Below, one piece after another: positions 1 to 32,440 of a DNA stretch of 32,440 nucleotides. The notes below the pieces were generated by a model. The model worked only from the letters and a program-made list of their open reading frames with translations, ran no database searches and was not told where the DNA came from. How positions within the stretch are numbered: position 1 is the first letter of the stretch; each line of letters opens with the position of its first letter. The stretch is from an uncultured Veillonellaceae bacterium (GTDB lineage Bacteria > Bacillota > Negativicutes > Selenomonadales > Selenomonadaceae). Location: the NCBI GenBank assembly GCA_900316275.1, contig ONCF01000019.1, positions 1-32,440 on the forward strand, read 5' to 3'. The position numbers and the translations under genes were made by a program.

Positions 1-747
1 CGCCAGCGCCTCGAGCTGTCGCTCGTCAGCCTCCAAATTAGCAAGTTCGTTAAATGTTGGCTGCAAGAACGCGACAATACGTTTCTGCTCCTCAAACGGC
101 GGTAATGGTACCACCAGATTACTCAAAGCCTTTCCATTGACATTTGGCTGACCAGTACCTTGGCTTTTAGCTTCCAACTGTTGCCAATAGAACGGCGATT
201 CCATGAACAATTTGAGATATTCTTCATTAACCTGCTCACATGGAATAACACGAATCAGGTACGAAGCAAATACAGCTGGCTCGGCAAGTTCACGTACGAT
301 GTAACTCTTGCCTATTGTGCCGCCTGTCCTGGCAATGACGATATCACGATTATGCAGGCCATAATCTGCCAAGCCCTTTGCCGCAACTGTGCAAAAAGGA
401 ACATCAGGCCATGTGACATGATTATTTTGGATATCCGTAATGCGTAGTAATTTTACGTTACCACTCTTTTGTGCTGATGCTGTATAGCCATAATGGATTT
501 TGAGCGACACATCCCCCAGCCGCGCCCAGCACCAGTTTGCCGGCAGGGCGAAGGGCTGCTCCTCGGGGGTGACGGGCGGCAGGGGGCGCTCCTTTTTCAG
601 CTCGCCCGCGCGCACGCGGCGTGCTTTCTCCGCACGGATAGCAGCGAGCAGGTCGCGCGCATCACCGCCCGCTGTGCACTGCTCTGTCAGCTGTCCCGAG
701 ATAGCCGCCTGCAGCACCGCCCGCCGCAACCGCCCCGCAATCATCAT
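1..747 (-). CDS. hsdS: Type I restriction specificity subunit HsdS (5' part, cut by window edge)
   Basis: Reading the minus strand from ATG at 747 gives 249 codons with no stop, so the 3' end lies outside the window. HsdS recognises the target DNA sequence for a type I restriction-modification complex with HsdM and HsdR. The N-terminus has the usual leader (GRLRRAVLQAAISGQLTEQ, then LLAAIRAEKARR and a KKERPLPP segment), followed by a target recognition domain starting near ANWCWARLGDVSLKIHYGYT and including IARTGGTIGKSY and GTGQPNVNGKALSNLVVPLP, and then PFEEQKRIVAFL, which enters the central conserved helix. The start is preceded by GGAAAGGTGG. ATG 747 overlaps the TGA (746-744) of the antitoxin gene upstream, so the two are probably translationally coupled. 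The partners hsdM and hsdR would have to lie beyond the window. The family call is secure; completeness cannot be judged. Confidence 0.93.
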   Translation of the reverse strand, partial: MMIAGRLRRAVLQAAISGQLTEQCTAGGDARDLLAAIRAEKARRVRAGELKKERPLPPVTPEEQPFALPANWCWARLGDVSLKIHYGYTASAQKSGNVKLLRITDIQNNHVTWPDVPFCTVAAKGLADYGLHNRDIVIARTGGTIGKSYIVRELAEPAVFASYLIRVIPCEQVNEEYLKLFMESPFYWQQLEAKSQGTGQPNVNGKALSNLVVPLPPFEEQKRIVAFLQPTFNELANLEADERQLEALA

Positions 748-1055
748 ACTTGCTCCACCTTTCCGCAACGCTCACGCGTACGTGACTGCCCCCCGAATAC
801 GTCAGCAACTTCATCATTGCAAAGATCTATGTCATCTGGCACTTGCAGCTTGCCCTGCGCCACACCGAAACGTTTAGTGGTATCCTCCATTTCAAGCTTC
901 AAATCGAACGGTATGCCATGTTCACGAATACAGGCCCGTAAAAACAGATTGATGGCGGTGGTCATGTTCATCCCCAGCTCTGTGAACACTGCCTCCGCCT
1001 GCTCCTTGACCTGCCTGTCCAGGCGAATATTCAGGTTCGTTGTTAAAGTTGCCAT
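744..1055 (-). CDS. RelB/DinJ-family antitoxin
   Basis: A 103-residue protein. The N-terminal half (TLTTNLNIRLDRQVKEQAEA, then LGMNMTTAINLFLRACIREHGIPFDLKLE) is the ribbon-helix-helix fold of the RelB/DinJ antitoxins, which bind DNA as dimers and neutralise a RelE/YafQ-type mRNA endonuclease. The C-terminal 35 or so residues, including DDIDLCNDEVADVFGG, are not conserved family sequence as far as I can tell. I chose ATG 1055 because GAGGTGA sits five bases before it; an in-frame GTG three codons earlier lies inside that ribosome site. No toxin gene follows: the next gene is hsdS, whose ATG overlaps the stop codon. The promoter lies immediately upstream. It could be an orphan antitoxin repurposed as a regulator of the restriction genes, but that role is inferred. 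Confidence 0.85.
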   Translation of the reverse strand: MATLTTNLNIRLDRQVKEQAEAVFTELGMNMTTAINLFLRACIREHGIPFDLKLEMEDTTKRFGVAQGKLQVPDDIDLCNDEVADVFGGQSRTRERCGKVEQV

Positions 1056-1073
1056 ATCAATCACCTCAATTAA

Positions 1074-1103
1074 ATTATACTGCTTTTATGCGTGCAACGT
1101 CAA
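1074..1103 (-). promoter_or_regulatory. Promoter of the antitoxin-hsdS unit
   Basis: On the minus strand TTGACG (1103-1098) and TATAAT (1079-1074) are separated by 18 bases, close to the sigma-70 consensus. The predicted transcript starts a few bases before the GAGGTGA ribosome site of the antitoxin gene, so the leader is very short. Confidence 0.75.
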
Positions 1104-1130
1104 TCATTCATCAACACATATGCGACAATT

Positions 1131-1472
1131 TTATCGCTGCCAGCGCTCGCGCAGCTGGAGGAACATGTGCTGCAGTGTGAGCAGCGGGGCGTGCCAGAGC
1201 ATGCGCGGACCGGCGTAGCGCATAGCCTCACGGATGGCCTCGCGCTTCGCCGGGGCGTAACAATGCGTCTGGCAGAAATTGCAAAACGTCTTTTCCGCCA
1301 TGTGCGGGCAGTGCGTGATGCGCGCGCAGGCGTAGTCGGCCAGCTGCTGGCACGCCGGGCAGAGCTCTGCCCCCGCCTCGCGCAGGTGGTGCTGACCGCG
1401 GCAATAGATGCCCAGCATCTGCCGCAGTACCTGCATTTCCTGCTGCCGTTTCTTGTCTAAATTCACCGCCAT
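1131..1472 (-). CDS. YgbA-family (nitrous oxide-stimulated promoter) protein
   Basis: A 113-residue cytosolic protein that matches, by its pattern, the small cysteine-rich YgbA family (Pfam name Nitrous oxide-stimulated promoter). Visible features are IYCRGQHH, CPACQQLADYACARITHCPHM and KTFCNFCQTHCY: eight or more Cys plus His residues suited to binding metal. The C-terminus (GPRMLWHAPLLTLQHMF) is also typical. In enterobacteria the gene belongs to the NsrR nitric-oxide regulon; the biochemical role is unknown to me. I chose ATG 1472 because AGGAA precedes it; the open frame continues 14 codons further upstream without a better ribosome site. It lies 73 bases after the sensor kinase gene in the same direction with no terminator between, so the two may be co-transcribed. 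Confidence 0.8.
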   Translation of the reverse strand: MAVNLDKKRQQEMQVLRQMLGIYCRGQHHLREAGAELCPACQQLADYACARITHCPHMAEKTFCNFCQTHCYAPAKREAIREAMRYAGPRMLWHAPLLTLQHMFLQLRERWQR

Positions 1473-1545
1473 AGCCTGTTCCTTTTCCCTTTCAACCAAA
1501 TAAGTCTGCGTCAATCTGGGCTAACTCCATTAATCAGTTTTTCCC

Positions 1546-4500
1546 TCAATCCGCTGGGGGCGGCGTGCCCTGCCGCCGGGCGTGCAGCTGCTGCGCGAGG
1601 ATAGTGGCGAGTTTCTGGGCGTCGACAGGCTTGCCGATATAGTCGTTCATGCCGCAGGCGAGGCCACGGGCCACGTCGTCGGCGAAGACGTCGGCGCTAA
1701 GACCAATGATGCAGATACGGCCTTTATCCGGATGCTGGCTGCGGCGGATGGCCTGCGTCGCGCCGTAGCCGTCGAGCACGGGCATCTGCACGTCCATGAG
1801 CACGGCGTCGTAGGTACCGGCGGGCGCACTCGTGAATTTATCCACGGCGTCCCGCCCGTCCACGGCCGTGTCGGTCGTGTAGCCGCGCTCCTCGAGGATG
1901 GCCTGCGTGATTTCGCGGTTCATTTCGTTATCGTCGACGACGAGCAGATGGCAGCCGTGCGGGTCGAAGTCTGGCGGCACGGCGGGCGCAGCGGGACGCT
2001 CGGGGTGCTCCTCCGGCAGCGCGAGCGGCAGCGTGACGAAGAAGTTCGTGCCCTGCCCCGGCGCGCTCTCGACCTCGATGGAGCCGTGCATGAGCTTGAT
2101 GAGGTTCCAGCTGATGGCCATACCGAGGCCGCTGCCGCCGTACTGCTGCTTCGTCTCGGCGCTGGCCTGCTCGAACGGCTTGTAGAGTTTCTCGATATCA
2201 GCCTGACTCATGCCGATGCCCGTGTCGCGGATGCAGAACGTCGTCATGCAGACATCTTCTTTCAGCACCTGGATGACCTCGACGCGCACCTCACCGCCCG
2301 CGGGCGTGAACTTGATAGCGTTTGAGATGATATTCGTGAGTATCTGGCGGATATGCAGCGGGTCGCCCTGTACCCGATGCACGGGCATGTTCGTCGTATC
2401 AAAGACGAGCTGCACATTTTTGCGCTCACACTGTCCCTGGAAAATCGTGCGCAGGGCTTGCAGCATCTGACTGAGGTCAATGGCGTCGCTGGCAAGTTTC
2501 AGCTTGCCCTGGCCGATAGCGTTCATGTCGAGGATGTTGTTGATGAGCTCGAGCAGATGGTTCGCCGCAATATGACTGTTGTGGATGGCGTGGCGCACGG
2601 TCTCGCAGTCCTTGCCCTGATTGTCCACGAGCTGCAGGTAGCCGATGATGGCGTTGAGCGGCGTGCGGATTTCGTGACTCATGCTCGAGAGGAAATTGCC
2701 CTTGGCCTCGCTCGCGAGTTTCGCATTGCGGGCCGCCGTGGCCAGTGCCTCCTGCTGCTGCAGCTCCTTTTCGCGCGCCTGCGTGATGTCGGAGGCGTAG
2801 AAAAAGAAGCGGCGCCGGTCCGGCGAGCCGTTGTTTGCCGGTTGGAACGTGCAGGCGACATAGCCCGGCTCCCCCGCCGGTGAGCGTCGCCGCAGCTCAC
2901 AGCGGTACGGATGGCCAGCTGCGAGGCTCGTCACGATGCTCTCATAGATATCATGTCCCGGCAGGAAACGGTTGCGGTCCTCGGGCAGCAGGTTTTCCGT
3001 ATAGTCGAGCAGGTGGTAGGGCTTTTTCTCCATGCGCACGGTGCCATCAGCGTCGAGATGGTACTCGACGCAGCTCTCTTCCTCGAGGTCGACCTGCACG
3101 ACGAGATAGTTCGCCCGGCAGACATAGGCCACGAACTGCTCCAGCTCCTCGCGCCGCTGCTCGAGCTGGCGGTTGTTATGGATACGCATGATATTGAAAA
3201 ACGTAATGGTCAGCAGCAGGATGATGACCAGCGCAAAACCGAGCAACTGCAGCGGGTGGTCGAGCAGATAGTCGAGCGTCGAAATCTCGCCCGGTGTGTA
3301 CTGCGAGTGCTGCTGCAGGCTGCGCTGGATGGCCTGGTCAGACTCGTGCGGCATCGCACATTCGAAAATGGTGAGCAGGCGCGGATCGATATCCGCGCGC
3401 ACACCGAGACGCAGCGTCACACTCTGCGCGGGCAGAATGCGCACATTAAGGTCATTGCGCGGATGTTTATGCAGATAATCCTGCACGACGAGTGCCGGTG
3501 TCTCCACGGCATCGCAGGCCCCGGCGCGCAGGCCGTCCACCGCCTGTGCAAACGTGGGATAGACGCTCACGCCCAGCCCTGTAGGCATGGTATTGGCATG
3601 CTCGAGCCGCAGCTTGGTCGCAGCCGGCAGGCCCAGCCGGTCGACCGTACCCGTGAATGATTTGCGCGTGACCTGCGCCATAGGTACCTGCAGAATAGGC
3701 GCCGAAACCTTGTAGCCCGTCTGTTCGGCAATGGAAAGTGTCATCGAGGTGCCGAGCAGCACGTCGGCTTTGCCCGTAGCCACGAGCTCTTCCACCTCTT
3801 TGACGCTGTCCACCGGGTAGATTTCATACGGCAGGTCGAGACGCGCCGCCATTTCCTGGAACCAGTCCACAAGCAGGCCCTGTGGCTGGCCGCTGTCATC
3901 CATATAGGCGTAGGGCGCGCTGTGCGGCAGCATGAGCACGCGCAGCACGATGCCCTGCTGCTGCAGCTGTTCGAGATACGCCCTTTCCTCCTCCGAGAGT
4001 GAGGCCACGAGCGGGCCGCTGTCCTGATAGTAGAGTGCCTGCGTCACATGCGACCACTCCGGATGCAGCTGCTCCAGCTTCGCCTGCGCCGCGTCGAGCT
4101 GTGCCATGCGCCACTCGTCGCCCCGGCGCATCACAGCGTAGAGCGGATGCGGGTAGGCGCGGTCGAGCACGCGCGTGTCCAGTGGGTACTGCTGGCCGCT
4201 CGGCGGTATCAGGACATCGATGGCTCCGCTGCGCAATGCCGCCTCGGCCTCGCCGGCCGAGGCGAACACCACTGCCTCATACTGGAAGCCCTTGTCCGCG
4301 GCAAAACGCGGTAAATCCTCCGCCTGGATATTGCCCTGCACGTAGCCAACGCGCATAGCGTTGTACGTGGCGTACTGCTTAGTCAGATGTTTTTTGTCCG
4401 TTGTACGCACGAGCAGCGTCATGTAGTCATAGGACATAGGCCGCGCCGCATAGAGGAATTCCTGCTCCCGCGCCGGTGTCTTGTGCACGTTCAGCAGGAT

Positions 4501-4797
4501 ATCCACACGCCCCGTGCGCAGGTCATCCATGATTTTACTCCAGGCCCGCGTCGGCAGCGCATCGAGATAGGTATAGCGCCAGTTCGTGTACGTCGCCAGG
4601 TACTGCAGGTAGTCGTAGCCATAGCCCGAACGGTTGCCCCGCTCGTCGCGCATGTAGAAACCGGGGCGCGCGACATACTCCACGCGAATATTTTCCTGCA
4701 GCACACTGGGCAGACTGCCGTCCGCCAGTACGCGCCCTGGCAGCAGGCCCACCAGCACCAGCAGACACAGCAGGATTATACGAAAGAACGGCCGCAT
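1546..4797 (-). CDS. BvgS-like hybrid sensor histidine kinase with two solute-binding domains
   Basis: A 1083-residue membrane protein. It has a signal peptide (about 1-25, ending VLA), two type 3 periplasmic solute-binding domains (about 30-255 and 280-505), a transmembrane helix (about 517-536), a PAS-like linker (about 550-680), a HisKA domain with the phospho-acceptor His708 in SHEIRTPLN, a HATPase domain with N box (NIISNAIKF, near 820), DTGIGM (near 857) and GSGLGM (near 888), and a receiver domain with VVDDNE near 953 and acceptor Asp1002 in LMDVQMP. The layout is that of BvgS/EvgS, where a small ligand or its absence controls autophosphorylation, but there is no C-terminal HPt domain, so phosphate would have to pass to a separate HPt protein or the receiver may act on the kinase itself. 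ATG 4797 follows GAGGGTGA. No response regulator gene is adjacent. The ligand cannot be told from sequence. Confidence 0.93.
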   Translation of the reverse strand: MRPFFRIILLCLLVLVGLLPGRVLADGSLPSVLQENIRVEYVARPGFYMRDERGNRSGYGYDYLQYLATYTNWRYTYLDALPTRAWSKIMDDLRTGRVDILLNVHKTPAREQEFLYAARPMSYDYMTLLVRTTDKKHLTKQYATYNAMRVGYVQGNIQAEDLPRFAADKGFQYEAVVFASAGEAEAALRSGAIDVLIPPSGQQYPLDTRVLDRAYPHPLYAVMRRGDEWRMAQLDAAQAKLEQLHPEWSHVTQALYYQDSGPLVASLSEEERAYLEQLQQQGIVLRVLMLPHSAPYAYMDDSGQPQGLLVDWFQEMAARLDLPYEIYPVDSVKEVEELVATGKADVLLGTSMTLSIAEQTGYKVSAPILQVPMAQVTRKSFTGTVDRLGLPAATKLRLEHANTMPTGLGVSVYPTFAQAVDGLRAGACDAVETPALVVQDYLHKHPRNDLNVRILPAQSVTLRLGVRADIDPRLLTIFECAMPHESDQAIQRSLQQHSQYTPGEISTLDYLLDHPLQLLGFALVIILLLTITFFNIMRIHNNRQLEQRREELEQFVAYVCRANYLVVQVDLEEESCVEYHLDADGTVRMEKKPYHLLDYTENLLPEDRNRFLPGHDIYESIVTSLAAGHPYRCELRRRSPAGEPGYVACTFQPANNGSPDRRRFFFYASDITQAREKELQQQEALATAARNAKLASEAKGNFLSSMSHEIRTPLNAIIGYLQLVDNQGKDCETVRHAIHNSHIAANHLLELINNILDMNAIGQGKLKLASDAIDLSQMLQALRTIFQGQCERKNVQLVFDTTNMPVHRVQGDPLHIRQILTNIISNAIKFTPAGGEVRVEVIQVLKEDVCMTTFCIRDTGIGMSQADIEKLYKPFEQASAETKQQYGGSGLGMAISWNLIKLMHGSIEVESAPGQGTNFFVTLPLALPEEHPERPAAPAVPPDFDPHGCHLLVVDDNEMNREITQAILEERGYTTDTAVDGRDAVDKFTSAPAGTYDAVLMDVQMPVLDGYGATQAIRRSQHPDKGRICIIGLSADVFADDVARGLACGMNDYIGKPVDAQKLATILAQQLHARRQGTPPPAD

Positions 4798-4963
4798 AGT
4801 CTCACCCTCTGACTCCCCGCCCTGAGGAAACACCGCCAAACGTGTAGGTGCCCTCCGTCATTGGCGTGCATTGCGTATCGAAAAGCTCTATAGGCCACGT
4901 TGCCTGTGTGAGCATACGTTACTATCTGTCTTATTCGTGTTCTGGCCGCCAAATCCCTGCCTG

Positions 4964-5002
4964 CAAACAAAAATCGCCGCACACCATAAAAGGTGTACAG
5001 CG
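4964..5002 (-). terminator. Rho-independent terminator downstream of pflA
   Basis: On the minus strand an 11-bp stem (5002-4992 with 4985-4975, two G-U pairs) closes a TTTTAT loop and is followed by ATTTTTGTTT. It lies about 75 bases after the pflA stop and should end the pflB-pflA transcript. Confidence 0.75.
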
Positions 5003-5037
5003 ATAAAAGGGTGCTCTGAATTTGCCTGCAGCGTACT

Positions 5038-5072
5038 GGCCGAGCAGCGGCCTGCAGGCCAAAGGCTCGGCC
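5038..5072. repeat. Inverted repeat just after the pflA stop
   Basis: GGCCGAGC (5038-5045) and GCTCGGCC (5065-5072) are perfect inverted copies and enclose a second palindrome, GGCCTGCAGGCC (5049-5060). It begins six bases past the pflA stop. There is no T tract on the minus strand, so it looks like an RNA stabilising or pausing structure ahead of the true terminator. Confidence 0.5.
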
Positions 5073-5077
5073 TGCCT

Positions 5078-5866
5078 TTAGTGAAAAATATGCCGCGCGG
5101 GCGCGAGGGCCTGCAGCTGCTGGCAGAAGGCCGCGGCCTGTCCCGTCGTGGCGGCGGGTACATCCGCGAGCGCGTAGTCCCAGCCGAGGTCGTGCCATTT
5201 CGGTACGCCGAGCGTGTGGTACGGCAGCACCTCCACGTCGACCTGCGGCGGCAGCTCCTTGAGCAGCGCCGCCAGCGCGCGCAGATTGAGCGCGTCGTCC
5301 GTGAGACCGGGGATGAGCACGTAGCGCACGGTCAGACGCTTGCGCGTGGCGAACAGCAACAGATTTTCGCGAATCGGTGCAAACTCGCCCTTTGTCAGCT
5401 GCCGGTAGCTCGCCGCCGTGGCCCCTTTCAGCGAAAACAGCACATGGTCGAGGTGTGGCAGCACCTGCAGGATAGCACTGTGCGGCGCGGCACCCGACGT
5501 GTCGATGGCCGTATGCAGCCCCGCCGCCTGCGCGAGTGTCAGCACAGCCGCCACGAACGCCGGCTGCAACAGTGGCTCACCGCCCGAGAGTGTGATACCG
5601 CCGTCCGGCTGGTAAAACTGCCGGTAGCCGGCCGCCTCGCGCACGACCTCCCCCGCCGTGATGGTCTGCGTGCCGCGCGCCCAGGTGTCGGGATTGTGGC
5701 AGAACGCGCAGCCAAGCCCGCAGCCCGCGAGGAACAGCACATAGCGGATGCCCGGCCCGTCAACGGTGCCGAACGTCTCGCGCGAGTGCCAGTAACCCAC
5801 GGTATCTGCCAGCTGCGCCTGTGCCTCAGCCCGCGCCTCGGCCTCGGGCGATAACAGTGTTTTCAT
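5078..5866 (-). CDS. pflA: Pyruvate formate-lyase activating enzyme
   Basis: A 262-residue radical SAM enzyme that abstracts a hydrogen from the active-site glycine of pyruvate formate-lyase, creating the stable glycyl radical. The 4Fe-4S cluster motif CxxxCxxC is present as C49-GLG-C53-AF-C56, after GTVDGPGIRYVLF, and the SAM-binding glycines follow in GGITLSGGEPLLQ. Length fits the family (about 245-265); the N-terminal 20 residues are an Ala/Glu-rich extension. ATG 5866 directly abuts the TAA of pflB, with GAGG inside the end of pflB as ribosome site, so both are made from one mRNA. The enzyme acts in the anaerobic cytosol. A terminator follows. Confidence 0.95.
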   Translation of the reverse strand: MKTLLSPEAEARAEAQAQLADTVGYWHSRETFGTVDGPGIRYVLFLAGCGLGCAFCHNPDTWARGTQTITAGEVVREAAGYRQFYQPDGGITLSGGEPLLQPAFVAAVLTLAQAAGLHTAIDTSGAAPHSAILQVLPHLDHVLFSLKGATAASYRQLTKGEFAPIRENLLLFATRKRLTVRYVLIPGLTDDALNLRALAALLKELPPQVDVEVLPYHTLGVPKWHDLGWDYALADVPAATTGQAAAFCQQLQALAPARHIFH

Positions 5867-8098
5867 TTAGATGGCCTCGTAGAACGTGCGCTGGATGACT
5901 TCCTCCTGATGCGCACGGTCCAGTTTGATGAAATGCACGGCGTAGCCCGAGACGCGGATGGTGAGTTGCGGGTATTTCTCCGGATGCTCCATCGCGTCCT
6001 CGAGGATAGCGCGGTCCATGACGTTGACGTTGATGTGGTGTGCCTCGCAGCGGCTGTAGCCGTCGAGCATGGCCGTGAGGTTGTGCACGCGCTGTTCTGG
6101 CGTCTTGCCGAGAGCCGTCGGGATGATGGAGAACGTATAGGAAATGCCGTCGCGGCAATCCTCGTACGAGAGGCGCGCGATGGACTTCATCGCGGCCAGC
6201 GCACCTGCCTTATCGCGGCCGTGCATGGGGTTCGCGCCCGGCGCGAGCGCATCGCCCAGTTTGCGGCCGTCTGGCGTCGCACCCGTTTTCTGCCCGTACA
6301 TGACGTTGGAGGTAATCGTGAGCACGGAGAGCGTAGGCGCCGCGTCGCGATACGTCTGATGCTTGCGCAGCTCCGTGATGAACTCATGCGTGAGCTCGTG
6401 CGCGAGCTCGTCGACGCGCGGGTCGTTGTTGCCGAATTTCGGGAACTCGCCCTCGACGACGAAGTCCATCGTCACGCCGTCCGCGTTGCGCACCGGCGTC
6501 ACTTGCGCGTATTTGATGGCGCTCAGCGAGTCGGCGGCCACGGAGAGACCCGCGATACCGAACGCCATGAGGCGTTCGACCTGGCTATCGTGCAGCGCCA
6601 TCTGCCCCGCCTCGTAGGCGTGCAGGTCATGCGAGTAGTGGATGGCGTTCATCGTATCCACGTAGAGGCCCGCGAGCCACGCGAGCACGCGCGAGTAGTT
6701 CTGCCGCACCTCATCGTAGTCGAGCACACCCGCCTGCGGCACGGGCATGGCCGGCGCGAGCTGCTCGCCCGTGATTTCGTCGCGGCCGCCGTTGATAGCC
6801 AGCAGCAGCGACTTCGCCACGTTGGCGCGCGCGCCGAAGAACTGCATCATCTTGCCGAGTTTCATGGCCGAGACACAGCAGGTGATGCCGTAGTCATCGC
6901 CGTAGACGGGGCGCATGACCTCGTCGTTCTCGTACTGGATGGCACTCGTCTGGATGGAGATATGCGCCGCATAGTCCTTGAAGCCCTGCGGCAGGCGCTC
7001 CGACCAGAGCACCGTGAGGTTCGGCTCCGGCGCGGGGCCGAGGTTCTCCAGCGTGTGCAGCATGCGGAACGTGTTTTTCGTCACGAGCGTGCGCCCGTCC
7101 TCGCCCATGCCGCCGAGGGCCTCCGTGACCCAGATGGGGTCGCCCGCAAACAGCTCGTTGTAGGCCGGCGTGCGCAGCATGCGCACCATGCGCAGCTTGA
7201 TGACGAGCTGGTCCATGAGCGCCTGCGCGCTCTGCTCGTCCAGAATACCGCGCTGGAAATCACGCTCAAAATAAATGTCCAGGAACGTCGAGACGCGGCC
7301 GATGGACATGGCGGCGCCGTTCTCGGCCTTGATAGCCGCGAGATAGCCGAAATACAGCCACTGCACGGCCTCCTGCGCATCCTGCGCCGGCTGGGAAATA
7401 TCAAAGCCGTAGCTGGCGGCCATCTCCTTCAGCTGGCCGAGCGCGCGGATCTGCTGCGCGATTTCGTCACGCGCGCGCAGCGTCTCGAAATCCATCGGGC
7501 GGCCGAAAATCTCCTCTTTGTCGCGCTGTTTCTGCTTGATAAGGCGGTCGACGCCGTAGAGCGCCACGCGGCGGTAGTCGCCGATGATGCGGCCGCGGCC
7601 GTAGGCGTCCGGCAGGCCCGTGAGCAGGCCGAGGTGGCGCGCCTTGCGCATTTCCGGCGTGTAGAGGTCGAACACGGCCTCGTTGTGCGTGCGCGTATAT
7701 TTTGAGAACGTCTCCTCGATTTCCGGGCTCACGTGATAGCCATAGGCCTCCGCCGCCTGTTTCGCCGTGCGTAGACCGCCGTTGACGATGAGGCCGCGTT
7801 TCAGTGGCGCGTCCAGCTGCAGGCCGACGATGGTCTCGTGTGCTTTATCGATATAGCCCGGCCCGTGCGAGGTCACGGTCGCCACATGCTCGGCGTCCAC
7901 GTCCAGCACTCCACCCTTTGCCCGCTCCTCGGCCATGAGCTCGAGGCAGCGCTGCCACACGGCCTGCGTATCCGCGACCGGACCCGTGAGGAACGCCGCG
8001 TCACCCTCATAGGGCCGATAGTTCTTCTGGATGAAGTCGCGTACATCAATCTCGTCCTGCCATTTGCCGGCGGCAAAGCCTTGCCAATTATTTGTCAA
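5867..8098 (-). CDS. pflB: Formate acetyltransferase (pyruvate formate-lyase)
   Basis: A 743-residue glycyl radical enzyme converting pyruvate and CoA to acetyl-CoA and formate during anaerobic growth. The catalytic cysteine pair is C407-C408 in [12 protein letters not shown], and the radical glycine is G718 in RVSGYAVHF near the C-terminus. Other family sequence includes the N-terminal [36 protein letters not shown], and [13 protein letters not shown] in the C-terminal part. I chose TTG 8098 because GGGAGG lies eight bases upstream; the longer frame from ATG 8125 would place that ribosome site inside the gene. It is the first gene of the pflB-pflA operon, behind a consensus promoter whose -10 region lies within an inverted repeat. 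All key residues are intact. Confidence 0.97.
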
Positions 8099-8122
8099 AA
8101 TAAAAACCTCCCGACATTCAAA

Positions 8123-8159
8123 CATGATACATTATACGAACGGTATCATGCGGCGTCAA
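8123..8159 (-). promoter_or_regulatory. pflB promoter with overlapping palindromic operator
   Basis: On the minus strand TTGACG (8159-8154), a 17-base spacer and TATAAT (8136-8131) form a near-perfect sigma-70 promoter. A perfect 8-bp inverted repeat, CATGATAC (8123-8130) and GTATCATG (8143-8150), lies across it, with the -10 box in its 12-base centre. A repressor bound there would block RNA polymerase; the regulator is unknown, and the repeat does not match the Rex or Fnr consensus. Confidence 0.75.
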
Positions 8160-8285
8160 TAATTTTCAGACAAATAAACTTAAAACTTTGCTTATAGGAC
8201 CTGCTACTAAATAGAAACCGTGTCACCATTTGCCAATACGCAACATCTCTCCCCACCCCAGTTTTGTCGCTATATCATGCTCCTT

Positions 8286-8327
8286 TGCCAAAAAAACGTG
8301 CTACACATAGTATAGCACGTTTTTATC
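8286..8327. terminator. Bidirectional intrinsic terminator at the end of the pyr operon
   Basis: A 12-bp perfect stem (8292-8303 with 8313-8324) with a 9-base loop has a run of A on its left side and T on its right. On the minus strand it is followed by seven T and lies about 30 bases past the pyrE stop, so it should end the pyr transcript. Confidence 0.85.
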
Positions 8328-8357
8328 AGTATTTCCTATACAAGGGGGCTTTCCCGC

Positions 8358-8948
8358 TCAGCGTCCCGTGCGGCCGCGCTGCGTCATGGGGACTCCCTGC
8401 TGGCAGAGCGGGCAGGCATCCGGCGTCCAGGTCTCGACGTTCAGATGCAGCAGCGCCGTGCAGGGGACATCGCCGAAGTTCACCTTGCCGCCGCTGCGGT
8501 CCACGAGCATGCTCACGGCCACGGGGATGCCGCCGTTAGCCTTGACGACATCAATGACCTCCTTGATAGAGCCGCCCGTCGTCACGATGTCCTCCACAAT
8601 GAGGCAGCGCTCGCCCTCATGCAGCGAGAACCCGCGGCGGAATGTCATCTTGCCGTTGACGCGCTCGGTGAAAATGGCGCGCGTGCCGAGGGCCTTGCCC
8701 GTCTCATGCGCGAGCAGGATGCCGCCCGTCATCGGGCCGACAACGGTCTCGATGTTCGCGTCCTTGAATTTCTCGGCCATGGCCTCGCAGAGGCGCTGCG
8801 TATAGGCCGGGTGCTGCAGCACGTTGAACTTCTCCACATAATGCGGGCTGTGCAGGCCCGAGGTCAGCAGGAAATGGCCATCCATGATGGCGTTGGTCTC
8901 TTTCAACAGGTTGAGGACCTCGTCCTCCGTCAGTGATTTATCGCTCAT
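8358..8948 (-). CDS. pyrE: Orotate phosphoribosyltransferase
   Basis: A 196-residue cytosolic enzyme that joins orotate to PRPP to give orotidine monophosphate. The PRPP-binding signature is clear as CLIVEDIVTTGGSI, the flexible loop with RVNGKMTFRRGF is present, and the N-terminus has GHFLLTSGLHSPHYVEK. The C-terminus ends in a DACPLCQQG segment found in the clostridial/archaeal-type subgroup. ATG 8948 follows GGAGA; the frame is open 29 codons further but without a ribosome site. It is the last gene of the pyr operon, 96 bases behind pyrF, and is followed by the terminator. Confidence 0.96.
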   Translation of the reverse strand: MSDKSLTEDEVLNLLKETNAIMDGHFLLTSGLHSPHYVEKFNVLQHPAYTQRLCEAMAEKFKDANIETVVGPMTGGILLAHETGKALGTRAIFTERVNGKMTFRRGFSLHEGERCLIVEDIVTTGGSIKEVIDVVKANGGIPVAVSMLVDRSGGKVNFGDVPCTALLHLNVETWTPDACPLCQQGVPMTQRGRTGR

Positions 8949-9044
8949 TATTATGTCTCCATTCTCTTCGTTTCTGATAGGTGCTGTGCAGGGCCGTTCT
9001 GTCTTACATTGACGCTGTGGGGCGTGCCCAGACAAAGCCGTCCT

Positions 9045-9773
9045 TTAGCAGCCACGCATCTCTTCGATAATCGCCAGGGCAGCGGCGCGCGGGTCGCCGG
9101 CGGCACGGATGGGGCGGCCGATGACGAGTTTTGAGGCGCCAGCTTGCAGCGCGCTCGCCGGCGTGGCGATGCGGCTCTGGTCGTCGACGCTGCTGCCCGC
9201 TGGGCGCACACCCGGCGTGACGATGAGGAATTCATCACCGCAGGCCTCGCGGATGAGCGCTGCCTCCTGCGGCGAGGCCACGACGCCGTCGAGGCCAGCC
9301 TTTTGCGTGAGGCGCGCGAGGCGCAGCACGACGCTGCGGATGGGCGCCGTCTGGCCCAGCTTTTCCCAGTCCGTCTCATTGATACTCGTGAGGATGGTTA
9401 CGGCGATGATTTTGGGCGGCTGGATGCCGCGCCGTGCCGCTTCCTCGCGCACCATGGCGGCAGACTTCTGCATCATGGTAAAGCCGCCGCCCGCGTGTAC
9501 GTTGAGGATGTCCGCGCCGAGGCCCATGAGCGAGCAGAGACCGCCGCCCACGGTAGCCGGGATGTCGTGCAGCTTGAGGTCGAGGAAGACGTGCTTGCCC
9601 TGAGCCTTCAGCCAGCGCACAATCTCCCCGCCCACGCTGTAGTAAAGCTCCATGCCTACCTTGTACCAGCTCACGGCATCGCCGAGCGTCTCGACGAGCT
9701 GCTGTGCCTCCGCCAGCGTATGGTAGTCCAGCGCTACAATCAAGCGATCATCGGCCAAAATCTTCTCTGCCAT
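9045..9773 (-). CDS. pyrF: Orotidine 5'-phosphate decarboxylase
   Basis: A 242-residue TIM-barrel enzyme that decarboxylates OMP to UMP, the last step of the de novo pathway. The catalytic Lys/Asp network is visible in FLDLKLHDIPATV, preceded by IVALDYHTLAEA and followed by LNVHAGGG. The phosphate-binding end has VTPGVRP and VIGRPI. ATG 9773 follows AAAGGAG; the longer open frame upstream has no ribosome site. A 93-base gap separates it from pyrD, the longest between any two genes of the operon apart from the gap before pyrE. I saw no good internal promoter in it. Confidence 0.96.
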   Translation of the reverse strand: MAEKILADDRLIVALDYHTLAEAQQLVETLGDAVSWYKVGMELYYSVGGEIVRWLKAQGKHVFLDLKLHDIPATVGGGLCSLMGLGADILNVHAGGGFTMMQKSAAMVREEAARRGIQPPKIIAVTILTSINETDWEKLGQTAPIRSVVLRLARLTQKAGLDGVVASPQEAALIREACGDEFLIVTPGVRPAGSSVDDQSRIATPASALQAGASKLVIGRPIRAAGDPRAAALAIIEEMRGC

Positions 9774-9866
9774 TGCCGCGCTCCTTTCTGTCTGCCGATA
9801 TGCGGAGGCAAAAGCTATGGCATAACGTCTGCAGTTTGCCCCCCACATCGACAAAATTAACTCTAT

Positions 9867-10784
9867 TTAAGATATTTGTACTTTGCCTACTAAATCTTTG
9901 ATGTTGGCCATATCATTTCGCTCGAGGTACTGCGCCAGGCCGTCGCAAATCTGCATCGTCACGGTCGGGTCGGTGAAGTTCGCCGTACCGACGGCGACGG
10001 CGCTGGCGCCCGCGAGGAAAAACTCCACGGCATCCTGCCAGCACGTGATGCCGCCCATACCGATGATAGGCACGTGCACGGCCTGTGCGACCTGATAGAC
10101 CATACGCACGGCCACCGGCTTCACACAGGGGCCGGAGAGGCCACCCGTGACGTTGCCAAGCACGGGGCGGCGCGTGCGGATGTCAATCTGCATGCCCATG
10201 AGCGTGTTGATGAGCGAGAGCGCATCGGCCCCCGCCGCCTCACACGCCTGCGCGATAGCCACGACGTCCGTCACGTTCGGCGAGAGCTTCAGGATGACGG
10301 GTTTCGACGTGTGTGCTTTCGCCGCGCGCACGACGGCGGCCGCCGCCTGCGGGTCTGTGCCAAACAGGATGCCGCCCTCTTTGACGTTCGGGCAGGAGAC
10401 GTTGAGCTCGAGAGCGGCCACGCCGTCCACATCGAGCAGCGCCGCGAGCTCACCGTACTCCTCCACCGTCGCGCCCGAGATGTTCACGATGACGTTCATG
10501 TGATACTGACGAATGCGGGGCAGCGTCTCATGCAGAAACACCTCCACGCCCGGGTTCTCGAGACCGATGCAGTTCAGCATGCCCATGGGCGTCTCCGCGA
10601 TGCGCACGCCGTCGTTGCCGCGGCGCGGCTGGCGCGTCGTGCCTTTGACCATGACGCCACCGAGGCGGGCGAGGTCCACGAAATCCGCGAACTCCTCGCC
10701 AAAGCCAAACGTGCCCGAGGCCGTGAGCACCGGCGTCTGCATTTTGATACCGCAAAGCTCGGTATGCAAGCGCTCGTCACTCAT
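9867..10784 (-). CDS. pyrD: Dihydroorotate dehydrogenase, class 1B catalytic subunit
   Basis: A 305-residue FMN enzyme that oxidises dihydroorotate to orotate in the cytosol. The sequence has [14 protein letters not shown] at the N-terminus, the substrate/FMN loop [12 protein letters not shown] with the catalytic cysteine typical of class 1, and [16 protein letters not shown] and [14 protein letters not shown] for FMN binding. The neighbouring pyrK makes it a class 1B, NAD-linked heterotetramer. ATG 10784 follows GAGGAGGTG; 50 further upstream codons are open but overlap the end of pyrK and lack a ribosome site. Confidence 0.96.
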
Positions 10785-10839
10785 GCTAACACCTCCTCGT
10801 TCCTGCGAACACTGCGGACCCGTGTCAGGTGCAAAATGC

Positions 10840-11613
10840 TCATAGGAACACCTCCTCAGCCGGGAACACGGGGCCGTCCTTACAGACTTTGCGCCGTCCG
10901 TGCGCCGTGTCAATCGAGCACGAGAGGCAGGCACCGAGGCCGCAGGCCATGCGCTTCTCCAGCGAGACCTCGCAGGGCACGCCGTGCGCCGCCGCGATTT
11001 GCGCCACGCCGCGCATCATGATTTCCGGCCCGCAGACGAGCACGGCGTCATAGGCGCCGTCGGCGGCCTCCAGTATCTCCGGCAGCAACGTCGTGGTAAA
11101 GCCCTGCCGCCCGAGGCTGCCGTCATCCGTCGTGAGGAACGTCTGCCCCACATGCGGTGCGTAGAGCTCCGTCCAAAAGAGCTCGTCCGCTGTTTTGCCG
11201 CCCATGAGCACGTCTGCCTGCCCCGCATATGCCGCCGCGACAAAGAGCAGCGGCGAAAGGCCCATGCCACCGCCCACAAGCAGCGGATGCACATAGTCAC
11301 GGCCAAAGCCATGCCCCAGCGGGCCAAGCACACCGACAATCTCACCGGGCAGCAGCTCGGCGAGCGCCGCCGTGCCGCGTCCGACCTGGCGGTAGATAAA
11401 GGTGCAGGTGCCGCGTTTTTTATCCACGGCAGCCACGCCCACGGGGCGGCGCAGCGTGAACGACGGCTCCATAATGCGCAGCTGCACGAACTGCCCAGGC
11501 TGCGCCGTCTGCGCAATCGCCGGTGCCGCGACCGTCAGGGAAAACACGTTTTCCGCGAGCTCGGCCTGTGCCGTGGCCTCGCCGTCAACGCTGTACTTTT
11601 TATTTTCAGGCAA
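10840..11613 (-). CDS. pyrK: Dihydroorotate dehydrogenase electron-transfer subunit
   Basis: A 257-residue FAD and 2Fe-2S protein that carries electrons from PyrD to NAD+. The N-terminal half is a ferredoxin-reductase-like FAD domain ([20 protein letters not shown]), followed by an NAD-binding region ([15 protein letters not shown], then [10 protein letters not shown]). The cysteine cluster [12 protein letters not shown] with a fourth Cys in KVCKDGPVF binds the 2Fe-2S centre. The start is uncertain: TTG 11613 lies 11 bases after AGGAGG, whereas GTG 11622 is only two bases from it. Either way the gene overlaps the end of carB by a few bases, which suggests translational coupling. Confidence 0.94.
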
Positions 11614-12892
11614 GGTCGTCACCGCCTCCTACGTAGTCCTGCAGCGCGAGGCTGTAGACGAGCCGGCGGTCACGCATGAACGAGAGCACGCGCAGCACCT
11701 CCCAGGCCGTGTCTAGCGACGTGAGGCAGGCCACGCCGTGCTCTACCGTGGCGCGGCGGATGTGGAAACCATCGCGCATGGAGTGCTGGCCCTGCGTGAG
11801 CGTATTGATGACGAGGTTGATTTTGCCGTTTTTAATCTGCTCGATGATATCCGTGCTGCGCTCGTGCACCTTGCCGACGATTTCCACGTCGATACCCATG
11901 GACTGGATGGCCCGCGCCGTGCCCTCCGTCGCGCAGAGCTGGAAATCGAGGTCGGCGAAGGCCTTGGCCAGCTGCTTCATCTCGTCCTTGTCCTTGTCCG
12001 CGACCGTGAACAGCACGCGACCGTGCGTCGGCACGTGGATACCCGAACCCGTGATGGCCTTGTACAGGGCGCGCGCGTAGTGGTAGTCGATACCCATGAC
12101 CTCGCCCGTAGACTTCATCTCAGGGCCGAGCGCGATGTCGACGTCCGTCATCTTGGCGAAGGAGAATACCGGCGCCTTGACGGCCACATAGGGCTTCGGC
12201 GGCACGAGGCCGGATTTATAGCCAAGCTCCTTGAGTGTGTGGCCCATGGCAATGCGCGTCGCGAGGTTGACCATCTTTACATCCGTGACCTTCGAGAGGA
12301 ACGGTACTGTACGCGACGAGCGCGGGTTGACCTCGATGATATAGACCTCGTCGTTCTTCACGACGAACTGGATATTCAGCAGACCCTTGACGTGCAGCGC
12401 GACGGCGAGGCGCTTCGTGTAGTCGATAATGGTATAGAGCACCTTGGCCGATAGCGTCTGCGGCGGGTAGACGGCGATGCTGTCGCCCGAGTGTACGCCC
12501 GCGCGCTCCACGTGCTCCATGATGCCCGGGATGACGACGTCGATACCGTCGGAGATGCCGTCGACCTCGACCTCCGTGCCCTCCATGTAGCGGTCGACGA
12601 GCACCGGGTGGTCCGGCGTGACCTTGACGGCGCGGCGCATGTAGTCCTTGAGCTCGTCCACATTGTAGACAATCTCCATGGCGCGGCCGCCCAACACGTA
12701 CGACGGGCGTACCATGACCGGGTAGCCGATGCGCTCGGCGCCCGCGATGGCGTCCTCGAGGTTCGTGACGCTGCACGACTCCGGACGCGGAATCTGTGTC
12801 TGCGTGAGCACTTCGTCAAAGCGCTCGCGGTCCTCGGCGCGGTCGATGTCGTTCACCGACGTGCCGAACACCTTCACGCCCGCCTTTTGCAA
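11606..12892 (-). CDS. carB: carB 3' fragment (downstream of the amber stop)
   Basis: The remaining frame encodes most of the second, carbamoyl-phosphate-forming ATP-grasp domain (FVVKNDEVYIIEVNPRSSRT) and the C-terminal regulatory domain (VLFTVADKDKDEM to the end), where UMP and similar effectors bind. The first possible start is TTG 12892, one codon after the stop, with no ribosome site, so efficient independent translation is doubtful. Confidence 0.65.
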   Translation of the reverse strand: MQKAGVKVFGTSVNDIDRAEDRERFDEVLTQTQIPRPESCSVTNLEDAIAGAERIGYPVMVRPSYVLGGRAMEIVYNVDELKDYMRRAVKVTPDHPVLVDRYMEGTEVEVDGISDGIDVVIPGIMEHVERAGVHSGDSIAVYPPQTLSAKVLYTIIDYTKRLAVALHVKGLLNIQFVVKNDEVYIIEVNPRSSRTVPFLSKVTDVKMVNLATRIAMGHTLKELGYKSGLVPPKPYVAVKAPVFSFAKMTDVDIALGPEMKSTGEVMGIDYHYARALYKAITGSGIHVPTHGRVLFTVADKDKDEMKQLAKAFADLDFQLCATEGTARAIQSMGIDVEIVGKVHERSTDIIEQIKNGKINLVINTLTQGQHSMRDGFHIRRATVEHGVACLTSLDTAWEVLRVLSFMRDRRLVYSLALQDYVGGGDDLA

Positions 12893-12895
12893 ATG

Positions 12896-14833
12896 CTAGG
12901 CGAGCTTGATGGCCGTCTGGCCGCCGAACTGCACGATGACGCCCTCGGGCTGCTCCTTGTCGATGATGTTCAGCACATCCTCCGGCGTGAGTGGCTCGAA
13001 ATACAGACGGTCGGAGATATCGAAGTCCGTCGAGACCGTCTCCGGGTTGTTGTTGATGATGATGGCCTCGATGCCCATTTCTCTGAGCGCCCAGACCGAG
13101 TGCACGGAGCAGTAGTCGAACTCCACGCCCTGACCGATGCGGATAGGACCGGAGCCGAGCACGATGACCTTGCGCTTGTGCGAGACCTCGACCTCATCCT
13201 CCTGCGCGTGGAACGTCGAGTAGTAGTACGGCGTCGCGGCCTCAAACTCAGCGGCACAGGTATCGACCATCTTGTATTTCGGCAGGATACCGTCCGTCTT
13301 GCGCATGGTGCGGATTTCGTCCGCCGTCTTGTGCGTGACCTCAGCGATGGAGACGTCGGCGAGGCCCACGTCCTTGGCCGCGAGCAGCAGGCTCGGCGTC
13401 AGTGGCTCACTGGCGAGACGCTGCTCCACATCCGTGATGTTCTTGATTTTGCGCAGGAACCAGAAATCGATTTTCGTGATGTCGTGGATTTCCTCGAGCG
13501 TCGCACAGTTACGGCGCAGGGCCTCCGCGATGACGAACAGGCGCTCGTCGTTGATACGGCTGAGGTTGCGCTTGACCTTCGCGTCGTCCCAGGCGTCCAT
13601 CTTTTCCATATGCAGGCGGTGCACGCCGATTTCCAGCGAGCGCACGGCCTTTAAAAGCGCACCCTCGAAATTGCGGTCGATGCTCATGACCTCGCCCGTA
13701 GCCTTCATCTGCGTGCCGAGCGTGCGGTCGGCGTAGACGAATTTATCGAACGGCCAGCGGGGGAATTTCACGACGCAATAGTCGAGCGCCGGTTCGAAGC
13801 AGGCCTTCGTCTTCTGCGTGACGGCGTTGGTAATTTCATCAAGCGTGTAGCCGATGGCGATTTTCGCCGAGACCTTAGCGATGGGATAGCCCGTCGCTTT
13901 GGACGCGAGCGCCGACGAGCGGCTCACGCGCGGGTTGACCTCGATAACGTAGTATTTGTTGCTGTTAGGGTCGAGCGCGTACTGCGCGTTGCAGCCGCCC
14001 TCGATGCCGAGCTCGCGGATGATGCGCAGGCTCGCGGAGCGCAGCATCTGGTACTCGTGGTCCGTCAGCGTCTGGCTCGGCGCCACGACGACGGAGTCGC
14101 CCGTATGCACGCCCACAGGGTCGATATTTTCCATATTGCAGACGGTGATGCAGTTGTCATTGCCGTCGCGCATGACCTCGTATTCGATTTCCTTCCAGCC
14201 CGCGACACTGCGCTCGATGAGCACCTGGCCGATCATGGAGTAGTTCAGCCCCTTGATGACCGTGTCGACGAGCTCCTCCTCGTTCTCGGCGATGCCGCCG
14301 CCCGTGCCGCCCATCGTATAGGCGGGGCGCACGATGACCGGATAGCCGATTTCGTCCGCAAAGGCCACGGCCGACGGCACATCCTCGACGATGGTGCTCT
14401 CGGGGATGGGCTCGCCGAGCTTTTGCATGGTCTCCTTGAACATCTCGCGGTCCTCGGCGCGCTCAATGGCCTTGAGCGGCGTACCCAGGAGCTCGACGTG
14501 GTATTTTTCCAACACACCGTTTTCCGCGAGCTGTACGGCGAGGTTCAGGCCGGCCTGGCCGCCGAGCGTCGCCAGCAGGCCGTCCGGGCGCTCCTTGGCG
14601 ATAATCTCCGCCACGAACTCCTCCGTCAGCGGCTCGATGTACACGCGGTCAGCGATATGCGTATCTGTCATGATGGTCGCGGGGTTCGAGTTCACGAGCA
14701 CGACCTCGAGGCCTTCCTCTTTCAACGCACGGCAGGCCTGCGAGCCCGCATAGTCGAACTCCGCCGCCTGGCCGATGATAATCGGGCCTGAGCCGATGAC
14801 CATGACTTTTTTCAGGTTTTCCTTCTTTGGCAC
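12896..14833 (-). CDS. carB: carB 5' fragment (645 codons before the amber stop)
   Basis: This part holds the whole first synthetase half, which forms carboxyphosphate and carbamate (ATP-grasp sequence [20 protein letters not shown]), the oligomerisation region (about 400-550), and only the first 90 or so residues of the second half. Natural two-gene CarB systems, as in Aquifex and methanogens, are split between the halves near residue 550, so this product is unlikely to be a functional split subunit. Confidence 0.8.
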
Positions 14834-14836
14834 AGC

Positions 14837-15910
14837 TTATTCCCCTTTCTGCAGCAGCGACCAGAACTCATCGAACAGGTACATGTTGTCGTCCGGTCCC
14901 GGGGCGGCCTCGGGATGGTACTGCACCGAGAAAATCGGCAGCTCCGTGTGGCGCATGCCCTCGACCGTGCCATCGTTGACGTTGATATGCGTGACCTCGA
15001 GCGGCAGGCCCGCGAGCGAGTCCGCATCCACGGCAAAACCGTGGTTCTGCGAGGAAATCGTCACGCGGCCCGTGCGCAGATCCTTGACCGGCTGGTTCGT
15101 GCCGCGATGGCCGAACTTCAGCTTGTACGTCTTCGCGCCGAGCGCGAGCGCCAGCAGCTGATGGCCGAGGCAGATGCCGAAAATCGGTTTCTTGCCGAGC
15201 AGTTTCTTGATTTCACCGACGGCGTCCATAACATCCTCGGGGTCTCCGGGGCCGTTGGAGAGGAAAATTCCGTCTGGGTTCAGCGCGAGCACATCCTCCG
15301 CCGTCGTATTCGCGGGGACGACCGTGAGGCGGCAGCCCTTGGCATGCAGGGAGTTCAGGATGTTCTGCTTCACGCCGAAATCCATGCAGACGACGTGCGG
15401 CGCGTCCTTTTGCTCACACTCTATGGTGTAGGTCTGCGGCGTCGTGACCTCGGCCACGACCGCTTTTTTGATGGGTGTAGCCAGCAGGTTCTGCACCTCG
15501 GCGTCCGTCGTGTCCTCCGCGACGATGACACCCTTCATCGTGCCCGCGTTGCGGATGCGGCGCGTGACAGCGCGCGTGTCGACATTGTAGAGGCAGGGCA
15601 CGCCCTGTTGCGTGAGGAACGCGTCGAGGTCCTGCTCCAGATGCCAGTTGCTGCCCTCCGTGCAGAGCTCGCCGATGACAAAACCGTTGACGAACGACTT
15701 GCGCGACTGCATAAAGAGGTCCGCGATGCCGTAGTTGCCGACGAGCGGATATGTCAGCGTGAGAATCTGGCTGCAGTACGACGGGTCGGTCAGCGATTCC
15801 TGATAGCCCACCATACCGGTGTTGAACACGACTTCGCCGGTGGCGCTGAGATTGTTCAGCAGGTCACCGTGAAAGACGCTGCCATCCTCGAGGATTAGTT
15901 TGCCTTTCAA
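14837..15910 (-). CDS. carA: Carbamoyl-phosphate synthase small (glutaminase) subunit
   Basis: A 357-residue cytosolic class I glutamine amidotransferase that releases ammonia from glutamine for CarB. The N-terminal CarA domain begins KGKLILEDGSVFHGD and contains VVFNTGMVGYQESLTDPSY. The amidotransferase domain has the nucleophile in FGICLGHQLLALALG and the catalytic His-Glu in VQYHPEAAPGP. I chose TTG 15910 because GAGGTG lies six bases upstream. Its stop overlaps the carB ribosome site and it starts 23 bases after the pyrC stop. Confidence 0.96.
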   Translation of the reverse strand: MKGKLILEDGSVFHGDLLNNLSATGEVVFNTGMVGYQESLTDPSYCSQILTLTYPLVGNYGIADLFMQSRKSFVNGFVIGELCTEGSNWHLEQDLDAFLTQQGVPCLYNVDTRAVTRRIRNAGTMKGVIVAEDTTDAEVQNLLATPIKKAVVAEVTTPQTYTIECEQKDAPHVVCMDFGVKQNILNSLHAKGCRLTVVPANTTAEDVLALNPDGIFLSNGPGDPEDVMDAVGEIKKLLGKKPIFGICLGHQLLALALGAKTYKLKFGHRGTNQPVKDLRTGRVTISSQNHGFAVDADSLAGLPLEVTHINVNDGTVEGMRHTELPIFSVQYHPEAAPGPDDNMYLFDEFWSLLQKGE

Positions 15911-15933
15911 AGAAAACACCTCACAAAATATAA

Positions 15934-17220
15934 TCAAAATACCTGACCGTCACGCATGACGATGCGGCCGTCAACGACGGTGAGCACGGCGCGGCCCTTG
16001 AGCTGCCGCCCGACGAAGGGCGAATGGCTGCCGCGCGTGTAGAATTTCTTTTCGTCCACCGTCCAGGTGAGCTCAGGGTCGATGACCGTGATATCGGCCG
16101 CCGCGCCCGTATTGAGCGTACCAGCAGCGAGGCCGAGCGCCTGTGCCGGCTCGTACGTCATCTTCGTGATGATGGTCGGCAGGTCGAGCTTGCCCGTCTG
16201 ACAGAGATCCGTGAGCATGACGCCCAGCGATGTCTCGAGGCCGGGGAAACCGCTCGGTGCATAAATATACTCGCGGTCCTTTTCCTCCTGCGCGTGCGGT
16301 GAATGGTCGGTCACAATCGCGTCAATCGTACCGTCCTTGAGCCCCGCCAGCAGGGCATCGCAGTCGCGCTGCGTACGCAGCGGCGGATTGATTTTCGTCG
16401 ACGTGTCAAACAGGTTCACGCACTCGTCCGTCATGGTCAAATGCTGCGGCGTGACCTCGGCCGTCACACGCACGCCGCGCTTTTTCGCCTGGCGCACGAT
16501 GTCGACAGCGCGCGCTGAGCTGATATGCGCCACATGCACGCGCGCGTCCGCGTACTCCGCGAGCAGCACGTCACGCGCCACGGCGATATCCTCGGCGACG
16601 GTCGGGCGGCCCTTGAGCCCCAGCATGGCGCTGCGGTGGCCCTCGTTCATCACGCCCTCCTCCACGAGCGACGGCTCCTCATCGTGGTTGATGATGACTT
16701 TGTCAAACGTGTGCAGGTAGTCATAGGCGCTGAGCAGGACCTTCGCCGTCGGGTCGAAATGCCCGTCATCAGAGAACGCCACGGCCCCGGCCTGCAGCAT
16801 GTCGCCGAGCTCGGCGAGTTCCTGGCCCTTCTGGCCCTTTGTGACCGCGCCGATAATCTGTACGTGCACCTTCGCGACCTCGGCCGCGCGCTCTTTCAGG
16901 CTGCGCACCATAGCCGCCGTGTCGACGACCGGCTTCGTGTTCGGCATCGTGCAGACGGTGGTAAAACCGCCGGCCGCCGCGGCCTCGCTGCCTGAGAGGA
17001 AGTCCTCCTTGGCCTCCTGCCCCGGCTCGCGGAAATGTACATGCAAATCGACGAGGCCCGGCGTCACGACTTTGCCCGTGGCATCGTAGACCTCGGCATC
17101 CTCCGCCGTGAGATTTTCCCCGACCTGCGCGATTTTGCCGTCCGCGACCAGCACATCCGCCACCGCATCGAATTTTGCCGCCGGATTGATGACGCGGCCG
17201 TTCTTTATGAGTAATTTCAT
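15934..17220 (-). CDS. pyrC: Dihydroorotase
   Basis: A 428-residue amidohydrolase of the long (class I, Bacillus-type) dihydroorotase family, cyclising carbamoyl aspartate to dihydroorotate. The zinc-binding HxH is in VDLHVHFREPGQEAKEDF, followed by GGFTTVCTMPNTKP, the substrate-binding segment. Further metal ligands are expected at VIINHDEEP and VHVAHISS, and the catalytic Asp is in AIVTDHSPHAQEEK. ATG 17220 overlaps the pyrB TGA as ATGA, implying translational coupling. Confidence 0.96.
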   Translation of the reverse strand: MKLLIKNGRVINPAAKFDAVADVLVADGKIAQVGENLTAEDAEVYDATGKVVTPGLVDLHVHFREPGQEAKEDFLSGSEAAAAGGFTTVCTMPNTKPVVDTAAMVRSLKERAAEVAKVHVQIIGAVTKGQKGQELAELGDMLQAGAVAFSDDGHFDPTAKVLLSAYDYLHTFDKVIINHDEEPSLVEEGVMNEGHRSAMLGLKGRPTVAEDIAVARDVLLAEYADARVHVAHISSARAVDIVRQAKKRGVRVTAEVTPQHLTMTDECVNLFDTSTKINPPLRTQRDCDALLAGLKDGTIDAIVTDHSPHAQEEKDREYIYAPSGFPGLETSLGVMLTDLCQTGKLDLPTIITKMTYEPAQALGLAAGTLNTGAAADITVIDPELTWTVDEKKFYTRGSHSPFVGRQLKGRAVLTVVDGRIVMRDGQVF

Positions 17221-18164
17221 GCCTGCTTGCCTCCCGTCAGTACCAGCGTATAAAGCGCCATGCGAATTGCCACGCCATTCTGGACCTCCTCCTGGATGGC
17301 GGAGTTGTCCCCGTAGGCGACGAAAGGCGAAATCTCCCAGCCCTTGTTCATGGGGCCCGGGTGCAGCACGAGCACGTCGTCCTTGGCCATGGCGAGGCGC
17401 TCGTTGTTCAAGCCGAAAATGCGCGCGTACTCACGCGTTGTTGGGAACAGGCCGCCCTTCATTCTTTCCAGCTGGATACGCAGCACCTCGATGACGTCCG
17501 CGTCCGCGATGGCCTCCTCGATGCGCTCATGCACGACAACGCCCGGCTCCTGATATAGGAAACGCGGCAGCAGCGTTTTCGGGCCTGCGATATGCACCTC
17601 CATGCCCATTTTGCGCATGCCCTGGATATCCGAGCGCGCGACGCGGCTGTGCAGTACATCACCGAGGATGGCAACCTTCAGGCCCGCGAGGCGGCCCTTA
17701 TGCTCCTCAATGGTAAAGAGGTTCAGCAGCGCTTGCGACGGATGTGCATGGGCGCCGTCGCCTGCGTTCAGGATGACAGGACTCACGACACGCGAGGCAT
17801 ACTCCGCCGCGCCCTCAGCCTTGTGGCGCATGACGATGGCATCCACGCCCATCGCCTCGATGGTGTAGAGCGTATCGCGCAGGCTCTCGCCCTTGACGAT
17901 GCTCGACGAGCCCGCCGTGATGTTCACGACATCCGCGCCGAGATACTTGCCTGCGAGCTCGAACGACGTGCGCGTGCGCGTGCTCGGCTCGTAGAACAGC
18001 GTGACGATAGCCTTGCCCCGGAGCGTCGGCACCTTCTTGATATCGCGGTGCATGACGTTCTTCATTTCCTTGGCTGTGTCCAGCACGAGCCGAATCTCCT
18101 CAGCGGAAAAATCCGCCAGCCCGAGCACGTTCTTGCCGCGCAGGGACAGTTTCTTTTGCTCCAA
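17217..18164 (-). CDS. pyrB: Aspartate carbamoyltransferase catalytic subunit
   Basis: A 315-residue enzyme that joins carbamoyl phosphate and aspartate, the committed step of pyrimidine synthesis. The carbamoyl-phosphate site is seen in FYEPSTRTRTSFELA and HPSQALLNLFTI, and the aspartate loop in VLRIQLERM; the C-terminal VLHPGPMNKG is typical. I chose TTG 18164 with GGAGTGA five bases before it; ATG 18182 lacks a ribosome site. No pyrI regulatory subunit gene follows, as is usual for the Bacillus-type enzyme. It is the first gene of the operon, behind the PyrR leader. Confidence 0.95.
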   Translation of the reverse strand: MEQKKLSLRGKNVLGLADFSAEEIRLVLDTAKEMKNVMHRDIKKVPTLRGKAIVTLFYEPSTRTRTSFELAGKYLGADVVNITAGSSSIVKGESLRDTLYTIEAMGVDAIVMRHKAEGAAEYASRVVSPVILNAGDGAHAHPSQALLNLFTIEEHKGRLAGLKVAILGDVLHSRVARSDIQGMRKMGMEVHIAGPKTLLPRFLYQEPGVVVHERIEEAIADADVIEVLRIQLERMKGGLFPTTREYARIFGLNNERLAMAKDDVLVLHPGPMNKGWEISPFVAYGDNSAIQEEVQNGVAIRMALYTLVLTGGKQA

Positions 18165-18293
18165 GTCGCTCACTCCATTCATAATTATACAACAAACATG
18201 AATATACTTGCAAGAAAGTCCGCCAACTTTTCGCTCCCCCACCAGTCACAGCCTGACACTATCGCACAGCACCAGTCAGCAGCGGCGGCTCGC

Positions 18294-18332
18294 AAAAAAA
18301 GAGCTTTCCTATGCGAAGGCATAAGAAAGCTC
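18294..18332 (-). terminator. Attenuator terminator of the pyr leader
   Basis: On the minus strand, arms of 14 bases (18332-18319 and 18314-18301, one mismatch) with a four-base loop are followed by seven T. It lies between the pyr promoter and pyrB, so it acts as the premature terminator of the attenuation system rather than as the end of the upstream gene alone. Confidence 0.85.
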
Positions 18333-18369
18333 CTGGCTTTACGTAAACTTATTGCGTCACTATTGACTT

Positions 18370-18400
18370 CCTTTGGAGCCTCGCAGGACTCATTAAAAGG
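18370..18400 (-). promoter_or_regulatory. PyrR-binding hairpin in the pyr leader RNA
   Basis: The minus strand at 18390-18377 reads AGTCCTGCGAGGCT, an exact fit to the known PyrR recognition pattern ARUCCNGNGAGGYU. It is carried by a hairpin with CCTTT/AAAGG ends. Its GCTCC is complementary to GGAGC at the start of the terminator stem, which allows a competing antiterminator. In this family UMP-bound PyrR stabilises the hairpin, frees the terminator and shuts the operon down when pyrimidines are plentiful. No pyrR gene is in the window. Confidence 0.85.
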
Positions 18401-18441
18401 CATATTCCGTTTTCCCACAGTCCCCTGACTGCATTTTGCTT

Positions 18442-18470
18442 ATCATACCATAGATAACAAAAGCGGTCAA
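18442..18470 (-). promoter_or_regulatory. pyr operon promoter
   Basis: On the minus strand TTGACC (18470-18465), exactly 17 bases and TATGAT (18447-18442). Transcription would start near 18435 and run through the PyrR hairpin and attenuator before reaching pyrB. The -35 box abuts a decayed fragment of an Rpn-type gene. Confidence 0.8.
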
Positions 18471-18518
18471 GTGTCCTCTTTCTCCATGTTTTTGTGCGAT
18501 ACCCCGCATCTCATCGCA
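18471..18518 (-). pseudogene. Decayed fragment of an Rpn-type nuclease gene
   Basis: About 47 bases on the minus strand resemble the internal part of the neighbouring Rpn gene at about 19190-19147: both share GAGATGC, then TATC, AACATGGAGAAA and AGGACACTT in the same order, with a few substitutions and two small indels. It begins at the end of the intact gene (overlapping its last codons) and stops at the pyr -35 box. It is best read as the scar of a second copy. Confidence 0.6.
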
Positions 18519-19428
18519 ACGTAGGCAGATTACGTGACCGCAAAAAATCATTGATTTTGTCCGCAGGCCATTCTACCAGGTCCGAAACTTCCTCCAACGA
18601 TTTTCCTTTTTGGCTCATGCGTATAATCATATTTTGCTTTTCTTCCACACGGCCTTCTTCACGGCCTTCTTCACGGCCTTCTTCACGGCCTTCTTCACGG
18701 CCTTCTTCACGGCTGCCGATAATGTCGCTGTTATAGTCCCAGATGGCTGACTCCCGCTGCAAATACTCTCTGTAGGCGGTCTCGTCCATCAGATAGCGCT
18801 CCGAAGCATCCATGGCTTCGGCGATTTCGGGATTCAGCATGGCCAGTTCCTCCTTTTCCTGTTGATTGAGCTTATTCGCAAAGTATGCCAGCCAGCGCTC
18901 CATGCGCGTCATTTCCTTGACCGGTTTGGCTTGGTATTTCGGTATCTCAAGGAAATCAAGCTCCAAATCGTTGCTCAACTTATGCTGGTGCTTCACATCA
19001 TAGACAAAGAATTGTGAGAACGGGTCTGACGTGGGCAAAAACGGAAACCGCAAGATGTTGATGGCAATGGCCGGCTTCAGCTGCCGATAAGGCTGTCCCT
19101 TGCGCAACGCATCAAAGTGCAGGTACATCTGTGACCAATAGAAAAGTGTCCTTTTCTCCATGTTCTTATGGTTGATAACCTGCATCTCAATGTCCATGCG
19201 CGTACCGTCCTGCAGCACGCCGAACACATCAAGCCGCCCGAGCTTCTCGTCCTGCTTCTCCGGCGCAAACTCCACGTTGCGGAAACCAATATCCGTAAAA
19301 GCGTCCTTGCCTTCACGCCCGGTTGTATCATTGATGAAATTCAACGTGATGTTTTTGCGTTCCTCGCGCCCGAACACGAACTTGAACAACAGATCGTTCG
19401 TAGGGTCATACGGTCTTTTCTCCGACAC
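18511..19428 (-). CDS. Rpn-family recombination-promoting nuclease / putative transposase
   Basis: A 305-residue protein of the Rpn (PD-(D/E)XK, formerly transposase_31-like) family, whose studied members are DNA endonucleases that promote RecA-independent recombination. The N-terminus PYDPTNDLLFKFVFG is the family hallmark. The nuclease core is visible as GRLDVFGVLQDGTRMDIEMQ, with Asp and the ExQ residues expected to bind metal. The tail holds five EEGR units (about residues 239-260) encoded by perfect 12-bp repeats, then a short helical end. GTG 19428 follows GAGGAGA. It has its own promoter, and family members usually occur in many copies per genome. It is not flanked by terminal inverted repeats that I can see. 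Confidence 0.88.
   Translation of the reverse strand: MSEKRPYDPTNDLLFKFVFGREERKNITLNFINDTTGREGKDAFTDIGFRNVEFAPEKQDEKLGRLDVFGVLQDGTRMDIEMQVINHKNMEKRTLFYWSQMYLHFDALRKGQPYRQLKPAIAINILRFPFLPTSDPFSQFFVYDVKHQHKLSNDLELDFLEIPKYQAKPVKEMTRMERWLAYFANKLNQQEKEELAMLNPEIAEAMDASERYLMDETAYREYLQRESAIWDYNSDIIGSREEGREEGREEGREEGREEGRVEEKQNMIIRMSQKGKSLEEVSDLVEWPADKINDFLRSRNLPTLR
18650..18709. repeat. Five perfect 12-bp tandem repeats inside the Rpn gene
   Basis: The plus-strand unit CGGCCTTCTTCA occurs five times without error from 18650 to 18709 and encodes EEGR on the minus strand. The unit length is a multiple of three, so slippage would add or remove four residues without breaking the frame. Confidence 0.95.
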
Positions 19429-19450
19429 GTTCTCATCTCCTCTGTCCCCT

Positions 19451-19479
19451 ATTTTACCGCGAACAGGCGGCTATGGCAA
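19451..19479 (-). promoter_or_regulatory. Promoter of the Rpn-type gene
   Basis: On the minus strand TTGCCA (19479-19474), 17 bases and TAAAAT (19456-19451), ending about 20 bases before the GTG start. Confidence 0.65.
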
Positions 19480-19552
19480 GTAAATTTATTCACTGTCAGT
19501 AAACAACATACCAAACAATATTGACGGTTTTATGGCCATACAAAGTATATTC

Positions 19553-21625
19553 TTACGCCGTGCGCAAACGTTGCTTCATCTCAACCCGCAGTTTTGCCAG
19601 CCGCAGGCCTTCGCGGATAATGTCAGCGTAGGTGCCATGCATACGTGCTTGATCACATTGAATCTTTTGGCAGAGTAGTCTCGCCGGTATATGGCCTTCC
19701 TCTACTGGATGTTTTAGCCACGCGAGCGCGCGGTTGATGTCTCGCGGCATAATCTTGCCGTGTGCATAGCAAATACCCAGCGCATACTGCGCATCGATAT
19801 CGTCATCATCCATAGCGGCTGCCCAAATGCTTTGTCCTTCAGGAAAAACATATTGCAGATACTCGCGTTCCGACGCGAAAGTTTTCCACGGAGGGGGCGC
19901 AACGCAACGCGGATACTTCGCCTCGAACAGGATAGCCAAAGAAGAATAGTAGCCATAAGCGTTGCCGCCCTTCACAATTTTGGCGACATCTTCGCGCCGG
20001 AATTTGAACAATAGTCCTTCGGTTGGTAACTTGGCAATCTGCCATTTATCTGCTGCCGCAACATCCACAGGATTGAGGAAATTCCCCGCTACTTCGATTT
20101 GGCAGAGATTGATCCATTTGCTGCATGCCAGCAAATCATCTCCCGAAAGTCTCAGGTTGTAAGGCCCGTAAGCTTGATGCAAATGATGTTCTACATCCAG
20201 TTCGAGACAGATGACATAGTTCCCAGCCCTTGTCGCCGTCATGATGATAGATTCCCCAGTCATGGCCTTATCCCGATAAGATGCCACACAGTTATTCATC
20301 CGACGTCCGATTACTGTGAGATCATGCGTCTGCCTCGCGAGGCGGAACGCGTAATCACCAATCTGATATTCCAGGGCATAGTCTTCTGTTTTGTAAAGCA
20401 AAATGTAGTTATGCATGTCCGGCTGCAACTCGAGGACGGCTTCGCTGATAAGGTCATGGACTTCTCGCGTCAGTCCACGTCGCAAGAGCATTCTCCGCAC
20501 AGATTTCGGCAGAGCTGTTTCATAGCGTTCGAGTTGCGACAGTGTGTCAGACGTTTCCTGGTTGATGCCTTTTTTCGCAAAACGATAGAGTTCGTTCACC
20601 ATCGCGCGCTGACTCTTGTGCGCTTCAAGCCAACGCAGGTAGTACTCGACCGACGACCAAGCGATGCGAGCAACATTTTTTCGAGAGATAATGACCTTAC
20701 CTTTCCATAATTTGGCATCGGCGAACGGGATGCCGGCGATGCTTTGGTCAAACTGGTAAAATTTCTGGATGAGATTCAAATCTTCCACACCATATCCCCT
20801 GAGCAGCACATGCCAAATGATGGCATACGGATTTTTCGCATAGGCGCGGCGCAAACTGTGCGTCGGGTGAATGGCCAGATACGCACAAAGCGGATGAAAG
20901 TTATCCTTCTGCTCACGCGGAAACAATTTCGCGTAGTCTTTGCCGATGAAATGCTGCAACGCAGTCACATTCCAGTCAAATGGGTGCGCTATATAGGCGA
21001 AAACAGCCTCTTTGCCCTGCAACGGCCAGGTGATAGTCGGCCGAATACCGCACCAGGCTTTTGTGTTGTCCCTGAGTGCTTCCACTACGATAGCCGAGAT
21101 ATTCGCTGGTAAGTCAACATCCGTCTGCTCTGTCCATACGCCGCGTTCGTTGCCGTATCCCGTGTGGGATATGACAGAGACACCACGCTCCATCGCCACG
21201 TTGATAGAGAACGTCTCATAATAAAATCGCGCGCCGTAACGGTCCTGCTGGACATGGGCGACATCTACCGCCAGGAAGACAGGAGCTGATGGAGTGCTTT
21301 GGAAAATCCGCCAGCGCATTGGCACGATTTGTGGTTTCCACCAATCATACTGCCGGATAAAGCTGTGCCCAAAGCCCACTATGTCCACTTGCTCGCGCGC
21401 CCATGCAAAAACCTCTTGATTCTCTGCCTCCGTCCTAACATTGAAGTCAACGACATCATTTTCATGATAACGGTAAAATTTGAACCAATGTTGATCCCTA
21501 TCGTCATCGCAGGCGATAAAAAGTGCACAGTTCAACCTTTCCAGGCCCTCATGTGCCAGATGGTCATCCAGGCATTCCACCCATGAACCGTCCACGCCTG
21601 TCTGTACGAATGCCTTATCCAGCAT
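19553..21625 (-). CDS. PcfJ-like protein with C-terminal Sel1-type repeat (paralogue A)
   Basis: A 690-residue protein of unknown function. Residues about 425-520 match the PcfJ-like pattern known from conjugative plasmids: GDYAFRLARQTHDL, then GRRMNNCVASY (Cys446), a beta-rich stretch ending ICLELDVEHHLHQAYGPYN, resembling the family's cysteine/SY and QxxGxxN core. Near 600-645 one Sel1-like tetratricopeptide unit is seen (DAQYALGICYAHGKIMPRDINRALAWL is split by its two helices). The N-terminal 190 residues are unrecognised. ATG 21625 follows GGGAGGCGG. It lies 18 bases after paralogue B and shares with it the block KDNFHPLCAYLAIHP...SLRRAY and the MNNC block, so the two arose by duplication. 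No signal peptide or membrane helix is visible. Function and partners are not known to me. Confidence 0.75.
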   Translation of the reverse strand: MLDKAFVQTGVDGSWVECLDDHLAHEGLERLNCALFIACDDDRDQHWFKFYRYHENDVVDFNVRTEAENQEVFAWAREQVDIVGFGHSFIRQYDWWKPQIVPMRWRIFQSTPSAPVFLAVDVAHVQQDRYGARFYYETFSINVAMERGVSVISHTGYGNERGVWTEQTDVDLPANISAIVVEALRDNTKAWCGIRPTITWPLQGKEAVFAYIAHPFDWNVTALQHFIGKDYAKLFPREQKDNFHPLCAYLAIHPTHSLRRAYAKNPYAIIWHVLLRGYGVEDLNLIQKFYQFDQSIAGIPFADAKLWKGKVIISRKNVARIAWSSVEYYLRWLEAHKSQRAMVNELYRFAKKGINQETSDTLSQLERYETALPKSVRRMLLRRGLTREVHDLISEAVLELQPDMHNYILLYKTEDYALEYQIGDYAFRLARQTHDLTVIGRRMNNCVASYRDKAMTGESIIMTATRAGNYVICLELDVEHHLHQAYGPYNLRLSGDDLLACSKWINLCQIEVAGNFLNPVDVAAADKWQIAKLPTEGLLFKFRREDVAKIVKGGNAYGYYSSLAILFEAKYPRCVAPPPWKTFASEREYLQYVFPEGQSIWAAAMDDDDIDAQYALGICYAHGKIMPRDINRALAWLKHPVEEGHIPARLLCQKIQCDQARMHGTYADIIREGLRLAKLRVEMKQRLRTA

Positions 21626-21643
21626 CGCGAGCCGCCTCCCTTC

Positions 21644-23821
21644 TTACGCATCAGCCAGAGCCCCTAACATATGGTCAAGTTCTTCCTGCGTAACATAATG
21701 GGCCTCATGCGTGCGCAAGATTGTCTTGTATTTGGAAACACCGGTTGCCTGTGTACGCTCTTTCCACTTTTGCGCCATCGTCGCATCTTCGGGAAAAATG
21801 CCGCAGGGCTCACCAAAGAGATAGTACATGCCCCACATTGCTTCGCCGTTGCCCGCCTCCGCAGCATCGAGCACACGCAAGAGAATCGGGCAGACGCGGC
21901 GCAGTTCTCTGCGCTCGTCACGAACTTCGCACGCGTGATCTGCCAGTACATATTTTTGACGGACAGATTCATCCATGGCGATAGACGTGGCAAATTTTGT
22001 CAGAAATGCTGGGATACAGCCAGCGCCTGCGTCGGAGGGAACCCTCTTTGCCAAGGTCTCCATGTCATACAGCCAGAAATTTTCTTCGTTAACAGACGCC
22101 GCTGCAACAGTATCCGTATCCTGCCACACATCACTGAAAGCCTCTCCAGCATGATTTTCCAGCACCATCAAACGCATCCAGGTGCGAACAGACTGCAGGA
22201 CATCGCCTTGCAGTTGATGATTATGCGGGCCCAACGCCTGCAACACCTGGACGCCGCGCACTTCGATGCAGGCACATGTATGTCCGTCTTTCTGTACGTA
22301 GAGTAGCGTGCAATCTTTTTGCAATGCTGTTTTCATGTAGCTGGCGATACAGTTATTCATTTCCCGCCCTACTTGTAACATGACATCTGTATTGGGTATG
22401 AGGCGAAAGGCATAGTCGCCGATGTCACATTCGAGCCAACTTTCTTCCTGCGTGTAGCGGATTTTGTGATGGCTATACTTCATGCAGTTCAGTTCCGTCA
22501 CCATCTGCGCATGTACGGAGTCTGCAAAGCCATATTTGGTAAAGGCGTCCTTCACTTCAGCGGAAAATTTCGCTCCGTACTGCTCCATAATTGAACACAT
22601 GTCGTCGCACCAGCGGTCCCAGCCGTCCTGCGCCAACTTCGCCAAATAGCGTGCCGTCCACGCCTCGCCACGGCGGCTCAGGAAAAATTGTACCATCCCG
22701 TAGAGCCGTTCCCAGGCAGCATAGTCGCGACGGTCCCCGTTGAGCGACATCATGCCATTCAATAGCATGTCAATTTCTGCCTGCGTGATCCTATCGCCGT
22801 GCCCAGACGACGGCTCCTTTTCTTGTGGTGTTTCTATCGGTTCAGCTGGTGGTTCCTGCTCAGCAGCGAGGAATGGAAAACTGTAGCAGGTATATGACGT
22901 ACCTCCTTCCCACCAAGCGCAATGTTCCGAAAAATCGATATTGCCGATACGCGGATTGACTAACAATACCCGCATATGGTTATAATCGCGAAAGCCCAAC
23001 TCCAGCAGCGCCCGATACTCAATAAGTGCCAGCGGATTTTGCTGATAGAGCCGACGCAAACTTTTGGGCGGACGGATACCGAGATGCTGGCAGAACGGAT
23101 GAAAATTGTCCGTACTTGTCACAGGGAAATTCTTGTCGAAATCCTTGAAATAAGGGCGCAACAACGCACTATTGAGGTCAAGCGGACGCTCGGCAAACGC
23201 ATGTAGTTTATCCCGCCCCGTCAAGCCAGAAAGCGTAGATGGGCGTATGCCGAATTGTTTTTCCGCATCGTCTTTGAGCGCCTCTATCACGGCATCGGCC
23301 ACAGTAGCCGGTATCTTATTGTCGTCAACAGAACGGCTCGTATGCTGATATTCCTTGCCCAGTTCCAAGGGGTCATTATAAATGGAAAACTTCTTCAACA
23401 ATGGCTCATATGGATAGGGCTCCACATATGGCGCGGGACGCGTGCGCAGTTCCAGGAACTCTGTGCCCAGAATCAACGGATGCTCCGCATCACGGCGATA
23501 AAGCCACCACCGCGCGGGCAGGCTGACGGGCTGCTTCAGCTTGAGCACGTCCTGTGGAGGCAGTTTTCTCGCCCGCGCGGGGATGGTGTACTCCACGCAA
23601 ATGCCATGCAACATACAGCCAGGCTCTGTCTGCACCTCCGTCAAGGCAAACGCAGTCACAGCCTCATACGTATGATGACGTGCGCACCAGGCCAGCGAGC
23701 CATCGCCATTGTGAATGATAAGCACCAGCGGGACGCGCTCGATGTCAATTCGATTCAGTGCAGCCTCCTCGCAAAGCTGCCACTCTGCAGGCTGCACGCA
23801 ATGCACGAAATACTGCTCCAT
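21644..23821 (-). CDS. PcfJ-like protein with C-terminal Sel1-type segment (paralogue B)
   Basis: A 725-residue relative of the following gene. Shared blocks are TDNFHPFCQHLGIRP...SLRRLYQQNP (about residues 245-275) and the PcfJ-like core GDYAFRLIPNTD, GREMNNCIASY (Met488-Cys491), ACIEVRGVQVLQALGPHN. A Sel1-like segment (GNGEAMWGMYYLFGE) is near 650-690. A Pro/Glu-rich linker (about 318-340) leads into RITQAEIDMLLNGM (344-357), and the C-terminus has VTQEELDHMLGAL (710-722); both resemble the short helix at the N-terminus of FliM that binds CheY, though this may be chance. ATG 23821 follows GGGAGGCGATGT; an open frame 28 codons longer has no ribosome site. First gene of a two-gene operon, divergent from hsdS-hsdM. 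Confidence 0.72.
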   Translation of the reverse strand: MEQYFVHCVQPAEWQLCEEAALNRIDIERVPLVLIIHNGDGSLAWCARHHTYEAVTAFALTEVQTEPGCMLHGICVEYTIPARARKLPPQDVLKLKQPVSLPARWWLYRRDAEHPLILGTEFLELRTRPAPYVEPYPYEPLLKKFSIYNDPLELGKEYQHTSRSVDDNKIPATVADAVIEALKDDAEKQFGIRPSTLSGLTGRDKLHAFAERPLDLNSALLRPYFKDFDKNFPVTSTDNFHPFCQHLGIRPPKSLRRLYQQNPLALIEYRALLELGFRDYNHMRVLLVNPRIGNIDFSEHCAWWEGGTSYTCYSFPFLAAEQEPPAEPIETPQEKEPSSGHGDRITQAEIDMLLNGMMSLNGDRRDYAAWERLYGMVQFFLSRRGEAWTARYLAKLAQDGWDRWCDDMCSIMEQYGAKFSAEVKDAFTKYGFADSVHAQMVTELNCMKYSHHKIRYTQEESWLECDIGDYAFRLIPNTDVMLQVGREMNNCIASYMKTALQKDCTLLYVQKDGHTCACIEVRGVQVLQALGPHNHQLQGDVLQSVRTWMRLMVLENHAGEAFSDVWQDTDTVAAASVNEENFWLYDMETLAKRVPSDAGAGCIPAFLTKFATSIAMDESVRQKYVLADHACEVRDERRELRRVCPILLRVLDAAEAGNGEAMWGMYYLFGEPCGIFPEDATMAQKWKERTQATGVSKYKTILRTHEAHYVTQEELDHMLGALADA

Positions 23822-23934
23822 ATTACATCGCCTCCCTTGCAGTGTATATGCCTCATATATCATCAGCACCAATGGTCGTAGTTCCCATTGTGCCATTGCA
23901 AGCATGTGTAAGATGTAATTAACACTATGTACTC

Positions 23935-23963
23935 TTGACAGTTATAAAACATCGACGTAACAT
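23935..23963 (+). promoter_or_regulatory. Promoter of the hsdS-hsdM pair
   Basis: Perfect -35 TTGACA (23935-23940), 17 bases, and TAACAT (23958-23963, four of six matches). A 6-bp inverted repeat, TACATT (23983-23988) and AATGTA (23993-23998), falls in the leader about 15 bases after the expected start and could be an operator or a small RNA hairpin. Confidence 0.6.
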
Positions 23964-24021
23964 GATGGTAACGAATCATCTTTACATTAAGCAATGTACA
24001 CTGAATTGGGAGGGATGTCAA

Positions 24022-24597
24022 GTGGTTTTCTTGGGCGATATTGCCGAAATTGTCGGCGGGAAAAATGGGTACCGCGCACGCATGGAAGGGCAGCAGGTTC
24101 TTTATACCAAAGCTGACTTCGACGACGACTATTACCATATGAAATTGTCGGCTGATAGCCGCACCATCATCTATTATCAGACGCCGCCGGCCAGTGAGGA
24201 CTCAGCGCTCCCGTCGGTGCGTGCGGCGCTGCTGTCCGAGACCAACCGGGGCAAGGTGATTTATCAGGCGTTTGCTGAGATTCGGCTGGTACGTGAGGAC
24301 GTACATCCGCTGTATCTCTGCTATCTCTTAAACTGCTCACAGGCCGTCGAGCGCCAGCGGCAGATGCTGAACCAGGGCAGCGTCATCACGCGGATGTTCA
24401 CCGGCATCTTGAAAGATATGCAGATTGAACTGCCCAGCCTCGACACGCAGGCGCAAATCGGTACAGTCTACGCGACGGCAGTATATCAGGCATACCTCGA
24501 AACACAGCAGGCTAGACATACGCTGCAAGGCGTCATCTCCCTCCTGCGCCGACTGGAGCCAGACGGCTCGGAGAAACAGGAGGTGCTGACGAAATGA
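24022..24597 (+). CDS. Half-length HsdS-like specificity protein (single recognition domain)
   Basis: A 191-residue protein with one target recognition domain and one conserved helical region, about half of a normal HsdS (about 400). Visible are VVFLGDIAEIVGGKNGYRA at the start, YLCYLLNCSQAVERQRQML and GSVITRMFTGILKDMQIELP at the end of the domain, and then PSLDTQAQIGTVY with a long helix ending ISLLRRLE. Half-HsdS proteins are known to dimerise to reproduce the two-domain arrangement. GTG 24022 is preceded by GGGAGGG; the open frame reaches further upstream, into the promoter. Its TGA overlaps the ATG of the HsdM-like gene as ATGA. The order S before M and the absence of an hsdR gene are unusual for a type I restriction locus. 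DNA recognition is inferred. Confidence 0.75.
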   Translation: MVFLGDIAEIVGGKNGYRARMEGQQVLYTKADFDDDYYHMKLSADSRTIIYYQTPPASEDSALPSVRAALLSETNRGKVIYQAFAEIRLVREDVHPLYLCYLLNCSQAVERQRQMLNQGSVITRMFTGILKDMQIELPSLDTQAQIGTVYATAVYQAYLETQQARHTLQGVISLLRRLEPDGSEKQEVLTK

Positions 24598-26057
24598 TGC
24601 AACAAGCGAAAACCGCATGGGAACGTGCGCTGGAGTCTGCCATTCAGTCCGCGCGGAAACTCTGCGACGTGACGGTCTGCCGGGATGTCGCGCTTGCCCT
24701 CATCGCGTACAAATTGCTCTCGGACGTTCATGCCGCCCATTTAAAGCGCGACTGGACGTTTCCGTTGATGCTGAACCGGGCCAGCGACGGCTTTTTAACG
24801 ACAGATGACCTCAGCCAAACGCTGCAGGAGGTTTCCCACGCCATTCCACAGGTCGAGGATATCTTTGCTGACATGACCGAACGCCTGTCAGCACTGGCAG
24901 TGTCGGAGGACAAGCGGGAGGACGTGCTGAAAATCCTCTTTGAGGCGATTGCACCGTTTGACTTTGCCAAGATAGACCCCGCCGAACGCGGCGCGGCTTA
25001 TGCACGGCAGATAGAAAAGCTTGCCAAGTGCCGCAAGGCTCCCCTCTCGGTCACGCCTGCGGCCGTTTCGGAGCTCATCGCCGCCATTGTCACGCATGGC
25101 AAACGTGATACTGAGGCAGTCAGTATCTACGACCCAACGCTGGGCTCAGCTTCCTTACTTTTAAAAACAGGTGCATGCTTCCCAGACACAACCGCCGTAA
25201 ATTACTACGGGCAGGAAAACGACCAACATACCCTGTGCATCGCACGCTGGAACTGCCTGCTGCACGGCATTGCGCCGGAGGCTGCACATCTCACCGAGGG
25301 CGACACGCTGGCCGAGGACTGGTTCAGCCATGCAACTCTGGATTTGGCGTACGATATCATGGTCATGCAGCCACCGTACGGCGCGCGCTGGGCTGCCGAA
25401 CAGTATCTCCTCTATGATCCGCGCTTCGCTGCTGTCGGTGTGCTGCCGCCGCGCACACATGCAGACAACGCCTTTTTGCTGCATGGTCTCTATCAACTAA
25501 AAGAAGACGGCATAATGGCCATTATCCTGCCACACGGCGTCCTGTTTCGTGGCGGGCCTGATGGCAAGATTCGCCAATATCTCATCGAGAACGGCCTGAT
25601 TGCCGCCGTCATTGGGCTGCCAGCCAATCTGTTCTATGACAGCAAGATTCCCTGTGCCCTGCTGATTTTGCAAAAGCACCGCCCCAGCAAGGACATCCTC
25701 GTCATCGACGCCAGCAAGGAATACGCGCAGGATGGCCGACAAAACATCCTCACGCCGCAAAATACACAGCGTATTGTACAAGCTTACCTGCGGCGCGAAG
25801 ACGAACCACATTTCTGCCACCTTGCGACAATTGAGGAAATCCGCACCAACGACTATAATCTCAACATCCCGCGTTACGTTGACACGTTCGAGCCCGAGCC
25901 AGAATGTGATTTCCCGGCGCTTACCAAGGAAATGGCCACGCGTCGCCAGCAAATCGTTGCCAATAAAAATGAGCTGCTGCGGGCAATGCAGCAACTCACT
26001 CCAAGCGACGAAGATACGATGCGGATGATACAAGTATTTCAGAAGATAATAAAGTGA
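24594..26057 (+). CDS. HsdM-like DNA methyltransferase subunit with altered catalytic motifs
   Basis: A 487-residue relative of type I N6-adenine methyltransferase subunits. The N-terminal helical domain (RDVALALIAYKLLSDVHAAH) is as in HsdM, and the core is convincing: THADNAFLLHGLYQLKEDGI, AIILPHGVLFRGGPDGKIR, VIGLPANLFYDSKIPCALLI. However, three key motifs differ from the family. Motif X, usually FYTP, is S152-V-T-P. Motif I, usually DP-x-(C/M)-GSGS, is D180-PTLGSAS. Motif IV, usually NPPY/F, is Q259-PPYG, replacing the residue that contacts the target adenine amino group. Methylation may therefore be lost, although a DNA-binding complex with the half-HsdS could persist. It is translationally coupled to that gene and ends 54 bases before the convergent cheB-like gene. 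Confidence 0.85.
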   Translation: MMQQAKTAWERALESAIQSARKLCDVTVCRDVALALIAYKLLSDVHAAHLKRDWTFPLMLNRASDGFLTTDDLSQTLQEVSHAIPQVEDIFADMTERLSALAVSEDKREDVLKILFEAIAPFDFAKIDPAERGAAYARQIEKLAKCRKAPLSVTPAAVSELIAAIVTHGKRDTEAVSIYDPTLGSASLLLKTGACFPDTTAVNYYGQENDQHTLCIARWNCLLHGIAPEAAHLTEGDTLAEDWFSHATLDLAYDIMVMQPPYGARWAAEQYLLYDPRFAAVGVLPPRTHADNAFLLHGLYQLKEDGIMAIILPHGVLFRGGPDGKIRQYLIENGLIAAVIGLPANLFYDSKIPCALLILQKHRPSKDILVIDASKEYAQDGRQNILTPQNTQRIVQAYLRREDEPHFCHLATIEEIRTNDYNLNIPRYVDTFEPEPECDFPALTKEMATRRQQIVANKNELLRAMQQLTPSDEDTMRMIQVFQKIIK

Positions 26058-26111
26058 AAAAGCACCATTGAGCTGTACGTGCTGCCCCATGGCGCAGACG
26101 ACGGCACTGTC

Positions 26112-27008
26112 TTACCTCCCCGCGATGGTCTGGATGGCGGTGGCCATGTCCTGGAGGTTGAGCTGCTGCTCGACGGCGCCGCTGTCGTAGGCGGCCTTGG
26201 GCATGCCGTAAACGACGCAGCTGGCCTGGTCCTGACCAAGGGTGTGCGCGCCCGCGCGGCGCATGGCGAGCAGACCGTCGGCGCCATCGCGGCCCATACC
26301 TGTGAGCAGGATACCGAGCGCCGTGCGGCCCACGAGCTCGGCCACGGAGTCAAAGAGCACATCGACGGCCGGGCAGACGCTGTTGACGCGCGGCCCCGGC
26401 TGCACGTGCAGGCGCAGCTGCCCCGTGGCCTGCGTGAGCGACATATGCTTCGCCCCCGGTGCGATGTAGACGTGGCTGCTTTCGAGGCGCATGCCGTCTA
26501 CGCCCTCCTGCACGGTCAGCTGACACTCCGCGTCGAGCCGCTCGGCAAAGAGGCGGGAAAACATGGGCGGGATATGCTGCACAACGACGATGGGCGGCAG
26601 CGGTGGCACGAGCGGCTCCAGCACAGCCGCGAGTGCATCTGTGCCGCCCGTCGAGGCGCCGATGGCGATAATGCTCGGCGTCGGCCAGCTGACGAATTGC
26701 TGCGTCATAGCCGGTGTCAGCCGCACGGGGTCGGCCTTGACCAGCATGCCAGTGTGCTTGGCCATCATGGCCTTGACCGAGGCGGCAGCCTGCGCCGCGA
26801 ACGCCGCCGCCTTGGCTACGGTCGCCGCCGCGTTCTCGTCATCATCCACGGCAGGCCGCTTCGGCAGCGGTGGCCGCGTAGCCTGCCAGATTTCACGCGT
26901 GACGAGGGTGCCGGCCGGCATCTCCTTGGCCGGCGGCTGCCCCGCCGCCAGCTTGTTCGCCGCCCCGACAGCCTGTTGTTGATAGTTGTGTTTATCGATG
27001 TGCTCCAT
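26112..27008 (-). CDS. Stand-alone CheB-type protein-glutamate methylesterase
   Basis: A 298-residue protein whose C-terminal 190 residues are a CheB methylesterase domain, the enzyme that removes methyl groups from chemoreceptor glutamates. The catalytic triad is present: Ser119 in IIAIGASTGGTDAL, His145 in VVVQHIPPMFS and Asp241 in LLTGMGRDGADG. Instead of the usual N-terminal receiver domain there are about 110 residues that look mostly disordered or helical and Ala-rich (AAATVAKAAAFAAQAAASVK), so phosphorylation control as in CheB is absent. ATG 27008 follows GGTGA. No other chemotaxis gene is nearby. It could serve a chemotaxis-like signalling pathway encoded elsewhere. The methylesterase fold is certain; the substrate is inferred. 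Confidence 0.9.
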   Translation of the reverse strand: MEHIDKHNYQQQAVGAANKLAAGQPPAKEMPAGTLVTREIWQATRPPLPKRPAVDDDENAAATVAKAAAFAAQAAASVKAMMAKHTGMLVKADPVRLTPAMTQQFVSWPTPSIIAIGASTGGTDALAAVLEPLVPPLPPIVVVQHIPPMFSRLFAERLDAECQLTVQEGVDGMRLESSHVYIAPGAKHMSLTQATGQLRLHVQPGPRVNSVCPAVDVLFDSVAELVGRTALGILLTGMGRDGADGLLAMRRAGAHTLGQDQASCVVYGMPKAAYDSGAVEQQLNLQDMATAIQTIAGR

Positions 27009-27043
27009 AAAGCTTCACCAGCAGCCCCTTTCGCACTATCAGC

Positions 27044-27061
27044 AGGAAGCCTCTGCTTCCT
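27044..27061 (-). repeat. Hairpin in the leader of the cheB-like gene
   Basis: AGGAAGC and GCTTCCT form a perfect 7-bp stem with a four-base loop, 36 bases before the start codon. No T tract follows, so it is not a terminator. A weak promoter candidate lies just upstream. Confidence 0.5.
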
Positions 27062-27142
27062 AGGACATACTATCTATATTTTCTTTCTGCACAAGTTTAG
27101 GGTATTCCTGCCAGGACCAATAAAAAGCTGGTTAAATGTCGT

Positions 27143-27201
27143 TAAAGAAATAGCAACAAAACCCCATCCACCACCAAGGCAGATAGGGCTCTTGTTGCTA
27201 T
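27143..27201 (-). terminator. Terminator downstream of queA
   Basis: On the minus strand ATAGCAACAA (27201-27192) pairs with TTGTTGCTAT (27159-27150), with further pairing of GCCC/GGGG inside, then TTCTTT. It begins 18 bases past the queA stop and should close the hyp-ribF-queA transcript. Confidence 0.65.
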
Positions 27202-27218
27202 GTGCTTTTACAATAGTC

Positions 27219-28313
27219 TCAAGACTGCGCATGCGTCGCTTCGAGCTCCGCGAGTTCGGCGTCACGCTCAGCCTGTGGCTGCGGACGCTGGATGAACATG
27301 GCGTCACCGAAGGAAAAGAAGCGGTATTTCTCCTCTACGGCCGTTTTGTAGCAGTCGAGGATGTATTTCCGCCCGGCGAAGGCCGAAATGAGCATAATGA
27401 GCGTGGATTTCGGCAGGTGGAAATTCGTGATGATGGCATCGACGATTTTGAAGTCGTAGCCCGGATAGATGAAAATACCTGTCCAGTCGCTCTTGGCTGC
27501 AATTTCGTTGCGCGCCGTGGCGGCAGACTCCAGCGTACGGATGGAGGTCGTACCGACGGCGATGACGCGATGCCCCGCCCGTTTCGTGTCCATGACCAGC
27601 TGCACCGTCTCCGCGTTAATCTGGTAGAACTCCTTGTGCATGGCATGTTCCTCGATATGCTCGACGTTCACGGGGCGGAACGTGCCAAGACCCACGTGCA
27701 GCGTGACGAAACCTAGGTTCACACCCATGTCCTTGAGCTCCTGCATCTGCTCTTTCGTAAAATGCAGACCGGCCGTCGGTGCGGCGGCGCTGCCCTGCTC
27801 GCGGTTGTAGACGGTCTGATAGCGCTCGCTGTCCTCCAGTTTTTCATGGATATACGGCGGCAGCGGCGTCTCGCCGAGGCGATCGAGAATTTCCTCGAAA
27901 ATACCCTCGTAGTTAAACTCCACGATACGTCCGCCGAAATCCGTGTGCGCGACGACCGTGCAGGAGAGCTCGTCGCTGAAATTGATGACATTGCCGACCT
28001 GTGCCTTTTTGCCCGGTTTCACGAGCGTCTCCCAGTGGTCGGCGTCGATGCGCCGCAGGAGCAGCACCTCCACCTTGCCGCCCGTCTGGTCGCGATGGCC
28101 GATGAGGCGGGCGGGCATGACGCGCGTGTCGTTGAAAATGAGCGTGTCGCCCGGCTCCAAATACTCTTTGAGGTCGTAGAAATGCCGGTGGCCAATAGTC
28201 TTCGCCACCGGGTCGAGCACCATGAGGCGCGAGGCGTTGCGCGGCTCCACCGGCGTCTGCGCGATGCGCTCCCCCGGCAGGTCGTAGTCGAAATCGGATA
28301 GTAACATACTCAA
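27219..28313 (-). CDS. queA: tRNA preQ1(34) S-adenosylmethionine ribosyltransferase-isomerase
   Basis: A 364-residue enzyme that transfers and isomerises the ribosyl group of SAM onto preQ1 in tRNA, giving epoxyqueuosine. The N-terminal [20 protein letters not shown] and [10 protein letters not shown] are diagnostic, and [33 protein letters not shown] and [18 protein letters not shown] confirm the family; length is normal. The start is either TTG 28313, nine bases after AGG, or ATG 28307. It is the last gene of the ribF operon, 16 bases behind ribF. Confidence 0.97.
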
Positions 28314-28329
28314 TGTGATATACCTTTCT

Positions 28330-29265
28330 TTAGCCTATATGTAATCTGGTGAAAATCTGCTGCGCCTGTGCTTTGTCTTTGTGCAGCTGCGCCGTGAGGG
28401 CCTCGATGCCGGGGAACTTCTGCTCGTCGCGCAGCTTTTGCAGGAAACGCACCTCGATAAGCTGGTCGTAGAGGTCGCCCGCAAAGCCTAAAATGTGGAC
28501 CTCGAGGCGACGGTTGCACCCCGCGAACGTTGGATTGTTGCCGATATTCGCGAGGCCGCCGTAGCTCTGACCATTGTAGATGACCTCGGCCGCATAGGCA
28601 CCGTTCGGCAGCGTGGCATAGCCGTCGCGCAGGTCGATATTCGCCGTGGGGAAACCAATCGTGCGGCCGCGCTGGTCGCCATGACGCACGCGCCCGAGCA
28701 GCGTAAAAGGCTGGCCGAGGAAATCCGCCGCGCGTGTGAGGTCGCCAGCCGCAATGAGCGCGCGCAGGCGCGTCGAGCTCACGGGGCGGCCGTCACGCAG
28801 CACGGCGGGGCAAATCTCCGCCGTAAAGCCGTAGTGCGCGCCCTCGCGCACGAGCAGCCTGTCCGTGCCCTTGCCCTGACGGCCAAACGTGTAGTTCGGC
28901 CCCGCCACGACGTAGCGCGGCGCGAAATGACTCTGCAAGAGCGCAAGAAACTCCTGTGCCGTGTGCTGGGCAAAAGCGCGCGTAAAGGGAATGGACATGT
29001 AAAGGTCGACGCCGAGCGCCGCCATCTGCTGCTGGCGCAGGCGCGGGCTGCTCAGGCGCAACGGCGCCGAGGCCGGTGCGAACACCGTGCGCGGATGATT
29101 GCTGAACGTAAAGACGAGGCATTCACCCTCAATCTCGCGCGCCAGCGCCACAGCGCGACGAATAATGCTCGCGTGGCCGATGTGCAACCCGTCGAACATG
29201 CCGAGCGCCACGACGAGGCGCGGGTGCTGATCCTTCAGCACCTGCAGTTTGTTAAAACTTTCCAT
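28330..29265 (-). CDS. ribF: Bifunctional riboflavin kinase / FAD synthetase
   Basis: A 311-residue protein that phosphorylates riboflavin to FMN and adenylylates FMN to FAD. The N-terminal FAD synthetase domain has the nucleotidyl-transferase motif [26 protein letters not shown], and [15 protein letters not shown] near residue 160-175. The C-terminal riboflavin kinase domain has [22 protein letters not shown]-like [19 protein letters not shown] and [18 protein letters not shown] 29265 is preceded by GGGTG; a TTG lies directly before it. It sits between the 187-residue hypothetical gene and queA. Confidence 0.97.
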
Positions 29266-29285
29266 CAATCACTGCACCCGGTTCC

Positions 29286-29849
29286 TCAATGCTCGCCCGC
29301 AGGCGCAGCAGACTCGGGGCCTGCCTGCGGTACCTGTGCATCAGATACTGCCGCAACGCTGGCCGCCTGTGTCTGTCCTGCCTCTGCCTGCGCCTTGATA
29401 CGGGCGGCTTTCGCCTTTTCCGCTGCCGTCTGCTCCGCCGCGGCGGCGTCCAGCTCCTCGTGCAGGCCGTAGTAGAACTGTACGAGGCCGCCGCGGATGG
29501 CCGCGCGATTCTCCTCGCCGACCTGCTCGTGGTTTTTGAGGCCCTGCGTCGTCGTGAGCACGTTTTCAATGGTCGTGATGTAGTTGAACTCCGCCTCGAA
29601 AATCGGCGCCGCGTCCTGCGGCGGCAGCACATCGGCGAAGCCCGTGAGCTTCTTGTAGGCCTGTTTCAGCGCACGCAGATTCTTTTTCTGCGTCAGCGCC
29701 AGCGCCAGATTGTCCTCTGTCACGCGCGCGAGGCCCGCATTAATCGTGCTGCGCAGCGCATGTACGGCCTGCAGCTGCTGATAAAATGCCACGAGCCGCC
29801 GCTCCAGTGCCGCCTTGGCCGCGGGGCTCAACTGTTCCTGTTTCTCCAA
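29286..29849 (-). CDS. Hypothetical helical protein upstream of ribF
   Basis: A 187-residue protein I do not recognise. It is predicted to be almost wholly helical: LSPAAKAALERRLVAFYQQL, then NLALALTQKKNLRALKQAYK, then an aromatic-rich middle (PIFEAEFNYITTIENVL, LVQFYYGLHEEL) and an Ala/Gln-rich tail after about residue 140 that is probably disordered. No signal peptide, membrane helix or cysteine is visible. I chose TTG 29849 because GGAG lies eight bases upstream; the frame extends six codons to a GTG. It is the first gene of the ribF-queA transcript and ends 20 bases before ribF. Function unknown. Confidence 0.75.
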   Translation of the reverse strand: MEKQEQLSPAAKAALERRLVAFYQQLQAVHALRSTINAGLARVTEDNLALALTQKKNLRALKQAYKKLTGFADVLPPQDAAPIFEAEFNYITTIENVLTTTQGLKNHEQVGEENRAAIRGGLVQFYYGLHEELDAAAAEQTAAEKAKAARIKAQAEAGQTQAASVAAVSDAQVPQAGPESAAPAGEH

Positions 29850-29881
29850 ATCGTCCGCTCCTGTCACATATCATGTCACAT

Positions 29882-29920
29882 ATAAAAGGATAGCCAGCCA
29901 TTTTGCGGGGCTATCCTCGT
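29882..29920. terminator. Hairpin between pepF and the ribF operon (terminator or attenuator)
   Basis: AGGATAGCC (29887-29895) and GGCTATCCT (29909-29917) form a 9-bp stem. On the minus strand it is followed by TTTATA. It lies downstream of pepF but also downstream of the promoter at 29936-29964, so transcripts of the ribF operon must pass through it. Confidence 0.7.
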
Positions 29921-29935
29921 TTTATTCACTCTGCT

Positions 29936-29964
29936 ATTATACTCAAAATTCGCTCTGCTTACAA
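29936..29964 (-). promoter_or_regulatory. Promoter of the hyp-ribF-queA operon
   Basis: On the minus strand TTGTAA (29964-29959), 17 bases and TATAAT (29941-29936). It lies between the pepF stop and the terminator-like hairpin. Confidence 0.7.
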
Positions 29965-29983
29965 GTCATCCCGTGCCGCCGGG

Positions 29984-31783
29984 TCATTCTGCCAACAGGC
30001 GCTCCAGTTCGTCCAGGCACCAGGCGAATTTGCGGAACGTAGTCTCGAGCGGGGCGCGGCTCGTCATGTCGACGCCGGCGCGCTGCAGGAGCGTGATGGA
30101 GTAGTCGCTGCCGCCGCTGTGCAGGTAGTCGAGGTAGGCCGCACGGGCGGGCTCGCCCTGCGTGCGCAGGCGCTCGGAGAGCGTGACAGCCGCGGCGTAG
30201 CCCGTCGCGTACTGGTAGACGTAGAATGGCCGGTAGAAATGCGGGATGCGCGACCACTCCGCACGCAGCTCGTCGTCGAGCACGAGACCCGCGCCGTAGT
30301 AGGTGGCGTTGAGCTCCAGCCACAGCTGCTCCAGATAGTCGGCCGTGATGGGCTGGCCCTGCTCCACAGCCGCGTGCGTACGCTGCTCGAACTCGGCGAA
30401 CAGCACCTGCCGGTACACGGTCGTGCGCACCTGCTCCAGGTACTGGTTGAGGAAAAACAGCCGCTCCGCTTTATCCTTGCTGTGTGCCAGCATATACTCC
30501 AGCAGCAGGTTTTCGTTCGTCGTCGAGGCGACCTCGGCGCAGAAAATCGTATACTCGGACGTGCAATACGGCTGCGCCGCGCTGCTATAGAAGCTGTGCA
30601 TGGAGTGCCCGAGCTCATGGATGATGGTCGAAACCGCATCGTACTGCTCGTTGTAGCTCGTGAGGATAAAGGGATGCACGCCGTAGATGCCCCAGGAATA
30701 CGCGCCGCTGCGTTTGTTTTGGTTCTCGAGCAGGTCCAGCCAGCCGCCGCGCACACCCGCCATGAGGTCATGGAGATACTGCTCACCTAGCGGTGCCAGG
30801 GCCTGCTGGATGAGTGCCAGCCCCTCCTCGTAGGGGAACGTATGCGCGAGTGTTGGCACGACCGGCGCGTAGAGGTCATAGCCATGCAATGCGTCTACTT
30901 TTAGCAGACGTTTTTTCAGCGCCGTATAGCGGTGCAGCAGCGGGAGATGCTCATGCGTGACGTCGATAGTCGTTGCATAGACACGCATGGGGATATTGCC
31001 CGCTGCCAGCGCCATGGCCTGCATGGAGTCGTAGTGCCGCGCCTCCGCTATGAACTGACTGGCCTTGATAGAGCTGCTGTACAGGCTCGCAAACGTATGG
31101 CGCAGGCCGAGGTAAGTGCGGAACAGTTTCGTGAACGCATCCTGCCGCACGGCCCGCTGCGACGAACGCAGATAGAGCATGTAGCGGCTCTCCGACAGTG
31201 GCTCCTGCTCCCCGCTCTCCCCCAGCGTATCCGGGAACTGCATATCCGCATTCGTGAGCGTCGTGTACGTGTTGTGCGCGGCCTCGCGCAGCTCGCCCGT
31301 ACGCGCGAGCAGGGCCTCCTGTGCCTTGTCCAGCACATGCGGTTTCTCACGCAGCAGTTCTTGGAATTTAAATGCATACTGATGCAGCCCCGGCAACGCC
31401 TCACTCATCTGACGCAGCGTCTCCTCCGGCAGGGCCAGCAGCTCCGGCTCGATAAAAGCCTGCGCCCCGTTCAGCGCATCCAGCAGGGGCAGCACCGCCG
31501 CAAAGCGTCCCTGCGCCGCCGTATCTGCCGTGTCAACATCGCTTGACATGCGCGCGTAGCCATAGAGCCGCTCCAGCTGCTGGTCGAGCTCATCACAGAG
31601 CTGCAGGCACGCGAGCAGCTGCGCCGGCTCCGCCAGTCGCCCCTCATACTGCGCGAGCGAGCCGATAGCCCCTTTTAGCACATCATAGGCGGACTGCCAG
31701 CCCGCCGGCGTCGCGAAAATATCCTCTAAATGCCATTTAAACGCCGCCGGCACATCGGCCCGCGTCGGAATCTGCTTTGCCAT
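29984..31783 (-). CDS. pepF: Oligoendopeptidase F (M3 family metallopeptidase)
   Basis: A 599-residue cytosolic zinc peptidase that cleaves peptides of roughly 7-17 residues. The zinc motif HExxH is H389-ELGH in TIIHELGHSMHSFY, and the downstream glutamate ligand is in FCAEVASTTNENLLLEY. The N-terminal helical region starts PAAFKWHLEDIFATPAGW, the typical PepF beginning, and the C-terminal substrate region has FYRPFYVYQYATGYAAA. ATG 31783 follows GGAGGTT; an open frame 17 codons longer has no better site. Transcribed alone from an extended -10 promoter. Confidence 0.96.
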   Translation of the reverse strand: MAKQIPTRADVPAAFKWHLEDIFATPAGWQSAYDVLKGAIGSLAQYEGRLAEPAQLLACLQLCDELDQQLERLYGYARMSSDVDTADTAAQGRFAAVLPLLDALNGAQAFIEPELLALPEETLRQMSEALPGLHQYAFKFQELLREKPHVLDKAQEALLARTGELREAAHNTYTTLTNADMQFPDTLGESGEQEPLSESRYMLYLRSSQRAVRQDAFTKLFRTYLGLRHTFASLYSSSIKASQFIAEARHYDSMQAMALAAGNIPMRVYATTIDVTHEHLPLLHRYTALKKRLLKVDALHGYDLYAPVVPTLAHTFPYEEGLALIQQALAPLGEQYLHDLMAGVRGGWLDLLENQNKRSGAYSWGIYGVHPFILTSYNEQYDAVSTIIHELGHSMHSFYSSAAQPYCTSEYTIFCAEVASTTNENLLLEYMLAHSKDKAERLFFLNQYLEQVRTTVYRQVLFAEFEQRTHAAVEQGQPITADYLEQLWLELNATYYGAGLVLDDELRAEWSRIPHFYRPFYVYQYATGYAAAVTLSERLRTQGEPARAAYLDYLHSGGSDYSITLLQRAGVDMTSRAPLETTFRKFAWCLDELERLLAE

Positions 31784-31848
31784 ATTTGAACCTCCATCCC
31801 CATGTTTTCCTTTGCGCATGGAAAGCAAAAGCATGCTGTTGATAAACT

Positions 31849-31857
31849 ATTATAACA
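31849..31857 (-). promoter_or_regulatory. Extended -10 promoter of pepF
   Basis: The minus strand reads TGTTATAAT, a consensus -10 with the TGn extension. No good -35 box is present at 16-18 bases; that position is taken by the end of the pckA terminator. Confidence 0.6.
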
Positions 31858-31868
31858 TATACAACACC

Positions 31869-31897
31869 AAAAAGGGACACCCGCGAACGGGTGTCCC
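31869..31897 (-). terminator. Intrinsic terminator of pckA
   Basis: A perfect 10-bp stem (GGGACACCCG with CGGGTGTCCC) and a four-base TTCG loop on the minus strand is followed by TTTTT, 29 bases after the pckA stop. A very strong terminator. Confidence 0.93.
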
Positions 31898-31926
31898 CTC
31901 TTTATATGGCTATTGGTCGATTGAGC

Positions 31927-32440
31927 TTAGAGCTGCGGGCCAGCGGCGACGAGAGCCTTGCCAGCTTCCGTGTCCGTGTACTTCGCGAAGTTGTCGATGA
32001 ACATCTGCGCGAGTTTCTTGGCCTTCTTATCCCACTCGGACGGATCCTTGTAAGTATCTTTCGGGTCGAGCACTTCCGTAGCTACGCCCTCGAGTTTCGT
32101 CGGGATTTCCAGACCGAAGTAGTCGATCTTCTTCGTCGGGCAGTTCTGGATAGCGCCGCTGTGGATAGCGTCGATGATGCCGCGCGTATCTTTGATGGAG
32201 ATGCGCTTGCCCGTGCCGTTCCAGCCCGTGTTCACGAGGTATGCCTTCGTGCCGTTGGCCTTAACGCGCTTTACGAGCTCCTGTGCGTACTTCGTCGGAT
32301 GGAGTTCGAGGAACGCCTGACCGAAGCAAGCGGAGAACGTCGGGGTCGGCTCGGTGATGCCGCGCTCCGTACCGGCGAGTTTCGCCGTGAAGCCGGACAG
32401 GAAGTAGTACTGCATCTGCTCCGGCGTCAGGATGGAGACC
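31927..32440 (-). CDS. pckA: Phosphoenolpyruvate carboxykinase (ATP), C-terminal part
   Basis: The last 170 or so residues of PckA; the start lies beyond the window end, and the frame continues upstream with [20 protein letters not shown], the well-conserved region of the ATP-dependent enzyme. Later sequence includes [36 protein letters not shown] and [11 protein letters not shown]. The enzyme interconverts oxaloacetate and phosphoenolpyruvate; in rumen and gut anaerobes it often fixes CO2 toward succinate. The C-terminus ends [20 protein letters not shown] and a short tail. The strong terminator follows. The identification is secure. Confidence 0.95.

What the first reader, a model, noticed from the sequence alone, without database searches (positions are those of the whole stretch)
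19553..26057. Candidate undescribed module: tandem PcfJ-like/Sel1 paralogues divergent from a degenerate HsdS/HsdM pair
Two large duplicated PcfJ-like proteins and a catalytically altered methylase pair share a 200-base divergent promoter region, between core genes, next to an Rpn nuclease. The set looks like an accessory island. PcfJ-like proteins are known from conjugative elements without a clear function. A role in defence, plasmid control or DNA sensing is possible but rests only on proximity.
Basis: inference. Interest (0 to 1): 0.75.

Follow-up and report, generated by a model that had tools for sequence, protein, structure and literature searches.

The report
Collapsed remnant of a defence-like island
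Four genes that look like a new module sit side by side because a stretch of about 7 kb was lost from a larger gene island, known here from one other rumen bacterium, that joins a DNA restriction system to a chaperone-type gene cassette; the four survivors look intact, but what they do is unknown.

Summary
In detail: two tandem PcfJ-like genes (19553-21625 and 21644-23821, minus strand) face a half-length HsdS and a motif-degenerate HsdM across exactly 200 bases. As a self-contained four-gene module it is not supported. Among 189 family genomes, 50 carry PcfJ-like genes, and only the window genome and one from another genus (RUG102) carry them beside hsd genes. RUG102 has 72-84% identical orthologues of all four, inside a larger island: a complete type I restriction system plus the half-HsdS/HsdM-like pair, divergent from small ORF-Hsp70-AAA+-560-aa protein-membrane protein-PcfJ-PcfJ. 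The window's intergenic region joins that island's divergent promoter (homology ends at 23914) to the tail of the membrane-protein gene, marking a deletion of about 7 kb. The HsdM-like protein has lost SAM and catalytic motifs that 31-32 of 32 canonical relatives keep: probably a pseudo-methyltransferase. The PcfJ core is predicted to have a GNAT-like fold (all 50 best structural hits) without the usual acetyl-CoA loop. Most likely this is a collapsed island: a PcfJ pair, once part of a chaperone-linked conflict cassette, now under the promoter that drove that cassette, beside a non-catalytic DNA-binding pair. The history is well supported; the function is inferred.

The parts
19553..21625 (-). 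PcfJ-like protein A (690 aa): long N-terminal region, GNAT-like PcfJ core (about residues 412-528), C-terminal Sel1/TPR-like helices (about 535-689)
   Evidence: PF14284 34.6 bits; AF2 model pLDDT 79.8; Sel1/TPR and GNAT structural matches; dN/dS against RUG102 0.066
21644..23821 (-). PcfJ-like protein B (725 aa from MEQYF; the open frame reaches 23905)
   Evidence: PF14284 33.7 bits; 72-73% identical to the RUG102 orthologue from this start; dN/dS 0.10
23841..23913 (-). Deletion scar: 3' tail of the upstream 405-aa membrane-protein gene (LTHACNGTMGTTTIGADDI*, stop codon 23855-23853) fused to the promoter region
   Evidence: Matches the C-terminus of RUG102's 405-aa gene, ending at its stop; 0 of 5000 shuffles reach the score, 1 of 1606 control pieces of the window does
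23914..24021 (.). Conserved 108-bp divergent promoter region: TTGACA-17-TAACAT rightward (23935-23963) and TTGACA-17-TACATT leftward (24021-23993)
   Evidence: Aligned with RUG102 up to 23914 and no further; promoter scan
23983..23998 (.). Perfect palindrome TACATT-N4-AATGTA overlapping the leftward -10; candidate operator
   Evidence: Also in RUG102 at the matching place; the only copy in each of the two genomes
24022..24597 (+). Half-length HsdS (191 aa, one target recognition domain, GTG start)
   Evidence: PF01420; 84% identical to RUG102; distant half-HsdS in G180 and G045 beside complete type I operons
24594..26057 (+). HsdM-like pseudo-methyltransferase (487 aa): APLSVTP for xGEFYTP, GSA for GSG, QPPY for NPPY (codons 25368-25379)
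   Evidence: Motif table against 32 canonical HsdM; codon CAG against AAT in RUG102; dN/dS 0.16
18511..19428 (-). Rpn/PDDEXK_2 family protein next to PcfJ-A; neighbour, membership of the block uncertain
   Evidence: PF12784 E=1e-50; 6 matches to the family in this genome

Best explanation
The block is a collapsed accessory island. Its more complete form, seen in RUG102 (uncultured Veillonellaceae), has a type I restriction-modification system extended by a half-HsdS/HsdM-like pair on one side of a divergent promoter, and on the other side an operon of small ORF - Hsp70 - AAA+ ATPase - 560-aa protein (Hsp70-associated by gene neighbourhood) - membrane protein - PcfJ-B - PcfJ-A. In the window lineage about 7 kb of the right-hand operon was deleted, so PcfJ-B and PcfJ-A now stand directly behind the promoter that drove the chaperone cassette; HsdR, the catalytic HsdM and the full HsdS of the left-hand operon are absent. 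Shown: the two arrangements, the junction, shared degeneration of HsdM motifs, purifying selection averaged over the whole divergence. Inferred: (a) the HsdM-like/half-HsdS pair works as a site-specific DNA-binding complex that does not methylate, for instance as a competitor or regulator of the restriction system or of this promoter; (b) the PcfJ proteins, with a GNAT-like core and Sel1-type protein-binding repeats, are effectors or adaptors that in the full island act on or with the Hsp70 cassette in a defence or conflict system. In the window they either act alone or are on the way out.
For: Orthologues of all four genes in one RUG102 contig. Complete type I M862-S429-R1031 next to the pair there. 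Hsp70 E=6e-56 and AAA E=1e-31 in the RUG102 operon; the same small ORF-Hsp70-AAA-560 cassette on Polaromonas, Aeromonas and Vibrio plasmids, next to BREX-2 and Zorya in one and in a Tn7-like neighbourhood in another. Junction: promoter homology stops at 23914 and the 405-aa gene tail with its stop starts there. The 560-aa protein is absent from the window genome and no close HsdR or HsdM is present. Motifs X and I lost in both lineages, IV in the window, while the motif X phenylalanine and motif IV residues matter for activity in PacII (PMC9613975). dN/dS 0.07-0.16. GNAT-like fold: core model pLDDT 86, pTM 0.80; all top 50 Foldseek and all 50 VIA rows are acetyltransferases. A second PcfJ pair lies next to Hsp70, Hsp70-vWA, DO-GTPase2 and GAP1-N2 genes in G160, the components of a published conflict-system theme (PMC7159879).
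Against: Only one complete-type island is known, so direction and age rest on two genomes. The scar is short (about 20 residues) and moderately diverged. dN/dS averages the whole divergence and cannot show selection since the deletion. Synonymous divergence is higher in the PcfJ genes (pS 0.68-0.73) than in the hsd genes (0.49-0.57), so the two halves may have partly separate histories. Most PcfJ-like genes in the family have no Hsp70 neighbour in the loci read. PADLOC has no model for PcfJ, Hsp70 or the 560-aa protein. No activity was tested. The GNAT match has modest scores (Foldseek best E 0.013, Z up to 7.6).
Confidence: 0.55

Rival explanations
1. A coherent four-gene module: the PcfJ pair and the half-HsdS/HsdM-like pair act together in defence or DNA sensing under one shared regulatory region.
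For: Close orthologues of all four occur together in two genera and were found nowhere else in 189 genomes; the 108-bp divergent region with a private palindrome is conserved; all four are under purifying selection over the divergence.
Against: In RUG102 the PcfJ genes belong to a different operon 7.4 kb away; PcfJ-like genes elsewhere in the family lack hsd neighbours; the adjacency is made by a deletion.
Confidence: 0.15
2. Non-functional debris: what is left of a decaying island, with open frames kept only by recent age.
For: Loss of the cassette, HsdR, HsdM and full HsdS; an additional catalytic-motif loss in the window (QPPY, two base changes); a 218-aa remnant of PcfJ-A in a same-genus genome.
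Against: Four long intact frames, conserved promoter hexamers and palindrome, dN/dS 0.07-0.16.
Confidence: 0.22
3. The compact form is ancestral and RUG102 gained the Hsp70 cassette by insertion between promoter and PcfJ-B.
For: Only two genomes; the cassette without PcfJ exists elsewhere, so it can move.
Against: The window carries what looks like the tail of the cassette's last gene, with its stop codon, upstream of PcfJ-B.
Confidence: 0.06
4. The PcfJ genes are remains of a conjugative or plasmid element, unrelated to defence.
For: The family is named after a gene of a conjugative plasmid (general knowledge); one relative sits on the Selenomonas plasmid pSRC1; the RUG102 contig has a resolvase-like ORF and a single-strand-binding-protein-like ORF (read by eye).
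Against: No conjugation gene noticed in the window; most family members sit in ordinary chromosomal settings; no match among phage records.
Confidence: 0.1

Closest known systems
PcfJ family (Pfam PF14284; PHROGs phrog_16315 and others)
   Same: Both proteins score above the Pfam cut-off and keep the N-C-x-A-S-Y, C-I/L-E, Q-A and N motif residues; phage PcfJ-like proteins are the best matches among viral models
   Different: Much longer (690-753 aa), with an extra N-terminal region and, in A, C-terminal Sel1-like repeats; this long form was found only in this bacterial family in a 380-genome class survey
GNAT acetyltransferase superfamily
   Same: Predicted fold of the PcfJ core, order b-a-a-b-b-b-a; all top 50 structural matches
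   Different: The usual acetyl-CoA loop Q/R-x-x-G-x-G/A is replaced by N-x-x-L-x-G-D; no acetyl-CoA binding shown
Type I DNA methyltransferase (HsdM2HsdS; EcoR124; PacII M1M2S)
   Same: N6_Mtase fold family, 3lkd E=1.5e-92, EcoR124 M E=3.6e-55, PacII M about 1e-40; S with a target recognition domain; half-length S proteins can form an active symmetrical enzyme (engineered EcoR124INT, PMC2877798)
   Different: Motifs X, I and IV degenerate; HsdS is half length; no HsdR, full HsdS or catalytic HsdM beside it
GAP1-N2/Hsp70 conflict systems (Kaur et al. 2020, PMC7159879)
   Same: A PcfJ pair in G160 lies next to Hsp70, DO-GTPase2 and GAP1-N2 genes; the RUG102 island has Hsp70 with a weakly GrpE-like small protein family
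   Different: The window has none of these; RUG102 has an AAA+ protein and no GTPase was seen; PcfJ is not mentioned in that paper

Membership tests
PcfJ family PF14284 | Profile score above curated cut-off | tested here: met
   34.6 and 33.7 bits against 25
PcfJ family PF14284 | Conserved core residues N-C, Y, E, Q, N | tested here: met
   Present in both window proteins; lost in several other tandem copies of the bacterial family
GNAT superfamily | GNAT fold | tested here: inconclusive
   Predicted core model, all 50 top Foldseek and VIA rows GNAT, but E at best 0.013 and Z at most 7.6
GNAT superfamily | Acetyl-CoA loop Q/R-x-x-G-x-G/A between b4 and a3 | tested here: not met
   Alignment A4 shows N-x-x-L-x-G-D at that place (with the secondary structure)
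Type I methyltransferase HsdM | N6_Mtase domain | tested here: met
   E=3.6e-80
Type I methyltransferase HsdM | Motif X (xGEFYTP), I (GSG) and IV (NPPY/F) | tested here: not met
   APLSVTP, GSA, QPPY; 31, 31 and 32 of 32 relatives keep them
Type I methyltransferase HsdM | NCBIfam hsdM equivalog cut-off (TIGR00497) | tested here: not met
   235.9 bits against 242.75
Type I HsdS | Two target recognition domains in one chain | tested here: not met
   One domain, 191 aa
Type I restriction-modification system | HsdR gene in the locus | tested here: not met
   None in the window; the only HsdR-like match in the genome is a distant one on contig C69 (21% identity over 743 aa)
Hsp70-linked conflict system | Hsp70 and its partners in the locus | tested here: not met
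   Absent from the window; present in RUG102 and, with other partners, in G160
Catalogued anti-phage systems (PADLOC) | Match to a system model | tested here: inconclusive
   M and S match type I models only; PcfJ, Hsp70 and the 560-aa protein match none

The most novel reading that the evidence does not exclude
PcfJ-Sel1 proteins are a new class of effector or adaptor, built on a GNAT-like core, that couples to Hsp70/AAA+ chaperone cassettes in bacterial conflict systems; a pseudo-methyltransferase with a half-HsdS serves as the DNA-sensing or regulatory partner of such an island, and both pairs can persist after the chaperone cassette is lost.
Probability: 0.13. Interest if true: 0.75.

Novelty: new variant of a known kind. 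Interest (0 to 1): 0.45.

Why it matters
PcfJ is a family found on phages, plasmids and in chromosomes for which the held literature describes no function. A GNAT-like core gives a concrete, testable hypothesis for the family, and the RUG102 island gives it a genetic context with an Hsp70/AAA+ cassette that also sits near known defence systems on plasmids. The case also shows how a deletion can create an apparent new module with a shared divergent promoter, a caution for neighbourhood-based discovery. The methyltransferase that lost its motifs yet stays conserved together with a half-length specificity subunit raises a testable question about non-catalytic type I complexes.

Tried and rejected
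Viral contigs: a scan with the PcfJ alignment found no relative, and phage records gave no match to PcfJ-B. Plasmids: only one distant PcfJ relative. A scan of named genomes returned only 7 loci, of which one (RUG102) has both paralogues. Same insertion site in the genus: pyrB and cheB orthologues are far apart in G183, so an empty site could not be shown. Nucleotide comparison of the scar alone was not above shuffles; the protein-level comparison was. Rpn as part of the module: it adjoins PcfJ genes in the window, G003 and (as a remnant) G183, but the family has 6 to 14 matches in most of the genomes checked, so adjacency is weak evidence. Co-occurrence of PcfJ and any HsdM per genome is raised (23 of 50 against 33 of 139, Fisher p=0.004) but not corrected for relatedness, and the genes are not adjacent except in two genomes. 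CoCoNuT systems (Hsp70-like domains in type IV restriction) were read and not adopted: no McrBC-like gene was seen here. Literature searches for PcfJ found no functional study.
Full report
What is there. The four genes are at the stated coordinates. PcfJ-A (19553-21625, minus, 690 aa) and PcfJ-B (minus, open frame 21644-23905, likely start 23821) match Pfam PcfJ PF14284 above cut-off and each other at 26% identity. On the plus strand follow a half-length HsdS (24022-24597) and an HsdM-like protein (24594-26057). The gap between the two likely starts is exactly 200 bases.

Do the genes belong together? In 189 genomes of the family, PcfJ-B finds relatives in 50 genomes (E<=1e-5), PcfJ-A in 47 (E<=1e-8) and the HsdM-like protein in 56, nearly all of them ordinary HsdM (E<=1e-30). 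Only G000 (the window) and G175 have PcfJ and HsdM on one contig within about 20 kb; elsewhere they lie on different contigs or hundreds of kb apart (contig breaks limit this). A wider survey of 380 genomes of the class found the long PcfJ-like form only in this family. In the loci read, PcfJ-like genes sit alone (G129, G158, G142, G004) or in other tandem pairs (G136, G151, G166, G160, G185), without hsd genes. Close orthologues of the HsdM-like gene (72%) and of the half-HsdS (84%) exist only in G175.

The RUG102 island. G175 is the record of an uncultured Veillonellaceae bacterium, RUG102. Its 32-kb contig reads: HsdR (1031 aa), full HsdS (429 aa), HsdM (862 aa), HsdM-like (486 aa), half-HsdS, then divergently a small ORF (start 16917), Hsp70 (831 aa), AAA+ ATPase (470 aa), a 560-aa protein, a 405-aa protein with a probable membrane segment, PcfJ-B, PcfJ-A and a zinc-ribbon protein. 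The small ORF-Hsp70-AAA-560 cassette is also on plasmids of Polaromonas (next to BREX-2 and Zorya genes), Aeromonas (behind Tn7-like transposition genes) and Vibrio; the small proteins align, and one is weakly GrpE-like (E=0.057). The 560-aa protein has no match in the window genome.

The junction. From the hsdS side, window and RUG102 align through a 108-bp region up to 23914 and then stop. On the other side, directly beyond 23914, one frame of the window reads LTHACNGTMGTTTIGADDI followed by a stop, matching the end of RUG102's 405-aa gene (...NGNTTTTSIDADEI, stop). The score beats all 5000 shuffles and all but 1 of 1606 other window pieces. Then follows the shared PcfJ-B start. The simplest reading is one deletion of about 7 kb. 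The conserved 108 bp hold two promoter-like sites, one in each direction, and a perfect palindrome TACATT-N4-AATGTA over the leftward -10, found once in each of the two genomes. In RUG102 the matching promoter faces the Hsp70 operon; in the window it faces PcfJ-B.

The methylase pair. Among 32 canonical HsdM proteins of the family, 31 keep [AG]GEFYTP, 31 keep GSG and 32 keep NPPY. RUG102's HsdM-like has APVSVTP, GSA, NPPY; the window's has APLSVTP, GSA, QPPY. In the PacII enzyme, mutation of the phenylalanine of motif X, or of N together with Y or F of motif IV, impairs methylation (PMC9613975). The shared loss of motifs X and I predates the split of the two lineages, and the N-to-Q change is added in the window by two or more base changes. 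Pairwise dN/dS is 0.16 for M, 0.11 for S, 0.10 for PcfJ-B and 0.066 for PcfJ-A, so the proteins were constrained over most of their divergence. That a non-catalytic M can be kept as a partner or competitor is inference. Half-HsdS proteins also stand beside complete type I operons in G180 and G045. The genome has another, distant type I HsdR with a specificity-like gene on contig C69.

The PcfJ proteins. A model of PcfJ-A (pLDDT 79.8) and one of its core alone (residues 384-535, pLDDT 86.3, pTM 0.80) were searched against solved structures. For the core, all 50 Foldseek rows shown (best E 0.013, probabilities up to 0.96) and all 50 VIA rows shown (Z up to 7.6, 113 residues) are acetyltransferases of the GNAT kind. 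With the full model the C-terminal part matches Sel1 and TPR proteins (Z up to 8.1; profile E=2.7e-27 to Sel1 proteins). The scores are modest and a shared fold shows no function, but the agreement of every row is telling. The loop that binds acetyl-CoA in GNATs is replaced by N-x-x-L-x-G-D, while N, C, Y, C, E, Q, N and W are invariant in the core alignment. In pairs of G136, G151 and G166 the first copy has lost the N-C motif and the second keeps it; in G160 and G185 both copies have lost it; in the window and RUG102 both copies keep it.

Link to chaperone systems. Besides RUG102, the PcfJ pair of G160 follows Hsp70, Hsp70-vWA, a gene resembling the 560-aa protein (by eye), DO-GTPase2 and GAP1-N2/GAP1-M genes. 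Kaur et al. describe a theme of GAP1-N2 neighbourhoods with Hsp70, GrpE and DnaJ (PMC7159879); PcfJ is not in that paper. This makes a role of PcfJ as effector or adaptor of Hsp70-linked conflict systems plausible, but two or three loci among some fifty are thin evidence.

Verdict. The finding is a true observation with a partly wrong interpretation. The four-gene block is best read as a collapsed form of a larger island. History: about 0.8 likely. The pseudo-enzyme reading of the HsdM-like protein: about 0.75. GNAT-like fold of the PcfJ core: about 0.75. A role of the PcfJ pair with Hsp70 cassettes in conflict: about 0.3.

Noticed in passing
window 12896-12898: carB (large subunit of carbamoyl phosphate synthase) is interrupted by a single in-frame TAG; two same-genus genomes have one open frame of 1075-1076 aa. 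Sequencing error or true nonsense codon not decided.
   Followed up: partly
window 18648-18713: Perfect 12-bp tandem repeat (5.5 copies) encoding EEGR repeats in the Rpn/PDDEXK_2 protein.
   Followed up: no
L095 1058-3058 (G183 contig C20): Repeated peptide VDRRIGGLE in several small ORFs, which looks like a CRISPR array read as protein, some 6 kb from the PcfJ-A remnant.
   Followed up: no
L095 9497-10383: PcfJ-A remnant next to an Rpn remnant in a same-genus genome, same order as in the window.
   Followed up: partly
window against L091/L092: Synonymous divergence from RUG102 is lower in hsdS and hsdM (pS 0.49, 0.57) than in PcfJ-B and PcfJ-A (0.68, 0.73), which hints at separate histories or recombination.
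   Followed up: no
L144 5597-11632, L143 2702-10626, L146 4799-11482: Conserved small ORF-Hsp70-AAA+-560-aa cassette on proteobacterial plasmids, near BREX-2/Zorya or Tn7-like genes, without a PADLOC match for its RUG102 Hsp70 and 560-aa members; a candidate defence cassette in its own right.
   Followed up: partly
L101 4407-8223, L147 7047-10896, L148 6783-10591: Other tandem PcfJ pairs in which the first copy has lost the conserved N-C motif and the second keeps it.
   Followed up: partly

Follow-up and report, generated by a model that had tools for sequence, protein, structure and literature searches.

The window, meaning here the whole stretch of 32,440 nucleotides that was analysed, carries a gene for a half-HsdS followed by a gene for a degenerate HsdM, and this pair, made up of type I restriction components, is probably a DNA-binding autoregulator. 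Half-HsdS genes in type I operons appear in print without a known job. The evidence consists of motif loss in the HsdM-like protein, selection, paired palindromes above controls, covariation of recognition domain and operator, and repeated loss of catalytic motifs in dedicated HsdM copies. The initial annotation had proposed a non-methylating role for the HsdM-like protein, as a DNA-binding or decoy complex with the half-HsdS. A DNA-binding role together with the half-HsdS, without methylation, is the best reading. The decoy complex obtained no specific support; the two putative operators at the promoter rather suggest autoregulation.

Gene pair and promoter region

The half-HsdS gene (24022..24597, + strand) starts with GTG and encodes 191 aa. 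Its open reading frame extends up to 23935, but the aligned gene of G073, the nearest relative, begins at the equivalent of 24022. A Shine-Dalgarno-like GGGAGGG was read from the sequence at 24008..24014 (+). The degenerate HsdM gene (24594..26057, +) encodes 487 aa; it follows the half-HsdS gene with a 4-bp overlap, in keeping with the pairing proposed initially. Upstream, a sigma-70-like promoter, TTGACA-N17-TAACAT (23935..23963, +), was identified by consensus scan with 10/12 matches. Operator-like site 1, GTAATTAACACTATGTAC (23915..23932), is located just upstream of the -35 hexamer and operator-like site 2, TTACATTAAGCAATGTAC (23982..23999), contains the perfect inverted repeat TACATT-AAGC-AATGTA, neither being assigned to a strand. 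Promoter-like sites in this region numbered 4, as compared with 1.7 in shuffles.

Two PcfJ-like genes are arranged in tandem at 19553-23905 (-). The second is divergent from the half-HsdS gene, so that site 1 also lies within its upstream region. A gene for an Rpn-family PD-(D/E)XK nuclease/transposase (18511-19428, -) adjoins pyrB. Downstream of the degenerate HsdM gene and convergent with it is a cheB-like gene (26112-27008, -), in the product of which Pfam detected only the methylesterase domain, without a receiver domain. When synteny around cheB was compared in 3 other genomes of the genus, only cheB matched among the window proteins tried, and no empty site was readable. Among the genes of the window, no full hsdS or hsdR adjoining the pair was found; HsdR-like matches on other contigs of the same genome were below the family cut-off.

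The half-HsdS was assigned to Pfam Methylase_S (E 1e-4). Its AF2 model, obtained with 11 half-HsdS sequences, comprised a single recognition domain and, at 140-178, a single long helix (pLDDT 78, pTM 0.74), and was matched by Foldseek to HsdS 1yf2 and EcoKI HsdS. The second-best PDB match of this model was Esub1 (8vsr, in complex with Prx), 185 aa long and with an HsdS-like fold; a literature search gave nothing on this protein. With one recognition domain, about 190 aa and a position beside hsdM, the window gene resembles the hsdS_short type, while the full-length hsdS and hsdR that belong to the operon in that type are absent from the window and present in G073. A helix-turn-helix domain, as expected for a C protein, was not found in the window pair, for which Pfam returned only Methylase_S and N6_Mtase.

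Motifs and fold of the degenerate HsdM

The three altered motifs were confirmed in the open 487-aa frame: SVTP for FYTP in the motif X region (25047..25058, +; residues 152-155), GSAS for GSGS in the motif I region (25143..25154, +; residues 184-187) and QPPY for NPPY in the motif IV region (25368..25379, +; residues 259-262). HGLYQLKEDGI, LPHGVLFRGG and IGLPAN are intact, as described before. The canonical motifs at the altered places were read by alignment from active HsdM, including EcoR124I HsdM (7bst), and from 3lkd; the fold and most of the sequence are common to these proteins and the window protein, which differs from them in motifs X, I and IV. Loss had been described as limited to the SAM and catalytic sites. 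This has to be amended, as alignment gaps place a shortened N-terminal region in the window protein relative to the active HsdM of G073.

Pfam N6_Mtase was detected with E 3.6e-80. Against TIGR00497 (hsdM), the score of 235.9 bits did not reach the curated cut-off of 242.75. The AF2 model (pLDDT 84) has the HsdM fold, with 3lkd_A as best Foldseek match (TM 0.80). Of the features of a type I HsdM, the protein hence retains the N6_Mtase domain and the fold, and lacks the catalytic NPP[YF] and the SAM motifs. Among 51 single HsdM proteins of half-HsdS operons outside the degenerate group, 49 carried canonical motifs (F[YF]TP, GSG, NPP[YF]), which places the three-way change far from background. 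The two exceptions were L111 (GSAS) and L121 (NMPF). GSAS was dropped as proof of lost activity because L111 is a single, otherwise canonical HsdM. QPPY is a private change of the window; G073 has NPPY at this place. Turning an Asn codon into a Gln codon (AAY to CAR) takes two base changes, which makes one sequencing error an unlikely source of QPPY.

The protein might still methylate, weakly or at another base, and regulate by methylating its operator. The HsdM fold appears intact in the model, NPPY is kept in G073, and NPPY and GSG are both kept in L123, one of the copies described below. However, Gln replaces the catalytic Asn in the window, and the corresponding motif reads DMPL or DPP[MI] in Ligilactobacillus salivarius and VPPF in L119; residual methylation is given hardly any probability.

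Nearest relative and selection

Among 189 genomes of the family, matches at E<=1e-104 came only from the window's own genome and from G073, which belongs to another genus. The pair was present in 0/3 other genomes of the window's genus, and scans of the viral_contigs and genome_contigs collections with the window protein found no relative. Relative to the window, the half-HsdS of G073 is 84% identical and its HsdM-like protein 72% identical. The latter shares SVTP and GSAS with the window and keeps NPPY. Uniqueness to the isolate, which according to the initial annotation would speak against a selected role if accompanied by other decay, thus applies to QPPY only and not to SVTP and GSAS. In G073, the half-HsdS and HsdM-like genes are followed 26 bp on by genes for an 862-aa HsdM (FYTP/GSGS/NPPY), HsdS and HsdR. 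The idea that such proteins go with a lack of hsdR was not borne out, the G073 copy lying directly before hsdM-hsdS-hsdR and those of L042 and L046 likewise ahead of type I genes with hsdR.

Between window and G073, dN/dS was 0.16 for the degenerate HsdM and 0.11 for the half-HsdS, which indicates purifying selection on the protein sequences of both, and the selection assumed for the HsdM-like protein is upheld. Upstream of the genes, similarity to G073 stops just above site 1. Conservation begins at this site, 17/18 bases of which are kept; both the -35 and the -10 hexamer are kept, as is site 2 bar one base.

Alternatively, the pair could be a decaying relic of a lost type I system, with motif loss due to drift. 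QPPY being private to the window, the absence from the window of the downstream M-S-R genes of G073 and the absence of the pair from the 3 other genomes of the genus would all agree with this. Against it stand the open frames, the low dN/dS values and the conservation of promoter and putative operators, the occurrence of SVTP and GSAS in G073 ahead of an intact operon, and motif loss in parallel elsewhere. A relic is accordingly rated as quite unlikely.

Paired palindromes at half-HsdS promoters

At half-HsdS promoters, two copies of an 18-20-bp bipartite palindrome were found around the -35/-10 region. Halobacillus (L040) and L. salivarius (L042), for instance, each have two copies of GTAATT-N6-AATTAC, and Staphylococcus (L052) has two of TGTAG-N10-CTACA. 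A scan for two GTAATT-N6-AATTAC sites 41-69 bp apart covered the genome_contigs collection, described as comprising 84,980 genomes. This yielded 17 loci, 13 of which had a half-HsdS homologue, directly behind the second site in 10 cases and at 0.9-1.6 kb in 3. In the remaining 4/17, without half-HsdS, the two sites were identical copies in 3. A viral scan with a looser double operator gave 1 contig, again with two identical sites, in which tblastn found no half-HsdS. In Serratia quinivorans (L066, 286-2088), a DUF4917 gene separates the operator pair from a half-HsdS that lies ahead of a type I operon. In Levilactobacillus namurensis (L069/L124), the operator pair is 1.6 kb upstream of the half-HsdS and no hsdM was found behind it.

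For quantification, matches with an open frame <240 aa were taken as half-HsdS, frames >=240 aa being left out as likely full HsdS. The working set consisted of 64 half-HsdS loci, 62 with an HsdM. L049 (broken half-HsdS), L054, L058, L067 and L071 are outside this set, and G650 and G596 were left out as repeats of G502 and G333. A log-odds pair score was calculated for the 150 bp before each gene and compared with 400 dinucleotide shuffles (100 each for control promoters). A first operator score with 5-bp arms was saturated, shuffles hitting its maximum. As the log-odds score was chosen after the output of the first score had been seen, independent loci were analysed apart, these being loci that had not been looked at before the log-odds score was devised and had not come from the operator scan.

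An operator pair was detected at p<=0.01 in 29/50 non-redundant half-HsdS promoters, and 26/50 reached z>=4. Control promoters, comprising 150 of the 174 other promoters of the same loci, gave 1/150 at p<=0.01 and 0 at z>=4. In a second control, type I hsdM promoters without half-HsdS, 1/19 reached p<=0.01 (L030). Among the independent loci, the pair was present in 18/34 (Fisher p 1e-14). A sigma-70-like promoter was located between or at the sites in 27/29 operator-bearing loci.

Several results were counted against the autoregulator reading: the window's operator pair did not reach significance on its own, the operator pair was absent in 16/34 independent representatives, the pair score detected none in L119, and site 1 of the staphylococcal class lies, as read from the sequence, within a terminator-like hairpin. 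In a clade of half-HsdS proteins starting with GLV..RK (L114, L116-L118, L120, L121, L147-L149), whose members are leaders before type I genes, 0/9 representatives had the pair.

In the 18 independent loci, similarity of recognition domains and similarity of operators were correlated (Mantel rho 0.47). The partial Mantel correlation was 0.44 (p 0.0005) given the C-terminal part, and -0.13 for the C-terminal part given the recognition domain. Across all 29 positives, it came to 0.37 when the C-terminal part was controlled for and to 0.32 when the spacer separating the sites was. On these sequence comparisons, the sequence of the palindrome tracks the recognition domain of the half-HsdS.

Scored alone, the window operator pair was not significant (z 0.9, p=0.21). 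From the operator pair of L113 (z 6.5), which has a related half-HsdS, the half-site GTAMAT was derived. Sites 1 and 2 are two of the 9 sites matching GTAMAT-N6-ATKTAC with <=1 mismatch in the 2.19-Mb window genome, site 1 deviating at 1 position, and the exact TACATT-N4-AATGTA in site 2 is the sole mismatch-free match in that genome. Conservation in G073 and the matches to the L113 consensus lend support to the putative window operators, which are not significant alone.

The same counts bear on the possibility that the pair is a decoy or interfering subunit, competing with other type I complexes or occupying sites genome-wide. HsdR-like and HsdM-like genes do occur on other contigs of the genome. 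Nevertheless, with so few near-matches to the operator consensus, two of them at the pair's own promoter, a local regulator fits better and a decoy is very improbable.

Half-HsdS operons and degenerate HsdM copies in other bacteria

Half-HsdS leader genes are spread across Bacillota, usually ahead of an HsdM with intact motifs. A plasmid search with the half-HsdS returned Halobacillus, Sutcliffiella, Enterococcus, Staphylococcus, Leuconostoc and 31 L. salivarius records. Using a half-HsdS alignment, matches were obtained in 22/398 genomes sampled from the window's phylum and in 43/398 sampled from the class of G189. The prevailing gene orders were half-S, M, S, R; R, half-S, M, S; and half-S, R, S, M. 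In a Leuconostoc plasmid (L053, 6785-9531), genes for cytosine and adenine methylases take the place of hsdM behind the half-HsdS, and an operator pair was not found.

Altered HsdM proteins were found as extra or stand-alone copies adjoining a half-HsdS. Apart from the window and G073, these comprise L041, L043, L044, L045 and L047 (YTS/GTAS/DPP[MI]), L042 and L046 ([FI]TP/GTAN/DMPL), the very degenerate L119 (SITN/GYG/VPPF; in genome G289, with half-HsdS and HsdM at 3072-5064 of the locus) and the mildly altered L123 (FLTP/GSGQ/NPPY). In a further half-HsdS operon of G289, L120, the HsdM is canonical. A quick tree was made from 92 HsdM rows; the degenerate label requires 4 changes on it, of which well-supported branches force 3, long branches leaving the exact placement uncertain. 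Judged from this tree, degenerate HsdM copies arose several times.

In L. salivarius, the detailed view covered 7 of the 31 records, including both copies in one record. The first type of degenerate module follows a divergent integrase and precedes varied cassettes: BREX in L041 and L044, type IIG-like methylase, helicase and GIY-YIG genes in L043 and L047 (PADLOC models), and methylase pieces with a helicase in L045. The second type (L042, L046) precedes a type I operon including hsdR. The pair thus accompanies different defence cassettes. In L. salivarius Ren, both module types are present on one plasmid (L046 and L054). A module in L058, a MAG named Candidatus Scybalomonas, has about 96-97% protein identity to that of L. 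salivarius, reflecting recent transfer or a binning error.

Proposed mechanism

Half-HsdS subunits would dimerise, and each dimer would carry two degenerate (or ordinary) HsdM subunits, giving a presumed M2S2 complex. In the window, this complex would bind the two bipartite palindromes bracketing the -35/-10 region (23915-23932, 23982-23999), block RNA polymerase and shut the promoter between the sites, presumably without methylating them. The operon would in this way measure its own product and be held at a set level. No defence genes lie behind the window pair, so that in cis it would act only on itself and, possibly, on the divergent PcfJ-like gene.

The half-HsdS leader of most relatives would rely on the same active HsdM as the rest of the operon. 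In the window, G073, L. salivarius and perhaps two more lineages, an extra HsdM copy would have been dedicated to the half-HsdS and lost its methylation motifs. With such a dead HsdM, the regulator may no longer depend on the methylase pool and the operator may escape modification, which would explain the mobility of the pair ahead of other systems. Since HsdM/HsdS complexes are bound by phage DNA mimics, e.g., Ocr and ArdA, sensing of anti-restriction proteins by the pair is conceivable, speculatively followed by release of the defence operon.

That half-HsdS dimers with a dedicated pseudo-methylase scaffold constitute an undescribed class of transcription regulators, portable to type I, BREX and type IIG-like cassettes, is a possibility rated just short of probable. 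In the open PMC literature, neither a regulatory half-HsdS, nor half-HsdS operators, nor a dead-HsdM partner was found described. If the proposal is true, type I systems would have an inherent control circuit, with co-evolution of recognition subunit and operator, and the dead methylase would be a pseudoenzyme regulator, movable ahead of other defence systems. The putative operators would provide an independent read-out of recognition-domain specificity from sequence alone, and bacteria would have an unexpected way of holding anti-virus genes in check.

Comparison with known systems

In type II systems, controller (C) proteins and autoregulating methylases regulate their own operon via repeated promoter sites. 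RptR is another repressor, acting on type I operons according to the available part of PMC12255303. The proposed pair is like C proteins and RptR in autoregulation of a restriction operon through repeated promoter sites. These are, however, small dedicated transcription factors or helix-turn-helix parts, whereas the reader in the window would be a type I recognition subunit; moreover, in the degenerate cases the partner of the half-HsdS would be a dead methylase.

In engineered form, a half-HsdS together with HsdM forms a dimer that methylates the palindrome ACCN5GGT, and the authors liken such dimers to homodimeric transcription factors (PMC6158711, available part). One recognition domain, a dimer and a palindromic bipartite target would be common to this construct and the window pair; unlike the latter, it is engineered and catalytically active. 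Natural half-HsdS proteins beside hsdM and a full hsdS are described, in the portions available, for hsdS_short in the hsdRSMS type I variant of S. xylosus and other staphylococci (PMC10030836) and for the partial HsdS_IA of BlihIA in B. licheniformis (PMC12429846). Both resemble the window in having a half-HsdS beside hsdM, and differ in that HsdM is active and shared. Within these portions, a stabilising role is suggested in one of the papers and a regulatory role via hybrid dimers is speculated on in PMC12429846. A regulatory half-HsdS is not described as such in the available parts of PMC12839542, PMC12255303, PMC3874152, PMC6158711, PMC10030836 and PMC12429846.

The S. xylosus data bear on a further alternative, namely that the half-HsdS, with or without the degenerate HsdM, is a factor for assembly or stability of the type I methylase, the palindromes serving another regulator. 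As reported in the available text of PMC10030836, proper methylation by the long HsdS in E. coli, with expression from promoter PN25, depended on hsdS_short. In a construct without hsdS_short, transcripts differed only 0.36-1.23-fold, which together with the spoiled methylation indicates a role in assembly or translational coupling rather than regulation alone. Overexpression of hsdS_short was toxic, and Table 3 of that text gives no motif of its own for it. These results, obtained with a foreign and not the native promoter, argue for a role in the methylase complex besides, or in place of, regulation. Against a pure assembly factor, L. salivarius has pairs that are followed, in the stretches viewed, by BREX or type IIG-like genes and by no full HsdS, the window pair stands alone, and recognition domain and operator change together; this explanation is considered unlikely. 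As regards the autoregulator reading, the promoter of hsdS_short on the plasmid of S. xylosus TMW 2.1324 has a TGTAG-N10-CTACA pair (z 6.5, p 0.0025), the first site of which is also a terminator-like hairpin.
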